Below the pieces are notes generated by a model that saw only the letters and a list, made by a program, of their open reading frames with translations, searched no databases and was not told the origin of the DNA. Positions 1 through 52,767 of a stretch of DNA of 52,767 bases are shown here, piece after piece. The stretch spans positions 1 through 52,767 of the forward strand of contig JAMPXC010000022.1 in the NCBI GenBank assembly GCA_023701385.1, written 5' to 3'. Position 1 is the stretch's first letter; each line of letters begins with the position of its first letter. The DNA comes from Pseudobdellovibrio sp. (GTDB lineage Bacteria; Bdellovibrionota; Bdellovibrionia; Bdellovibrionales; Bdellovibrionaceae). The position numbers were made by a program, and so were the translations under genes.

Positions 1-237
1 ATTCACTGACGAATAAGTTTCAGAATATAAAATACAACTTCCCGCCGGATCTAAAATTGTAAATTTAAAATTTACAGTTGAAGCTTCAAGAGGATAGCCG
101 TCTGGTTTTACGATTTTTGCTTGATAAGTTGTACGATTTGGCCCGGCAAACGCCGAACCCGTTTGCAGTACAGCAAATACGAAAACGAAACTTAAAAAAA
201 TCAGATGATTAATCTGTAACCCGCGTACGTCCTTCAC
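1..237 (-). CDS. Secreted protein, N-terminal part only (runs off the left edge)
   Basis: The reverse strand gives 79 codons that are still open at the window edge. The start is a GTG at 237; the frame stays open back to a stop near 298 but offers no ATG there, and no convincing ribosome binding site is visible. A hydrophobic stretch at about residues 10-25 ends in GSAFAG and looks like a signal peptide, so the product should leave the cytoplasm. The mature start reads TYQAKIVKPDGYPLEAS, then an NFKFTILDP-like beta-rich stretch. In my recollection this opening is common in large Bdellovibrio surface or 'cell wall anchor' proteins. It lies 84 bp downstream of the helicase gene on the same strand, so co-transcription is possible. 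Function cannot be assigned from this fragment. Confidence 0.7.
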   Translation of the reverse strand, partial: MKDVRGLQINHLIFLSFVFVFAVLQTGSAFAGPNRTTYQAKIVKPDGYPLEASTVNFKFTILDPAGSCILYSETYSSVN

Positions 238-321
238 AGCTAACTTGTCGGTATTTTCGACAAAAGATTGAGGATTTATGTGGTTTAAGTTTAGTTTTTA
301 CGAATCAATTTGAGACGATGT

Positions 322-2337
322 TTATTTTTTTCTTTCAGTGTCAAATTTAGCTAAAAAGTTTTTAACAAGATCTTCACGCTCGAGCGCTGTAACGGGACGG
401 TTTCCCAATTCGTGACACAAAACAAGACTTTGATCAATCTCCAGTAAAAACCGAGATGGAGATACTGGACGAACCACACCTTGCTTCTTTCTTTGACGAC
501 AATAACTTAAAGTCAGTCTTTCTTGCGCACGTGTAATACCCACGTAAAAAAGTCTGCGTTCTTCATCGATATCAGACCCTAGACGTTTGTGCGGAAGTAA
601 ATCTTCTTCAACACCCACTAAAAGAACATGCGGAAATTCCAAACCTTTTGAAGCGTGAAAAGTCATAAGCTGCACGACATCTTTTTCTTCTTCATTACCG
701 ACATCATCACGTAGCTGCATACTATCAACGAAGTCTTTTAATGTTCCAATTGATGGATCACGGCGACCAACATAACTTTCTAAGATACGGCCGACGATTT
801 CAATCACCTGCCACTTTTTCTCAAAGGCCATGCCTTCAGAATTTTTCAATAAATAATCACGGTACCCGATTTCACGCACTAAAAATTCAAAGCGCTGCGA
901 AATCGTGGCTCCGATTGTCGTGTCATCTAAAAGACGCGTTGGAAATGTCCAAATCCAGTCGTTAAATGTATCTAAAACCTGACCTTTATCTTCAGGAAGA
1001 CCCGCTTTATCCCACTTTTTAGAAGCTTGCGGTAAGTTAAGACCTACTTCTTCAGCGTAAGTAATTAGTTTATCTAAAGTGTTATCGCCTAAACCACGTG
1101 GCGGAAGATTTACAATACGGCGAAATGAAACTTCATCATCATTTAACGATTGTTTTAAAAATGCTAACCAGTCTTTAGCTTCTTTACGATCAAAGATCGA
1201 TGTCCCGCCGGTAATCGAGTACGGAATTTGGCTTTTACGAAGAGCGGTTTCAATAAAAGCGCCTTGCGTATTTGAACGGTATAAAATTGCGATATCTTTA
1301 TTTTTACCACCAGCCGCTTTGATCGTTTGAATCTCGCGGCAAACAAAGTCTGATTCTTCATCTTCATTTTCTAAAATGAAGACCTCAGGTTTTTGGTGTT
1401 CTAATTTTTTCTTCTTTTCAGAACGTAAAATTTTACCATGACGCTTTTCATTTTTAGCGATGACGGCATTACCTAAATCTAAAATCGAAGAACTTGAACG
1501 GTAATTACGTTCTAACTTAATAACCTGGCAGTTCTTCCAATCTTTCGGAAAATCCAAGATATTTTTAATCTCTGCCCCACGCCAACCGTAAATTGACTGG
1601 TCATCATCACCCACCACCGCAAGATTTTTATGCGAATCAGAAATTTGGCGGATCAATTTCATTTGCTCGACATTGGTGTCTTGAAATTCATCCACCATAA
1701 TCTGTTGAAAGCGTTCTTGCGTTTGCACCAACACTTCAGGGTGTTCTTTAAATAAACGTAAAGGTTCAAGTAATAAACCTTCAAAATCCACCACACCTAA
1801 ACGGAGTAATTCTTTTTCATAACCTGGCGCTAAAGCTTCGGCCATCTCGTGATATTCAACCAATTGATCAACCGGTAAATATTTTTTTGCACGTAATAAA
1901 TTTACGCACTCTAACACTTTTGAAAAATCGAATTTATCTTTAGTGGTATTACGAAGATTCTTAGCTAAATCTTTTAAAATCGCCTGAGAATCTGATTGAT
2001 CTAAAATACCAAACTGCGCAGGTAAGCCACACAGTTTATGATTTTTACGCAGCAACTGCAGACCAAACGAGTGAAATGTTCCGGCCCATAAACCCTTGGC
2101 TTTGGGGCCTACTTTCACAGACACGCGGTGTTTTAATTCACGGGCGGCTTTATTAGTGAAAGTTAATACGCAGATTTGTTCAGCTTTAGCGACTTTATCT
2201 TCGATTAAACGGCCCGTACGAGAAACTAAAACCGTAGTTTTACCTGAGCCGGCTCCGGCTAAAATAAGAAGCGGACCGTAATTATGATTTACGGCATCGC
2301 CTTGCTCTGGATTAAGTCCTTCGGTCCACTTACTCAC
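322..2337 (-). CDS. UvrD/Rep/PcrA-family superfamily 1 ATP-dependent DNA helicase
   Basis: The 671-residue protein has the full SF1A helicase set: Q motif (LNPEQGDAV), Walker A GAGSGKTT at residues 28-35, motif Ia TFTNKAARE, Walker B DEFQD at 216-220, motif III GDDDQSIYGWRGA at about 243-255, NYRSS near 279, TFHASKGLEF near 560 and VGITRAQERL near 600. These enzymes unwind DNA 3' to 5' in repair or replication restart. Length matches Rep (about 673) better than UvrD/PcrA (about 720), because the usual C-terminal Tudor-like tail is absent. The start is GTG, 16 bp after the stop of the preceding gene, with a weak GAAG ribosome site. It is the last clear member of the leftward run from 5938. Rep versus UvrD identity is not settled by sequence alone. 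Confidence 0.97.
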   Translation of the reverse strand: MSKWTEGLNPEQGDAVNHNYGPLLILAGAGSGKTTVLVSRTGRLIEDKVAKAEQICVLTFTNKAARELKHRVSVKVGPKAKGLWAGTFHSFGLQLLRKNHKLCGLPAQFGILDQSDSQAILKDLAKNLRNTTKDKFDFSKVLECVNLLRAKKYLPVDQLVEYHEMAEALAPGYEKELLRLGVVDFEGLLLEPLRLFKEHPEVLVQTQERFQQIMVDEFQDTNVEQMKLIRQISDSHKNLAVVGDDDQSIYGWRGAEIKNILDFPKDWKNCQVIKLERNYRSSSSILDLGNAVIAKNEKRHGKILRSEKKKKLEHQKPEVFILENEDEESDFVCREIQTIKAAGGKNKDIAILYRSNTQGAFIETALRKSQIPYSITGGTSIFDRKEAKDWLAFLKQSLNDDEVSFRRIVNLPPRGLGDNTLDKLITYAEEVGLNLPQASKKWDKAGLPEDKGQVLDTFNDWIWTFPTRLLDDTTIGATISQRFEFLVREIGYRDYLLKNSEGMAFEKKWQVIEIVGRILESYVGRRDPSIGTLKDFVDSMQLRDDVGNEEEKDVVQLMTFHASKGLEFPHVLLVGVEEDLLPHKRLGSDIDEERRLFYVGITRAQERLTLSYCRQRKKQGVVRPVSPSRFLLEIDQSLVLCHELGNRPVTALEREDLVKNFLAKFDTERKK

Positions 2338-2353
2338 GCTAACTTCAAAAAAA

Positions 2354-2803
2354 TTACGGACGGTTATGCATTAACGTGCGAACTTCGTCAGAGAAGATCA
2401 CATCCACTTTATCGCTGTAAGCTTTAATCACAAAACCAATACCAAATTTTACGTGGTTTAATTTTTGTGATTCTTTAAAATTACCTTTAATTGAGTAAGG
2501 TGTTGCTTCTAAACCTAAAGCATTCGAATTGTAAATTTCGTAATTGCCAGTGTGTGAACGAGCTGATGAAGCTGCTTTTTTCGCAGCCGCAGTCCCTGCA
2601 GCACCCGATAAACGACGCGCACTTGGAGCATCAGAACCGGTTTTTGGCAAAGTGTAAGTTTTTACAGACTTACAAATTTCACATTCAATTTTTGCGCTCG
2701 TCGAAGTCTTATGCGCTAAAACACGGTGAAAACGTTCACCTTCGCATTTTTTGCACATGTAATATAACGATTTTGCGACAGGTGGTAATGTAAGATTACT
2801 CAT
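2354..2803 (-). CDS. Zinc-ribbon protein with C-terminal Tudor/KOW-like segment
   Basis: This 149-residue protein has two CxxC pairs (Cys17/Cys20 and Cys41/Cys44), which together make a probable zinc ribbon. A low-complexity Ala/Ser/Lys linker follows at about residues 60-90. The last 35 residues contain LNHVKFGIGFVIKAYSDKV then DVIFSDEVRTLMH. That follows the H-x-FG-x-G-x-V...V-x-F...L pattern of the small beta-barrel at the C-terminus of UvrD/PcrA, which binds RNA polymerase in PcrA. It sits directly upstream of a helicase that lacks this tail. It lies 7 bp after the previous gene and 16 bp before the helicase, so the two are probably co-transcribed. Its function is unknown; a role in coupling the helicase to another complex is inference. 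Confidence 0.85.
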   Translation of the reverse strand: MSNLTLPPVAKSLYYMCKKCEGERFHRVLAHKTSTSAKIECEICKSVKTYTLPKTGSDAPSARRLSGAAGTAAAKKAASSARSHTGNYEIYNSNALGLEATPYSIKGNFKESQKLNHVKFGIGFVIKAYSDKVDVIFSDEVRTLMHNRP

Positions 2804-2810
2804 ATATTTT

Positions 2811-3713
2811 TTATCTTTCTTTTTTTAAGTGATACACAGTTAAAGGAGCAGTTAAATCTTTCGTCGCAATCTCAGAGGCACTTAAATAATAAGGTCCCGA
2901 ATTAGCTTGAATTAAATTTTGCATTTCAATCATCGATTGTTCGCTTTTTGGATCAACCGTACGTCCTGACGGACCAAACTTTTCTAAAAAGGCTAAGTCT
3001 TCTTGTTTAGTAAAGAATTTTTCCCAACAATCAGTGTTTACTTCACAACGGTAAGTCATGGTTTTGGCGTGCGTGTGAAGTGGCGCATATGAACCAATCA
3101 TTTCTAAGTGGCCATAGTGTGAATGTAATCTTAACGAAGGTGATCCCCATTGAGTCATTCCCGAACACTGTTCAACGTTCGCATACCATAAAGCAAATGC
3201 CTTAGATAAAAACCCTAAACCATAGAATTGTTCTTCTTTTGGTAAGAACGAATTTACCGAACAAAGATCGTAAGCCACCCACTCCCCTTTATGCATCGTT
3301 GGAATAATGATGAATAAAGAAAGAGGGCACCACTCTTCAGTTTCTGGAATTCCCAGTTCTTGCACGATTTTTTTAGGCAACTTTGAAGTGCGCCCTGCAA
3401 AACCTGCAATAAAGCCTGGCATCGCCGCGCAATCATAAAATACCCAGCGTGGAATTGCTAAATCCTGTTTACCAAAAGATTTCCATTCGATTTGATAAAT
3501 CGCATCGGCAAAAGGAAGTTCATTTAAGTTCAGCGGATTTTTATAAATCGGTTCATGAATAAACCAATCAAGATGATGACGAGTTCCCGGTTGGGCAATT
3601 TGATTTTCAGGGCGAACAAACACGTACGGGCGAATATCGCCCGACTCCATCCACTTAGCTTTAGCTAATAAAGGATCCAGTGCCTTTTTTAATAACGGAT
3701 TTAATTGCGTCAA
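2811..3713 (-). CDS. Uncharacterised conserved-looking cytoplasmic protein (300 aa)
   Basis: I do not recognise this family. The protein is soluble, with no signal peptide or membrane segment. It is rich in Trp, Tyr and His, including a cluster LRLHSHYGHLEMIGSYAPLH around residues 198-217 that could bind metal, though no known motif is evident. The start is TTG (MTQLNPLL) with AGGTAAG upstream, only 12 bp after the fumC stop, so it is almost certainly expressed with fumC. The gap to the next gene is 7 bp. The context (fumarase before, zinc-ribbon protein and helicase after) does not point to one pathway. Confidence 0.85.
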   Translation of the reverse strand: MTQLNPLLKKALDPLLAKAKWMESGDIRPYVFVRPENQIAQPGTRHHLDWFIHEPIYKNPLNLNELPFADAIYQIEWKSFGKQDLAIPRWVFYDCAAMPGFIAGFAGRTSKLPKKIVQELGIPETEEWCPLSLFIIIPTMHKGEWVAYDLCSVNSFLPKEEQFYGLGFLSKAFALWYANVEQCSGMTQWGSPSLRLHSHYGHLEMIGSYAPLHTHAKTMTYRCEVNTDCWEKFFTKQEDLAFLEKFGPSGRTVDPKSEQSMIEMQNLIQANSGPYYLSASEIATKDLTAPLTVYHLKKER

Positions 3714-3725
3714 CTTACTTACCTA

Positions 3726-5132
3726 TTAGTGCTTGGCTGCGCCAAGGGGAGAAATCATTGTTTCAGGTCTAACAACCTCATCAAATTTTTCGGCAGTTAA
3801 AAGACCAAGCTTTACAGCTTCTTCTTTTAAAGTTGTTCCGTTTTTGTGAGCTGTCTTAGCAATCTTAGCTGCATTGTCATAACCAATATGTGGATTAAGC
3901 GCTGTAACTAACATTAAAGAGTTATCTAAGTGTTTTTTAATCTGAGTTGTGTTTGCAGTAATGCCCACAACACAATTGTCAGCAAATGATTCACACGCAT
4001 CAGCAATCAAACGGATTGAGTTTAAGCAGTTAAATACAATAACTGGTTTAAATACGTTTAATTCAAAATGCCCTGTCGCTCCACCCACATTAACCGCAAC
4101 ATCGTTACCAAGAACTTGCGCGCACACCATCGTCATGGCTTCAGATTGAGTTGGGTTTACTTTACCCGGCATGATTGAAGAACCTGGTTCGTTTTCTGGT
4201 AAATTTAATTCACCAAAACCACAACGAGGACCAGAGCCTAACATACGAATGTCGTTGGCAATTTTCATTAATGAAACAGCCACAGTTTTTAAAGCGCCAT
4301 GCAATTCAACTAAAGCATCGTGTGATGCTAACGCTTCAAATTTATTTGGCGCTGATACAAACGGAATATGTGTTTCAGCGGCAATCGCAGCAGCTGCTTT
4401 TTTTGGAAAATCAATATGCGTGTTTAAACCTGTACCTACCGCTGTACCACCAAGAGCTAACTCGTGCACATGCGGTAAAGTATTTTTAATACGTTGAATG
4501 CCGTTTTTAACTTGCGTTGTGTAACCAGAAAATTCTTGGCCAAGAGTTAACGGAGTTGCATCCATTAAGTGAGTACGGCCGATTTTTACGATGTCACGGA
4601 ACTCAGCTGTTTTTTGCTCTAAAGCTTTGTGTAAGTGAGCTAACATCGGAATAAGGCGAGAATGTAATTGATCCGCAACTGCAATGTGCATCGCTGTTGG
4701 GAAAGTGTCGTTTGAAGATTGGCCTTTATTCACATCATCATTCGGGTGAACGGCTTTATTTGGTAAAGTTAAATTTTGCATCGTCATTGCACGGTTAGCG
4801 ATAACTTCATTCGCGTTCATGTTCGTTTGTGTGCCTGAACCTGTTTGCCAAACAACTAAAGGAAAGTGCTCGTCTAGTTTTCCAGAAATAACTTCGTCAG
4901 CCGCTTTAATAATAAACTCTGCTTTTTTAGAATCTAATAAACCAAGTTCTGCATTTGTCATCGCGGCAGCTTTTTTTAATACGCCTAAAGCTTTGATCAT
5001 CTCGCGTGGAAAACGATCGCCACCAATTTTGAAATTTTCAGTTGAACGTTGAGTCTGCGCGCCCCAAAGTGCATGCGCTGGAACTTTAACATCACCCATC
5101 GTGTCTTTTTCAATACGGAACTCATTACTCAT
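3726..5132 (-). CDS. fumC: Class II fumarate hydratase
   Basis: The product converts fumarate and water to L-malate in the TCA cycle. The 468-residue length is typical of iron-independent, homotetrameric FumC. Family signatures are present: [18 protein letters not shown] near residue 97-114, [15 protein letters not shown] near 186-200 with the conserved His, and the fumarase/aspartase signature [11 protein letters not shown] near 318-328. The ATG at 5132 is preceded by AGGAAAA, which lies over the end of the upstream dehydrogenase gene (2-bp gap). The gene is followed at 12 bp by the 300-residue unknown. Aspartase is the nearest alternative, but the overall sequence reads as FumC. Confidence 0.98.
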
Positions 5133-5134
5133 AC

Positions 5135-5938
5135 TTATTTTCCTTTTTTAACTTTTTTCAAATTTAGAACGCTTTTCTCACCACGAGAAACTTGGCCAAC
5201 AGAAGCCTGGTCAGTCGGATAGATAACAAGCTCTTGAATATTAACATGCGGCGGTTGACTCAAACACCATAAAATATTGGTCGCAATATCAATGGGGCTT
5301 AGTGGCATCATCTCGGCATAGACCGCATCGGCTTTCTGCTGATTTCCTAAGCGAACAAAACTAAATTCCGTGTTCACCATGCCGGGCTCAATGTTCGTCA
5401 CTCGAACTCCGGTGCCTTTAAGGTCCATACGAAAGCCTTCAGATAAAGCACGTACCGCAAACTTGGTCGCACAATAGACAGCACCACCTTCATACACCAG
5501 ACGTCCCGCCACCGAACCAAGGTTTACGATGTGCCCTTGTTGTTCAATCACTGATTCAAAAAACTCACGTGTCAGCCACAAAAGACCTTTCACGTTGGTA
5601 TCAATCATCATATCCCAGTCTTTTGTTTTTGCATTCTGAACTAATTCAGTTCCAGCAGCCAGACCAGCGTTGTTCACTAACGACCCCACTGAAACTTTTT
5701 TCATCGCTTTGATTTTTTTCGCCGCTAGTAAAACAGATTTTTTATCAGCGATATCGCAAGATATAATCTGCACATCAGGAGAACCTAATTTTAAACACTG
5801 TTTTTGAACTTTTTTAAGGCGTTCTAATCTTCGAGCCACAAGAACTAAGGATTTTTTTTCTTTAGCCAGTAAATAACTTAACTGCTCACCGATGCCAGAA
5901 GAGGCTCCCGTGATCAGAGTATGAGACATATTTTTCAT
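5135..5938 (-). CDS. Short-chain dehydrogenase/reductase, YdfG-like
   Basis: Classical SDR of 267 residues. It has the dinucleotide site TGASSGIG at about 10-17, NNAG near 90, a catalytic Ser region (NLGSVAG) and YCATK near 156-160. The tail, [20 protein letters not shown], is close to that of E. coli YdfG, an NADP-dependent 3-hydroxy acid (L-allo-threonine/serine/3-hydroxypropionate) dehydrogenase, so a small hydroxy acid substrate is likely. The substrate itself is inferred. It is the first gene of the leftward run and nearly abuts fumC. A 6-bp inverted repeat GGCTAA-AATC-TTAGCC at 5940-5955 lies directly upstream of the start. Confidence 0.93.
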
Positions 5939-6005
5939 AGGCTAAAATCTTAGCCCAAGATGTCACAGATGCAAACGAACAATTAGCTGTGTTAATGTTT
6001 TAATT

Positions 6006-6458
6006 ATGAAATATTGGCTAATGAAATCTGAACCAGATGTTTTCTCGATCGACACTTTAAAAAAAGACAAAACCACATGGTGGACAGGTGTTCGCAACTA
6101 CACGGCCCGTAACAATATGCAGGCTATGGAATTAGGTGACATGATTTTATTTTACCACTCAAACGCTGAACCATCGGGCGTAATTGGTATCGCTGAAGTG
6201 AGTAAATTAGCCGCTCCTGATCAACTGCAATTTGATAAAAAATCCGAGTACTATGCTGAAAAAGCTACTCAAGAAAAACCAATCTGGTTCTGCACTGAAA
6301 TTAAGTACAAATCTAAATTCGACCAATTAGTTTCATTAGATCAAATTAAACATGATCCCAAGCTAAAAAACATGGCTTTACTTAAACAAGGACGACTTTC
6401 AGTTAGCCCTGTCTCTGAAGCCGAATTCAAACATATTTGCAAACTGGGCGAAAAGTAG
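6006..6458 (+). CDS. EVE-domain protein (PUA-like fold)
   Basis: The 150 residues are one EVE domain: the MKYWLMKSEPDVFSIDTL start, WTGVRNYTARNNMQAM near 27-42, a GD-LFYHSN strand near 46-54, and PIWFC-EI near 97. EVE domains belong to the PUA-like superfamily and bind modified bases in DNA or RNA. The bacterial stand-alone form has no settled role. The ATG at 6006 has no clear ribosome site and sits 67 bp from the divergent dehydrogenase start. The stop is 1 bp before dusC, so coupling with a tRNA-modifying enzyme is likely, which fits a link to modified nucleotides. Confidence 0.93.
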   Translation: MKYWLMKSEPDVFSIDTLKKDKTTWWTGVRNYTARNNMQAMELGDMILFYHSNAEPSGVIGIAEVSKLAAPDQLQFDKKSEYYAEKATQEKPIWFCTEIKYKSKFDQLVSLDQIKHDPKLKNMALLKQGRLSVSPVSEAEFKHICKLGEK

Positions 6459-6459
6459 G

Positions 6460-7416
6460 ATGGCAAAGCTATTCTTAGCTCCCATGGAAGGCGTCACCGA
6501 TTGGGCGATGCGCGACCTGCTGACGAGTCTTGGCGGTATTGACCAATGCGTAACTGAATTTTTACGCGTAACCGACAAACTTCACCCTTACAAAGTTTTT
6601 GAGAAAAATTGTCCTGAATTAAAAACCGGATCAAAAACAAGATCAGGCACAACCGTATTTGTGCAACTTCTGGGTGGCCAAGCGGTTCCATTGGCTGAAA
6701 ACGCTCTTCGCGCCCACGAAATGGGAGCTGCCGGTGTTGATTTAAATTTCGGTTGCCCCGCAAAAACAGTAAATCGCCATGACGGAGGAGCAAGTTTACT
6801 AAAAAGCACCGACAGAATTTACAACATCGTAAAAACTGTGCGCGACGCTGTTCCAATTTCTACACCAGTGACAGCCAAAGTGCGTTTAGGTTTTGATGAT
6901 CCCTCACACTGTTTAGATAACGTAAAAGCTTGCGAAGATGCCGGTGCTACATGGGTTACCGTTCACTGCCGCACAAAAACTGATGGCTACAAACCACCTG
7001 CTTACTGGGAATGGATTCCAAAAATTAAAGAGCGCACAAAAGTAAAAATCATCGCCAACGGCGAAATCTGGAATGTGAATGATTTCGAAAAATGCCGCAC
7101 AGAAACTTCATGCGAAGATTTTATGATCGGCCGTGGAGCTTTACGTAACCCGTATGTATTTAAAGAAATCAAAGCAAAGTTAAATGCACAACTGAACGCC
7201 GAAAATCAAACTTCGCCAAATTCATTGGAATTAATCGTTCCGTTTTTCAACGCCTGCACGGTGTACGTGAACGATCACTTCGCAACAGCCCGAACCAAAC
7301 AATGGCTGAGTCAACTGCGCTTAGCCTGGCCCCGTGCCCGCGAAGTTTTTGATCAAGTTAAAATCCACAAAAATCCTGTAGAATTCAAATCTCACTTAGA
7401 AAAACTTCTTTCTTAA
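6460..7416 (+). CDS. dusC: tRNA-dihydrouridine synthase, DusC-like
   Basis: This flavoenzyme reduces a uridine in the tRNA D-loop to dihydrouridine using NADPH. The 318 residues carry FMN-barrel motifs: LFLAPMEGVTDWAMRDLL at the start, VDLNFGCPAKTVN with the catalytic Cys99, TAKVRLGFDD, VHCRTKTDGY, IANGEIWN and MIGRGALRNP. The pattern CVTEFLRVTDKLHPYKVF and the ANGEIW segment match the DusC branch (U16) better than DusA or DusB. It begins 1 bp after the EVE gene. The stop codon lies inside a 9-bp inverted repeat (7411-7432). Confidence 0.95.
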   Translation: MAKLFLAPMEGVTDWAMRDLLTSLGGIDQCVTEFLRVTDKLHPYKVFEKNCPELKTGSKTRSGTTVFVQLLGGQAVPLAENALRAHEMGAAGVDLNFGCPAKTVNRHDGGASLLKSTDRIYNIVKTVRDAVPISTPVTAKVRLGFDDPSHCLDNVKACEDAGATWVTVHCRTKTDGYKPPAYWEWIPKIKERTKVKIIANGEIWNVNDFEKCRTETSCEDFMIGRGALRNPYVFKEIKAKLNAQLNAENQTSPNSLELIVPFFNACTVYVNDHFATARTKQWLSQLRLAWPRAREVFDQVKIHKNPVEFKSHLEKLLS

Positions 7417-7432
7417 GACCTTTGTCTTAAGA
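7411..7432 (+). terminator. Perfect hairpin spanning the dusC stop
   Basis: TCTTAAGAC, four-base loop CTTT, then GTCTTAAGA. The dusC stop codon lies in the left arm. The stem is AT-rich and no T-run follows, so it may be a weak terminator or an RNA-stabilising stem. Confidence 0.45.
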
Positions 7433-7479
7433 AGATAAATATATTTGTATTTACAATAGAGAAAAGCAACCATTATCAA

Positions 7480-8082
7480 ATGAACATGTTTGTTACTAGA
7501 AATGGAAAAGAAGAGAAACTGGCAATCAAAAGTATCGGTTGGTTTAAGCCAAAACAAATTTGGCTCGGCGATGAAATGCTAGGTTTAATGCCATCACAAT
7601 CTCAACTCAGAAAAGGTGTTATCCTTAAAGCGGTAGATGGCTCAGAGTTGTCAATAAAGCTAACTACTTTTCCTGCGCAATTACTATTTATGTTCAACGG
7701 TTCACCAGTTAGGGGTTCTGCTAGCGATCCTAACGAACAAATCAAAGCAGCTTACTATCTTATGATGTTCATCTGTGCTTTAAACTTCCTGCTCGGATCT
7801 ATCGCTTACTTTGGCGAAGTTCCAGCTTTGCTCAACGTAGGTTTTGGCTTTTACAATTTAATAATTGGAACTCTATATCTTGTACTTTTATATATAGGCT
7901 ATGATGCAAAAATGTTTGTTCCCCTTGTCGTGGGGTTAATCATTTTTTGTGCTGATGCTTTGATGATGCTAAATGTAATGATTCAACTAAAACAGCCCAA
8001 CCCGGGACCGATTATAGTCAGAATCTTCTTCATTATTGGCTGGGCAAAAGGTTGCATTGCCGCCCGCAAACAGGGCCATTAG
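7480..8082 (+). CDS. Hypothetical membrane protein with four predicted helices
   Basis: I do not recognise this family. The first 80 residues are soluble and beta-like (IGWFKPKQIWLGDEMLG). Then come four hydrophobic segments at about residues 88-108, 115-137, 143-165 and 175-192, so it should be an inner-membrane protein with a cytoplasmic N-terminal domain. The ATG at 7480 has only a weak upstream GAGAAAAG; a second ATG lies two codons later. It stands alone behind the dusC hairpin, with about 250 bp of apparently non-coding DNA after it. Confidence 0.8.
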   Translation: MNMFVTRNGKEEKLAIKSIGWFKPKQIWLGDEMLGLMPSQSQLRKGVILKAVDGSELSIKLTTFPAQLLFMFNGSPVRGSASDPNEQIKAAYYLMMFICALNFLLGSIAYFGEVPALLNVGFGFYNLIIGTLYLVLLYIGYDAKMFVPLVVGLIIFCADALMMLNVMIQLKQPNPGPIIVRIFFIIGWAKGCIAARKQGH

Positions 8083-8339
8083 TTAAAACAGTTTTGAACA
8101 CTGACCGAGTTTGACCACACGAATTTTATCGCGGCCTCAAACCTAATGACGCAATTTCATCGCTCTTGATCTAGGCCCACAATGTGGACTGAAACCCCGA
8201 GCGTTTTTACCGCGTCAATCTAACTGTCTAAAATCCCAATCTGATATCCAAAATTCGGGCTGAAAATCCGAAAGTCGATCAACGGAACAAACAATACCGC
8301 AAGCCAAGTCAGAAACCTTTTTTGCATATAAATTCGTTA

Positions 8340-8666
8340 ATGGATCGTTCTAAATACATCAAAATTTTGCACCGAGAATTTTTAATTCGAAGAGAAGAAA
8401 ATATTTTTTACTCTTTAAGACAGTTTGCTCTTGATCTGGAAGTTGATTTCTCACACTTAGGGTATGTTTTACGAAATGAACGTGGTTTCTCGCGCAAAAA
8501 AGCCGAATCAATTTCAAGAAAACTGACTCACCTGAACTATTCGCAAAGAAAAGAATTTCTTCGACTGGTTTCTGCAACCAGCGGCAGATCTCGATACGAA
8601 CGAAATTTAGCAAAAATGGGGCTTAAAAACGAAGAAATCTTACTAAGTCGTAAGAAGAGAGTCTAA
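8340..8666 (+). CDS. Short TIGR02147-like N-terminal-domain protein
   Basis: About 108 residues that resemble only the first part of the TIGR02147 family: a tyrosine/charged start (DRSKYIKILHREFLIRREEN), then FYSLRQFALDLEVDFSHLGYVLRNERGFSRKKAESIS, which reads as a helix-turn-helix. The full family member at 38323 is 281 residues, so this one lacks the C-terminal domain. I use the ATG at 8340; a TTG at 8322 is in frame and neither has a clear ribosome site. Its 3' end overlaps the convergent glutaredoxin gene by 24 bp. A DNA-binding role is inferred from the helix-turn-helix alone. Confidence 0.7.
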   Translation: MDRSKYIKILHREFLIRREENIFYSLRQFALDLEVDFSHLGYVLRNERGFSRKKAESISRKLTHLNYSQRKEFLRLVSATSGRSRYERNLAKMGLKNEEILLSRKKRV

Positions 8667-8906
8667 CTTACCTTCTTCGTCTAAGGCTTTTAAGTCCGTG
8701 TAGCCGCCGATAAGTTTGTCGTTGATCAGAATAATTGGAACTGTCATCCAGCCGGTTCTAGTTTTCCAATCCATTAACTCTTCTGGTTTTCCAGTTAAGT
8801 CGATGATGTCTACTTTGATCCCGCGGTTTTCGAAAAAAGTCATGGCGCGCTCACAGTAAGGGCACGGATTTTTTTTAACCATTGTAACTTTAGCTGTTTG
8901 GCTCAT
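8643..8906 (-). CDS. Glutaredoxin (Grx3-like, CPYC)
   Basis: An 87-residue thioredoxin-fold protein with the dithiol site CPYC at residues 15-18, TVPIILINDKLIGGYTDL (cis-Pro and GG motif) and a helical C-terminus. It reduces disulphides or glutathionylated thiols in the cytoplasm. AGAGGAAAG lies just before the ATG. It follows trxA by 21 bp, so two thiol redoxins are probably co-transcribed. The 3' end overlaps the convergent gene by 24 bp. Confidence 0.95.
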   Translation of the reverse strand: MSQTAKVTMVKKNPCPYCERAMTFFENRGIKVDIIDLTGKPEELMDWKTRTGWMTVPIILINDKLIGGYTDLKALDEEGKLDSLLTT

Positions 8907-8927
8907 GACTCTTTCCTCTTTAAAAAA

Positions 8928-9254
8928 TTACGCGTGAGAAGTTAAGAATTCAGTGATTCTTTCTTTCGGGTGATTACCAACTAACTCACCAACTTGTTTT
9001 CCACCTTTAAATAAAAGCATTGCAGGAATGCCGCGGATACCGAATTGGCCTGGAGTTGCAGGATTTTCATCAACGTTCATTTTTACAATTTTAACTTTAC
9101 CTTCTAATTCACCAGCTACTTCTTCAAGTTTTGGACCTAAAGCACGGCAAGGTGCACACCATTCAGCCCAGAAATCTACTAGAACTGGAGTAGAAGAATT
9201 TAAAACTTCTGTTTGGAATGTTGAATCTGTTACTGGAGATGTTTTTGTTCCCAT
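8928..9254 (-). CDS. trxA: Thioredoxin
   Basis: A 108-residue classical thioredoxin with active site WCAPC (Cys33, Cys36) in VLVDFWAEWCAPCRALGPKL, and the cis-Pro motif GIRGIPAMLLFKGG. TrxA has CGPC; CAPC is a common variant. It donates electrons to ribonucleotide reductase, methionine sulphoxide reductase and peroxiredoxins. A GAGG site precedes the ATG. It is followed by the glutaredoxin and lies 34 bp downstream of the pseudo-receiver gene. Confidence 0.97.
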   Translation of the reverse strand: MGTKTSPVTDSTFQTEVLNSSTPVLVDFWAEWCAPCRALGPKLEEVAGELEGKVKIVKMNVDENPATPGQFGIRGIPAMLLFKGGKQVGELVGNHPKERITEFLTSHA

Positions 9255-9288
9255 GGGCTACCTCATTTCTTGTCACGACAAAGTCGTG

Positions 9289-10089
9289 CTATTTTTTCTT
9301 TACTAAAGCTACCGCAAATTTGCGGCGATCATTATCAAGACTGTCCAACTTTTCCTGACCAGGATCAACTAGAAGCTCCTTGCGTAATGCCTTTTGCTTA
9401 TCGTTAGTCTGCCTTTTTTTATGGCCCTTTTTCAAGTCGATATCGATATTGCCAATTAAGCTATCGTAAGCCTCTATTTTTGAGTGATGTAACGCCTCAT
9501 TATCAGCCAGTTCTTTTTCAATATCAGCTTTAATATGTTGCATTTCCTCGGGGTCGATCGCCTCTTTGCTTTTAACATGCGTCAATTCGTCTTTTTTAAG
9601 CTTTCCGGTTACATGCACCATCTCTTGTTCGACGCTTTTTCCCGAAACAATGAAGTTTTCTTCCTGCTTACGAAAATTTGGATCATGATCCGCCAGCTTC
9701 TGTAGACGGTTTTTGATACTTTCACGATTTTCTGTCATTAGATTCAAAACATGAGAAACTACTTTAACTGCACCCACCGGTTCAAATAGAAGATAATCCA
9801 TCTTCACACGGTTGATATCATTCGGATCAATGTTCTGATTTTTATTTAAAATTAAGATGACCTTACCCTGATATTTAATGGTTTCTTTTAGAGCTTGGCC
9901 AACCCGCAGAGAGGAAAGCTTTGCCGAATCCCCCTTAACCACTAAAACATGAGGTGTAAAATTAGCAATAGCTTGCTGTAAACCAGCTTCGCTCGATTGA
10001 ATAGCGACGTCGAAACCAACCTCGATAAGGGTTTTTTCAACATGCGAGGCAAAAATCACTTCTTCACTGACAATAAGCACTCTATCCAT
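9289..10089 (-). CDS. Receiver-like protein lacking the phospho-acceptor Asp, with a charged tail
   Basis: Residues 1-120 have the alternating beta/alpha pattern of a response-regulator receiver domain (MDRVLIVSEE; TPHVLVVKGD; KVILILNKN; YLLFEPVGAVKVVSHVLNL). The residue that should be the phosphorylated Asp is Lys52, and the conserved switch Lys before Pro is Glu (FEPV). It is therefore a pseudo-receiver and probably not phosphorylated. Residues 120-266 are highly charged, helical and lysine-rich with no recognisable output domain. It lies upstream of trxA on the same strand and divergent from lptF. The partner and role are unknown. Confidence 0.8.
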   Translation of the reverse strand: MDRVLIVSEEVIFASHVEKTLIEVGFDVAIQSSEAGLQQAIANFTPHVLVVKGDSAKLSSLRVGQALKETIKYQGKVILILNKNQNIDPNDINRVKMDYLLFEPVGAVKVVSHVLNLMTENRESIKNRLQKLADHDPNFRKQEENFIVSGKSVEQEMVHVTGKLKKDELTHVKSKEAIDPEEMQHIKADIEKELADNEALHHSKIEAYDSLIGNIDIDLKKGHKKRQTNDKQKALRKELLVDPGQEKLDSLDNDRRKFAVALVKKK

Positions 10090-10150
10090 AGGTCTATTCT
10101 AAAATCCAAGCGATGACGATAGCAAAGAAATTATTTATAGTAGTCTTTAG

Positions 10151-11248
10151 ATGTGGAAATCACGCCGAGTCTTTTTTTATTTACTGTCTGAAATGGTGCC
10201 AACCTTTATTCTTGGTGTATTGGTGTTTATTTCTATCCTGTTAATGTTTCAAGCCCTTCGTCTAACCGAATTCGTATTGGTTCACGGAATTAAATTCTCA
10301 TTTATTTTAGACATCATGGGCTATATGAGTATTTCATTTTTACCAATGATTTTACCGATGTCGTTACTATTCGCCGTGTTAATGACATACAATCGTTTAT
10401 CAATGGATTCAGAAATCATCGCTTTAAAAGGCGCTGGTTATCACGGATCAACGATGTTAACCCCTGCTGTCGCATTAGCGTTAGTGGTCGCACTTATTTC
10501 CGCGCAAACAGCTTTCTACGTGGCCCCTTGGGGAAACCGTCAGTTTGAATTGTTAATTACTCACCTTGGAAACACGAAAGCTGCGGCCAGTATTAAAGAA
10601 GGAACTTTCTCTGAAGGTTTCTTTGATATGGTGATCTACGCCAACAAAGTAAACTCTGAAGAAGGTTTACTTCAGGATCTATTTATCTACGACGATAAAA
10701 ACCCGACTTCACCTTTAACGATTATCGCGCCGCAAGGCCACATTATTCCTGATTTAGATAATCCGGGACATAGCGTTTTACTGCGTTTGTTTAATGGTCA
10801 GATTCATCGCCGTGGCCAAGCCCACACCGTGGTTAACTTTGAATCTTATGACGTTTTATTAAATGACCCGGTTAAATTTGAAGAACGCAAAAAATCAGCG
10901 CCATCACTTAACTACACCGAATTACAAAACCGCATTAACGACCCAGAGATCAAACCCAATGATAAGATCGGATTTGCGGTTGAATTTCATAAACGCTTCG
11001 CCTTAGCCGCTGCCTGCTTGATTTTTGGGTTAGTAGGTGTTGGCTATGGTGTTGTGAATGAACGCCGCTCAGGAAAGAATTCTGGCTTTGTGGTATCGGT
11101 TGGTTTCATCGTGGGTTACTTTGTGCTATACATCGCGTTTGAAGGCCTGTCGCGCAGCGGAAAACTTCCAGCTTATGTTGGGCCATGGATTGCGAACATC
11201 ATCTTCGCTGGCGTCTCTATAAGACAAATTCAAAAGAAATTATCTTAA
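10151..11248 (+). CDS. lptF: LptF/LptG-family LPS export permease
   Basis: A 365-residue YjgP/YjgQ-family permease. It has hydrophobic segments at about 12-35, 55-85, 100-122, 278-300, 310-330 and 335-355, with a periplasmic beta-jellyroll domain between. This is the six-helix layout of LptF/LptG. With LptB2 these proteins extract LPS from the inner membrane and pass it to LptC and LptA. The segment MDSEIIALKGAGYH is the cytoplasmic coupling-helix region that contacts LptB. No partner permease is adjacent. LptF versus LptG is assigned by general resemblance only. An lptE candidate is at 43016. Confidence 0.92.
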   Translation: MWKSRRVFFYLLSEMVPTFILGVLVFISILLMFQALRLTEFVLVHGIKFSFILDIMGYMSISFLPMILPMSLLFAVLMTYNRLSMDSEIIALKGAGYHGSTMLTPAVALALVVALISAQTAFYVAPWGNRQFELLITHLGNTKAAASIKEGTFSEGFFDMVIYANKVNSEEGLLQDLFIYDDKNPTSPLTIIAPQGHIIPDLDNPGHSVLLRLFNGQIHRRGQAHTVVNFESYDVLLNDPVKFEERKKSAPSLNYTELQNRINDPEIKPNDKIGFAVEFHKRFALAAACLIFGLVGVGYGVVNERRSGKNSGFVVSVGFIVGYFVLYIAFEGLSRSGKLPAYVGPWIANIIFAGVSIRQIQKKLS

Positions 11249-11445
11249 GCTTAGCGTCTCTATTTTTTAAAATTGAATTTAAATTTTTGGATTTTTTAAG
11301 AAGAAGAAAAACGAGACGATGCAGTAGCATCCTTACTACCAGGGTCATCCGTGACCACATCGCCCCTCCCTTACTCTTATTCTAGATGTATCTTTCTTTT
11401 TTTCTCAATAGGTTTTTTTAGATTATTTCACTTTTCTTATAAAAA

Positions 11446-11490
11446 TTGACCTTAGTCACAGGGGTCACTAGACCTAGTGTTTGTGGTCAA
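11446..11490 (-). terminator. Nested inverted repeat after dprA
   Basis: TTGACC and GGTCAA close an inner CACTAG-AC-CTAGTG stem. Read leftward, the outer arm is followed by a run of five Ts, about 10 bp after the dprA stop. This fits a dprA terminator. It could also slow transcription leaving the convergent lptF. Confidence 0.6.
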
Positions 11491-11499
11491 GCGTTTTCA

Positions 11500-12351
11500 C
11501 TAAATACGGCCCATATCTAGTGTTAAACCTCGACCAGACCAAGATTCAGCCTCCCAGAAATTAAGCAAATCCTTGTTTGTAAGCACATAAAAACACCCTT
11601 CCCGCATCAAATGCAGGTTTCCCGAGAAGTCAGACATCTCTGGATGCGCCGGCAAAGTCACCATCATGCGCCCATTTTGAAGGGCATGATGAACCGTCAG
11701 AAAGCTTCCACTCTTTCTTTCAGCCTGCGCAATCATCGTGACTGAAGATAAATTGGTAATTAAACGATTACGAAAAAAGAAAAAATGTTTTCTGACCTGC
11801 TGTTCACTCTCAAATTCAGAAAGAAAACAACCACCACTTTCTAAAATATATTTTTTTAGTTTGTTTAAATTCTGCGGGAATAAATTATCAATACCACATG
11901 GAAGCACCACAATCGTAGGCCTTGATGATTTAACCGCCGCCCAGTGCGCGCATTGATCCACGCCTACAGCTCCACCACTGGAAATAGCCACATTTGGCTT
12001 AGCTTCTAAAAACGCGGGTATTTCTTGCTGTAACCACCTTTGCGTGAACGAATGCATCTTGCGCGATCCAACAACCGCTAACACCTCATAGTACAGCCAC
12101 ACGGGTTCTCCTAAGTATTCTAAGAAAAGCGGCGGCTCTAACATTTTATAAAAACTTTGCGGGTAAACTTCATGCCCTGGATAGGTGTACTTAATCCCTT
12201 TATCCCGAAGGGATAACAGATAGCGCTCAGCCAGCAGCAATTCTTGCGGCGATAGCTTAGCTGTTAGTTCAGAAGTTATTTGAAGAATAGATTCCGGATT
12301 ACGGAACCCTAGCGATCTTTGTAAGGCTTTAAATATAACGGCTTTGTTCAT
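11500..12351 (-). CDS. dprA: DNA-processing protein DprA (Smf), short form
   Basis: DprA binds incoming single-stranded DNA during natural transformation and loads RecA. The 283 residues hold the Rossmann-like core: VVGSRKMHSFTQRW, AISSGGAVGVDQCAHWAA, TIVVLPCGIDNLFPQ, FLSEFESEQQ, FFFRNRLITNLSSVTMIAQAERKSGSFLT, and the trailing GR-MVTLP segment. A region before the core (about 1-95) replaces the SAM domain. It is shorter than the usual 360 or so because the C-terminal winged-helix domain is absent. It lies close to the split comEC at 14635-16282, which supports a competence role. Confidence 0.95.
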   Translation of the reverse strand: MNKAVIFKALQRSLGFRNPESILQITSELTAKLSPQELLLAERYLLSLRDKGIKYTYPGHEVYPQSFYKMLEPPLFLEYLGEPVWLYYEVLAVVGSRKMHSFTQRWLQQEIPAFLEAKPNVAISSGGAVGVDQCAHWAAVKSSRPTIVVLPCGIDNLFPQNLNKLKKYILESGGCFLSEFESEQQVRKHFFFFRNRLITNLSSVTMIAQAERKSGSFLTVHHALQNGRMMVTLPAHPEMSDFSGNLHLMREGCFYVLTNKDLLNFWEAESWSGRGLTLDMGRI

Positions 12352-12395
12352 GGCTTAAAGTTTTACAAACCCTAAGCCAATGTTTTTTATAAGAA

Positions 12396-13958
12396 CTATT
12401 CAGGGATAATCACGCGGTCGCCCACCTGAACGACATCATCATTTTTCATAACGTAGCCAATGGCCATTGTTCCCGTGCGCTTTAAAATACGAATTTCACC
12501 AACAACCCCACCCGCAGAAGCTGAATAAACTTTTAAATCAGCGCCCTCTAAAGCAGGCAATTGGCTCATGTTTAGGATCACATACTGGTGAGCATAGTAA
12601 TACTCTTGCGCATTCACATCTACACCTTCAATGATTTGCGAACGTGTGTTGGGAATTAACTCTGTCGGTGGCTTAACACCTTCTAAGTCTTCGGCATTAA
12701 CCAGCAATACATCAGTATTTACAGGCTTAATACACTGAGAAATACGAAGTGATTCATCGCCACCCACTTGGGCTTCGCCGATAATGCGGTAAATGTAAGT
12801 TCTTTTCAAACGACCGAAGTTAAAGGTCTCTTGCACAAGCATACGGTATTTACCAGGTGCTGCGTTTTTTCCGATCTTAAGAACCGCTGGCACATATTGA
12901 TTCTCTTTACACACCAATGAGTTCGCATTTTTTTCTGAAACTTTATATTCAGTTCCAATCGGCGCTGAAGTTAACACAAATGGATTTACAGGTTCCGGAT
13001 CAACGATTTCAGGTCTTGGCGTAATAATAATTTCTGTCGACTGTTTTGGTTTAGTCGCCAAAGATCCTTTGTAAGGAGGAAAGCTTGGTGGAATGTTTTG
13101 CACATCCATTTTACCTTTTTTGCCTTCTTCGACTAATTTATTAAACTCAGTATTTTGTTTTAACGCAAAATCACGTGGGCGTGGCTCATCAGGATCAATC
13201 GGCGCGGCAAGCGGCGCTGGCTGACCTACAGATAACGAAGGCGCTGCACCTGCTTCACCCGGATAGAAAAAAATTTGAGTACCTGGCGCGATAATATGTG
13301 GATTTGTGATACCGTTATTATTTAAGGCCCAAATTTTTGGCCAAAATTGCGGGTCACCGAAAAGCGTACGACTGATTGTAAATAGCGTATCACCTTTTTG
13401 TACAACATAGACATTGGCCGCTTTACTCGAAGCAGCTCCCCAAACTTCATCCGAGGTTGGATTAATATTATACTTCTTATAGATGTCGTTAAATCTTTGC
13501 TCTAAAGCGAAATCGGGATCGTCAGGATTACGATTCGACATATCTAATGGAGCACTCGAAGATTTTTTAGCTTTTTTACGCGCTACTTTTTTCTTCGGTT
13601 TTGCTTTTGTTTCACCAGAAGTATTAGCTGCGCCATCTTTTTTAGGTTTTGGCTTCGGTTTTTGCTTCAAGATCGATTTGATATCGTCTAATACCGGCTC
13701 ATCATCTTCTTTTAAAGATTCTTTTTTTAACGGTAATGGATCTAACGAATCAGGGTCCGCCACAAATGACGAACTTTCTTTATTTAATTCAATATCATAC
13801 TTCGGACGATTAGCCGGCATCTCCTGCCCTGTTGGTGGCGGCGGAGTACTTGGCGCAGCGGGATCTTCTTGCGTGAAGGCTTGAAGTGAAACTAATGAAA
13901 TTGCTGCTGCTAAAAGAAAATGGTTAGCTAAGATGCTTTTTCTAAAGCGACAATTCAT
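12396..13958 (-). CDS. Secreted LysM-domain protein
   Basis: A 520-residue exported protein. An N-terminal signal peptide ends near SLQAFTQE (about residue 30). A Pro/Lys/Ala-rich linker follows (about 35-145), then one LysM domain at about 183-233 (VYVVQKGDTLFTISRTLFGD, WPKIWALNNN, NPHIIAPGTQIFF). The C-terminal 250 residues are beta-rich and unassigned, ending in GDRVIIPE. LysM binds peptidoglycan, so it should sit in the periplasm or on the outer-membrane face. The ATG overlaps the stop of the upstream lipoprotein gene by one base (TAATG), so the two are translationally coupled and probably act together on the envelope. Confidence 0.9.
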   Translation of the reverse strand: MNCRFRKSILANHFLLAAAISLVSLQAFTQEDPAAPSTPPPPTGQEMPANRPKYDIELNKESSSFVADPDSLDPLPLKKESLKEDDEPVLDDIKSILKQKPKPKPKKDGAANTSGETKAKPKKKVARKKAKKSSSAPLDMSNRNPDDPDFALEQRFNDIYKKYNINPTSDEVWGAASSKAANVYVVQKGDTLFTISRTLFGDPQFWPKIWALNNNGITNPHIIAPGTQIFFYPGEAGAAPSLSVGQPAPLAAPIDPDEPRPRDFALKQNTEFNKLVEEGKKGKMDVQNIPPSFPPYKGSLATKPKQSTEIIITPRPEIVDPEPVNPFVLTSAPIGTEYKVSEKNANSLVCKENQYVPAVLKIGKNAAPGKYRMLVQETFNFGRLKRTYIYRIIGEAQVGGDESLRISQCIKPVNTDVLLVNAEDLEGVKPPTELIPNTRSQIIEGVDVNAQEYYYAHQYVILNMSQLPALEGADLKVYSASAGGVVGEIRILKRTGTMAIGYVMKNDDVVQVGDRVIIPE

Positions 13959-14380
13959 TATTTTTTAGCCTTTTGCATATTGTATTTAGATTGTTCTAAA
14001 AGCCCCATCTCTTTATAAAGAGATGCTTTATCTAAATAAGCTTGGCGAACTTCTTTAGATTTTGGATATTTCACGATAATCGTATTGTATCTTTTAAGAG
14101 CAGTTATGTAATCACGTTTCCATTTTGCATCGCGAGCCAATTCTAAAATTCGAGCAGGTGCTTGCTTAGCAGATAAACCTTTTTGTCCAGTTAATTCTTC
14201 GTAAATAGTTTTTTGCGCTAAGGCAGGATTTGACGCTGGCTGTTTTGTCACTGGCTGATTCTTGATCAGTGCCGAATTCGATTTTTTAGCAGTTGCGTTT
14301 ACAGATTTTTGAGCTTTGCTCACAGTCTGACAACTCAAAAATGAAAACGTAACTAAAGTGATAAGAAGTGAAAATCTCAT
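13958..14380 (-). CDS. TPR-containing lipoprotein
   Basis: Starting at the ATG at 14380 gives about 140 residues with a short signal peptide and lipobox FSFLSC at about residues 12-17. This start has a strong AGGGGG site 5 bp upstream; an in-frame start at 14407 would add nine residues ahead of a normal signal peptide and is less likely. The second half carries two TPR-like helix pairs (DAKWKRDYITALKRYNTII and VRQAYLDKASLYKEMGLLEQ). It is coupled to the downstream LysM gene by a TAATG overlap, suggesting a complex at the outer membrane or peptidoglycan. Confidence 0.87.
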   Translation of the reverse strand: MRFSLLITLVTFSFLSCQTVSKAQKSVNATAKKSNSALIKNQPVTKQPASNPALAQKTIYEELTGQKGLSAKQAPARILELARDAKWKRDYITALKRYNTIIVKYPKSKEVRQAYLDKASLYKEMGLLEQSKYNMQKAKK

Positions 14381-14440
14381 ATCGCCCCCTGATATAATTA
14401 AACTCAACTCTTTAAGCTAATTCAATGAAAGTTATCCGAC

Positions 14441-14449
14441 TTATCCACA
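14441..14449 (+). promoter_or_regulatory. Single consensus DnaA-box sequence
   Basis: TTATCCACA, a perfect match to the DnaA-box consensus, lies in the divergent region between the TPR lipoprotein and comEC genes. A degenerate neighbour GTTATCCGAC precedes it. One box in an AT-rich region can occur by chance. Confidence 0.3.
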
Positions 14450-14634
14450 TAAAATGTTATTAACTCATGTTTCTGGACTTTGGACTCGTTGATTATCAGC
14501 GTTTTCAGCGGATTGCTTATATTTCAATCTTAGATAAGTGCATGAAATCTCTTAGCAAATCGAAAAACTTCAAAAAATCTTACAAGTTTTTACAGAAATC
14601 TTAAATTCCTGCGTTTTGCTTTTGCATAGAATGC

Positions 14635-15552
14635 ATGAACTTCGTCTATATTTTAATCTATCTATCGCTAATTTCACACACCGTCCGCTTTTCGATTGTT
14701 GATTTTTTGATCGGATTTTTTTCTTTCGCACATGTAAGTTGTCTTAAGTCAGCTCCAGAAAATGTAAGATCAGTCGAATCCTTACATGCATTAGTGTGTG
14801 GAAAAAATTTTTCTGATGTAAAGCAGTCGAATTTATTGATCGCCTCGGGATTAATTCACCTTTTTGTCGTGTCGGGTTCGCACTTAAAAATTTTGCACAA
14901 AATAGTATTTTATTTATTATGTAACAAATATTTTTCTTTAACAAAATTTTTGCAACTAACTATTTTTTCACTGCTGTTTTTCTATTGTGCAATTTGCAAA
15001 TTCAATCCGCCGATTTTTCGTAGCTTCATAGCGCTCGTTCTTTTAGCAGTGTTAACAAAATATAAATTACGCTGGAGAACTGAACAGCTGATTTTAATTT
15101 CAGGTTTGATTTGTTTGGGGCTTTCTCCCCAGTGGATTAATTCCCTATCGTTTCAAATGAGCTGGATCGCAAGTTTAACATTAGCTGTAATTAATTTTTT
15201 CTTCGTAAAAAGCTCTGCGCTTTTTAAAAATTCTTTATTTTATGTGAACTATCTAACGACATTTAATTTTATTGGCATTCCCCATCCGCTTTCAATTGGC
15301 GTATCAACACTCTTGACTAAATTTTTAGAATACGTTTTATTTCCGCTCGCTTTAGCGGTCTATCTTTTTCCATTTTTAGGAAAACTTTTCGATGTCTTCA
15401 TATTTATATTAAACAGCTTTCTTTCACGTTTAGAGCTGACCGTAATTTTTAGATCTTACGAAAATGAAAAGCTGATCTTTTTAAACTGGATTCTTATTTT
15501 ATCTATTCACCTGTTTTTAAACCGCACTTCGAAAGCCGCTCAACATGCCTAA
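14635..15552 (+). CDS. comEC: ComEC/Rec2 competence-domain membrane protein (channel part of a split ComEC)
   Basis: A 305-residue polytopic protein matching the Competence domain of ComEC: LIASGLIHLFVVSGSHLKIL at about 73-92, NPPIFRSFIALVLLAVLTKY at about 122-141, and LSPQWINSLSFQMSWIASLTL at about 161-181. ComEC is the inner-membrane channel that carries single-stranded DNA into the cytoplasm. Full ComEC is 700-800 residues. Here the N-terminal OB-fold region is missing or very reduced, and the C-terminal metallo-beta-lactamase part is a separate gene starting inside the last 8 bp of this one. The ATG is the first codon of the frame and no good ribosome site is visible. Confidence 0.88.
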   Translation: MNFVYILIYLSLISHTVRFSIVDFLIGFFSFAHVSCLKSAPENVRSVESLHALVCGKNFSDVKQSNLLIASGLIHLFVVSGSHLKILHKIVFYLLCNKYFSLTKFLQLTIFSLLFFYCAICKFNPPIFRSFIALVLLAVLTKYKLRWRTEQLILISGLICLGLSPQWINSLSFQMSWIASLTLAVINFFFVKSSALFKNSLFYVNYLTTFNFIGIPHPLSIGVSTLLTKFLEYVLFPLALAVYLFPFLGKLFDVFIFILNSFLSRLELTVIFRSYENEKLIFLNWILILSIHLFLNRTSKAAQHA

Positions 15553-16282
15553 GTATTTATTTTTGTTTTTACTTTTTCACTCAGGCGTATGTGCGAATAA
15601 ATCTTCGTTTTCGTTCATTGTATTTTGGAACGTGGGCCAAGGCCAATGGATCACAGCTGTCAATCCAGACCAGTGTCTTCATTATGATTTCGGCGGCGAA
15701 CTTAAATTCTGGCCTAAAAACAAAAATCTTTTACTCAAATTATGTAAGAACAAACAAAATATCTTACATTTATCGCATCCAGATCTAGATCATTATGCTC
15801 TTTATCCGCTTTTAATTAAAACTCTTTCCAAACTTTGCTGGAACGATATTGATCATGCCGCTTTACCTTTAAGGCGCGTACCAAAGAAAATATCTTTATG
15901 CACACCAGAAAATAAAAAAATCACTGAAAGTAAAAGGCTTTACAAACCTACGGTTTTCACCAATAAAAACGACAGCTCACAGGTTTATCACTATAAATCG
16001 GTATTAATTCCCGGTGATTCATCACAAAAACAAGAAAAAATATGGGCTAAAACGATCAAAACCCCGCAAGATTTTAAATTCTTATCCTTAGGCCATCACG
16101 GAAGCAGAACCAGCAGCAGCGATTTTCTCTTAACAAAACTTTCCCACTTAAAAATGGCGATCGTGCAAGCCCGAAAAAGCAGATTCAATCACCCGCACAA
16201 AGAAACTGTGCAACGACTTAAAAAATACCACATCCCCCTTCTCAAAACAGAAGACTGGGGAAATACCGCGGTTTTATTTTAA
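15545..16282 (+). CDS. ComEC-type metallo-beta-lactamase domain protein (nuclease-like part of a split ComEC)
   Basis: 245 residues with a signal-peptide-like start (LFLFLLFHSGVCANKS), so the domain should be periplasmic. Fold features follow the ComEC C-terminal domain: FWNVGQGQW, the metal site His78-x-Asp80-x-Asp82-His83 in LSHPDLDHYALYPLL, LIPGDSS, LSLGHHGSRTSSSDFL near 178-193, and FNHPHKETVQRLKKY. This domain is thought to degrade the non-transported DNA strand. It overlaps the upstream membrane gene by 8 bp. Its own signal peptide argues for two separate proteins rather than a sequencing frameshift. Confidence 0.88.
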   Translation: MPKYLFLFLLFHSGVCANKSSFSFIVFWNVGQGQWITAVNPDQCLHYDFGGELKFWPKNKNLLLKLCKNKQNILHLSHPDLDHYALYPLLIKTLSKLCWNDIDHAALPLRRVPKKISLCTPENKKITESKRLYKPTVFTNKNDSSQVYHYKSVLIPGDSSQKQEKIWAKTIKTPQDFKFLSLGHHGSRTSSSDFLLTKLSHLKMAIVQARKSRFNHPHKETVQRLKKYHIPLLKTEDWGNTAVLF

Positions 16283-16289
16283 GAAAGAA

Positions 16290-17171
16290 CTATTCAACAG
16301 GAATATAAATATCAAACTCAGAATTATCTGACTCAGGATCAAAACGATGATCGTAAACTTCAAGATCAGCGGCCATACGAAGCTTTTTACCCGACTTAGG
16401 AAGCCACGACCCGTAAATATAATTTATTGTAAAATCTACTTTTTCTAAAACACCTTTATGAGTAAATACCGCATACTCGCCAGCTGGTATAACTTTAGAA
16501 ACCATTCCGCTTGGAATTTCACCCACATCAGACACCTTCACACAAGCCATGTAATAACATTCATCCGGCGATTTCTTTTCGTTTTGCGCCAGCGGCATAC
16601 AAATGCCGTAGCTATTTTGATTTAGCGGTTCTTTGATTTCAGCTTTGCGACGTTGAAACTGGCGCCACAAACGTGGCACAATAATATGATTATTCTTTTC
16701 TGGAGATAAAATTGAAATCATCGGGCTACCAAGCCCGATCACGATGAATTCTTCACAAGTTATAAAAACAGGCTGCATATTAAATCCTTTGTACAAGTGA
16801 TCTAGATAACCCATGGTGATTTTTTGTTTGGAAAAGATAGAGTGGGTTTTGGATCCGCTTTTTCGATAATCGCCGGGAGTAATACCAAAGAAATTTTTAA
16901 AAGCGCGTGTGTAGGCTTCTTGAGATTCAAAACCTGCGCGCAAGGCGATGTCGATAATACGTTTGTCGGTTTTTAAATCTTCGAGTGATTCAGACAACCG
17001 ACGTTTTCGGATATAGTCTTTCACCGTTTCACCCACTGCCGAGTTGAAAACCATCTGGAAATGCCAACGCGAAAAATTCGCCTGTTTGGCAATTTCATCC
17101 AGTGAAAGATTGTCATGCAAATGCGCTTCGATAAAGTCGATCGCATTTTGTATTTGATCCAAGAACGTCAT
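16290..17171 (-). CDS. AraC-family transcriptional regulator with GyrI-like effector domain
   Basis: Two domains in 293 residues. Residues 1-110 are the AraC/XylS double helix-turn-helix (DNLSLDEIAKQANFSRWHFQ, then IIDIALRAGFESQEAYTRAF, ending FFGITPGDYRKS). Residues 135-293 form a GyrI-like effector-binding domain (PVFITCEEFIVIGLGS; VIPAGEYAVFTHKG; DFDIYIPV-type ending). This is the Rob layout, used to sense small or hydrophobic ligands. Its 3' end faces the split comEC at a gap of 7 bp. The regulated genes cannot be read from the window. Confidence 0.93.
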   Translation of the reverse strand: MTFLDQIQNAIDFIEAHLHDNLSLDEIAKQANFSRWHFQMVFNSAVGETVKDYIRKRRLSESLEDLKTDKRIIDIALRAGFESQEAYTRAFKNFFGITPGDYRKSGSKTHSIFSKQKITMGYLDHLYKGFNMQPVFITCEEFIVIGLGSPMISILSPEKNNHIIVPRLWRQFQRRKAEIKEPLNQNSYGICMPLAQNEKKSPDECYYMACVKVSDVGEIPSGMVSKVIPAGEYAVFTHKGVLEKVDFTINYIYGSWLPKSGKKLRMAADLEVYDHRFDPESDNSEFDIYIPVE

Positions 17172-17242
17172 TCGGGATCAATACTAGCAATAAAAATAAA
17201 CGAAGTTTTGATTTTTTGTGCGAAATAAGGTCCAGAAAAACA

Positions 17243-17276
17243 AAAAAAGCCTTCGTTTTAGGCGAAGGCTTTTTTT
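17243..17276 (-). terminator. Intrinsic terminator of ald (works on both strands)
   Basis: AGCCTTCG, loop TTTTAGG, CGAAGGCT, flanked by A7 on one side and T7 on the other. It lies about 36 bp after the ald stop. The symmetrical A and T tracts mean it could also stop transcription from the left. Confidence 0.9.
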
Positions 17277-17311
17277 AATGCTGATTGATTGATCAATACT
17301 TAGCTTTAGAA

Positions 17312-18418
17312 CTAGATTTTGTAAGGATGGTATTCCATTCCTAAATCTTTGGCTACTGGTTCGTAGCATACGTAACCACCATAAACATTTAAACCTTTCA
17401 TTAAAGGTTTAGATTTAGCAACTGCATCTTCAACACCCATAGCAGCGATCATTGAACCGTATTTTAACGTTACGTTAGTTAAAGCGTAAGTTGATGTACG
17501 AGGCACAACGCCTGGCATGTTAGGTACGCAGTAATGGATTACGCCATCAACTTCGTATGTAGGATTAGTGTGTGAAGTTGGGCGGCAAGTTTCGATACAA
17601 CCACCTTGGTCAACCGCAACGTCTACAACGACTGAACCTTTTTTCATTTGAGAAACCATCTCTTTAGAAACAAGAGTTGGAGCTTTATGACCAGTGATTA
17701 ATACACCACCGATAACTAAGTCAGATTCAACAACAGCTTCTTCGATATTTTTTGCGTTCGAGAATAAAGTTTGGCAACGACCTTGGAAGATATCATCTAA
17801 GTACTCTAAACGAGCAGTGGAAACGTCTAAGATAGTCACTTGAGCGCCAAGACCTACAGCCATTTTAGCTGCGTTAGTTCCTACAACACCACCACCGATG
17901 ATAGTTACTTTACCAGGTTTAACACCAGTCACGCCGCCAAGTAAGATACCTTTACCGGCGTGGTCTTTTTGTAAGTAGAAAGCACCGATTTGAGTTGCCA
18001 TACGACCAGCAACTTCAGACATCGGAGTTAATAATGGTAATGAACCATTTTCTAATTGGATAGTTTCGTAAGCGATAGCTTTAACTTTGCGCTCAGCTAA
18101 AACTTTAGTAAGTTTCGGTTCAGCAGCTAAGTGTAAGTATGTGTACATGATTTGGTTTTCACGCATTAATTCATATTCATCTGGAAGTGGTTCTTTCACT
18201 TTCATGATCATATCAGCTTTAGCGTAAACTTCTTTTTTCGTATCGATGATTTTTGCACCAGCTTTTTCGTACTGTTCGTTCGAAATACCGCTGCCAAGAC
18301 CTGCGTCTTTTTCAACGATCACTGTGTGACCTTCTTTAGTTAACTGTTTCGCACCCGCTTCAGTCATACCTACGCGGTTTTCGCTGATTTTGATTTCCTT
18401 AGGAACTCCGATAATCAT
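17312..18418 (-). CDS. ald: Alanine dehydrogenase
   Basis: Catalyses NAD-dependent oxidative deamination of L-alanine to pyruvate and ammonia, or the reverse. The 368-residue length is typical. The N-terminal [19 protein letters not shown] motif, [10 protein letters not shown], the NAD site [17 protein letters not shown] near residues 172-188, VDQGGCIET and the [20 protein letters not shown] segment are all characteristic. AGGAG precedes the ATG. It is a single-gene unit with a strong terminator. In an amino-acid-feeding organism this would channel alanine into central carbon metabolism. Confidence 0.98.
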
Positions 18419-18547
18419 GTCTATCTCCTGCGCGCTTGCAATCGCGACTATAAATAATTTTGAGAGCCCACAACCTACCAGCGCCTCTATAAAAGAGCAA
18501 TTAATCTAATTCTTAGTGGTCTTGTGCTATGGAATTAATGCACAGTT

Positions 18548-18958
18548 TTATTGCAGATTAACGCCGTAGTCGGCTTCTATTCGATTCTGCAGGTCGCGGT
18601 AATTCACGGGTTTGGTAAAATATCCCTTTGCCCCTAGGTTAAACGACTTCTGAATACTGGCCTCGTCGTCGTAAGCACTCATCATAAAAACATCTATACT
18701 TGGAAATTTTTTTTTAACTTTTGCCAGCAGCTCAAAACCCGAAACTTCGGGCATATTAATATCGGTAAATAAAACTTCTAAACCTGGATGCCTTACGCTG
18801 TGCTCAAAGTAATCCAGACAATCTTTGGCGTTTTCAAAAAAATGATATCGGATATTCCCGCGCTCAATAGGTTTACGTAAGCGCATCTCGTAAATAATGC
18901 CTACACTTGATTCGTCATCAACGATCACAACATCAAGAGGTGGCAGACTCGGCGTCAT
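18548..18958 (-). CDS. Single-domain (CheY-like) response regulator
   Basis: 136 residues forming one receiver domain. The acidic pair is at VIVDDES (Asp14/Asp15), phospho-acceptor Asp66 in LFTDINMPEVSGFEL, conserved Ser in MMSAY and the switch Lys in FTKPV near 117. There is no output domain, so it signals by protein contact. Its start overlaps the stop of the kinase gene by 4 bp (ATGA), so the kinase is the likely phosphodonor. Confidence 0.95.
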   Translation of the reverse strand: MTPSLPPLDVVIVDDESSVGIIYEMRLRKPIERGNIRYHFFENAKDCLDYFEHSVRHPGLEVLFTDINMPEVSGFELLAKVKKKFPSIDVFMMSAYDDEASIQKSFNLGAKGYFTKPVNYRDLQNRIEADYGVNLQ

Positions 18959-20256
18959 GAAGTCACCTCGGGCTCAGCCAATAAAAACACCTCTGGAAAT
19001 TCTATAATCACTTCAGTGTATTCGTTTTCTTTACTTAAGATATCGAAAGTGCCGCGGTTTTTTTCGACCATCTGTTTAGCGACCCAAAGCCCTAACCCCG
19101 TGCCTTCACCCGGAGGTTTGGTTGTGTAAAATTCGTCGCAAACATGCAGCAGATGAGTTTGCGGGATACCTGTTCCGTTATCACGAATCCGAATTTGACA
19201 GCGGCCACGTTCGACATGCAGATCAACTCTTAACTCCGGAATAAAACCTCCGTCACTGCGCTGTAGTTTTTCACTTAAAGCGTAGACCGCATTATCAATA
19301 ACATTAATAAACATCCGTTCAACCCCTGGCGAATCGATCAGATTTAATTCTACGTGTGGGGAGATATGAATACTTTTTCGCAGTTTTGATTTTAGGCTGA
19401 TATCGTTTCGCGAACGAAAAAACACATCTAAAGCATGACTTAACAGAGTTGAAACATCGATTCGTTCAGGCTGCATGTTTTCGTCTTGGCGGGCCTGTTT
19501 TAGCATATTGGTGATAATATCGTTGGCTCTTACCCCGTACTGGTAAATCATGTCCAGCGCACGCCTTCGCGATTCTGAATCAATTTCACTGCTCATCAAA
19601 AGCTCTGAGGCATTAATAATGATATTCAACGGATTTTTTAATTCGTGCGCAATGCCCAACGTAATACGTCCGATGGTCGCTAATTTTTCCTGAGAAATTA
19701 ATTGCATCGTCCGCTCTTGCACCAGTTTTTCAAGATCTTCGTTGTGTTGTTTTAATGTCTCTTCAACATCTAATCGGCGGTATTCAGCACCGATGCGGGC
19801 CGCAAAGAATTCGACCACCGAGGTCATGAGTTCTAATTCTTTAAAGGGCTGAGCATCCATAACGACCAGCAAACCTAAAAGTTCGCCATCCGGCGAAAAA
19901 AATGGAGCTCCCATGTAAGATTGGGCTTTCATATCTTTTAACAACTGATCGCGAGGAAACAGATGTTGTACATTTTCTCCATAACAGCTCACTCGCGTGC
20001 CACACAAAACATCGGCACAGGGCGAACCTTCAAGTTCATACGTGACATTGTCGATAAATTTTCCGTCTGAATAAAGGTAGTCCGTCAGCACGCTTTTTTC
20101 TTGCGGTTTGATCGCATGGCCGACCATCACATATTTTACATTCAAAGCCTTGGCTAACCGGTGAATCAATTCGCGGATATATTCTTTTCCTGACAGAAGT
20201 TGATCGACATTGTAAATACCGCGAATGACTTCCAAGACATTTCTGCTGGTGCCCAT
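18955..20256 (-). CDS. GAF-domain sensor histidine kinase
   Basis: I use the ATG at 20256, which has GGAGG 7 bp upstream. A TTG at 20271 would add five residues. The product is about 433 residues: an N-terminal GAF-like sensor (about 15-165, ending before a coiled coil with EDLEKLVQERTMQL), a HisKA dimerisation domain with H-box GIAHELKNPLN near residue 204, and a HATPase with N-box MFINVIDNAVYAL, RDNGTGIP and GEGTGLGLWV. No membrane segment is visible, so it is probably cytoplasmic. It is coupled to the single-domain response regulator downstream. Confidence 0.95.
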   Translation of the reverse strand: MGTSRNVLEVIRGIYNVDQLLSGKEYIRELIHRLAKALNVKYVMVGHAIKPQEKSVLTDYLYSDGKFIDNVTYELEGSPCADVLCGTRVSCYGENVQHLFPRDQLLKDMKAQSYMGAPFFSPDGELLGLLVVMDAQPFKELELMTSVVEFFAARIGAEYRRLDVEETLKQHNEDLEKLVQERTMQLISQEKLATIGRITLGIAHELKNPLNIIINASELLMSSEIDSESRRRALDMIYQYGVRANDIITNMLKQARQDENMQPERIDVSTLLSHALDVFFRSRNDISLKSKLRKSIHISPHVELNLIDSPGVERMFINVIDNAVYALSEKLQRSDGGFIPELRVDLHVERGRCQIRIRDNGTGIPQTHLLHVCDEFYTTKPPGEGTGLGLWVAKQMVEKNRGTFDILSKENEYTEVIIEFPEVFLLAEPEVTS

Positions 20257-20313
20257 AAACAACCTCCGCAAAATATTTTAGCCGTGACGCTTCGTTGTAA
20301 TCTATGTTTTTCT

Positions 20314-20652
20314 CTACAGTTTTTTATACAGGTCTTCATCAAAACCAAAGCATAACACTTTGCTGCCTGACTCTAAGATCGGTCTTTTGATCGCTGAGCT
20401 ATTTTTTAACAACAAGTCAATTTGCTCACCGCGACTTGCAGCCTCAAATTCGTCTTTGATCTTACGAAAAGTGGGGCCTTTTTTATTGGCCGGCAAATCG
20501 CCAAAAACTTTTTCCCAACGTTTTAAATCTTCGGCTGTGGGCGGAGTTTTCTTAAAATCCACGAAATCGTAATCAATTTTCTTTTTTTCTAAAGCCTGAC
20601 GCGCTTTTTTAACCGTGTCACAATTAGGAATTCCGTACATTTTATATTTCAT
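20314..20652 (-). CDS. ArsC/Spx-family protein, YffB-like
   Basis: 112 residues with a thioredoxin-like ArsC fold. The start MKYKMYGIPNCDTVKKARQ has a single Cys11, followed by YDFVDFKKTPPT and a late SAIKRPILESGSKVLCFGFDE with the conserved R-P-I pattern. The NCDTVKKA motif matches YffB, which binds glutathione, rather than a true arsenate reductase or Spx. The exact role is unknown. It lies 20 bp after the alkyltransferase-like gene on the same strand. Confidence 0.9.
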   Translation of the reverse strand: MKYKMYGIPNCDTVKKARQALEKKKIDYDFVDFKKTPPTAEDLKRWEKVFGDLPANKKGPTFRKIKDEFEAASRGEQIDLLLKNSSAIKRPILESGSKVLCFGFDEDLYKKL

Positions 20653-20672
20653 TTTTGATCCTTAAATTCTAT

Positions 20673-21083
20673 TTACGCAAACATCTTAGGTTTAACTTTT
20701 GAAACAGCTCCGCCCGAAATCGAAGCTGGAATCTTCTTCTTCGGGGCGGTCTTCATGTTCCACTGAAACTTTTTAAAATTCACAGTGCCCGTATCAGAAA
20801 ACTGAATGCCTTCTTTTTCTAAAAGCCTTTTCTGAGTTTTATATTCTTTAGTAAATTTATGAAAAGAAATTTTACCTTGCGAATTAATCACCCGCTGCCA
20901 CGGAAGTTTATACTTTTTCGAGCAAGCATGTAAAATCCAGGCGACACCGCGCGAGCCCCCTGAGTTTCCTGAAATCTTGGCGATTTGCCCGTAAGTAGCG
21001 ACTTTACCGCGCGGGATTTTTTTAACCATCTTAATCACCGCTTTGGTAAACGGTGTATTTTCATTCACTTTTTTAAACGCCAT
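20673..21083 (-). CDS. Alkyltransferase-like (ATL) DNA-binding protein
   Basis: 136 residues with the DNA-binding fold of O6-alkylguanine-DNA alkyltransferase: IPRGKVATYGQIAKISG, the RGVAWILHAC helix, then PWQRVINSQGKIS. The catalytic Cys of the PCHR motif is replaced by Trp62. This is the hallmark of ATL proteins, which bind O6-alkylguanine without repairing it and hand it to nucleotide excision repair. A lysine-rich C-terminal extension of about 25 residues is not usual. It is expressed leftward with the YffB-like gene. Confidence 0.93.
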   Translation of the reverse strand: MAFKKVNENTPFTKAVIKMVKKIPRGKVATYGQIAKISGNSGGSRGVAWILHACSKKYKLPWQRVINSQGKISFHKFTKEYKTQKRLLEKEGIQFSDTGTVNFKKFQWNMKTAPKKKIPASISGGAVSKVKPKMFA

Positions 21084-21204
21084 GACGGCAGTCTAATATG
21101 AAAACTTATCGATTTTCAACTGATCGTCCAACGTGTTTAAATTTTCTTGTTTCTGCTTAAGCCGGATTCTCTAATTTTTACGAATAAGAAATAAACTTTC
21201 AAAA

Positions 21205-21639
21205 TTACTCGAAATGACCCGTCAGCGTTTGGTTGCAAAGTTTGAAACCTAATTTAATGCGCACATCGTGCCCGTCTGATAAAGGTGGAATTTCGTTTTC
21301 AGCAAACCAAGCGATCTCGCTGGTTTCTTCTGATGTTGTGGGTTCACCTCCAACAAGTTCACCGCGGTAACACACATGGCAGAATTCGTTTTCTTTCCAA
21401 GGGTAGTTTTTGTATTCGTAACATTGTGAACTGAACACACCTAATAGACCGGTGATTTTAACCACGTAACCTGACTCTTCAAAACATTCACGAGCAGCAC
21501 ATTGGGCTGGTGTTTCGCCCAGATCTTGCTTACCGCCTGGCAAACACCAAAAACCGTTGTCAGTGCGTTTTACCAGTAAAACTTTATTTTCCGAATTTAG
21601 AACAAAGACATCAGCAGCTGGGCTAAGCTTAGTGCCCAT
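21205..21639 (-). CDS. Nudix hydrolase
   Basis: About 144 residues from the ATG at 21639, which lies 2 bp past the lpxC stop. The ribosome site (GGAG...AGG) sits within the end of lpxC. A GTG at 21657 is an alternative that would overlap lpxC by 16 bp. The Nudix box is complete: GGKQDLGETPAQCAARECFEESG at about residues 36-58, with the REXXEE metal ligands. Such enzymes hydrolyse nucleoside diphosphates linked to another group; the substrate is unknown. The tight junction with lpxC suggests translational coupling. Confidence 0.93.
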   Translation of the reverse strand: MGTKLSPAADVFVLNSENKVLLVKRTDNGFWCLPGGKQDLGETPAQCAARECFEESGYVVKITGLLGVFSSQCYEYKNYPWKENEFCHVCYRGELVGGEPTTSEETSEIAWFAENEIPPLSDGHDVRIKLGFKLCNQTLTGHFE

Positions 21640-21641
21640 TT

Positions 21642-22547
21642 TTAGCCTACGCTCCACTGAGAGAACTTTTTCATTTCACTGGATACGTCAGCACCAAGTT
21701 CAACGAAACGGTAACTTTGTGGTTGTGATACGATCTTACGAACTAACTTATTCATAATATCGTGACCGGCTTTGTGTAAAATTAAATGACCCATTAATGG
21801 CATCTCTAAAGTGACTAGATCACCTAACGCATCTAATACTTTATGGCGAACGAATTCGTCTTTATAACGTAAACCATCCGGGTTAATCACTTTTGAATCA
21901 TCTAACACGATACAGTTATCAAGCGATCCACCTTTAGCAAGACCTGAAGCTTTTAGCTGTTCAACATCTTTTAAAAAACCGAATGTTCTAGCCGGTGCGA
22001 TTTCACGAGCGAAAGATTGCTCGGTGATTTCCATATCAATTGTTTCTTTGCCGATCACGGGATGCGGAAAATCGATCGTCACAGCTACACGTAACCCGTG
22101 GTACGGAAGAACATACGCGTGTTTATCACCTTCAGAATAACTGATAGGTTCAGTGATATAACAATATTTTCTAGGCTCATCTAATTCGATAAGTTCGGCG
22201 TTCATTAAAGCTTGGGTAAAGTAAATTGAACTGCCATCACAGATGGGAATTTCTGGGCCATCAAGCTCGATATAAATATTATCAATTCTTAAAGCCGATA
22301 AAGATGAAACACAGTGTTCAATCGTGGCCACTTTAAAAATATCGCCACCCACAACTGTTTGATAACTGACTGCTTGCACATTTGTCGCTGATACTTTCAA
22401 AAAAGGTTTTCCCGGAAGATCGGCACGAATAAAATAAACGCCGGTATTGGCCGGAGCGGGTTTAAAACGTAATGTGCAGATTTCACCTGAGTGAATACCC
22501 ACACCTTTAACTTCTACCGTTTTACGAATTGTCTTTTGAAAAAACAT
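21642..22547 (-). CDS. lpxC: UDP-3-O-acyl-N-acetylglucosamine deacetylase
   Basis: Performs the committed, zinc-dependent step of lipid A synthesis. The 301-residue length is normal. Zinc ligand His78 lies in [17 protein letters not shown], and the second motif [13 protein letters not shown] near 232-244 supplies His and Asp, followed by a late [12 protein letters not shown] with the catalytic His. [12 protein letters not shown] is also typical. The gene begins inside the last 26 bp of ruvB, so it is read as part of the ruvCAB run. Together with lptF and lptE it shows that the organism makes LPS. Confidence 0.97.
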
Positions 22548-23520
22548 CTAAATCCTTTGCATACTGGGTCAAAGTTCTTCCACGCGGAGTTTTTTGGATC
22601 AAACCTTCTTGGATTAAGAACGGTTCGTAAACTTCTTCTAAAGTTTCGCGGTCTTCACCTAAAGCCGCTGCCATAGTTTCAATTCCTACAGGGCCGCCTT
22701 CATATTTCTCTGCCATTAATTTTAATATACGACGGTCCATATCGTCTAGCCCGTGCTTATCAACACCTAATTGATCAAGCGCATACAAAGCAATTTTTTG
22801 TGTAACGGTGCCATCACCTTTAACTTGGGCATAATCACGAACACGTTTAAGCAGACGATTAGCCACACGCGGAGTTCCCCGCGCACGACGGGCGATTTCT
22901 TCAGCCCCATTGGGTTCCATTTGTAATTCCAAAAGACCTGCTGAACGCATAAGAATTTGTTTAAGAGCATTTTTATCATAGAACTGCAGGCGCTCCTGAA
23001 TACCGAAACGGTCACGAAACGGATTATCTAGTAAACCCGCACGTGTTGTTGCCCCGATTAAAGTAAATGGCGCTAATTGAAATTTCATCGACATCGCTCC
23101 CAAACCTTCGCCGGTTACGATATCAATGTAGTAATCTTCCATCGCTGTATACAAGTACTCTTCAATTGAAGTGTGCAGACGATGAATCTCGTCGATAAAT
23201 AAAATTGAATACGGTTTTAACGAAGTTAGAATCGCCGCTAAATCGCCTTTTTTATCAATCGCTGGAGCTGAAGTAATTTTAATTTCGACATTTAACTCGT
23301 GCGCGATGATTTGCGCTAACGTCGTTTTACCTAATCCCGGAGGACCAAATAACAACGTGTGATCTAAAGGTTCTTGGCGGTTTTTAGCCGCTTGCAAGAA
23401 CACTTTAATTTTTTCTTTCACATCATCTTGGCCCGGAAACTCTTCGAACTTTTGCGGACGAAGTTTGTTTTCCCACTTTGTTTCTGTTTCAAATTGGCCA
23501 GATTCAATAATTCTAGTCAT
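22522..23520 (-). CDS. ruvB: Holliday junction branch-migration ATPase
   Basis: The hexameric motor that, with RuvA, drives branch migration of Holliday junctions. In 332 residues it shows [19 protein letters not shown], Walker [16 protein letters not shown] near 58-72, Walker [11 protein letters not shown], sensor GATTRAGLL, arginine finger region NPFRDRFGI and the winged-helix end. AAAGG precedes the ATG. It follows ruvA by 35 bp and overlaps lpxC by 26 bp. Confidence 0.98.
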
Positions 23521-23555
23521 GCTTAACTACCTTTGAAGTGCTTCGCACTTACCCT

Positions 23556-24146
23556 TTACAGCTGGCCAGAAAGTTTTTGTAGACCTTGGCGCACACCTTC
23601 TTCAAGGGTTGCTGTTGGTGGAACTGATTCAATAAATTGATCTACTAAGTTAGATTTAAAACCTAAATTCACTAACGCCGAAGCAATTTGTCTGTGCGTT
23701 TCTGGTTTGGCTTTAACGCCGGCTTTACCTTTTGTTTCGATAATCACAAGTTTACCTTGTAACGTTAAAACGATTTGCTCGGCTGTTTTTTTACCGATTT
23801 TAGGAAGACCAGATAAAGCTTTTGCATCGCCGGCTTCAATCCACGCTTGAATTTGTGCCATCGGAGCACCTGACATTGCTGTAAGCGCCATCTTAGGGCC
23901 GATACCGTTTACTTTTAATAATTGCATGAAGAATTCTTTTTCTGGTTTTGTTAAAAAACCAAAAAGCGTAAACGCATCTTCTCTAACATGCGAGTAAATC
24001 CATAAAGGTAAGGTCTGACCCATTAAAACTTGAGCATCAGATAAAGTTTGTGTCGTTGTCATGACTTCATAACCAACGCCATTCACTTTTAAAATTAAAT
24101 TGTCGGTCGTGACATCAAATACTGTGCCTTCTAAAAATCCGATCAT
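23556..24146 (-). CDS. ruvA: Holliday junction DNA helicase subunit
   Basis: A 196-residue RuvA starting MIGFLEGTVFDV at the ATG at 24146, which overlaps the ruvC stop by 4 bp (ATGA). A longer frame upstream lies inside ruvC and is not used. Domains in order are OB-fold (1-62), tandem helix-hairpin-helix (GIGPKMALTAMSG; LPKIGKKTAEQIVL) and a C-terminal RuvB-binding UBA-like domain (ALVNLGFKSN). It binds four-way junctions as a tetramer and loads RuvB. Confidence 0.97.
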   Translation of the reverse strand: MIGFLEGTVFDVTTDNLILKVNGVGYEVMTTTQTLSDAQVLMGQTLPLWIYSHVREDAFTLFGFLTKPEKEFFMQLLKVNGIGPKMALTAMSGAPMAQIQAWIEAGDAKALSGLPKIGKKTAEQIVLTLQGKLVIIETKGKAGVKAKPETHRQIASALVNLGFKSNLVDQFIESVPPTATLEEGVRQGLQKLSGQL

Positions 24147-24655
24147 GCTGTAGCCTCTCTTCGTTTTTTTAATGCCTGAAAACGCAATTGTGTAGCATGA
24201 AAACACGCCATCGCCAAGGCATCAGAAGCATCTAAAGATTTAACCGGCGGAAGTTTTAAAATATTTTGCACGACTAAACGCACGTGCTCTTTTTCAGCTC
24301 CCCCGTTACCCGTGATACCTTTTTTTACAACGCGAGTGGCGTATTCATGAACTTCACAACCTGCAATTAACGCTTCGTAAAGCACCACACCCCGCGCATG
24401 ACCTAGTTTAAAAGCTGAGTCTGCATTCTTACCTAAAAAGATTTTTTCTAAAGACACGTGATCTGGCTTATAACTTTTCATCAGATCACGAACACCTTCG
24501 CCGATTTCAAGTAATCTTGTACTCAAGTTTTCTTCGGCATTAAATTTAAGAACGCCGTATTCAAGAGCTTTCATAACAAGAGGTTGCGTGCTTGAAACTT
24601 CAAGTGCTGCAAAACCTAAAAATCTTGATCCGGGGTCAATTCCTAAAATAATCAT
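24143..24655 (-). CDS. ruvC: Holliday junction resolvase
   Basis: A 170-residue endonuclease that cuts Holliday junctions in symmetrical pairs. The acidic catalytic set is visible: Asp7 in ILGIDPGSRFLGFA, Glu in SLEKIF near 67, and the Asp pair in SLDASDALAMACFH near 145-150. It is first in ruvC-ruvA-ruvB, with the next start overlapping by 4 bp. It is divergent from a TPR gene 65 bp away, so the promoter lies in that gap. Confidence 0.97.
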   Translation of the reverse strand: MIILGIDPGSRFLGFAALEVSSTQPLVMKALEYGVLKFNAEENLSTRLLEIGEGVRDLMKSYKPDHVSLEKIFLGKNADSAFKLGHARGVVLYEALIAGCEVHEYATRVVKKGITGNGGAEKEHVRLVVQNILKLPPVKSLDASDALAMACFHATQLRFQALKKRREATA

Positions 24656-24720
24656 CTCGATATTTATTCAATACTAAACCCCTTGCGGAGCCAACAATAT
24701 AATGCCAGAATTAAAGCCAG

Positions 24721-25575
24721 ATGACACAAGATGGAATGCCTAAAAAAGACCAAAAAGATTCTCTAGCAATAAAGAGAATTGAAAGCTTACAAGCTGAGCT
24801 TGAGCAAAATCCACGCTCTCTTTCATTCCCCCAGCTGGCTGATCTTTACTTAGAAAAAGACATGGTCGATGAAGCCTACGATGTGCTTCAAAAAGGCTTA
24901 CATTTTCATCCGAATTCTGTGAGCGGAATGCTGATTCTGACTCGTATTTTAAAAACAAGAAACCATTTTCCGGAAGCTGAAGCTCTACTTAACAAATCAA
25001 TCCGTTTAGCTCCGCAAAACTGGCAAGCTTACTTGATGCGCGCCGATCTTTACGTGCGCACCGGCAAACATAAAGCGGCCTTAGAAGATTTTAAAAAAGT
25101 GTTGATGTTCAATTCAACTCACCCGGTCGCGCGTAAAGCTGTGGCAAAATTAGAAATGATCACAGCTGATGAAGACATCGATGCCGATGCTGAATTTTCA
25201 GTCCAACCGCTGCAAAAAATGGCCGAAGTTCCAGAGCCAAAGCCAGCGGAACCGGAAGCAGCACCGTTCGGACAAATCTCTCCTAAATTAGAGCGCATTT
25301 TATCGGTGATTGATGCATTTACTATGCGCCAAGATTACGCCAAAGCTCTTAAATTGCTTTATGAATGTAAATCTGAGTTTGGTGCACACCCTGAAATTGA
25401 AGACCGACTTCTTAAGCTTTCACAGTACGAAACTGCTGAAAAAATACGCCCAAAAACAGAGGCTAAAATCTCTGAATCTAAAAAAGCTCTGATCATCGAG
25501 AAAAAGCAAAAGGCTTTAGAATTATTGCTGCGCAGGGTAATGAAGATGCAAAACGAGCGATTAGTTCACAACTAG
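24721..25575 (+). CDS. TPR-repeat protein
   Basis: A 284-residue soluble protein. At least three tetratricopeptide repeats lie between about 35 and 150 (FPQLADLYLEKDMVDEAYDV; VSGMLILTRILKTRNHFPEA; WQAYLMRADLYVRTGKHKAA). An acidic/proline-rich linker and a second helical region with EIEDRLLKL follow. TPRs mediate protein contact; no enzyme domain is present. I use the ATG at 24721, with weak ribosome site; a second ATG lies five codons on. It precedes efp by 47 bp. The partner is unknown. Confidence 0.85.
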   Translation: MTQDGMPKKDQKDSLAIKRIESLQAELEQNPRSLSFPQLADLYLEKDMVDEAYDVLQKGLHFHPNSVSGMLILTRILKTRNHFPEAEALLNKSIRLAPQNWQAYLMRADLYVRTGKHKAALEDFKKVLMFNSTHPVARKAVAKLEMITADEDIDADAEFSVQPLQKMAEVPEPKPAEPEAAPFGQISPKLERILSVIDAFTMRQDYAKALKLLYECKSEFGAHPEIEDRLLKLSQYETAEKIRPKTEAKISESKKALIIEKKQKALELLLRRVMKMQNERLVHN

Positions 25576-25622
25576 CCCGTAAACAGTTATATTTATTCGA
25601 TAAATTCATTATTGGAGTAAGT

Positions 25623-26189
25623 ATGTACGAAACGGCAGATTTTAGAAAAAATTTAAAAATCATGGTTGAAGGTTCGCCTTATGTGATCGTTGATTTCCAA
25701 CACGTTAAACCAGGAAAAGGAAATCAGTTCTCTAGAACTAAATTAAGAAACCTATTAACTGGTCAAAATCTTGAGCGCACTTTCAAGTCTGGCGAAAAAT
25801 TCGAAGTACCTAACGTTGAAAACATCGAAATGACTTTCTTATACAAAGACGACAACGGTTACAATTTCATGAACCAAGCAAACTACGAACAAATTTGCAT
25901 GATGGAACACGAAATCGGCGATGCTAAGAATTACTTAATCGAAAACTTAAACGTATTCATTACTATCTATAATGAAAAACCAGTAAACGTTGAGGTTCCT
26001 AAAGCTGTTAATATGAAAGTGGCGCAAACTGAACCGGGCATCAAAGGTGACCGCGTAACAGGAGCGACAAAACAAGCTACAATGGAAACGGGATTAGTTG
26101 TTAACGTTCCACTTCACATCAATGAAGGCGACACTTTAAGAATTGATTCTACAGAAGACGCTTACGTAGAGCGCGTAAGCCAAAAGTAG
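25623..26189 (+). CDS. efp: Translation elongation factor P
   Basis: EF-P relieves ribosome stalling at polyproline stretches. The 188-residue length and three beta-barrel domains are standard. The tip loop HVKPGKGNQF places Lys32 where the modified residue sits in the lysylated EF-P group; no modification enzyme is in the window. The ending GDTLRIDSTEDAYVERV is typical. TTGGAGTAAGT is a good ribosome site. It leads the run that continues into tamB and tamA. Confidence 0.98.
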   Translation: MYETADFRKNLKIMVEGSPYVIVDFQHVKPGKGNQFSRTKLRNLLTGQNLERTFKSGEKFEVPNVENIEMTFLYKDDNGYNFMNQANYEQICMMEHEIGDAKNYLIENLNVFITIYNEKPVNVEVPKAVNMKVAQTEPGIKGDRVTGATKQATMETGLVVNVPLHINEGDTLRIDSTEDAYVERVSQK

Positions 26190-26201
26190 TTTTCCAAGCG
26201 G

Positions 26202-27266
26202 ATGGCAGGAACTAACAGCCTCGAAATTGAAATTCACAATTACTTTCAAGAAGGCACCTCGACCGAGTATGTCAGCCGCGAACTAGTCGCAAAATACGAA
26301 AAAATGGAAGTCCTAAGCCCTTCAGAGATTGAAGGGCTTTCGCATTTTTTAATTACCTGCGGACGCTTTGATCTATTAAAAAAACTTTACGTCAAATGTG
26401 TTCAGCGCGGAAAAATCGGTTTATTTCCCGTAGGCTTTTTAATCGAAGCTTTATCAAAACAACATAAACCAGTAACCGATCGCGCGATGAATGTCTGTGA
26501 AGAGATCATCGAAAAACAACCTTTTGAATCCACAGCTTTACAACAACCTTATGTAAAATCTTTCTCAGTGCAAGTTGCTAAAGAACTTAAAGAGATTCAA
26601 AAAAATTACACCGAAGAACGCTTACGCCAAAAAACGCGTTTGATTGAACAACTTAATCACTACCGTACGGCGCAATTACAAGAACAAGAAGAAGCGGTTC
26701 TTCAGCAGTTAACTAAACTTTACCCGCAAGATTTAGAAATCGGATTATTAAAACAAGCCCACCTTGAGAAAAAAGCCGATGATATCTTAGAGCGAGTTAT
26801 TTCAAAACGTGTTATCGCAAAACCAAAAACAAGTATTGATAAAGCCAATACCAGTGAAGAGTTTTTAAAAGACATGCACGATAACATTTTAAAAATCGCG
26901 GCTGACTTATCAGTAAACCAACCTGATCAGCTTTACAATTTAGCGATCTTAGCTTTTCAATTTGAACTTTTCGAAGCCTGCCTAAAAGTTTTAGAAAAAG
27001 CTCCAGAAACATCTGCCAGAGATTGGCTGCGTGCTGAAGCTTTGCTTGAAGCCGGCAAATACTTAGAACTTATTCACTTGGTTGAATATTTAGAAGGCAA
27101 AGAAACTCATAGCACTGAAACTCCGTTTGGAGCTACGTACTTAAAAGCAATTGCTTATCACGGTCTTGGTAAAAAAGACTTAGCCATTCGTTTAATGGAA
27201 AGTATTCTACAAATTGTTCCGTATTACCGTTCTGCAGAAGCCCTACTTGTGGAGTGGAAATCGTGA
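26202..27266 (+). CDS. Helical repeat protein upstream of tamB
   Basis: A 354-residue soluble, mainly helical protein, charged and rich in Gln/Glu. A coiled-coil-like stretch (IEQLNHYRTAQLQEQEEAVL) lies at about 148-167. TPR-like pairs come late (YNLAILAFQFELFEACLKVLE; AIAYHGLGKKDLAIRLMESI). I do not recognise the family. It begins 12 bp after efp, and its stop overlaps the tamB start in GTGA. That suggests a partner or accessory of the TamB/Omp85 system, which is inference from position. Confidence 0.82.
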   Translation: MAGTNSLEIEIHNYFQEGTSTEYVSRELVAKYEKMEVLSPSEIEGLSHFLITCGRFDLLKKLYVKCVQRGKIGLFPVGFLIEALSKQHKPVTDRAMNVCEEIIEKQPFESTALQQPYVKSFSVQVAKELKEIQKNYTEERLRQKTRLIEQLNHYRTAQLQEQEEAVLQQLTKLYPQDLEIGLLKQAHLEKKADDILERVISKRVIAKPKTSIDKANTSEEFLKDMHDNILKIAADLSVNQPDQLYNLAILAFQFELFEACLKVLEKAPETSARDWLRAEALLEAGKYLELIHLVEYLEGKETHSTETPFGATYLKAIAYHGLGKKDLAIRLMESILQIVPYYRSAEALLVEWKS

Positions 27267-30200
27267 AGAAATCCACCAAGGTTAGCCTGGCTTTAACGCC
27301 AGCTATTTCATTAATTCTTTTAGGTATTTTATGGGTGACCACGATTAAACCGTGGGTTTTAAAAACCGCTAAAGACCAAATTCCTAAAGTAAATGAAATG
27401 CAGGACATGGTTCACATTGATGTGGGTCATATTGATTTTTCGTTAATTAAACTTCAGGCCTACGCTCATGATGTCAGTGTTACTTTAAACAAAGATGTAA
27501 GCAACACCGTGACTGTTCCGCGCGTGCGCGTGCAGATTGATCCGTTCAACTTATTAATCGGCCAATTAAATGTCTCGTACCTTCGTTTTGATGATACCAA
27601 AATTAATTTAAACGAAACGATTTTAAATTTAACACCTAAAAGTGATAACAAAGAAATTGATTTAGCGCCGCTGTTTAAATGGTTACCAAAAATTCCTTTA
27701 GAAAAAATCGTAATTAACGACACGCTATTGATGTTTGATATTCAAAGCCAAAAAGCAAAGCTTAGATCACATATCAATCTTTTAACTGTGGCTAATCATA
27801 AAAAAAGCCTAGTGGCCTCAATCACTGATTCAGAGTATGAACTGATTACTAAAAATATTTCAAAAATCACAGGAGCCTCGGTTCGCGTTGGTGGTCAGGC
27901 TGAATTGTTTGAAAACAAGCTTGAAATTTACAAACTCACGACCCGGGTTGAAAATTCAGCGGTAACAACAACTGGTGTTTTAAATAATTTTAAATACGCG
28001 CTGATCAAACCTGAATTTAGCGTTAAAACTAACGGTTCACTGATTTTCGAAAACTTAAAACCATTTTACTACTTCTTTGATGTTTCAAACAGACGCTTAC
28101 CGCAGATCTTAGGTCAGCTTAAATTTACGGGCGAAGTTAAAGGAGTAGGCTTTACACAAAACTCTGGCAGCGTTTCATTACAAACAGAAAACTTACAGTT
28201 TGATTTTATTAAGTCCGGTAATGCGAATATTAAAATGAACTTAAAAAATAACTCGGTGGCCTTTGACCAAATTCAGTTAAACCACCCATCTGGCGTTGCC
28301 AACCTTTCTGGCTTTGAGTTTGCCCAAGAAAAGCCTTACAAATTTAAAAGTAAGGTTCAAGTTAGCCAATTTAATTTACAAAAACTTTTTGCTTCATTAG
28401 AGCAAAAAAATATTCCGGCAGATCTTGATGCTTCGGTTCTTGGCAACTGTAACGGTCAATTTTTACCACTTGAAGTTCACTGTGATTCAAAGATTATTGC
28501 TGAAAATGTCTGGGTTAAATCAGATTTTAAAAACAAAAACTATATTGTTCAGGTTAAAAAAGCCCTTTTAAACGCTAAAGTTAACCTAGACACAAAAAGT
28601 GTTACATTCGATACGCAAGCCAAACTTAATACATCTGACTTTACTGGATCTGGTAAAATCGATTTTGAAAACGGCTTTGATATGAAGTTTAAATCAAATG
28701 GTTTTGAATTAAGTCATATTGATAATCTGGCCAATTTAAACCTGAAAGGTTTAATCACAGGTGAGCTTTCAACCAACGGAACTTCTCAATGGGGCGTGAT
28801 CAACGCTAAACTTAACGGTAAAAACTTTGAGATCGATAAGTTTCACTTAGGCAACATCACAGCTGATTTAAGCTATAAAGACGGCGAAATGTTTTTAAAA
28901 AACATTGGCGGCGAAATGGAGCAAAGTTTATATAGCGGAGACCTAGCTTTAAACTTTAAGAATTCAAGCCTTAAAGGCGAAGTTAGACTTCCACGGCTTT
29001 ACGGCAAGAGTGTTATTTCAATCTTAAAAGATCGTTTCTACTTACCATTTACTTTAACGGGCTTAGGCAAAGGTGAAATGACTTTTTCTGGGCCCTTTGA
29101 TTTCTGGAAAATGAAATATCACTTAAATGCCGAATTAAGCCGTGGCGCTATTGCTGATGAATCATTTAACCAATTAACTGCAAATCTTATAGCTAACGGC
29201 GATAAAATTAATTTTGACCGCGTGATTTTAACGAAACCTTCTGGCCAAGTTGTGGTTGGTGGCCATATCAATACACAAAACTCAGAGCCTCGCTTCAATT
29301 TAGATATTAATTCACAAAATTTACGCGTTGAAGAAGTCGATCACTTTATCAGCCTTTTACCTAAATCAACGGGCTTATTAACAGTAACGGGAAAAGTCGT
29401 AGATACGATTGATAAAGTTCAAGTGCAAGGCCAAGCCTCACTTCGCGATTTTACGATCGAAGGACAATCGCTTTTATCAAGCCAAGGTGATTTTATCATT
29501 AACCGAAATTTTTTAAGCTTTAACGGTCAAGTGTTTGGCCGCCAGGCGCAAGCAGCTGTGCAAATTCCGTTTAACGATAAGCATGAGTTTTTATTTAAAG
29601 CGCAGTTACGTGATTTAAACCCACTTAATTTCTTACCTCTTATTAACATTCCGCCGCCAGCTGTGGATACAACAGCCTTACTTACAGCCGAAGTTGATTT
29701 ACGAGCGCCACAAATGGATCTTTCTAAACTTAAAGGTTCGGTTAAGTTAAATAACTTTTTACTGGCTAGAAGTAATCAAACTTTAAAATTACAAAAACCA
29801 AGCGAGATCACTTTTAATTCGGGTTTAAAATCGCTTTCACCGATCAGTTTACGCGGTGCCGATCAAAGCCTTGATATCACCCAACACGGCCAAGTGCTTA
29901 ACTTTAACGGTAAATTATTAGCCCGCCCGTTTCAGTTTTTAGTACCGGCTTTAGAAAATCTAAATGGCGTAATTGAATTTGATTTCGGCGTTAATTTAAA
30001 TGCGAATAAATTGTCTTTAGCCGGTGATGGATCAATTAAAAATGGTCTTGCGCAGTTAAAAGGTTTTCCGTACCCGATTAAAGAAATCAATGCGATATTA
30101 GATTTTTCGCAGAGCAAACTCATCATTTCAAGTGTGTATGCCCAGCTAAACCAATCACCTGTGACAGGTTCTGGTTATGTGAACTTTTTAGGTTCGAAAA

Positions 30201-31246
30201 ATATCGATGTCAATATTCAGGCTGAAAGCACACACGTTGATTTAGAGTTCCCGCCGCAAATGCAGACCTCGGGCCAAGTTAAAGTTAAAATCTCGGGCCA
30301 ATGGATGCCGTACACGCTGAAGATTGATTACAACATCGATCAGGGCTTAGTCACAAAAGAATTTACCGGTGGCGCTGATGATATGAAGTTAACGCTGGCT
30401 CCGAGCCGTTACCTTCCACCTCAGCAATTAAACCAACAAAGCCCAACCCTGTTACTTGATGTAAATCCAAAATTTCCTAAAGGGATTATTATTAAAAATT
30501 CAATTCTTGAAGGAACAGCGACTGGAGAATTACGTATTACTGGTTCTCCGGAAATCCCTATTATCACAGGCCGCGTGGATATCGTGCCAGGTTCAAAACT
30601 ATTCTTTAAAGATAAACCTTTTGATATTCAAACAGGTTTTGTAATTTTTAACCCCGGCGACCAAAAATCGGCCGATATTAATCCTGAAATTTTTATGAAC
30701 GCAAGTTCGCGTGTCAGTGATTATGATATTAACTTATTAATTTCAGGGCAGGCCAAAGCACTGGCGATTAAACCAACATCACAACCACCGTTAAGTGAAA
30801 ATGATATTTTCTCATTATTAGCCTTAGGTTTTACGTCTTCAAATCAAGACCAAAACTTAACCTCAGATACGCAGCAGAAACAAACCGGTATCGAGGTTCT
30901 TGCGACAATTACGAACCAGTCTAAATTTAATAAGCAGATTCAAGAAAAGCTGGGTTTAAACGTGCAAATTGCACCTTCTGTGGATTCAACGAAAAATATC
31001 GCTGTTCCTAAAGTTGTTGTAAGTAAAAAGCTAAGCAAAAAAGTGAACGCTTCCTACTCTAGACCGTTGACTGGATCGCAACAAAGTAATGAAGTAAAAC
31101 TTCAATGGCTGTTTCATCCGGATTATTCGCTGAACTTGAACTATCAAAATCAGACGGATACGAACGAAACAGGCATTATTCAAAATAATGAAAACGATAC
31201 AGGTAACTACGGGATTGATCTTGAGTACAAAAAGGAATTTAAATGA
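27263..31246 (+). CDS. tamB: TamB-family (DUF490) translocation and assembly protein
   Basis: A very long protein (about 1327 residues) with one N-terminal membrane anchor (VSLALTPAISLILLGILWV) followed by repetitive beta strands that should form the hydrophobic groove bridging the inner and outer membranes. The C-terminal DUF490 region is clear: PIITGRVDIVPGSKLFFK, FVIFNPGD, and PPLSENDIFSLLALGFTS near 1175. TamB-like proteins support autotransporter assembly and phospholipid transport. I choose the GTG at 27263: GGAG lies 9 bp upstream and the start overlaps the previous stop (GTGA), while a GTG at 27254 abuts that GGAG. The stop overlaps the Omp85 gene start (ATGA). Confidence 0.94.
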   Translation: MKKSTKVSLALTPAISLILLGILWVTTIKPWVLKTAKDQIPKVNEMQDMVHIDVGHIDFSLIKLQAYAHDVSVTLNKDVSNTVTVPRVRVQIDPFNLLIGQLNVSYLRFDDTKINLNETILNLTPKSDNKEIDLAPLFKWLPKIPLEKIVINDTLLMFDIQSQKAKLRSHINLLTVANHKKSLVASITDSEYELITKNISKITGASVRVGGQAELFENKLEIYKLTTRVENSAVTTTGVLNNFKYALIKPEFSVKTNGSLIFENLKPFYYFFDVSNRRLPQILGQLKFTGEVKGVGFTQNSGSVSLQTENLQFDFIKSGNANIKMNLKNNSVAFDQIQLNHPSGVANLSGFEFAQEKPYKFKSKVQVSQFNLQKLFASLEQKNIPADLDASVLGNCNGQFLPLEVHCDSKIIAENVWVKSDFKNKNYIVQVKKALLNAKVNLDTKSVTFDTQAKLNTSDFTGSGKIDFENGFDMKFKSNGFELSHIDNLANLNLKGLITGELSTNGTSQWGVINAKLNGKNFEIDKFHLGNITADLSYKDGEMFLKNIGGEMEQSLYSGDLALNFKNSSLKGEVRLPRLYGKSVISILKDRFYLPFTLTGLGKGEMTFSGPFDFWKMKYHLNAELSRGAIADESFNQLTANLIANGDKINFDRVILTKPSGQVVVGGHINTQNSEPRFNLDINSQNLRVEEVDHFISLLPKSTGLLTVTGKVVDTIDKVQVQGQASLRDFTIEGQSLLSSQGDFIINRNFLSFNGQVFGRQAQAAVQIPFNDKHEFLFKAQLRDLNPLNFLPLINIPPPAVDTTALLTAEVDLRAPQMDLSKLKGSVKLNNFLLARSNQTLKLQKPSEITFNSGLKSLSPISLRGADQSLDITQHGQVLNFNGKLLARPFQFLVPALENLNGVIEFDFGVNLNANKLSLAGDGSIKNGLAQLKGFPYPIKEINAILDFSQSKLIISSVYAQLNQSPVTGSGYVNFLGSKNIDVNIQAESTHVDLEFPPQMQTSGQVKVKISGQWMPYTLKIDYNIDQGLVTKEFTGGADDMKLTLAPSRYLPPQQLNQQSPTLLLDVNPKFPKGIIIKNSILEGTATGELRITGSPEIPIITGRVDIVPGSKLFFKDKPFDIQTGFVIFNPGDQKSADINPEIFMNASSRVSDYDINLLISGQAKALAIKPTSQPPLSENDIFSLLALGFTSSNQDQNLTSDTQQKQTGIEVLATITNQSKFNKQIQEKLGLNVQIAPSVDSTKNIAVPKVVVSKKLSKKVNASYSRPLTGSQQSNEVKLQWLFHPDYSLNLNYQNQTDTNETGIIQNNENDTGNYGIDLEYKKEFK

Positions 31247-34068
31247 TGCCAATAGTGAAAGTTAAAAGCTTACTATGCTCTTTATTATTCTTTGCTATCG
31301 TAAGACCTGCTTTTGCGCAGACGTATCCGGCATTCAATCTTAAAGATTGGCCACCAGATATTATTACGCCTTTAACGAAAAAATACCCCGCACTATTACA
31401 AAAATCATTTACCCAAGAAGATCTTTCACAGCTCTTAAAAGACATTCATAGTGAACTTAATTTTAACCAGCTTAAAGTTGTCGAAAAAGACGGCGAACTC
31501 TTCTTAGTGGGGACATTAAGTTCTAAAGTTGAAACGATTAAATTTACCGGACTTGAAGAAATCGACGAAGAAGATGCTTTAGAAATTTTAGCGGTTAATT
31601 TTTCTGAAGCTCAGGATGAAAATAAAGTCGCCGCCGGCGTAGAACGTTTGACAAATTATTTTAGAAATTTCGGCTACCGTAAAGCCCGTATCACATCACG
31701 TATTGTAAATAAGGGTACAACAGCCCGCGATCTGATAATTGATTTAAACTTAGGTAAAATCACAGAAATTCACGCTATTAAAATCGAAGGTTTACCAAAA
31801 GCAGAAACCTTAGGCATAGAACGTGACTTTAGCTGGAACGGAAAAGGTAAAATTTTATCTGACGAAAATTTAAAAACCGTAAGCCGCTCTCTTAGAAAGT
31901 CTCTAAATGCCCACGGTTATTATTTAGTCAACATTCCGTCACCTTCAATTGCATTCAGCGCCGACGAACAAAAGGCCAGTTTGAATTTTAAACTTACCCC
32001 GCAGCCAAAATATAAAATTGAGCTGACAGGCCAACAGTACCAAAGAAAAGATGCCACCGAACTTTCTATGACTAAGCCGGTTTTATTAAATGAAGTTTTA
32101 AAGCTGGATGAATATGTTGCCAGCGAACCGAATTTTGGCTCTGACTTGGCCGAAAAAATTCGTCTGTACTATTTATCAGAAGGTTTTGCCCATTGCGAAG
32201 TTCCCTATTACGAACGAAAAGAAGGCCATATCACTGTTCTTACTTTAAATATTAGCGAAGGCCCGCTGGTTAAAATTGACCGTATCGCTGTGACTGGTAA
32301 TATTTCCCGCCCTGAAAAATTTTACGTCGAAACATTCAAAGATCTTTCTTCGGCTAAAACCAAAAAAAATGTTCTTATTCAGGCTGATATAGAACAGGCT
32401 GCTAAAAATTTAATTACTTACTTGCAAAACGAAGGTTATGTAAACGCTAAACTTTCGCGTATTCAAGTGGGTACTGAAAACAGACGTTCAAATAAAGCTC
32501 TAGTTGCTTTACAAATCGAAGAAGGCCCGCAGGCTACTATCGATAAAATTACAGTGACCGGAAATCGTTTTTTCTCGACTGAAAAAATCAATGAAGTTTT
32601 AGGTTTAAAACCAGGACAAAGATTAAGCCTCGTTGAACTTGAAACAGCCATTAATAACTTAAAAACATTTTACGCTGATAATGGTTTTATTGAATCTAAA
32701 CTTTTATCAGAAAATAAAGATTTAATTCAGTATTCAGACAGCTTAACTGAAGCTTCAATTAAAATTGAAATCTTCGAAGGACCGCAGATCCGTGTGGGTT
32801 CGATTTTAATTGAAGGCAATGATATGACCCACGCAAAACTCATTTTAACAGAGTTAGATTTTAAAGTGGGCGAATTATTAACTCCGGGTAAGTTAGATGA
32901 ATCAACAACCCGTTTACAACGTACGGGACACTTTTCAACGATTGAAATTTACACTCTTGAAGCCAACACTGACGTCAAAGAACGTACCGTTGTGGTGCGT
33001 GTGAACGAACGTAAACCCGGCGTATTTACGGCCGGTGTGGGTTTTACGAATGAAAATAATGTAACAGCTCACGGATTCATGGGTATCGCCTATCGTAATC
33101 TTGGTGGCTGGGGCCGCGGGGTTTCTTTACGTGGTGAGGTTAAATATAATCCGTCTGTTATTAAATTTGCCGAATACAAAGCGACTGCCGGATATCTTGA
33201 GCCTTATTTATTTGATACACGTTTACGCTTTCGCTTTAACTACACCACAGCCCGTGATGTGTCAGATTTAAGTATCAGAAAAGTAACAATCACTAACCAA
33301 ACGGTGTGGTCTTTAGAACAAGATTTCACATCACACTTAACAGGAATTTACGAGCTTCTAAATATCTCAAATTACGTCGATGAAGGGATCACCCGCCAAG
33401 ACGAAATTGATAATGGTTATTCGCGTGAAGACTTAGTGATTTCAACGACAGGCCCTACGATTGATCTTGATTACCGCGATAATATTTTAAATCCGACCGA
33501 TGGGCACTGGACGCGCTTAACTTTAGAATATTCAGCCGATGCGATCGGAAATCACAACGTTGATGATTTCTACCGCGCCACTGGGCAATTCACTTTGTAT
33601 TCACCGATCTGGGAAGAACAAGGTTTAGTGTGGGTTAACTCGTATCGTGCGGGATATGTTAAAACTCTAGGCAACTATGAATTTGGTGTTCCATTTGATA
33701 AAAAAGGTTTCATTTTAGGAGGACGCTCGACAATTCGTGGTTTTGAATCGAGCGAGTTTTTCCCAACAACGAACAAACAGCTTCCAGCGAGCTATAAATT
33801 AGACAATTATTCAGTTTTCCAATTGATCAAATCTGAGTTCCGATTTCCACTTTTTGGCTCTGAAAATCTAATGGGAGCTGTATTTTACGATGGCGGCGAA
33901 GTGATCGTGGATCATATTTCATTCGATGACCGCTACCGCGATGCTGCAGGAGTAGGCTTACGCTACAATACTCCGGTCGGTCCGCTTAATTTAGAATATG
34001 CCCGAAAGCTCGACAGAAAGAGCTACGAGTCAGAAGGGGCTTTTCATTTGTCAGTAGGCGTCTTCTAA
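31243..34068 (+). CDS. tamA: Omp85-family outer-membrane protein (TamA/BamA-like) with six POTRA-like repeats
   Basis: 941 residues. A signal peptide ends at RPAFAQ (about residue 27). Six successive POTRA-like units can be read, beginning near residues 86, 168, 252, 340, 430 and 515; several carry the VTGN or IEGN turn and end in an EG or ER motif. A 16-strand barrel region follows from about 595: VGFTNENNVTAHGFMGIAYR, the loop-6 motif GGRSTIRGFES, and a C-terminal YNTPVGPLNLEYARKL. E. coli TamA has three POTRAs and BamA five. The adjacent, overlapping tamB favours a TamA-type role; BamA cannot be ruled out by sequence alone. Confidence 0.92.
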   Translation: MMPIVKVKSLLCSLLFFAIVRPAFAQTYPAFNLKDWPPDIITPLTKKYPALLQKSFTQEDLSQLLKDIHSELNFNQLKVVEKDGELFLVGTLSSKVETIKFTGLEEIDEEDALEILAVNFSEAQDENKVAAGVERLTNYFRNFGYRKARITSRIVNKGTTARDLIIDLNLGKITEIHAIKIEGLPKAETLGIERDFSWNGKGKILSDENLKTVSRSLRKSLNAHGYYLVNIPSPSIAFSADEQKASLNFKLTPQPKYKIELTGQQYQRKDATELSMTKPVLLNEVLKLDEYVASEPNFGSDLAEKIRLYYLSEGFAHCEVPYYERKEGHITVLTLNISEGPLVKIDRIAVTGNISRPEKFYVETFKDLSSAKTKKNVLIQADIEQAAKNLITYLQNEGYVNAKLSRIQVGTENRRSNKALVALQIEEGPQATIDKITVTGNRFFSTEKINEVLGLKPGQRLSLVELETAINNLKTFYADNGFIESKLLSENKDLIQYSDSLTEASIKIEIFEGPQIRVGSILIEGNDMTHAKLILTELDFKVGELLTPGKLDESTTRLQRTGHFSTIEIYTLEANTDVKERTVVVRVNERKPGVFTAGVGFTNENNVTAHGFMGIAYRNLGGWGRGVSLRGEVKYNPSVIKFAEYKATAGYLEPYLFDTRLRFRFNYTTARDVSDLSIRKVTITNQTVWSLEQDFTSHLTGIYELLNISNYVDEGITRQDEIDNGYSREDLVISTTGPTIDLDYRDNILNPTDGHWTRLTLEYSADAIGNHNVDDFYRATGQFTLYSPIWEEQGLVWVNSYRAGYVKTLGNYEFGVPFDKKGFILGGRSTIRGFESSEFFPTTNKQLPASYKLDNYSVFQLIKSEFRFPLFGSENLMGAVFYDGGEVIVDHISFDDRYRDAAGVGLRYNTPVGPLNLEYARKLDRKSYESEGAFHLSVGVF

Positions 34069-34076
34069 GTTACGTT
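34048..34076 (+). promoter_or_regulatory. prpD: Possible prpDBC promoter
   Basis: TTGTCA (34048-34053), a 17-bp spacer, then TACGTT (34071-34076). The -10 element is poor and the -35 lies inside the end of the preceding gene. A weak candidate only. Confidence 0.3.
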
Positions 34077-34080
34077 TTCA

Positions 34081-34117
34081 GGGTTGTTTAACAATGAAAA
34101 GTAACAGGAGACAACCC
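34081..34117 (+). promoter_or_regulatory. prpD: Leader hairpin enclosing the prpD ribosome binding site
   Basis: GGGTTGT (34081-34087) is complementary to ACAACCC (34111-34117). The AGGAG ribosome site (34106-34110) is in the loop directly beside the right arm, and the ATG follows 2 bp later. Pairing could limit ribosome access. Confidence 0.4.
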
Positions 34118-34119
34118 CT

Positions 34120-35628
34120 ATGCGTCAACACACTGTACGTGTTTACCCGTCTAAAGAAAAAATCGAACGCCGCGACCAACTGGCTTGGAAAATGGCGGAA
34201 ATCTGCACTGATAACGCTCCCATCAAAGAAGATGTTGTCGACATGGTTATTAATCGTATTATCGACAACGCTTCAGTTGCGATCGCTTCTGCTAACCGTC
34301 ACCCGGTAGCTTCAGCTCGTGCAATGGCTTTAGCTCACCCACGCGCTGGTGGTGCTACTGTATTCGGTATGCCGAATGACCAAAAATTTTCTTGTGAATG
34401 GGCTGCCTGGGCTAACGGAACTGCGGTTCGTGAATTAGATTACCATGATACTTTCTTAGCGGCTGATTACTCTCACCCTGGTGATAACATTCCACCAATC
34501 TTAGCGGTAGCTCAACAAACTGGTAAAAACGGTAAAGAGTTATTAAAAGCGATCGTTGCTGGTTACGAATTACACGTAGACTTAGTAAAAGGTATTTGTT
34601 TACACAAACATAAAAAAGATCATATTGCTCACTTATGCCCGGCTTCTGCTGGTGGTATCGGTACACTTCTTGGTCTTCCGACAGAAACTGTGTTCCAGGC
34701 TATCCAACAAGCGGTTCACGTTTCTTTCAACACTCGTCAATCTCGTAAAGGCGAAATCTCTTCTTGGAAAGCTTATGCTCCTGCTCACGCTGGTAAATTA
34801 GCTATCGAAGCCGTTGACCGTTGTATGAGAGGCGAAGGCGCTCCATCTCCGATTTACGAAGGGGAAGATTCAGTTATCGCTTACATGTTAGATGGTAAAG
34901 ACGGTAAATACGTTGTTCCACTTCCAGAAGTTGGCGAAGAAAAACGCGCGATCTTAGAAACATACACTAAAGAGCACTCGGCTGAATACCAATCACAAGC
35001 TCTAATCGATTTAGCAGCTCGTATGAAATCAAAAGTTTCTAACTTTGATGATGTTAAATCTATCGTGATCCACACATCTCACCACACTCACTACGTGATC
35101 GGCACTGGCGCCAACGATCCACAAAAAATGGATCCTAAAGCTTCTCGTGAAACTCTAGATCACTCGATCATGTACATCTTCGCTGTAGCTTTACAAGATG
35201 GTACTTGGCACCATGTTGACTCTTACACTCCAGAGCGTGCTCAGCGTGCTGACACTGTTCGTTTATGGCACAAAATTTCTACGTTAGAAGATCCTAAATG
35301 GACTGCTGCTTACCACGACACTGACCCGAACAAAAAAATGTTCGGTGGTAAAGTAGAAATCACAATGAACGATGGTACAAAAATCGTTGATGAATTAGGT
35401 GTTGCAAATGCCCACCCAGCGGGTGCTAAACCATTCAAACGTGCGGACTACATCCGTAAGTTTGATACATTAACTTCTGATATCATCACTAAAGAAGAAC
35501 GTAACCGTTTCATCTCTTTATGTGAGCGCTTACCAGAGTTAACGGCGGCTGAAGTTCAACAGTTAAACGTACAAATTCCAATCGACAAAATGATCAACAA
35601 CAAACGCGACCAAAAAGGTATTTTCTAA
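34120..35628 (+). CDS. prpD: 2-Methylcitrate dehydratase (MmgE/PrpD family)
   Basis: Dehydrates 2-methylcitrate to 2-methyl-cis-aconitate in propionate breakdown. The 502 residues match PrpD throughout: [44 protein letters not shown] near 105-136, [29 protein letters not shown] and [18 protein letters not shown] precedes the ATG. It is first of prpD-prpB-prpC, with 10 bp and 30 bp gaps. Codon use is strikingly uniform, as in highly expressed genes of this window. No separate PrpF/AcnD or PrpE gene is present. Confidence 0.96.
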
Positions 35629-35638
35629 GGATTAAGTT

Positions 35639-36547
35639 ATGATGTTTCCTACTCTTACAGCGGCAGAAAAAAGAAAAAATTTTCGTGAACAATTAAAATC
35701 TGGGAAGTTATTGCAATTTCCCGGGTCGTTTTCTCCGCTGGTGAGTATGATGATCGAACAAAAGGGTTTTGACGGTGTTTACATCTCAGGATCTGTTTTA
35801 TCAAATGACTTAGGTTACCCAGACATCGGGCTTACAACTTTAACTGAAGTTGCAGCTCGTGGTCGTCAAATCGCCCGCACAACTAAGTTACCGGCTATCA
35901 TTGATGCTGATACAGGTTGGGGCGAACCAATGAATGTGACTCGCACGATTCAAGAATTTATTGAAATGGGTCTTGCGGGTTGCCATCTTGAAGATCAAGA
36001 AAACCCAAAACGCTGTGGCCACTTAGACAACAAATCTGTTGTTGAGGCTCCGCAAATGATTAAAAAAATCAAAGCTGCCGTTAACGGTAAAAAATTAGAC
36101 CCGAATTTTTTAATTATCGCACGTACTGATTCACGCGCTTCAGAAGGTTTAGATAAAGCTATCGACCGTGCTAAAGCTTACGTTGATGCCGGTGCTGAGA
36201 TGATTTTTCCAGAAGCTATGCAGAACGAAAAAGAATTCGAAGCGATGAGAAAAGCGATCAGCGTTCCGCTATTAGCGAACATGACTGAATTCGGTAAAGG
36301 TAAATTATATACTAAAACTGAATTAGAAAACTTAGGTTACAACTTAGTGATCTACCCGGTGACGACTTTACGTTTAGCTATGGGTAACACTGAAAAAGGC
36401 TTAGATATTATTAAATCTACAGGCTCTCAAGAACAAGCCGTACCTTTAATGCAAACTCGTCAGCAATTGTATGATCTTACAAACTACGAAGCATACAACT
36501 CGTTTGACCAATCTATTTTTAATTTTAAATTAAATAACAACCAATAA
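35639..36547 (+). CDS. prpB: 2-Methylisocitrate lyase
   Basis: Splits 2-methylisocitrate into pyruvate and succinate. The 302-residue length is right for PrpB of the isocitrate lyase/PEP mutase superfamily. The Mg-binding DADTGWGEP and the catalytic loop signature EDQENPKRCGHLDNK (KRCGH motif) are present, as is IIARTDSRASEGLDKAIDRA. It is the second gene of the methylcitrate operon. Other superfamily members (oxaloacetate decarboxylase, PEP mutase) lack the KRCGH loop. Confidence 0.97.
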   Translation: MMFPTLTAAEKRKNFREQLKSGKLLQFPGSFSPLVSMMIEQKGFDGVYISGSVLSNDLGYPDIGLTTLTEVAARGRQIARTTKLPAIIDADTGWGEPMNVTRTIQEFIEMGLAGCHLEDQENPKRCGHLDNKSVVEAPQMIKKIKAAVNGKKLDPNFLIIARTDSRASEGLDKAIDRAKAYVDAGAEMIFPEAMQNEKEFEAMRKAISVPLLANMTEFGKGKLYTKTELENLGYNLVIYPVTTLRLAMGNTEKGLDIIKSTGSQEQAVPLMQTRQQLYDLTNYEAYNSFDQSIFNFKLNNNQ

Positions 36548-36577
36548 TAAAAAGAATAAGAAGAGAAAGAGGAAATC

Positions 36578-37741
36578 ATGGCTGAATATATTAATCCCGA
36601 TTACGTAGCTGAACCAGAAAAAATGAACGTTAAAAAAGGTCTTGAAGGCGTTGTCATGGATACTTCTTCAGTATCAAAGGTCAATGCAGAAACGAACTCT
36701 TTAGTTTACCGTGGTTACCCAGTACAAGATTTAGCTGAAAACTGCTCTTTCGAAGAAGTAGCTTACTTAATGTATAACGGCGAACTTCCGAACAAAGCTC
36801 AATTAGCTGAGTTCTCTGCAAAAGAAAAATCTTTACGTGATATCTCTAAAGACAATTTAAACGTAATCAAAGCTTTACCTAAAAAATGTCACCCGATGGA
36901 TTCTATCCGCACTGGTGTTTCATTCTTAGGTTGCGAAGACGAAAGAATCTGGGATGCTACTCCAGCAGTTAACATGGATAAAGCGATCCGTTTATTAGCT
37001 AAAATCCCAACAATGGTTGCAGCTGATTACCGTTTCAAAAAAGGTTTAGACTTTATTGCTCCAAACCCTTCTTTATCAATCGCTGAAAACTTCTTCCACA
37101 TGTGCTTTGGTAAAGTACCAGATGCAAAAGTGGTTAAAGCTTTCGACGTATCTTTAATTTTATACGCTGAGCATTCATTCAATGCTTCAACATTTACATC
37201 ACGTGTTGTTACATCAACTCAATCTGACATTTACTCGGCTACTACTGCAGGTATCGGTGCTTTAAAAGGACCTTTACACGGTGGTGCAAATGAAATGGTT
37301 ATGCACATGATGATCGAAATCGCTGATCCAGCAAAAGCTGAACAGTGGATGTTAGATGCTTTAGCTAACAAACGTAAAGTTATGGGCTTTGGTCACCGCG
37401 TTTATAAATCTGGTGATTCACGCGTTCCAACAATGAAAAAATACGCGCAAGTTATGGCTGACGTAACTGGCGAACAAAAATGGATGCAAATGTATGCGTC
37501 TTTAGAAAAAGTAATGGTAGAGAAAAAGAAAATCTACCCTAACTTAGACTTCCCGGCTGGTCCTGCTTACTACATGATGGGTTTTGAAATCGATTTCTTT
37601 ACTCCGATCTTCGTCATGGCTCGTACAACTGGTTGGTCAGCTCACATCATGGAACAAACGGCTAATAACCGTATCATCCGTCCATTATCTGAGTACATCG
37701 GTGCTCCTCAACGTAGTGTAAAGCCAATCTCTGAGAGATAA
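36578..37741 (+). CDS. prpC: 2-Methylcitrate synthase
   Basis: Condenses propionyl-CoA with oxaloacetate. The 387 residues show citrate-synthase family catalytic regions: the EHSFNASTFTSRVVTST helix with His, LHGGANEMVMHMM, MGFGHRVYKSGDSRVP and the late DFPAGPAYYMMGFEIDFFTPIF with Asp. The short length and GHRVYK-D-R context fit type II 2-methylcitrate/citrate synthase. Operon position after prpD and prpB favours methylcitrate synthase, though it may also make citrate. GAGGAAATC precedes the ATG, and a strong terminator follows. Confidence 0.95.
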   Translation: MAEYINPDYVAEPEKMNVKKGLEGVVMDTSSVSKVNAETNSLVYRGYPVQDLAENCSFEEVAYLMYNGELPNKAQLAEFSAKEKSLRDISKDNLNVIKALPKKCHPMDSIRTGVSFLGCEDERIWDATPAVNMDKAIRLLAKIPTMVAADYRFKKGLDFIAPNPSLSIAENFFHMCFGKVPDAKVVKAFDVSLILYAEHSFNASTFTSRVVTSTQSDIYSATTAGIGALKGPLHGGANEMVMHMMIEIADPAKAEQWMLDALANKRKVMGFGHRVYKSGDSRVPTMKKYAQVMADVTGEQKWMQMYASLEKVMVEKKKIYPNLDFPAGPAYYMMGFEIDFFTPIFVMARTTGWSAHIMEQTANNRIIRPLSEYIGAPQRSVKPISER

Positions 37742-37790
37742 TTTATAATTGGTAGGCCGTTACTTTTTGAAACACGGCATGTCGAAATAA

Positions 37791-37822
37791 AAAAAGCCAA
37801 GGTTTATGACCTTGGCTTTTTT
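37791..37822 (+). terminator. Intrinsic terminator of the prp operon
   Basis: AAAAAGCCAAGG, loop TTTATGA, CCTTGGCTTTTTT. It lies about 50 bp after the prpC stop and just past the 3' end of the small lipoprotein gene on the other strand, so it may serve both directions. Confidence 0.9.
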
Positions 37823-37858
37823 GCATTTTAGCACCTTAAAATAATAGTGATCTTTCGT

Positions 37859-38047
37859 TTACAGGGCTGCTGCTGAAATGTGGCTACGGATAGATTGAGG
37901 TTTAGATTTACTTTTCGCTTTAACTTTTACAGTCGCTACTTTCTGTGTTTCGATAACTTCGGCCGTGTGTACTGTAGAACAACCTAATAAGATAACAAGA
38001 GTGATAAATAAAACTGTAAAAATGTTTTTTAAGCCGTTTTTGTTCAT
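37859..38047 (-). CDS. Small lipoprotein
   Basis: A 62-residue product: positively charged start (MNKNGLKN), hydrophobic stretch and lipobox VILLGC ending at about residue 23. A Lys/Val-rich mature tail of about 40 residues follows (TVKVKAKSKSK). AGGAAAAG precedes the ATG, supporting a real gene. Function unknown; lysine-rich small lipoproteins can lie between the outer membrane and peptidoglycan, which is speculation here. It diverges from the TIGR02147 gene across 275 bp of AT-rich DNA. Confidence 0.75.
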   Translation of the reverse strand: MNKNGLKNIFTVLFITLVILLGCSTVHTAEVIETQKVATVKVKAKSKSKPQSIRSHISAAAL

Positions 38048-38143
38048 ACTAACTTTTCCTTTTTTCGAGATCTTTTGCGTGAGGAAAAGTTAACTGGTCG
38101 TATCAAAGTAAGCCAATTTTGCTAGTCCAATTTGTTCACTTTT

Positions 38144-38281
38144 GTGTACATTGCATATAAACATTCATATTTTAAAATATAATAATTTCAATATGTTATA
38201 TATTTTAAGTGTACACTTTTTATAGTTATTTATATGGTATTTTTTATATTTGAGTACACATCACCCGATATGTGGTAATCT
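38144..38281 (+). promoter_or_regulatory. AT-rich control region with three GTGTAC-type sites
   Basis: GTGTAC at 38144-38149, the perfect 12-bp palindrome AAGTGTACACTT at 38207-38218 and GTACAC at 38254-38259. An extended -10 (TGG-TAATCT, 38273-38281) follows the last site, about 40 bp before the GTG start of the TIGR02147 gene. The arrangement suggests an autoregulated operator, shared with or facing the divergent small lipoprotein gene. Confidence 0.5.
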
Positions 38282-38322
38282 AATAGAGACGAAAAAAACA
38301 CCCACCTTTAAAAGGCTTTGCA

Positions 38323-39168
38323 GTGACAACAAACGATACAACTAACATTTTCGAATATACTGATTACCGAAAATTTCTGGCGGATTACTACACGCAGAAA
38401 AAAGCCAATAACCCCGGGTACAGCCACAGGGTTTTCGCCCGTCAGGCAGGTTTAAGCTCTCCATCACATCTTTTAATGATTATCAAAGGCGAAAGAAATT
38501 TATCGATTAAAACTATTGCCAAGTTCGCCGAAGGCTTAAAGCTGTCAGTCAAAGAGAAAAAATATTTTGAATGGCTAGTGCTGTACACCCAGGCCGACGA
38601 ACTGCCACAAAAAGCAAAGTATTTCGGCGAAATTATTTCGATGAAAGCGGCCACTTCAGGATTATACAAATTAGAAAAAGATAAATTTGATTTTTTATCG
38701 CAATGGTACTGCGTTGCGATCTACGTCATGATCGACTTAAAAGATTTTAAAGCTGATCCCGAATGGATAAGCCGCAGACTTGGCGACAAAATAACAGCCT
38801 CGCAAGTCAAAGAGACTATAGATAAACTATTAAAATTAAATATGATCGAATCAGATCCAGCCAAGGGATTAAAACAAGTGTCTGGCGCAGTAACTGTGGC
38901 CGACGACACCAGATCCATGGCTGTCTTTGAATACCATCAATCTATGATTCGATTAGCCTTTGAGGCCTTAAAAAAAAGCCCCCAGACAGAACGCGAAATG
39001 AATGGCGCCACGATCACCATACCCAAGGACAGGCTTCCAGAAATAAAAGAAAAAATTCGCGCTTTCAGAAAAGAAATTAATCAACTTTGCAGTTCTTATA
39101 CAGACGCCGAAGAAGTTTACCAATTAAATGTACAGCTATTTTCGCTGACGACATCGAAGCCGAAATAA
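38323..39168 (+). CDS. TIGR02147-family protein (putative DNA-binding regulator)
   Basis: 281 residues with the whole family layout: FEYTDYRKFLADYYTQKKAN, then a helix-turn-helix-like segment HRVFARQAGLSSPSHLLMIIKGERNLS at about 43-69, ISRKF-type helix, EKKYFEWLVLYTQAD, and a C-terminal winged region with WISRRLGDKITASQVKETID. The family is abundant in Bdellovibrio and Fibrobacter relatives and is taken to be regulatory. The start is GTG with AAAGG 8-10 bp upstream. The 3' end faces the HEAT-like gene at 3 bp. Confidence 0.92.
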   Translation: MTTNDTTNIFEYTDYRKFLADYYTQKKANNPGYSHRVFARQAGLSSPSHLLMIIKGERNLSIKTIAKFAEGLKLSVKEKKYFEWLVLYTQADELPQKAKYFGEIISMKAATSGLYKLEKDKFDFLSQWYCVAIYVMIDLKDFKADPEWISRRLGDKITASQVKETIDKLLKLNMIESDPAKGLKQVSGAVTVADDTRSMAVFEYHQSMIRLAFEALKKSPQTEREMNGATITIPKDRLPEIKEKIRAFRKEINQLCSSYTDAEEVYQLNVQLFSLTTSKPK

Positions 39169-39171
39169 TAA

Positions 39172-39621
39172 TTAAGGAATAATTTCGATCTTACCCGACT
39201 CACAATCCACTTTAGTTTTCTTCACGCCAAAAGCGTAAACATAAACTTTTCCGGCGCGTGGGATTTCGCCTTTGATCATCGAAATAGAGTCTTGCGCTAA
39301 CATCTTTAACCAAGAATCTGAAGTTGATTTAACCGTAGTCTCCAAAGCAGAGATGGCGCGAGCATTACCGATATGGCCTAATGCCATCGCCGCACTCCAC
39401 TTTGATTGATTACCTACGGCTTCACTAGACAAAGCCTGAGATAACGAAGCCACAGCCGCATCACCCATGCCGATTAACTTGTTCGTTAAAATCACAACTT
39501 TACAAGCGTCTAATTCACTTTCTACTTTAGCCAACTCAGAATTGACGTTCATCTCAAGATCGTTGGCATTTACTACACACGTACTACTGACTAAGAGAAA
39601 AGCTACTAAAATATTTTTCAC
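39172..39621 (-). CDS. Secreted HEAT-repeat-like protein
   Basis: A 149-residue protein with signal peptide (MKNILVAFLLVSSTCVVNAN, cleavage near 20). Residues 40-115 are alpha-helical with a HEAT/PBS-lyase-like pattern (AAVASLSQALSSEAVG; WSAAMALGHIGNARAISALE; WLKMLAQDSISMI). It should be periplasmic. It starts 2 bp after the stop of the L,D-transpeptidase gene, so the two are co-expressed and it may assist cell-wall remodelling; that link is inference. Confidence 0.85.
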   Translation of the reverse strand: MKNILVAFLLVSSTCVVNANDLEMNVNSELAKVESELDACKVVILTNKLIGMGDAAVASLSQALSSEAVGNQSKWSAAMALGHIGNARAISALETTVKSTSDSWLKMLAQDSISMIKGEIPRAGKVYVYAFGVKKTKVDCESGKIEIIP

Positions 39622-39623
39622 AA

Positions 39624-41561
39624 TTATTCTCCCGCTGGACCTGCAGTTAAAGATACTAACGGGATACCCATCATTAATTTGTACATGTCTAAATCAACAC
39701 CGTAATTATCTTTAACTAAAGTTAATTGACCGACGTCATTGATGTGAGCCGTATCGTATAAAAAGTAAACCGGAACCGAACGACCTAAATCAAGATTTGG
39801 ATCTGGACGATCTGCGATCGGCATACGATTAAGGGTTCTGTCATGTAACGACTGAATTGTGTAAGGCATATTAGTCACAGGATCAATCGTCGCACCAGAA
39901 TACTCGTCAGTTAATGGATCATGTGTAGCACCAAGTAACATGATCGCTAATTCCCATGGTTTTTCCATACGCACACAACCAGAACTTAATAAACGGTCGC
40001 GGTTGGCGAATAACTCTCTTTGATTTGTATCATGCATATAGATGCTGTTTGTTCCATTTAACGGGAACTTAATCCAACCTAAAGCATTTTGTTCACCACC
40101 TGGGCGTTGAACGATACGTAAAGCGCGCGTAACTTTATCCGGTCTTTGACCTGGAACTAATTCAAATCTCGCTTTTTCATCTTGGAAAAGCTTCATAAAT
40201 GCCGGCCAGTTTTCCTGAGTTGCTGTGATTGTATTATCTAGTGGATTTGTAAAACGTCTCATTACATCCATAAATGGATATTCCTGACCTGTCATCGCCA
40301 TGTGGCGAGCATTGTAGTCAGCGATAATCTTCATGTTTTCAACGATGAATGTGTAACGTTTTTCATTCACATCATTAAGACCGTTCCAGCTAGAAAACAT
40401 TTTTGTCTTATCTTTAAAATACGGAGTCGGAGCCACTGTCCAAGTTGGATTTAAAATCATCGTTGTGATTTTGCTTGTTAAAATCGGTGTTGGACGTTCT
40501 TTAGCGCCATTGATTGTTTTAAACGTTAAAGCAATCTGATTATTTTTATAATAGAAAAAACGTTGCGCTGCTAAATTTACATGAACATACTCAGAAGTTA
40601 AATTGTCCGGTAACCAACGCGAACGATCTAAATTAAGTTTTAAACGCGTGATAATTTGCTCGATAGGCGTCGTTAATAAACCATAACTATCTTTACCAAT
40701 CACACCGTCACGACCTAAAAGGTTGTTCTCTTGTAACTCTTCAATCGCAATTTGTAATTCATCAGTATAATTCGGATCATTGATAAATCTGTTGTAGTCA
40801 TTGATCTCTTGAGCTTCTGCAGTAAAAGTAGAAGCCGGATCAATCTGTACTTTCTTCTTATAACCGAATAAAGCTAAACGTTTACGCGCAAACTTAATTG
40901 AAATTTCGTCTTTTGAACCACGTTTAATAACTGTTTTATTCACTGGCACATCTGCGTCTGAAATCTCACCTTTTTTATAGGCTGTCGTAACTCTACGGTA
41001 TAGTTCTAGAAGTCTTGTGTAACTTGCATTTTTGGGGCGAAATGTTGCGAATAACTGTTCACCCGTGATCTCGCCTTTTTCAAAACGGAATAACTCTTTC
41101 TGAATTAAAGCCGGTAAACCTTTTGCCGAACCTTTAATTTTATCAAGGCTCACTAAAGTTTTATCGCCTAACTTTTCAGGCTGAATATAGCCGCGATTTA
41201 AAGCGATCATCATTTTGTAAACTACGTTGTAAGCTGTTTTACGTAATTCATTTTTATTACCGGTTTGAGCCTGGTAATTTAAAGTCGCCGCAACTTGGTC
41301 ATCAACAAACCAATCACGTTGCATACCTTCAGCATCAGCTAAAATAAGAAGCTCGTTAATTTTATTTAAATATTCATTTTGAATTAAAGCCCCTTGCGAA
41401 CGTAAAACTAAAGTTTCACTTGCTAGCGGAGTTGCAATTGCAGATACAGGAGCCGCGACAACATTCACCGGAGCAGCTGCAACAGCTGGATTAACTTGCG
41501 AAAATGCCGGAGCCGCAAACACCATTCCTAAGATAAAAGGGGCAAATTTATTTAATTTCAT
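39624..41561 (-). CDS. L,D-transpeptidase, YcbB/LdtD type
   Basis: A 645-residue exported enzyme. The signal peptide ends at PAFSQV (about residue 22). A peptidoglycan-binding-like segment (IGKDSYGLLTTPIEQII) near 290-310 is followed by NLDRSRWLP. The YkuD catalytic domain holds IYMHDTNQRELF and the Cys nucleophile near residue 528 in SSGCVRMEKPWELA. It makes 3-3 crosslinks or attaches proteins to peptidoglycan. Preceded by a small secreted protein (14-bp gap) and followed by a HEAT-like secreted protein (2-bp gap). In predatory relatives such enzymes modify walls of both cells; that role is possible here, not shown. Confidence 0.94.
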   Translation of the reverse strand: MKLNKFAPFILGMVFAAPAFSQVNPAVAAAPVNVVAAPVSAIATPLASETLVLRSQGALIQNEYLNKINELLILADAEGMQRDWFVDDQVAATLNYQAQTGNKNELRKTAYNVVYKMMIALNRGYIQPEKLGDKTLVSLDKIKGSAKGLPALIQKELFRFEKGEITGEQLFATFRPKNASYTRLLELYRRVTTAYKKGEISDADVPVNKTVIKRGSKDEISIKFARKRLALFGYKKKVQIDPASTFTAEAQEINDYNRFINDPNYTDELQIAIEELQENNLLGRDGVIGKDSYGLLTTPIEQIITRLKLNLDRSRWLPDNLTSEYVHVNLAAQRFFYYKNNQIALTFKTINGAKERPTPILTSKITTMILNPTWTVAPTPYFKDKTKMFSSWNGLNDVNEKRYTFIVENMKIIADYNARHMAMTGQEYPFMDVMRRFTNPLDNTITATQENWPAFMKLFQDEKARFELVPGQRPDKVTRALRIVQRPGGEQNALGWIKFPLNGTNSIYMHDTNQRELFANRDRLLSSGCVRMEKPWELAIMLLGATHDPLTDEYSGATIDPVTNMPYTIQSLHDRTLNRMPIADRPDPNLDLGRSVPVYFLYDTAHINDVGQLTLVKDNYGVDLDMYKLMMGIPLVSLTAGPAGE

Positions 41562-41575
41562 ACAAGCGTCCTTCT

Positions 41576-41848
41576 TTACAGATTCTCAGTTGAAATAGAA
41601 AAAGATGTTTTCATCTCACGGGCTTTAATCGCACGTTCTACGATGATCTCGTTGGCACGTGAACGAGGGGCATAAACCGACAGCGTACCGTTTGCGGTTT
41701 GTAAAACAATTGAAGAACCTTCTTCATCTTGATTAACTTCAATAACTTGGCCGCGAAATGTTTTAGAGTAAGTCGCCGTAGCTTCGATGTTAAAAGCCAG
41801 GATTGCTAATAATAATGTTAAAGCTGCTCGAACACGTTTAAACTTCAT
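41576..41848 (-). CDS. Small secreted beta-rich protein upstream of the L,D-transpeptidase
   Basis: A 90-residue product with signal peptide (VRAALTLLLAILAFNIEATA) and a mature part with short strands (FRGQVIEVNQ; SSIVLQTANGTLSVYAPRS) that resembles an OB or SH3-like barrel. No known family recognised. AGAGGTG precedes the ATG. The gap to the transpeptidase is 14 bp. Possibly a periplasmic binding partner. Confidence 0.8.
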   Translation of the reverse strand: MKFKRVRAALTLLLAILAFNIEATATYSKTFRGQVIEVNQDEEGSSIVLQTANGTLSVYAPRSRANEIIVERAIKAREMKTSFSISTENL

Positions 41849-41851
41849 AAA

Positions 41852-41869
41852 ACACCTCTTCCAAGGTGT
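41852..41869 (-). promoter_or_regulatory. Hairpin containing the ribosome binding site
   Basis: On the leftward transcript, ACACCT, six-base loop, AGGTGT. The AGAGGTG ribosome site of the 90-residue gene forms the right arm, so the stem could mask it. Confidence 0.35.
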
Positions 41870-42007
41870 CTCATAGCGATTACAGTTCCAGCCTATAAAC
41901 GAATAGGTTGATTTTAACGGTTAAAAACTATTCAAAGGATTTACACTGCGACAGCAAAGGTCACTCAAAAATTCAGGAATGTTTACTAGTTTTACAGCTC
42001 TAATGAG

Positions 42008-43009
42008 CTACATAGAACAGCTCTTAAGGACCATATTTTCAAGCCAAATATGGCTAGATAGCGGCGACGATTTTAAAGCCTTGTCAGTCTCACCTAATAA
42101 AACTAACGATTCTTCTAATTTTCTAACCGGCCACCCTTTAGCTTGCGCGCAGTACTCTTCAATGAAATACGGAGAAACGTTCGCAAGATTCGCAAGCTTT
42201 GTTCCACCGATACCCTGATCCATCCCCGTTCTTACAGTAAGCAAGATACGCATATGGCGAGCAAGTAAATTTACGATACCGATTTCGTTTTGGCCTTGGT
42301 CTAAAAGACTTACGATTTGCTCTAAGGCACGAACACGATCTTTTTGGCCTACGGCTTTAGTAAAATCAAAAACACTTTCTTCGCGGCTGTTAGAAACAAC
42401 GGCGTTCACGTGTTCAACATCAACGTTAGTTGCGCCATCTAAGTAAACTTTGATTTTTTCTAACTGCGCATAGATTTCAGATAAATTATTACCCACTAAA
42501 CGGTGCAGTCTGTGAACTGCACCCTGAGTCAGTTTTAATTCATACTGAGAAGCATAGTAATTAATCCAACGAGGGATCTCATTATCGTAAGGTTTTTTAA
42601 ATTCTAAAGCAGCTGCCGTATCAATAAGATTTTTAAAATGCTTTTTACGTTTATCAATTTTATCAGCGAATAAAACAAACACCGTTGAATCAACAGGATT
42701 TTTAAAAAGTGATTCTAGTTCATTCCACTCAGACTCTTTTAACTCGTGCGAGTTTTTTAAAATCACCACACGGCGCTGAGCAAACACAGGTAAAGTTTCA
42801 ACTGTATCTTTGATACTTTGAACGTCAGCATCGCTGGCATAGAATAATGAATAGTTAAAATCAAAAGAGTTTTCGTCTAACAAACCGTATTTAAAGCGGT
42901 TTACACATTGATCGATCAGAAATGGCTCATCACCAAAGATAAAATAAACAGGAGAAACATTTCCTGATTCTAAATCTTTATAAAATTTATTCTGATCAAT
43001 TATCGCCAT
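42008..43009 (-). CDS. holA: DNA polymerase III delta subunit
   Basis: The clamp-loader subunit that opens the beta sliding clamp. The 333-residue length is normal. Family marks include the start YKDLESGNVSPVYFIFGDEPFLIDQ, the paired VVILKNSHELKESEWNEL and DSTVFVLFADKIDKRKK strands, AVHRLHRLVGNNLSEIYAQLEK, and a C-terminal helical collar ending in LVLLGETDKALKSSP. It lies 6 bp after lptE, the same lptE-holA order as in E. coli. Confidence 0.95.
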   Translation of the reverse strand: MAIIDQNKFYKDLESGNVSPVYFIFGDEPFLIDQCVNRFKYGLLDENSFDFNYSLFYASDADVQSIKDTVETLPVFAQRRVVILKNSHELKESEWNELESLFKNPVDSTVFVLFADKIDKRKKHFKNLIDTAAALEFKKPYDNEIPRWINYYASQYELKLTQGAVHRLHRLVGNNLSEIYAQLEKIKVYLDGATNVDVEHVNAVVSNSREESVFDFTKAVGQKDRVRALEQIVSLLDQGQNEIGIVNLLARHMRILLTVRTGMDQGIGGTKLANLANVSPYFIEEYCAQAKGWPVRKLEESLVLLGETDKALKSSPLSSHIWLENMVLKSCSM

Positions 43010-43015
43010 TAAAAC

Positions 43016-43642
43016 CTAAAAATTATCTACCAGGCGGTCGAATGCGAGCTGCATCATCTCTTCTGATAAAGTCTCAAGAGTCTGCCTACGCGCTGATAGA
43101 TTGTAAAGGTTATTTGCCGAGTTGATGACTGGTAAGGTCAGTTGTGGCGGTGTATAGTTTCTACTCTGCTTAAATTGGCTGCTCCATAAAACTTCTGAAG
43201 AGTTTTTGCGCTGTAATTTTAAGTCGACGGTAACAGTAATTTTCGTCGTCGTAGATAAAATCGTATTTTTAGGCAAAAACTTAGTGTCTTTGGCTTCAAT
43301 CGCCCCTTCTTCAGAAACGATTTCAACCGTTGATACAGTACCGTATAAAACAGCATCAGAAAGGTCTTCTTTATCGACTATGCGCATGGCTTTTGAATTT
43401 AAGAACTCACGTTTTAAAGAATTCGTAAAATAAGCCTCTAAACCTGGCTCGGTAGAGACGTTTTTAAACAAAGGCGTATAAATTACGCGCACATTCTGCG
43501 GTAGAGTGTCTACTTTACTGCTAAGTTTGTAAGCGCAAGAGCTTACACAGCTGCTAATTACAAGAATAATGACAGCAGACGTCAGGCTACTAAATCTGCG
43601 TAGAAAACAATGACAAAAAGCTTCGACAAAGTGAGTTTTCAT
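43016..43642 (-). CDS. lptE: LPS-assembly lipoprotein LptE
   Basis: Plugs the LptD pore and helps insert LPS in the outer membrane. About 208 residues from the ATG at 43642; a TTG at 43654 is in frame but has no ribosome site. The N-terminus is basic and hydrophobic, ending in VISSCVSSCAYKL. The second Cys is the better lipidation site, since LptE normally begins C-G/A-Y-x-L. The rest has the family pattern (NVRVIYTPLFKNVSTEPGLE; FTNSLKREFLNS; VLWSSQFKQS). It precedes holA by 6 bp. The promoter lies in the 30 bp shared with the divergent aminotransferase. Confidence 0.9.
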   Translation of the reverse strand: MKTHFVEAFCHCFLRRFSSLTSAVIILVISSCVSSCAYKLSSKVDTLPQNVRVIYTPLFKNVSTEPGLEAYFTNSLKREFLNSKAMRIVDKEDLSDAVLYGTVSTVEIVSEEGAIEAKDTKFLPKNTILSTTTKITVTVDLKLQRKNSSEVLWSSQFKQSRNYTPPQLTLPVINSANNLYNLSARRQTLETLSEEMMQLAFDRLVDNF

Positions 43643-43672
43643 TGATGTAATCAAACCGCGGAAAGGCTGAAC

Positions 43673-44824
43673 ATGTCAATTGATACATCGAAATCCTTAC
43701 TTTTAGCACCAGGTCCCGTACAGCTCCATCCCGAAGTGCAAAAAATATTATCGTTACCGATGATCCATCACCGCACACCCGAATTCGACAGCATTTTAAA
43801 AACTGTTTTATCTGATTTAAAAACTTTGTTTGTTACAAAAGAAAAAGTTTTTATTTTATCTTCAACAGGTTCTGGCGGAATGGAAGCGTTGTTAATTAAC
43901 GTGATTCGCCCGAAAGCTAAAGTGCTAGCTATTATCTCTGGAAAATTCGGCGAACGCTGGGCTGAAATGGCCGAAATTTTTGGTGCTGAAGTTCATAAAA
44001 TAAATGTTCCGTGGGGATCAGCGGCTAATGTTTCTGACGTAGAAAAATTCTTAAAAGAAAATCCTGATACTGAAATCGTGATGAGCCAAGCTTGCGAAAC
44101 TTCAACAGCCACCGTTCACCCGATTAAAGAGATCGCAGAAGTCGTTGCCAAAACAAAAGCTGTGTTTTTAGTTGATGCGATCACGGCTTTAGGTGCCATG
44201 CCACTTCCGATGGATGAATGGCAAATCGATGGATTAGTTGCGGGTTCGCAAAAAGCGATTATGTTACCCACAGGTTTAAGCTTAGTTTCTTTTTCGCAAA
44301 AAGCTTGGGCAAAGATTAAAGATAATCCAACACCAAGATATTATTTTGATATTCGTAAAGAGCTTGCAGCGAACGACAAAGGTGAAACTTTCTTTTCATC
44401 AAATGTAGCGCTTATCCGCGCTTTAGATTTTGTTTTAAAAGATATTAAATCAACAGGGCTTGAAGGTTTATTTAAAACGATTCAACGTCGTGCTTTTTAC
44501 ACGCGCGCAATGGCTTCAGTTTTAGGTTTAGAAGTTTACTCTAAAAATCCTTCAGACTCCGTCACTGCTCTATTACTTCCGCCTGGATTTGATGGTGCTA
44601 AATTGCGTGAACATTTAGAAAAATCATACAACGTGACTGTTATGGGTGGACAAGACCAATTAAAAGGTAAAATTATCCGCTTAGGTCATATGGGGTATAT
44701 CACAGATCAAGACTTGCACCAGACAACAGAACGACTGGCTGCAGGCTTAAACGATTTTGGTTTTAGCTTAGATTTACAAAAAGTTTCTGACAGCTCCCTT
44801 CACTGGTTAAAGGAACACAGGTAA
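43673..44824 (+). CDS. Class V aminotransferase (serine-pyruvate/alanine-glyoxylate type)
   Basis: A 383-residue PLP enzyme of the AGT/PucG group: LLLAPGPVQLHPEVQKILS start, HHRTPEFDSIL, STGSGGMEALL, VDAITALGAMPLPMDEW, and the PLP Lys in GSQKAIMLPTGLSL near 198-211. It is followed without a gap (start at the next base) by a SerA-like dehydrogenase. The pair would fit phosphohydroxypyruvate or hydroxypyruvate amination in serine synthesis; alanine-glyoxylate transamination is the alternative. Confidence 0.92.
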   Translation: MSIDTSKSLLLAPGPVQLHPEVQKILSLPMIHHRTPEFDSILKTVLSDLKTLFVTKEKVFILSSTGSGGMEALLINVIRPKAKVLAIISGKFGERWAEMAEIFGAEVHKINVPWGSAANVSDVEKFLKENPDTEIVMSQACETSTATVHPIKEIAEVVAKTKAVFLVDAITALGAMPLPMDEWQIDGLVAGSQKAIMLPTGLSLVSFSQKAWAKIKDNPTPRYYFDIRKELAANDKGETFFSSNVALIRALDFVLKDIKSTGLEGLFKTIQRRAFYTRAMASVLGLEVYSKNPSDSVTALLLPPGFDGAKLREHLEKSYNVTVMGGQDQLKGKIIRLGHMGYITDQDLHQTTERLAAGLNDFGFSLDLQKVSDSSLHWLKEHR

Positions 44825-45802
44825 ATGAAACCCTATATCGTGATCACAGAAAAGTTTGCACTCGATGCTCAGGTCACGTTGAAAAACTCAGGTCTGGCGG
44901 AAGTTATTAAATTAGCTTCGTTAACTGAGTTACCCGATCACTTAGCTAAAGCCACTGGTTTAATTATCAGATCTAAAACTAAAATCACCCGTGAACTTTT
45001 AGCACAGGCTCCGTATTTAAAATTAATTATCACATGCACAAGTGGTTTTGATCATATTGATCTTCAAGCCACACAAGAAAAAAACATTCACGTGATGTAC
45101 ACGCCAAATGCTAACGCGCAATCAGCGGCAGAGCTAACTTGGGCGTTAATTTTAAATACTCACCGCCCGGTTTTAGAATCACATAAACAAATGAAAGCCG
45201 GTCTTTGGGATCGCGAAAAATTTCAAGGTTTCGAGCTGTACGGTAGAACTTTAGGAATCGTAGGTCTTGGCCGTATCGGACAAAAAGTAGCTAGTTTTGC
45301 TAAAGTTTTTGGAATGAATGTTGTGGCTTTTGACCCCTATTGTGAAGACCAAGCTTTTGAAAAATTTAACTTAGAACGTTCTTCTTACGAAGAATTATTA
45401 AAACAATCAGACATCATCACGTTTCATGTGCCCTTAACTAAAGAAACAAAAAATATGATGAATAGATCTCATTTCGAATACACTAACAAAGACGTGGTTA
45501 TTATCAATGCGTCTCGTGGATCAGTGGTTAACGAAGATGATCTTTATGAAGCGTTAGAAGACGGCACTGTTCGTGCTGCGGGTCTTGATGTTTATGCCAA
45601 AGAACCCCTTACGCGTGAATCGAAACTGTTAAAATCACAGAAAGTGGTTTTAACCCAGCATATCGGTGCGCTCACTGATGAAGCTTTTTCTAAAGCTTCG
45701 ATGGAAGCTTGCCAACTTTGTATTGAATTTTTAAAAACTAATAAAACTCAAAATACTCTTCCGTTTGAAAATAGCTGGGGCAGTATGATGTTTAATGACT
45801 AA
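44825..45802 (+). CDS. D-2-hydroxyacid dehydrogenase (SerA-like, no ACT domain)
   Basis: A 325-residue NAD enzyme. [17 protein letters not shown] near 140-156 is the Rossmann fingerprint, followed by [29 protein letters not shown] (catalytic Arg), [11 protein letters not shown] (catalytic Glu) and [12 protein letters not shown] (catalytic His). There is no C-terminal ACT regulatory domain, so serine feedback would be absent. Its ATG directly follows the aminotransferase stop. 3-Phosphoglycerate dehydrogenase is the likely activity; hydroxypyruvate or glyoxylate reductase is possible. Confidence 0.93.
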
Positions 45803-45811
45803 AGGAAAAGT

Positions 45812-47110
45812 ATGTCAGCAGTTGTTGTAATTGGCGCTCAATGGGGCGATGAAGGAAAAGGAAAACTAGTCGACGTATTTGCATCTCATGCAGATACTGT
45901 TGTACGCTTTCAAGGTGGATCAAATGCTGGTCATACGCTTGTAGTGAATGGCCAGAAAACAGTTTTACATTTAATTCCATCAGGAATTCTTCATTCAGAT
46001 AAAACATGCGTGATCGCTTCAGGTGTGGTGATCGACGTTTTAGGTTTAGCTGAAGAAATCAGAAAACTAAAATTAACAGGCCTACCGCTTACCGCTTCGC
46101 AATTATTAATCGCTGATAATGCGACAGTTCTACTTCCGTACCATAAAGCTTTAGACCAAGCTCGTGAAAAAGCTTTATCTGAAGGTAAAATCGGAACAAC
46201 TGGTAAAGGTATTGGTCCTGCGTACGAAGACCGCGCTTCACGCCGTGCTTTGATTATGTCTGACCTATTCGATTCTAAAAACTTATTAGAAAAAATCGAA
46301 TTTGCGATTAAAGAGAAAAACGTTTTACTTAAAAATCTTTACGATGCTCCTGAATTATCAGCAAAAGAAGTTTTAGAGCAAATTAAGCCAGCGATTGAAG
46401 TTTTACGTGAATACCGTTTAACAGACGTGTCTTTATTCGTTTCGCAAAAGCTTAAGAACAATAAAAAATTATTATTCGAAGGTGCGCAAGGTACTTTACT
46501 TGATATCAACCACGGCACTTACCCGTTCGTTACAAGCTCTAGCACATTAGCGGGTTCTGGTTCGATTTCTGCTGGTCTTGGCCCTCACCACCTATCTAAA
46601 ATCGTAGGTGTGTTTAAAGCTTACTGCACACGCGTAGGTTCTGGCCCGTTCCCGTCTGAGTTAAAAGACGAAATCGGCGCACAAATTCAAAAAGAAGGTC
46701 ACGAATTCGGTTCAACAACAGGGCGTGCCCGTCGTTGCGGTTGGTTAGACCTAGTTGCTCTTAAGTACGCGATCCGTTTAAACGGTATTAATAGCCTTGC
46801 TATGATGAAGTTAGATGTTCTTTCATCGCTTGATAAAGTCGGCGTTGTAACGGCCTATAAACTTAATGGTGAGATCATTAACGAGTTCCCGACATCGACT
46901 GAATTAGTGGGGCAACTTGAGCCTGTGGTTGAATTTATCCCGGGTTGGAAGGAAGATCTTACAAAAGTTAAGACTCTTGGCGATTTACCAGTCAAAGCGA
47001 CCGCTTATATCAACTTTGTTCAGAAACAATTGGGCACTCCGATCGACATTATTTCGGTGGGACCTGACCGCGAACAAACTTTATGGGTTAAACCTCTGTA
47101 TAAAGATTAG
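45812..47110 (+). CDS. purA: Adenylosuccinate synthetase
   Basis: Joins IMP and aspartate with GTP in AMP synthesis. The 432 residues are complete: VVVIGAQWGDEGKGKLVDVF (GTP loop) at the start, FQGGSNAGHTLV, TTGKGIGPAYEDR near 129-141, LFEGAQGTLLDINHGTYPFVTSS near 218-240, TTGRARRCGWLD and a late SVGPDREQT. TAAAGGAAAAGT supplies the ribosome site, 9 bp after the dehydrogenase stop. A hairpin follows the stop. Confidence 0.98.
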   Translation: MSAVVVIGAQWGDEGKGKLVDVFASHADTVVRFQGGSNAGHTLVVNGQKTVLHLIPSGILHSDKTCVIASGVVIDVLGLAEEIRKLKLTGLPLTASQLLIADNATVLLPYHKALDQAREKALSEGKIGTTGKGIGPAYEDRASRRALIMSDLFDSKNLLEKIEFAIKEKNVLLKNLYDAPELSAKEVLEQIKPAIEVLREYRLTDVSLFVSQKLKNNKKLLFEGAQGTLLDINHGTYPFVTSSSTLAGSGSISAGLGPHHLSKIVGVFKAYCTRVGSGPFPSELKDEIGAQIQKEGHEFGSTTGRARRCGWLDLVALKYAIRLNGINSLAMMKLDVLSSLDKVGVVTAYKLNGEIINEFPTSTELVGQLEPVVEFIPGWKEDLTKVKTLGDLPVKATAYINFVQKQLGTPIDIISVGPDREQTLWVKPLYKD

Positions 47111-47122
47111 AGTTCACTCTTG

Positions 47123-47160
47123 CAAAAGACTCATTTTTCGCCAAAAAACTGAGTCTTTTG
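47123..47160 (+). terminator. Hairpin after purA
   Basis: CAAAAGACTCA pairs with TGAGTCTTTTG across a 16-base loop, 12 bp after the purA stop. The right arm includes TTTT but no long T-run follows. Confidence 0.6.
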
Positions 47161-47199
47161 AACAACTTCTGGGCATCAAAATATTTTTAAAAAATCCGT

Positions 47200-47226
47200 T
47201 TGACAGTCCAGACATCTTGATAGAAA
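47200..47226 (+). promoter_or_regulatory. Likely promoter for the tRNA-Lys/tRNA-Glu pair
   Basis: Consensus TTGACA (47200-47205) and TAGAAA (47221-47226) with a 15-bp spacer, about 20 bp before tRNA-Lys. The -35 is perfect; spacing is short. Confidence 0.5.
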
Positions 47227-47247
47227 TTGGCATCTCGATTTAACAAT

Positions 47248-47323
47248 GATCCGCTAGCTCAGCTGGTAGAGCACTTCACTTTTAATGAAGGGGTCGATGG
47301 TTCAAATCCATCGCGGATCACCA
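47248..47323 (+). tRNA. tRNA-Lys (anticodon UUU)
   Basis: A full cloverleaf of 76 bases. Acceptor GATCCGC pairs with GCGGATC; D arm GCTCAGCTGGTAGAGC; anticodon stem CTTCA/TGAAG around loop CTTTTAA (TTT); five-base variable loop; T arm GATGG-TTCAAAT-CCATC; discriminator A and encoded CCA. It shares its transcript with tRNA-Glu 54 bp later. Confidence 0.97.
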
Positions 47324-47346
47324 CTTTAAAACGAAACTTTAGAGAT

Positions 47347-47365
47347 TTCGAGCTGAAAGCTCGAA
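47347..47365 (+). other. Hairpin between the two tRNAs
   Basis: TTCGAGC, loop TGAAA, GCTCGAA. It may guide processing of the tRNA-Lys/tRNA-Glu precursor. Confidence 0.4.
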
Positions 47366-47377
47366 TGTATCAGCAAC

Positions 47378-47453
47378 GTTCCCATCGTCTAGTGGCCTAG
47401 GACACCTCCCTTTCACGGAGGATACAGGGGTTCAAATCCCCTTGGGAACGCCA
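47378..47453 (+). tRNA. tRNA-Glu (anticodon UUC), integration target
   Basis: A full 76-base cloverleaf. Acceptor GTTCCCA with TGGGAAC; anticodon stem CCTCC/GGAGG around loop CTTTCAC (TTC); T arm with GTTCAAATC; discriminator G and encoded CCA. Bases from 47406 to the 3' end, and 6 bases beyond, recur exactly at 52577-52630, so this tRNA is the attachment site of the adjacent element. The tRNA remains intact. Confidence 0.97.
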
Positions 47454-47459
47454 AATTTT
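47406..47459 (+). repeat. Attachment site copy 1 (attL), in the tRNA-Glu 3' half
   Basis: Identical over 54 bp to 52577-52630. It covers the tRNA from the anticodon stem to CCA and 6 further bases (AAATTT-type tail). The mismatch on the left is C versus T at 47405/52576. Confidence 0.95.
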
Positions 47460-47498
47460 TCAAGTACTTAGCAATTCCAAAAATTATTTTCTCGAAAT

Positions 47499-47516
47499 TT
47501 GATACCATTACTGACA
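47499..47516 (+). repeat. 18-bp subterminal direct repeat, left copy
   Basis: TTGATACCATTACTGACA, identical and in the same orientation as 52430-52447. It lies 39 bp inside attL and overlaps the last two sense codons and the stop of the integrase gene. A candidate arm-type integrase site. Confidence 0.75.
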
Positions 47517-48566
47517 TACAGCAAACATTTGCCGTGGTAATCGAATTGGTTTTTCTGCCTCTAGTTTATCGAAAGCCCGCTGCACGTCTTCTACATTATG
47601 CTGCAAATACCTTTGGGATGTTCCCAAACTTGAATGGTTTGCAACCTTCTGAATAACAGCACCACTTTGATTCGCATTTGAAAGCCCTGTTAGTAACGTA
47701 TGCCGAACTATATGCAAACCAACATTGGTCATACCTTGTTCTCTCAACTCAATTACTTTTCGAGTTAAAGTTGAGGGGATAATTGGATTATTGTCTGCAT
47801 TTAGAAAAACATACGATGAATTACTTTTTATCGTATGTTGGTTTCTAAGCCCAAGCATAAACATTCGAACATCTTTAGTCATAGGCAAATAAGTAGCTTT
47901 TACAGATCCGCCACCTTTTTTAGTAAATACAGTGATAATGTTGGAATCGAAATCCACATTTTCCCATTTTAAATTACATAATTCGCCCCGACGCACGCCA
48001 GTTTTAGAAATGAAATAAAAAGCATTAGCTGCCCACTGCGGTAGTGAATTGATAATGTTTTCTATCTCATGCAGCTCTAATACTTTGCGAACGACAGGGT
48101 CCTCTTTAAGTTTTTTCAGATCAAGTGTTGGATTTTCGTGACAATATTTCCATTCAAAACATTTTCTAAAAAAATGCCTAATCACATTAAATTTGCGATT
48201 CACAGAAGAGGCCTTTAGCCCACTATTTAGTAAAGCTAGTTGATATTTTTCTAGCTGTTGCAGCTGAATGTCTTGCACAAAACAACCATCAAAAAACTGA
48301 CGAAATTTATTTAAAGTTTGCAAATCAACTTCTCTTGTTCGTGGTTCCTTAAGAGGAGTCACTAGCGACAAATATTCCTCAGTAGCTATTGATAAACCCA
48401 CCGTTTTTGACGGTCGATACCCTATGAGATTATCAATTTTTCGTAGTCGTAATTCTCGCAAAAAAGCATCCGCAGATGCTCTATTGTCAAATTCAGGCCG
48501 TTTACGCTTCCCAAAGATTTTGTAATCGACGACCCATTTACCTCGAAACTTTGTTACACAAGCCAT
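47508..48566 (-). CDS. int: Tyrosine-family site-specific integrase
   Basis: A 352-residue recombinase. The N-terminal part has an arm-binding-like start (CVTKFRGKWVVDYKIFGKRK), a SAM-like core-binding domain at about 60-150, and a catalytic domain with Arg near 190 (TGVRRGELCNLKW), Lys (VFTKKGG), H-x-x-R near 286-289 (LHIVRH), His (VANHSSLGTS) and the nucleophile Tyr near 320 (SQRYLQH). AGGAAT precedes the ATG, 12 bp after the excisionase-like gene. It would catalyse insertion at tRNA-Glu. The catalytic set is complete, so it could be active. Confidence 0.96.
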   Translation of the reverse strand: MACVTKFRGKWVVDYKIFGKRKRPEFDNRASADAFLRELRLRKIDNLIGYRPSKTVGLSIATEEYLSLVTPLKEPRTREVDLQTLNKFRQFFDGCFVQDIQLQQLEKYQLALLNSGLKASSVNRKFNVIRHFFRKCFEWKYCHENPTLDLKKLKEDPVVRKVLELHEIENIINSLPQWAANAFYFISKTGVRRGELCNLKWENVDFDSNIITVFTKKGGGSVKATYLPMTKDVRMFMLGLRNQHTIKSNSSYVFLNADNNPIIPSTLTRKVIELREQGMTNVGLHIVRHTLLTGLSNANQSGAVIQKVANHSSLGTSQRYLQHNVEDVQRAFDKLEAEKPIRLPRQMFAVCQ

Positions 48567-48578
48567 AGTTATTCCTTT

Positions 48579-48857
48579 CTATTGCTTGCGTTTATTTAAT
48601 TTATCCAATGCTTCCTTGCTATTCGCCCAAATCATAAAATCTATATAAGGAAATCGCAGATACTTTCCAAATTTTTTATTTGGGATTTCGTTCAATCGAG
48701 CCTTTTCATAAACCCACGATATTGGAACTTGCAAATAATCTACAACTTCTTCAGGTCTTAGCATTCTATTTCTTAGTAATTCGTTTTTAGCCAGTCTCAT
48801 CTTCTCAGTTGTCAAAGAACTATCTGTAGTCATATTTAAACCGTTATTGTTTGTCAT
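48579..48857 (-). CDS. Excisionase-like helix-turn-helix protein
   Basis: About 92 residues from the ATG at 48857, preceded by AAAGGC. A longer frame to 48890 lies further inside the upstream gene. Residues 30-85 carry an AlpA/MerR-like DNA-binding motif of the excisionase type: RPEEVVDYLQVPISWVYEKA, then IPNKKFGKYLRFPYIDF and W-x-x-S. Such proteins bend DNA for excision or regulate int. Its start overlaps the DUF559-like stop by 14 bp, and int follows at 12 bp, so the three genes form one operon. Confidence 0.87.
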   Translation of the reverse strand: MTNNNGLNMTTDSSLTTEKMRLAKNELLRNRMLRPEEVVDYLQVPISWVYEKARLNEIPNKKFGKYLRFPYIDFMIWANSKEALDKLNKRKQ

Positions 48858-49518
48858 GGTGTTTGCCTTTTTTGCTAAAAATTGAATCAACTAAACTGTG
48901 CCACTGATCGTCACTGGCATTATAAGCGCACGTCGCCAAGGCCATTTTGTCGTTAAGTCGCCTCCGGTCTGGTGTCGATATTTGGGCGAGTTGCGAACAC
49001 AAAGCCTGAATATGACTGTGACTTACTTTTTCATTAACAATCCTCAATGGAAGGATTCCAATAGATAGAAAAAACTCATCCCTAAGAGCATCTTTTTTCT
49101 GCTTTACGGGGTGATCGTGCGATGATCCATCAACTTCAAATACCACCCCTTTCTGAAGAAATCCGCGAAGATAGTCTTTTTTGCGCACTCCTAATGACGT
49201 TGTAATAAAATCTACACAGTAATTGCCAACCCAAATTTGAGTCGCAATACTGACTTTAGTAACATCTTCGAAGTATTCTTGAAATTTGCATTCTGCTAAT
49301 GTCCGGCAAGTTTCTTTAACGCGTTCAATGTTAAGCTTCTCATTGATTGAGTTAAACAGCAGGTGAAGCTCAGAATTTCTTTGTATTCGTCTGCTAGAAC
49401 TAACTATGAGCTCTTGAAATGTTGGCTTTGTAATTTTCTGTTTTGGCATGATTAACTGACATAATCGTTGAATCGCTTGCTTCTTTTTATCATCATATAC
49501 TTTTAACTCAGAATTCAT
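48844..49518 (-). CDS. DUF559-like protein with PD-(D/E)XK nuclease-type core
   Basis: 224 residues. The core at about 105-170 reads VGNYCVDFITTS, then GVVFEVDGSSHDHP near 128-141, K-D-x-x-RDEFFLSIGILPLRI near 146-163. The E-x-D-G-x-x-H and D-x-x-R residues match the Vsr/DUF559 restriction-endonuclease-like fold. About 90 helical residues precede it (SSSRRIQRNSELHLLFNSI), and a helical tail follows. It is first in the xis-int operon, with AGGAAG at the ATG. It may act on DNA in element recombination or as a defence nuclease; neither is shown. Confidence 0.82.
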   Translation of the reverse strand: MNSELKVYDDKKKQAIQRLCQLIMPKQKITKPTFQELIVSSSRRIQRNSELHLLFNSINEKLNIERVKETCRTLAECKFQEYFEDVTKVSIATQIWVGNYCVDFITTSLGVRKKDYLRGFLQKGVVFEVDGSSHDHPVKQKKDALRDEFFLSIGILPLRIVNEKVSHSHIQALCSQLAQISTPDRRRLNDKMALATCAYNASDDQWHSLVDSIFSKKGKHHDKQ

Positions 49519-49974
49519 ATCTTCCTAATTTTTGGCATGACTACCCAGTAGCGAAGTTTTATTTCGCTCGAGTAGACTAAAATTGTTATTGATTACGCTT
49601 ACTTATTTTGATGCTCTTGAAACGAAAGTAAAATTCGTCACAAGAAGAATTTTATTTAAATCGTCAGATTATAATCTGTGTACATGGACAAATTCCTCTC
49701 ATAAATTTGCCACCCCGATCCTTTCGTGTGCTGCAAGTTATTTCTTGAACATCTCAATTCAATCTACATTTAGCTAAATGCTAACCTGCAGTTGAGGCAA
49801 CACGGTTTTTTCTTGAAATATCGACAGCAAGATGAAGATATTTGTTTTTGAAAAAATTATGTTATTGATTTTCTTAACAATTTGGCGACGCGTCCATTAC
49901 AGATGTCATAGAAAAATGAGAGACGAAAAAATATTTTCGATGATTCAGAGTGACAGGAGTTGCAATCAAAATCC
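49519..49974. other. 456-bp intergenic control region of the element
   Basis: No supported gene. It holds a stem-loop (AGCGAA/TTCGCT, 49550-49568, with outer CTAC/GTAG) 32 bp upstream of the DUF559-like start, and the perfect 14-bp palindrome CATTTAGCTAAATG at 49767-49780. The integrase operon promoter should be here, but I cannot place a convincing -35/-10 pair. Confidence 0.6.
49767..49780. promoter_or_regulatory. Perfect 14-bp palindrome, candidate operator
   Basis: CATTTAGCTAAATG, its own reverse complement, lies about 250 bp upstream of the DUF559-xis-int operon. The size suits a dimeric HTH repressor such as the element's XRE protein. Confidence 0.45.
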
Positions 49975-50397
49975 TTAAAACCCTTTAGGCAAATCGAAAA
50001 TTGCCGATTCTGAAAAACTAGCGAATGGATCGTTTAAAATAGCTTGCCGAATTTCTATAGCACTAATCGCTTTTTCAGTAACCGATTGTTCTTCAGCGCG
50101 AACATCTTTAATTGCTACGGCAGAAAGCTTTGGATACATAAACTCAGCAAGTTTCATTAAAACTGCAAGTTGTTCTGAATAAGCTCGAATGGCATTAGCT
50201 AAATAGGCGGGACCTGGGTCGCTTCTGCGCTTTAGATCACGTGAATCTTCAAAGGCTTTAATATTCACAGCCGCAATATTTTTAAGTTCTTCCATGCAGC
50301 GAACGGCTTCTTCAATAGGATTTATTTTTAATCGTTCTAGTTCGTCAGCTGCTAAATAGGATCTTAAATTTTTACGTCCAAGAGGTCGTCCGGTCAT
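49975..50397 (-). CDS. Phage terminase small-subunit-like protein
   Basis: A 140-residue protein starting TGRPLGRKN, then LERLKINPIEEAVRCMEELKNIA, and LAVLMKLAEFMYPKLSAVAIKD around 75-97. The GRP-G-KN opening, the 'NPIE' helix and the 'YPKLxAV' ending recall small terminase or related DNA-binding proteins of phages, from memory of the pattern rather than a search. It has no large terminase beside it. The C-terminal 45 residues are unassigned. A weak GGA lies 15 bp before the ATG. It could bind phage packaging sites or simply regulate; unknown. Confidence 0.6.
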   Translation of the reverse strand: MTGRPLGRKNLRSYLAADELERLKINPIEEAVRCMEELKNIAAVNIKAFEDSRDLKRRSDPGPAYLANAIRAYSEQLAVLMKLAEFMYPKLSAVAIKDVRAEEQSVTEKAISAIEIRQAILNDPFASFSESAIFDLPKGF

Positions 50398-50502
50398 TTA
50401 ATATTCGCAATTCCTTGCCTAAGAGCAAGATTTAGAGTAGCGGGGATCCGCCTACAGCTTTAGTTTACGATAATAAACTTCAAAGAATAAAGATGTTTTT
50501 AA

Positions 50503-50799
50503 TTAACTACGATGACTTCTAAGAACCGAGAAGATAACCGCTTGCGTTGGTTCATTTGAGGAGTCAAGCTCATAATAAACTGAATAGCCTATAGGTGTAA
50601 CTAAGCATCTTACGTTTTTACGATCTGTTGATTTTTTGAATTCTGTACCGATGAAGGGATGGTGTGCGATGTTACTAACGGCTGACTCGATATCAGCCAA
50701 ATATGTGAGCGCATGAGTCATTGTGTACTCTTGTGAAATACTAAAAGCCCATTCTTCGTGTCTATCTAGAGCCGACTTTTCCCATACCACGTTGATCAT
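50503..50799 (-). CDS. ParE/RelE-superfamily toxin
   Basis: A 98-residue protein with the RelE/ParE fold: INVVWEKSALDRHEEWAFSI, the helix THALTYLADIESAVSNIAHHPFIGTEF, and strands RCLVTPIGYSVYYEL and AVIFSVLRSHRS. The ending 'LRSHR' parallels the toxin C-terminal strand. It targets gyrase or ribosome-bound mRNA in known families; the ParE branch seems closer. Its start overlaps the antitoxin end by 38 bp. It should stabilise the element. Confidence 0.9.
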   Translation of the reverse strand: MINVVWEKSALDRHEEWAFSISQEYTMTHALTYLADIESAVSNIAHHPFIGTEFKKSTDRKNVRCLVTPIGYSVYYELDSSNEPTQAVIFSVLRSHRS

Positions 50800-51070
50800 T
50801 TTCAGTTTCGTCCTCTTCCACTTGTTTTATCTTTTTCATCAGTCTTTGTTCAAGTGTTTTTGCCGAAGGCGAAGAAACTAATTCTGTGTTTTCAGATTTT
50901 TCGTAAAGTGCCAAACGTGATACTAAGTCTAAGTAGTGCTCTTGAGTCATTAAAACTTTAATGTCGCCACCACGATGTAGAATTTGAACGACATTCTTGC
51001 CGCGCGCTTGATCAAAATAATAAGCCATTTTTTCTCTCAGTTTTGATGCTACAACAGTTGCTTTAAACAT
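50762..51070 (-). CDS. Phd/YefM-type antitoxin
   Basis: 102 residues from the ATG at 51070, which has GAGGG 10 bp upstream. A frame start at 51124 would add 18 Cys-rich residues that overlap the promoter and is rejected. The N-terminal Phd domain reads FKATVVASKLREKMAYYFDQARGKNVVQILHRGGDIKVLMTQEHY; a charged C-terminal region binds the toxin. The 38-bp overlap with the toxin gene indicates tight coupling. The operator repeats upstream fit autoregulation. Confidence 0.9.
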   Translation of the reverse strand: MFKATVVASKLREKMAYYFDQARGKNVVQILHRGGDIKVLMTQEHYLDLVSRLALYEKSENTELVSSPSAKTLEQRLMKKIKQVEEDETENDQRGMGKVGSR

Positions 51071-51088
51071 ATAAAAACCCTCACTAAC

Positions 51089-51124
51089 TGTACATAGTAT
51101 AGTACATTTAATTGTACAACTCAA
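51089..51124 (-). promoter_or_regulatory. Toxin-antitoxin promoter with overlapping TGTACA operator repeats
   Basis: On the minus strand TTGAGT (51124-51119), exact 17-bp spacer, TATACT (51101-51096). TGTACA repeats occur at 51089-51094 and 51113-51118, with an inverted GTACA at 51102-51106, so bound antitoxin would cover the promoter. The transcript would start about 20 bp before the antitoxin ATG. Confidence 0.75.
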
Positions 51125-51169
51125 TATTTTTGTAAGTTATTGAAATAACTGATGTTTATTGTGTTTATA

Positions 51170-51550
51170 TTATTTTTTATTTATCTTTTTGCGGATAACT
51201 ATATTTGTAAGAGCTGTATCGCATTCGCTGAATGTTCTAAATGCGTGTATATAATATGGTTCTCGGGCTTCCACATAAAACACATTGGACTGGTCGATTC
51301 TTTTGATTTTAACCGTCGAAGAAAAAATGACATCAGTTAAGTTTTTTCTACAAGACTCATTTTGAAGAATTGTACCATCCGATGATTCAGCAAATGCATA
51401 AACGTACTCTATTCGCATTATGGCCTGTTCGCCTTTTTGCAAAGCTTCGGAACTAAAATTCACGACTCCAACGATAAAGAAACCTAAAGCGATGGCAATA
51501 ATCACAGTTGATATGGTTTTATCAATTTTCGTCAGCAATCGTTTTATCAC
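51170..51550 (-). CDS. Hypothetical membrane-anchored protein
   Basis: 126 residues with a single N-terminal hydrophobic helix (about 14-34, TVIIAIALGFFIVGVVNF) and a periplasmic domain of about 90 residues. That domain has two cysteines (ESCRKNL and SECDTAL) and short strands (IMRIEYVYAF; FYVEAREPYY). I do not recognise it. It lies 7 bp downstream of the lipoprotein gene and probably belongs to the same XRE-led transcript. It may pair with the lipoprotein across the periplasm. Confidence 0.75.
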   Translation of the reverse strand: MIKRLLTKIDKTISTVIIAIALGFFIVGVVNFSSEALQKGEQAIMRIEYVYAFAESSDGTILQNESCRKNLTDVIFSSTVKIKRIDQSNVFYVEAREPYYIHAFRTFSECDTALTNIVIRKKINKK

Positions 51551-51557
51551 AAGCGAA

Positions 51558-52022
51558 TTAGTTTCCTATTTTCTTATATTTTATGGCCGAACCACCACAT
51601 TCAAATAGTAGCCATCTGCTACCTGACTCGTCGTAAACTGTGAAACCACAAACAACATTGGAAGTAGCTGGCAAACAGCCGGGCCAGCCTTTTGAGTTGT
51701 AAGTTTTAATGTTTGCTTCGCCGCCAGCCAAACCTCCTGAAAGATATTCTGGTGACAATAGAGTTATTTTATTAACTATGCTTGATGATTCACAATAGCT
51801 AGAGGCTACTTCACAAGCAGAGTTTATGGTCATTACGTCATGGTTTCCGTTAATATATCCATCCCAAACACCAGTCGCATACGCATTTTCACATATTGAG
51901 CTGGAAGCCTGCCTTGCTGTTGTTGTAGCTGCACTTGATCCGCTTTGACTACAGTTCTGATAACCAAACAACACACACAATAAGAGTCCAGCCCCGATCA
52001 CATACTTAATTTTAATCGCCAT
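51558..52022 (-). CDS. Cysteine-rich lipoprotein of unknown function
   Basis: 154 residues from the ATG at 52022, which has AGGAG 6 bp upstream. A longer frame to 52073 lies inside the XRE gene. The start MAIKIKYVIGAGLLLCVLFGYQNCS contains a non-canonical lipobox ending in YQNC, a form I associate with Bdellovibrio lipoproteins. The mature part has six further Cys (CENAY, SACEVASSYC, GCLPAT, VVCGF, ECGG), suggesting disulphides and export. Its start overlaps the XRE stop by 11 bp. Confidence 0.8.
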   Translation of the reverse strand: MAIKIKYVIGAGLLLCVLFGYQNCSQSGSSAATTTARQASSSICENAYATGVWDGYINGNHDVMTINSACEVASSYCESSSIVNKITLLSPEYLSGGLAGGEANIKTYNSKGWPGCLPATSNVVCGFTVYDESGSRWLLFECGGSAIKYKKIGN

Positions 52023-52314
52023 TTTTACTCCTAACACGTTTAATGTTAATTTCGAACGTGCCACTAAAAACATCCTCTTTCAGAATCTTAGTTAATGGCT
52101 CCTGATGATCTTCTTCGCCGAACAGTAAATAATGAAGACTAACTTCTAAATATTGAGCAACTTTCAATGTTTGTTCTGGGTTCTTCGGGCTTCTGTTATT
52201 GAGCCATTCGGACAAAGTTGAACTCGGTACTGATGTAGCCGTTGAAACTTCTTTAAGAGTCATTCTACGGTCTTTTAAGAGCTTTTTTAATACGGGGCCT
52301 ATTTGAACTTTCAT
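52012..52314 (-). CDS. XRE-family helix-turn-helix regulator
   Basis: About 100 residues. The HTH lies at 10-60: LKKLLKDRRMTLKEVSTATSVPSSTLSEWLNNRSPKNPEQTLKVAQYLEVSLHYLLFG, with a C-terminal GTFEINIKRVRSK strand. I favour the ATG at 52314, with GGGA 6 bp upstream; ATGs at 52320 and 52326 and a TTG at 52332 are also in frame. It is the gene nearest attR and is coupled to the lipoprotein (11-bp overlap). It may control that module or the element itself. Confidence 0.85.
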   Translation of the reverse strand: MKVQIGPVLKKLLKDRRMTLKEVSTATSVPSSTLSEWLNNRSPKNPEQTLKVAQYLEVSLHYLLFGEEDHQEPLTKILKEDVFSGTFEINIKRVRSKNGD

Positions 52315-52370
52315 ATTCATTCCCATCGTCAAAGGTGACGTTGTTGTTTAAAGTTTTCCCGCTAGTCGAA

Positions 52371-52399
52371 TTTATAAATGACTAACAAGAGACTTTGAA
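52371..52399 (-). promoter_or_regulatory. Possible promoter of the XRE module
   Basis: On the minus strand TTCAAA (52399-52394), 17-bp spacer, TATAAA (52376-52371), about 55 bp before the XRE start. Only a moderate match. Confidence 0.35.
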
Positions 52400-52429
52400 C
52401 GACTGAGAAGACGAGGCTGATTTCTGATG

Positions 52430-52447
52430 TTGATACCATTACTGACA
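52430..52447 (+). repeat. 18-bp subterminal direct repeat, right copy
   Basis: TTGATACCATTACTGACA, identical to 47499-47516 and in the same orientation, 129 bp inside attR. See the left copy. Confidence 0.75.
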
Positions 52448-52576
52448 AAACTATCCCATAACACCATGGAACATCGCGCACTACCATGAGCTAACAGATA
52501 AAAGCTAAATTATTGATTTGATTGTAAAAATTAAAAAACGCAAGGATTGTTAAGTAGTTATGATTTTTGAATGATT

Positions 52577-52630
52577 CTCCCTTTCACGGAGGATACAGGG
52601 GTTCAAATCCCCTTGGGAACGCCAAATTTT
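52577..52630 (+). repeat. Attachment site copy 2 (attR), partial tRNA-Glu
   Basis: 54 bp identical to 47406-47459, starting in the anticodon stem and running through CCA. It lacks the acceptor, D arm and half the anticodon stem, so it is not a functional tRNA. Confidence 0.95.
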
Positions 52631-52640
52631 CAAATTAATT

Positions 52641-52670
52641 AAAACCCGATTAGAAATAATCGGGTTTTTT
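52641..52670 (+). terminator. Intrinsic terminator, originally that of tRNA-Glu
   Basis: AAAACCCGATTA, loop GAAA, TAATCGGGTTTT, then TT. It lies 11 bp after the right attachment copy, where the uninterrupted tRNA-Glu would have ended. Confidence 0.88.
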
Positions 52671-52684
52671 CGTTTTAGGAACTT

Positions 52685-52767
52685 ATGAAGCTTCAAGAAA
52701 TAGAATTCAATCTAGATGGTCACGATCACATTGAGTTAAAAAACTTATTAAAAGTCTGCAATCTCTG
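52685..52767 (+). CDS. S4-domain RNA-binding protein, N-terminal part (runs off the right edge)
   Basis: Twenty-seven codons from an ATG with AGGA 6 bp upstream: MKLQEIEFNLDG, then HIELKNLLKVCNL. This resembles the first strand and helix of small YbcJ-like S4-domain proteins (x-F-x-L-x-G-x-x-x-IEL-x-x-LLK). These bind structured RNA. The gene follows the displaced tRNA-Glu terminator and marks the return to host DNA. The assignment rests on a short stretch. Confidence 0.65.
   Translation, partial: MKLQEIEFNLDGHDHIELKNLLKVCNL

Follow-up and report, generated by a model that had tools for sequence, protein, structure and literature searches.

ComEC/Rec2 of Bacillus subtilis and Legionella pneumophila has a Competence channel domain and a metallo-beta-lactamase (MBL) domain with HxDxDH, GD, HHGS and HP motifs. 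An OB fold (DUF4131) is common but optional among ComEC/Rec2 proteins, and the presence of channel and MBL in one polypeptide, a trait of the three-domain type, is likewise optional in the ComEC family. Moorella glycerini ComEC (MBL domain, PDB: 9ic4) is a single chain that has an OB fold and ends in the MBL domain. ComEC domain gain and loss are well described (PMC6299819), and a nuclease domain is lacking from nearly half of ComEC proteins (PMC8579336). Competence-only proteins (C profile, Pimentel and Zhang, 2018), among them ComEC of Helicobacter pylori, consist of a channel without OB fold or fused MBL. A separate nuclease is known from Streptococcus pneumoniae, where EndA is found with the ComEC channel (PMC8579336). 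How ComEC couples strand degradation with strand import is an open question in the field, and the full-length protein is hard to purify (PMC12455585).

The window analysed here, a stretch of 52,767 bp from Pseudobdellovibrio sp., encodes the parts of ComEC/Rec2 in the same order. In contrast to ComEC/Rec2 they are two proteins, the OB fold is absent, the break lies before the last transmembrane helix and the MBL protein has four invariant cysteines and a predicted export segment of its own (Table 1). The MBL shares its fold, and an Asp at the second motif position, with that of M. glycerini, but is not part of a single chain. As in S. pneumoniae, the putative strand-degrading nuclease is a separate protein beside the ComEC channel; EndA, however, belongs to an unrelated nuclease family, whereas here the separate protein is the ComEC MBL domain itself. 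Those Bdellovibrionia that lack the MBL gene resemble H. pylori and other bacteria with Competence-only ComEC, but most, unlike H. pylori, keep the MBL as a separate, adjacent gene. We consider it likely that ComEC of Bdellovibrio-type predatory bacteria is made of two proteins from overlapping genes, one a channel in the membrane and the other a nuclease exported on its own. No report of such a split, with fission into adjacent channel and MBL genes, was found in the open-access literature, and it is this fission that appears to be new; ComEC domain gain and loss and a separate nuclease (EndA) were known already. The arrangement is a natural separation of channel and nuclease into two small proteins, with both in some species and only the channel in their relatives, and each can be deleted, purified or swapped alone. 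Domain surveys of proteomes that score one protein at a time would assign such genomes to profile C and miss the separate MBL nuclease.

Table 1. Features of the split comEC locus (positions in the window).
Feature	Position	Strand	Basis
ComEC channel protein of 305 aa with the Competence domain alone, without OB fold or MBL	14635..15552	+	PF03772 match
N-terminal loop with invariant cysteines C36 and C55, at the place of the OB fold of other ComEC	14740..14799	+	alignment
Last transmembrane helix of the channel (helix 277-304), followed by basic tail	15463..15546	+	alignment with fused ComEC, AF2 model
8-bp overlap ATGCCTAA; the MBL gene begins before the channel gene ends	15545..15552	+	ORF reading
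Separate ComEC-type metallo-beta-lactamase (MBL; predicted nuclease) protein, 245 aa	15545..16282	+	TIGR00361, C-terminal part
N-terminal hydrophobic segment of MBL (signal peptide or anchor), aligned with the final helix of fused ComEC	15548..15592	+	alignments
Four invariant cysteines of MBL (C44, C67, C98, C119)	15674..15901	+	orthologue alignment
HxDxDH metal motif (H78, D80, D82, H83)	15776..15793	+	residues read, orthologue alignment
HHGS metal motif (H184, H185)	16094..16105	+	kept in 49/49 MBL proteins
ald-like gene (alanine dehydrogenase by translation), conserved downstream neighbour, marks the empty site where MBL is missing	17312..18418	-	translation

Channel and MBL proteins

The sequence-only reading had described ComEC as split into a channel gene and an MBL gene that overlap by 8 bp, and the open reading frames of the window, which lie in different frames, agree with this in coordinates and frame. 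The overlap probably couples the translation of the two genes. Neither half reaches the cut-off of the full-length equivalog TIGR00361 (22.9 and 52 bits vs 190), and throughout the class relatives channel and MBL have separate frames and starts. A gene for an AraC-type regulator with a GyrI-like C-terminal part (by translation; 16290-17171, minus strand) lies between the MBL gene and the ald-like gene.

The channel protein has a Competence domain (PF03772, E = 8e-17, 61.9 bits vs a cut-off of 23) and also matches TIGR00360 (E = 8e-14). Its AF2 model (pLDDT 88) is all helical and gave no structural match of weight in the PDB with Foldseek or VIA-align; its sequence profile matches the full-length ComEC structures 9vc6 and 30bt. 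A PHROGs search with the channel returned nothing. There are about 60 residues ahead of the channel domain, and DUF4131 (PF13567) has no match anywhere in the genome, while control genomes give matches. The OB fold, earlier called missing or reduced, is missing and not merely reduced; its relocation to another part of the genome was ruled out by the same search. The N-terminal loop with C36 and C55 corresponds to the N-loop of B. subtilis ComEC, for which a disulphide has been shown (PMC5031224).

The MBL protein matches the C-terminal part of TIGR00361 ComEC_Rec2 (positions 446-661, E = 3e-14). The best fold match of its AlphaFold2 model (pLDDT 89) is the M. glycerini ComEC MBL domain [Foldseek E = 9e-13; Z = 21.8, 220 residues, r.m.s.d. 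2.8, 17% identity], and a phosphorylcholine esterase comes second. The metal and active-site residues H78, D80, D82, H83, D158, H184, H185 and H216 are present, and the statement that the zinc site is intact holds for all metal motifs; a ComEC-type MBL domain with its metal ligands (HxDxDH, GD, HHGS) is found here on a separate protein. H78, D82 and H83 occur in 49/49 MBL proteins and D80 in 46/49. Asp at the second place of HxDxDH is the usual state in ComEC (PMC5031224) and is no defect. The MBL protein (15545-16282) also matches phage PHROG families at domain level only, among them phrog_7043 (E = 3.5e-9), annotated as a tail protein of 1077 positions; phage proteins too appear to contain ComEC-type MBL domains.

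Break point and predicted export

Alignment with nine fused ComEC proteins places the last helix of the channel on their next-to-last helix and the hydrophobic N-terminus of the MBL on their last transmembrane helix; in the HMM alignment of the MBL profile the hydrophobic segment falls on residues 531-545 of full-length ComEC 9vc9. The C-terminal tail of the channel is net positive in 46 of 47 orthologues, which argues that the break lies in the cytoplasmic loop preceding the last transmembrane helix of fused ComEC. The MBL had been credited with a new signal peptide. The hydrophobic N-terminus is real, but since it coincides with the last transmembrane helix of fused ComEC it is probably that helix re-used and not a new element. 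The former helix has perhaps turned into a cleavable signal. K/R make up 8% of the linker after the hydrophobic segment, as would be expected for a signal peptide, compared with 17% in fused ComEC and 20% in f12, a family from another class of the phylum, but a rule-based scan finds a strict consensus cleavage site in only 19/49 MBL proteins (a looser rule fires on the fused controls too), and a membrane anchor is equally plausible.

All four cysteines of the MBL are present in 47/49 proteins; the other two, both from family f11, have only the first pair. The set is absent from 9/9 MBLs of f12, and no pair occurs in the nine fused ComEC. Because the cysteines are kept or missing by pairs, C44-C67 and C98-C119 probably form two disulphides, which would imply an oxidising compartment; the argument draws on one gain or loss event. 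Hydrophobic N-terminus, basic channel tail and paired cysteines, read as sequence features, point to export, and we infer that the MBL is periplasmic, outside the cytoplasmic membrane, and stabilized by disulphides.

Loss of the MBL gene and probable function of the pair

The channel gene is present in 105 of 107 genomes of the class Bdellovibrionia. An MBL match is found in 89/107, though that of G080 is weak and distant and lies in another gene; in 48 of 60 relatives the MBL protein has its own open frame. In the 14 MBL-less genomes inspected (L089-L100, L102, L105) the convergent ald-like gene comes straight after the channel stop, with a spacing from a small overlap up to 448 bp. These loci, in families f1, f10 and f11, appear to be clean deletions of the MBL gene with the channel kept, and each of the three families has MBL-positive members too. 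Loss would have occurred in at least three lineages, if the families are natural groups, and perhaps in six; the channel tree needs six MBL changes, and well-supported branches require two of these. Apparent losses in G074 and G101 are contig ends and were left out of this count. The MBL nuclease seems, on this pattern, to be a dispensable subunit.

In f12 (L069-L077, L107-L112) channel and MBL genes lie on different contigs. The channel there has about 400-460 aa and the MBL about 300-370 aa with its own hydrophobic N-terminal transmembrane segment; one such MBL gene sits in the middle of a 63-kb contig. Family f12 appears to represent a second, independent separation of the ComEC parts, to distant loci.

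Repeated loss of the MBL with retention of the channel, and its lack of linkage to the channel in f12, would also be compatible with a free periplasmic nuclease or phosphodiesterase, acting for example on prey DNA or wall polymers, beside a channel that works alone as in H. pylori, where ComEC functions without an MBL (PMC5031224). Phosphorylcholine esterase as second-best fold match fits such an enzyme. This is the main rival, but we regard it as unlikely: the closest match is the ComEC MBL, the class orthologues that were read all sit directly behind the channel gene and, fragmented assemblies apart, no locus with an MBL but no channel was found.

We favour instead a two-subunit ComEC in which the nuclease acts with the channel. 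An ancestral ComEC with channel and MBL in one chain would have split within the short cytoplasmic loop that leads to its last transmembrane helix. The first gene would then give the DNA channel of the inner membrane, whose basic C-terminal tail lies in the cytoplasm, and the second, which starts within the stop region of the first, would be made by coupled translation. Acting as signal peptide or membrane anchor, the former last helix would bring the MBL domain into the periplasm, where the conserved disulphides would stabilize it. The nuclease could dock at the periplasmic mouth of the channel and degrade the non-transported strand as the other strand enters; having become dispensable, it would later have been cleanly deleted in several lineages that keep the channel. 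Taken as a whole (a detachable periplasmic nuclease, no OB fold or ComEA, fission at least twice in the phylum, the nuclease discarded several times and the channel under selection), we judge this model to stand at about an even chance.

A role outside DNA import for both genes, as a vestigial or re-purposed ComEC, is suggested by the absent OB fold and by the search for ComEA: in none of 85 class genomes does a TIGR00426 match reach the cut-off, and almost all matches fall within frames about 800 aa long, those that were read being Tex, although a diverged or other receptor is possible. The sole TIGR00426 match in the source genome is Tex, which was rejected as a ComEA homologue. Nor did the open-access literature yield an account of Bdellovibrio undergoing natural transformation. 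On the other side, DprA is encoded at 11500-12351, 2.3 kb away from the gene pair, the two genes persist throughout the class and their metal motifs stay intact, and H. pylori reportedly relies on another periplasmic DNA receptor, ComH (PMC6877725). We consider re-purposing improbable. If DNA import works in Bdellovibrionia, another receptor is needed, and a system lacking both OB fold and ComEA raises the question how DNA is held. Tethering an OB fold or ComEA to the ComEC MBL raises its nuclease activity in vitro (PMC12455585); with neither present here, the nuclease may have low activity or act in some other process.

The split in relatives and its origin

A contig search found 28 named loci, 26 of them Bdellovibrionota-like; the other two, from Enterococcus and Nitrospirae, are long fused frames. 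The loci that were read show the two-gene pair every time, at 23-56% identity and in independent assemblies, including the complete Bdellovibrio bacteriovorus chromosome (L036). Channel and MBL genes are in different frames in 44 of 45 scored relatives and fused in none: 30 pairs have one phase, 14 the other and 1 the same frame. The start of the MBL gene is offset by -4 in 20 pairs and by -8 in 8 (range -40 to +23); starts were chosen nearest to -4, so the offset counts lean to that value, while the phases are independent of the choice. The relatives offer no single frame that could be restored and no fused gene at this spot, and the proposal of a real split is upheld. The split is a trait of the whole class Bdellovibrionia, neither special to the source genome nor due to a sequencing error.

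Programmed frameshifting or stop read-through could in principle yield a full-length ComEC from such a locus, since nearly every relative has the two genes overlapping or abutting. One phase would then be expected, however, and the mixed phases (30 loci shifted in one direction, 14 in the other, 1 in neither) argue strongly against it; the spread of the overlaps, the basic tail and signal-like segment that a fusion would hold mid-protein and the f12 parts on different contigs also speak against it, and we give this reading very little credence. The two overlapping frames and the 8-bp overlap resemble, at first sight, one comEC gene interrupted by a recent frameshift or by an error in sequencing or assembly, but with the same layout in every relative read, both phases represented and an MBL gene with its own start and hydrophobic N-terminus, the chance of such an artefact in the source genome is negligible.

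In other families of the phylum comEC is found as one open frame of about 500-950 aa, and the channel profile lies in the same frame as the MBL in 5/9 frames taken from them; the other classes appear to keep one fused gene. With two genes class-wide and fused frames outside, the simplest reading is that fission preceded the diversification of Bdellovibrionia. Family f16 of the phylum (G120, G131, G136) has no MBL and a weak or no Competence-domain match; its ComEC may be lost or highly diverged.

Both genes are under purifying selection where dS is measurable, dN being well below dS for both in such pairs; between L029 and L036 dN is 0.22 and dS 1.0 for the channel, and 0.39 and 1.3 for the MBL. 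Complete MBL frames in the class span 235-360 aa, with the exception of a 507-aa open frame in G042; in L049, probably the same genome, the frame of 508 aa merely extends upstream, out of phase with the channel gene.

Follow-up and report, generated by a model that had tools for sequence, protein, structure and literature searches.

A tamB-linked, BamA-type Omp85 protein of Pseudobdellovibrio with a probable seven POTRA repeats, by gene order an ortholog of Bd2495

The protein encoded at positions 31243-34068 of the window (the whole stretch of 52,767 nucleotides of Pseudobdellovibrio sp. analysed here) is, by gene order, an ortholog of the Omp85 member of a published TPR-TamB-Omp85 operon, and the count of its POTRA repeats is corrected here to a probable seven. 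The finding therefore adds one more ortholog to a system that is already known.

Organization of the locus

The genes and the parts of the Omp85 protein are as follows, in window coordinates.

26202..27266, forward strand: TPR protein gene (354 aa, 40.7 kDa)
27254..31246, forward strand: tamB (1330 aa; N-terminal membrane anchor; TamB domain at C-terminal residues 966-1329)
31243..34068, forward strand: TamB-linked BamA-type Omp85 gene (941 aa)
31243..31317, forward strand: signal peptide of the Omp85 protein (residues about 1-25, by eye)
31321..31524, forward strand: probable POTRA 1 (D1), divergent (residues 27-94; from profile comparison)
31525..31761, forward strand: POTRA 2 (D2; residues 95-173; over the Pfam cut-off)
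31762..32010, forward strand: POTRA 3 (D3; residues 174-256; over the Pfam cut-off)
32011..32268, forward strand: POTRA 4 (D4; residues 257-342; profile match to D2 and D6, no Pfam match)
32269..32532, forward strand: POTRA 5 (D5; residues 343-430; at the Pfam cut-off, 21.3 bits)
32533..32787, forward strand: POTRA 6 (D6; residues 431-515; over the Pfam cut-off)
32788..33021, forward strand: POTRA 7 (D7), adjoining the barrel (residues 516-593; over the Pfam cut-off)
33022..34065, forward strand: Omp85 barrel (residues 594-941; PF01103 match at 624-939)

The product has the two marks of the Omp85 superfamily, POTRA repeats and a barrel with a (V/I/L)RG(F/Y) motif, here IRGF at residues 831-834; the C-terminal residue is F. 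Pfam matches the 941-residue protein to Omp85 at E 3.5e-28 and to POTRA at E 2.9e-39, the latter in five stretches. The forward-strand reading frame and these matches bear out the original prediction of an Omp85 protein with POTRA repeats beside tamB. The tamB gene lies directly upstream, overlaps the omp85 gene by 4 bp and matches the Pfam TamB domain at E 9e-35; a Pfam scan of the source genome finds this TamB-domain (PF04357) match and no second one. The repeat protein that had been thought to overlap the omp85 gene overlaps tamB instead, by 13 bp. It contains no strongly hydrophobic stretch.

An elongation factor P gene (25623-26189) lies just 5' of the operon, as it lies near the operon in all 20 of the loci L034-L053 (tblastn), and is itself preceded by the gene for a second, separate TPR protein (24721-25575), an arrangement seen in many of these loci. 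Directly after the omp85 gene, prpD-like, PEP mutase/ICL-type (prpB-like) and citrate-synthase genes (Pfam names) occupy 34120-37741; judged from those names, the run looks like a methylcitrate cycle operon. The window also holds other genes of outer-membrane biogenesis, a gene recognized by eye as lpxC-like (21642-22547) and an LptE-like lipoprotein gene at 43016-43654. A large L,D-transpeptidase gene (YkuD domain, 645 aa; 39624-41561) adjoins the gene for a small HEAT-repeat protein (39172-39621).

The number of POTRA repeats

In the whole-genome Pfam scan five repeats, D2, D3, D5, D6 and D7, reach the POTRA cut-off, and D4 has no POTRA match. In a 40-row alignment, however, the profile of D4 matches that of D2 at 98.6-98.8% probability and that of D6 at 98.2-98.3%. 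The five Pfam repeats together with D4 thus give six clear units. To this extent the six POTRA-like units originally counted by eye are upheld, but that count missed a divergent segment at residues 27-94, with which the total is most likely seven.

In the same alignment the profile of this segment, D1, matches D2, D3, D6 and D7, four of the six other repeats, at 78-92% probability, as against a maximum of 2.4% among controls (10 column-shuffles and 8 barrel segments); it matches D4 at 40-58% and D5 at 0.6-1.5%. Among 10 N-termini scanned with Pfam, the segment at this place passes the POTRA cut-off in two, clearly in L055 (1.4e-8) and marginally in L059 (4.3e-4), and a weak match appears in L058 (0.12); in the other seven, the window's among them, the D1 segment has no POTRA match. 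Because of the profile matches, the low controls and the Pfam matches in L055 and L059, the protein very probably carries seven POTRAs, the first of them strongly diverged.

The alternative, that there are six repeats and that residues 27-94 form an unrelated helical extension, draws on the missing Pfam match and on the weakness of the D1 match when the profile is built from near relatives alone (63% to D7, 53% to D3, at most 14% to the others). It is for the latter reason that D1 is graded most likely rather than certain. The segment is also missing in some rows of the alignment: D1 columns are at least 70% filled in 32 of the 40 rows, compared with 39 of 40 for D2, and L067 is without D2 as well as D1. 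The remaining 8 rows look like six-POTRA forms, or a five-POTRA form in the case of L067, as judged solely from the alignment (D1 columns less than 70% filled). An unrelated extension nevertheless seems unlikely in view of the contrast between the D1 matches and their controls and of the POTRA matches at the same place in L055 and L059. A model of the fragment 25-175, of low confidence (mean pLDDT 46.0), has the POTRA-like order short strand, helix, helix, strand, strand, and the B. bacteriovorus protein is described as having seven repeats (PMC3983030). A structure model of the whole protein from a two-row alignment has a mean pLDDT of 30.8 and, like that of the fragment, is of too low quality to decide the count.

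Relation to BamA and TamA

The source genome contains two Omp85 matches, the product of 31243-34068 and that of L001 (76-2490). The latter, on another contig, is a five-POTRA BamA in a bamA-skp-lpxA arrangement and scores 615.6 bits against TIGR03303. The original prediction had allowed that the window's protein might be the only Omp85 and hence the BamA; because this separate five-POTRA locus exists, that reading fails and the window's protein is not the BamA of the cell. BamA was likewise distinct from the TamB-linked gene in each of the 34 genomes searched.

Against the BamA model TIGR03303 the TamB-linked protein scores 317.2 bits, over the cut-off of 297.15, which is also reached by five of the eight orthologs scanned. 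Its POTRA count (at least six, most likely seven) departs from the five of BamA, and the canonical bamA-skp-lpx place is held by L001. Against the TamA model NF047950 it scores 109.1 bits, far under the cut-off of 625; it shares with TamA a place beside tamB and differs in having more than three POTRAs. The TamL profile gives 63.1 bits against a cut-off of 400, and no cysteine of a TamL lipobox is seen by eye at the expected cleavage site. By these sequence comparisons the protein is neither a classical three-POTRA TamA nor the BamA, and is tied to tamB.

Conservation across the phylum

At a threshold of E 1e-30 the protein has a match in 194 of 240 genomes of the phylum, a count for which, as a rule, the best three first-look candidates per genome were scored and which could include some BamAs. 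From the 194, 40 loci were picked, not at random, so as to cover families and strong matches. In all 40, the gene immediately upstream, in the same orientation, is tamB, and in 28 the tamB and omp85 reading frames overlap (with starts chosen by script). Distant families of the phylum retain the pair. A profile search places the TPR protein next to tamB in all 21 loci of the same order, overlapping tamB in 18, and outside the order gives weak partial TPR matches in 5 of 19 loci; the strongest of these (9.7e-14) is in L059, immediately ahead of tamB. Judged by eye, the TamB tail ends in a G-x-D-containing stretch in every one of the 40 loci and is akin to that of E. coli TamB.

A quick tree of the last POTRA and the barrel sets the 40 TamB-linked rows apart from 30 BamAs (SH-aLRT 98 for the separating branch); L069, truncated at 430 aa, was left out of the alignment and the tree. 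Since the tree separates the two groups, the split between them is older than the spread of the sampled families. Placement of the group nearer to E. coli TamA or to E. coli BamA is not trusted, as both sit on long branches.

The published counterpart

In Bdellovibrio bacteriovorus, bd2492 (TPR), bd2494 (TamB) and bd2495 are co-transcribed, and Bd2495 is described as a "7-POTRA" Omp85, the "TamA" of a TamAB-like system, whose deletion failed in either growth mode (Milner et al. 2014, PMC3983030). The same report gives this gene order for B. marinus and, with one gene in between, for Myxococcus xanthus. The window's operon comes from another genus and is of the same type: a TPR protein without a signal sequence (by hydropathy only), TamB and a multi-POTRA Omp85. 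It resembles the published operon in gene order, in the size of the TPR protein (354 aa here, 353 aa for Bd2492), in the TamB domain and in the probable seven-POTRA Omp85. We take the window's Omp85 to be the ortholog of Bd2495 by gene order, sizes and family rather than by alignment with Bd2495 itself, and the TPR protein (26202-27266) is likely, by position and size, the ortholog of Bd2492. The repeat protein, called uncharacterised at first, thus has as its counterpart Bd2492, a published TPR protein that binds MglA. The suggestion of a distinct type of assembly machine stands in part: the protein is indeed a tamB-tied Omp85 apart from classical TamA and BamA, but the system is not a new type, having been published in 2014.

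In the limited literature searched we know of no phylum-wide survey of tamB-omp85 in print. What this analysis adds is the linkage to tamB in 40 of 40 loci, the separation in the tree, the lineages with apparently six or five repeats, and the intact operon of an epibiotic relative.

Related systems are known elsewhere. Heinz et al. (2015, PMC4494059) report that other phyla have duplicate BamAs linked to TamB, in some cases with six or seven POTRAs, from which TamA may have arisen. Those of Acidobacteria and Aquificae resemble the present case as BamA-type paralogs beside TamB with more than five POTRAs; the order in Acidobacteria is BamA-TamB, whereas here it is TamB-Omp85, and the account of these duplicates in that paper, as far as it bears on them, mentions no TPR protein such as that of the window's operon. 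Myxobacteria have several BamA paralogs with varying numbers of POTRAs (Heinz and Lithgow 2014, PMC4104836). In Borrelia a modelled BamA-TamB hybrid likewise pairs a BamA-type protein with TamB (PMC13382580); there, however, the partner is the only BamA and has the five POTRAs of spirochaetes, whereas the window's genome has a separate BamA. E. coli TamA-TamB is similar in that the Omp85 adjoins TamB and in the TamB tail, and differs in the three POTRAs of TamA, against most likely seven here.

Proposed function

The protein quite likely forms the outer-membrane part of a trans-envelope complex of the TAM type and is a BamA-type paralog dedicated to TamB. This reading is favored because tamB is directly upstream throughout the sampled loci, because the G-x-D-containing TamB end is kept in all of them and is akin to the E. 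coli tail, because the genome has a single TamB-domain match alongside two Omp85 matches, one of them a separate BamA, and because the tree sets the TamB-linked rows apart. The co-transcription of the B. bacteriovorus operon and the failure to delete its tamA (PMC3983030) point the same way. Counting against it are the BamA cut-off reached and the TamA cut-off far off, and a gene order, tamB-omp85, that reverses the tamA-tamB of E. coli.

The paralog, already old in this phylum, would have come to serve TamB as its dedicated partner. From its anchor in the inner membrane, TamB would span the periplasm as hydrophobic β-structure, and its conserved C-terminal strand would insert at the lateral gate of the Omp85 barrel. 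A seven-POTRA arm may reach back along TamB and hold it. In E. coli TamAB, TamB pairs through its last strand with the first strand of the TamA barrel and carries phospholipid (PMC12800296); by analogy, pairing of the TamB tail with the barrel, and holding of TamB by the arm, are to be expected here. The complex might move phospholipid, help to insert some outer-membrane proteins, or both, beside the ordinary five-POTRA BamA, and the co-encoded TPR protein probably links its expression, and perhaps its place, to the MglA/RomR pole system. We infer complex formation, the lipid or protein cargo and the geometry of the arm from these comparisons.

Two other roles deserve consideration. The protein could be a second general BamA that inserts its own set of barrel proteins with accessory lipoproteins, its co-transcription with tamB being incidental. 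The score over the NCBIfam BamA cut-off, shared by most of the orthologs scanned, would fit, and a BamA would be expected to resist deletion, as Bd2495 does (PMC3983030). An incidental association is hard to reconcile with a linkage found in every locus sampled, and a canonical bamA-skp-lpxA locus is present in the genome, as is a separate BamA in all 34 genomes searched; we regard this role as improbable. The operon could, on the other hand, be a predation device that secretes invasion proteins at the pole under the direction of the TPR protein, MglA and RomR (Milner et al. 2014, PMC3983030). Bd2492 binds MglA, RomR and CdgA, is located at the invasive pole and is required for invasion (PMC3983030), and the window's genome encodes MglA (E 1.7e-75 to a solved MglA). 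Yet the whole operon is intact in a near relative (78% identity), Candidatus Bdellovibrio qaytius (L003/L034, the latter taken as CP025734.1), an epibiotic predator that is not known to invade prey (PMC11656739), so the TPR gene and the complex are unlikely to serve invasion alone. The presence of tamB-omp85 in distant families also speaks against a predation device, and the failed deletions in host-independent growth favor a housekeeping role (PMC3983030). Such a device is thus a doubtful explanation.

A bolder version of the TAM-type reading would place the complex under polarity control, with the TPR protein tying the MglA/RomR hub to TamB and the Omp85 delivering its cargo, whether lipid or outer-membrane protein, at a single pole, a Bdellovibrionales trait atop an older phylum-wide TamB-Omp85 core. 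We offer this tentatively, as a speculation that is rather unlikely to hold as it stands. Only about 3-20 residues of TamB precede the membrane anchor where the start is well placed, and so short a segment makes direct docking by the TPR protein look strained. A search for solved structures related to the TPR protein found none.

For annotation, the window's gene and L001 both pass the NCBI BamA equivalog cut-off, and so automatic annotation may name both BamA; of the two, only the skp-linked one is BamA. For the biology of the group, the tamB-omp85 pair is, within the sample of the phylum taken here, a core feature rather than an extra for predation.
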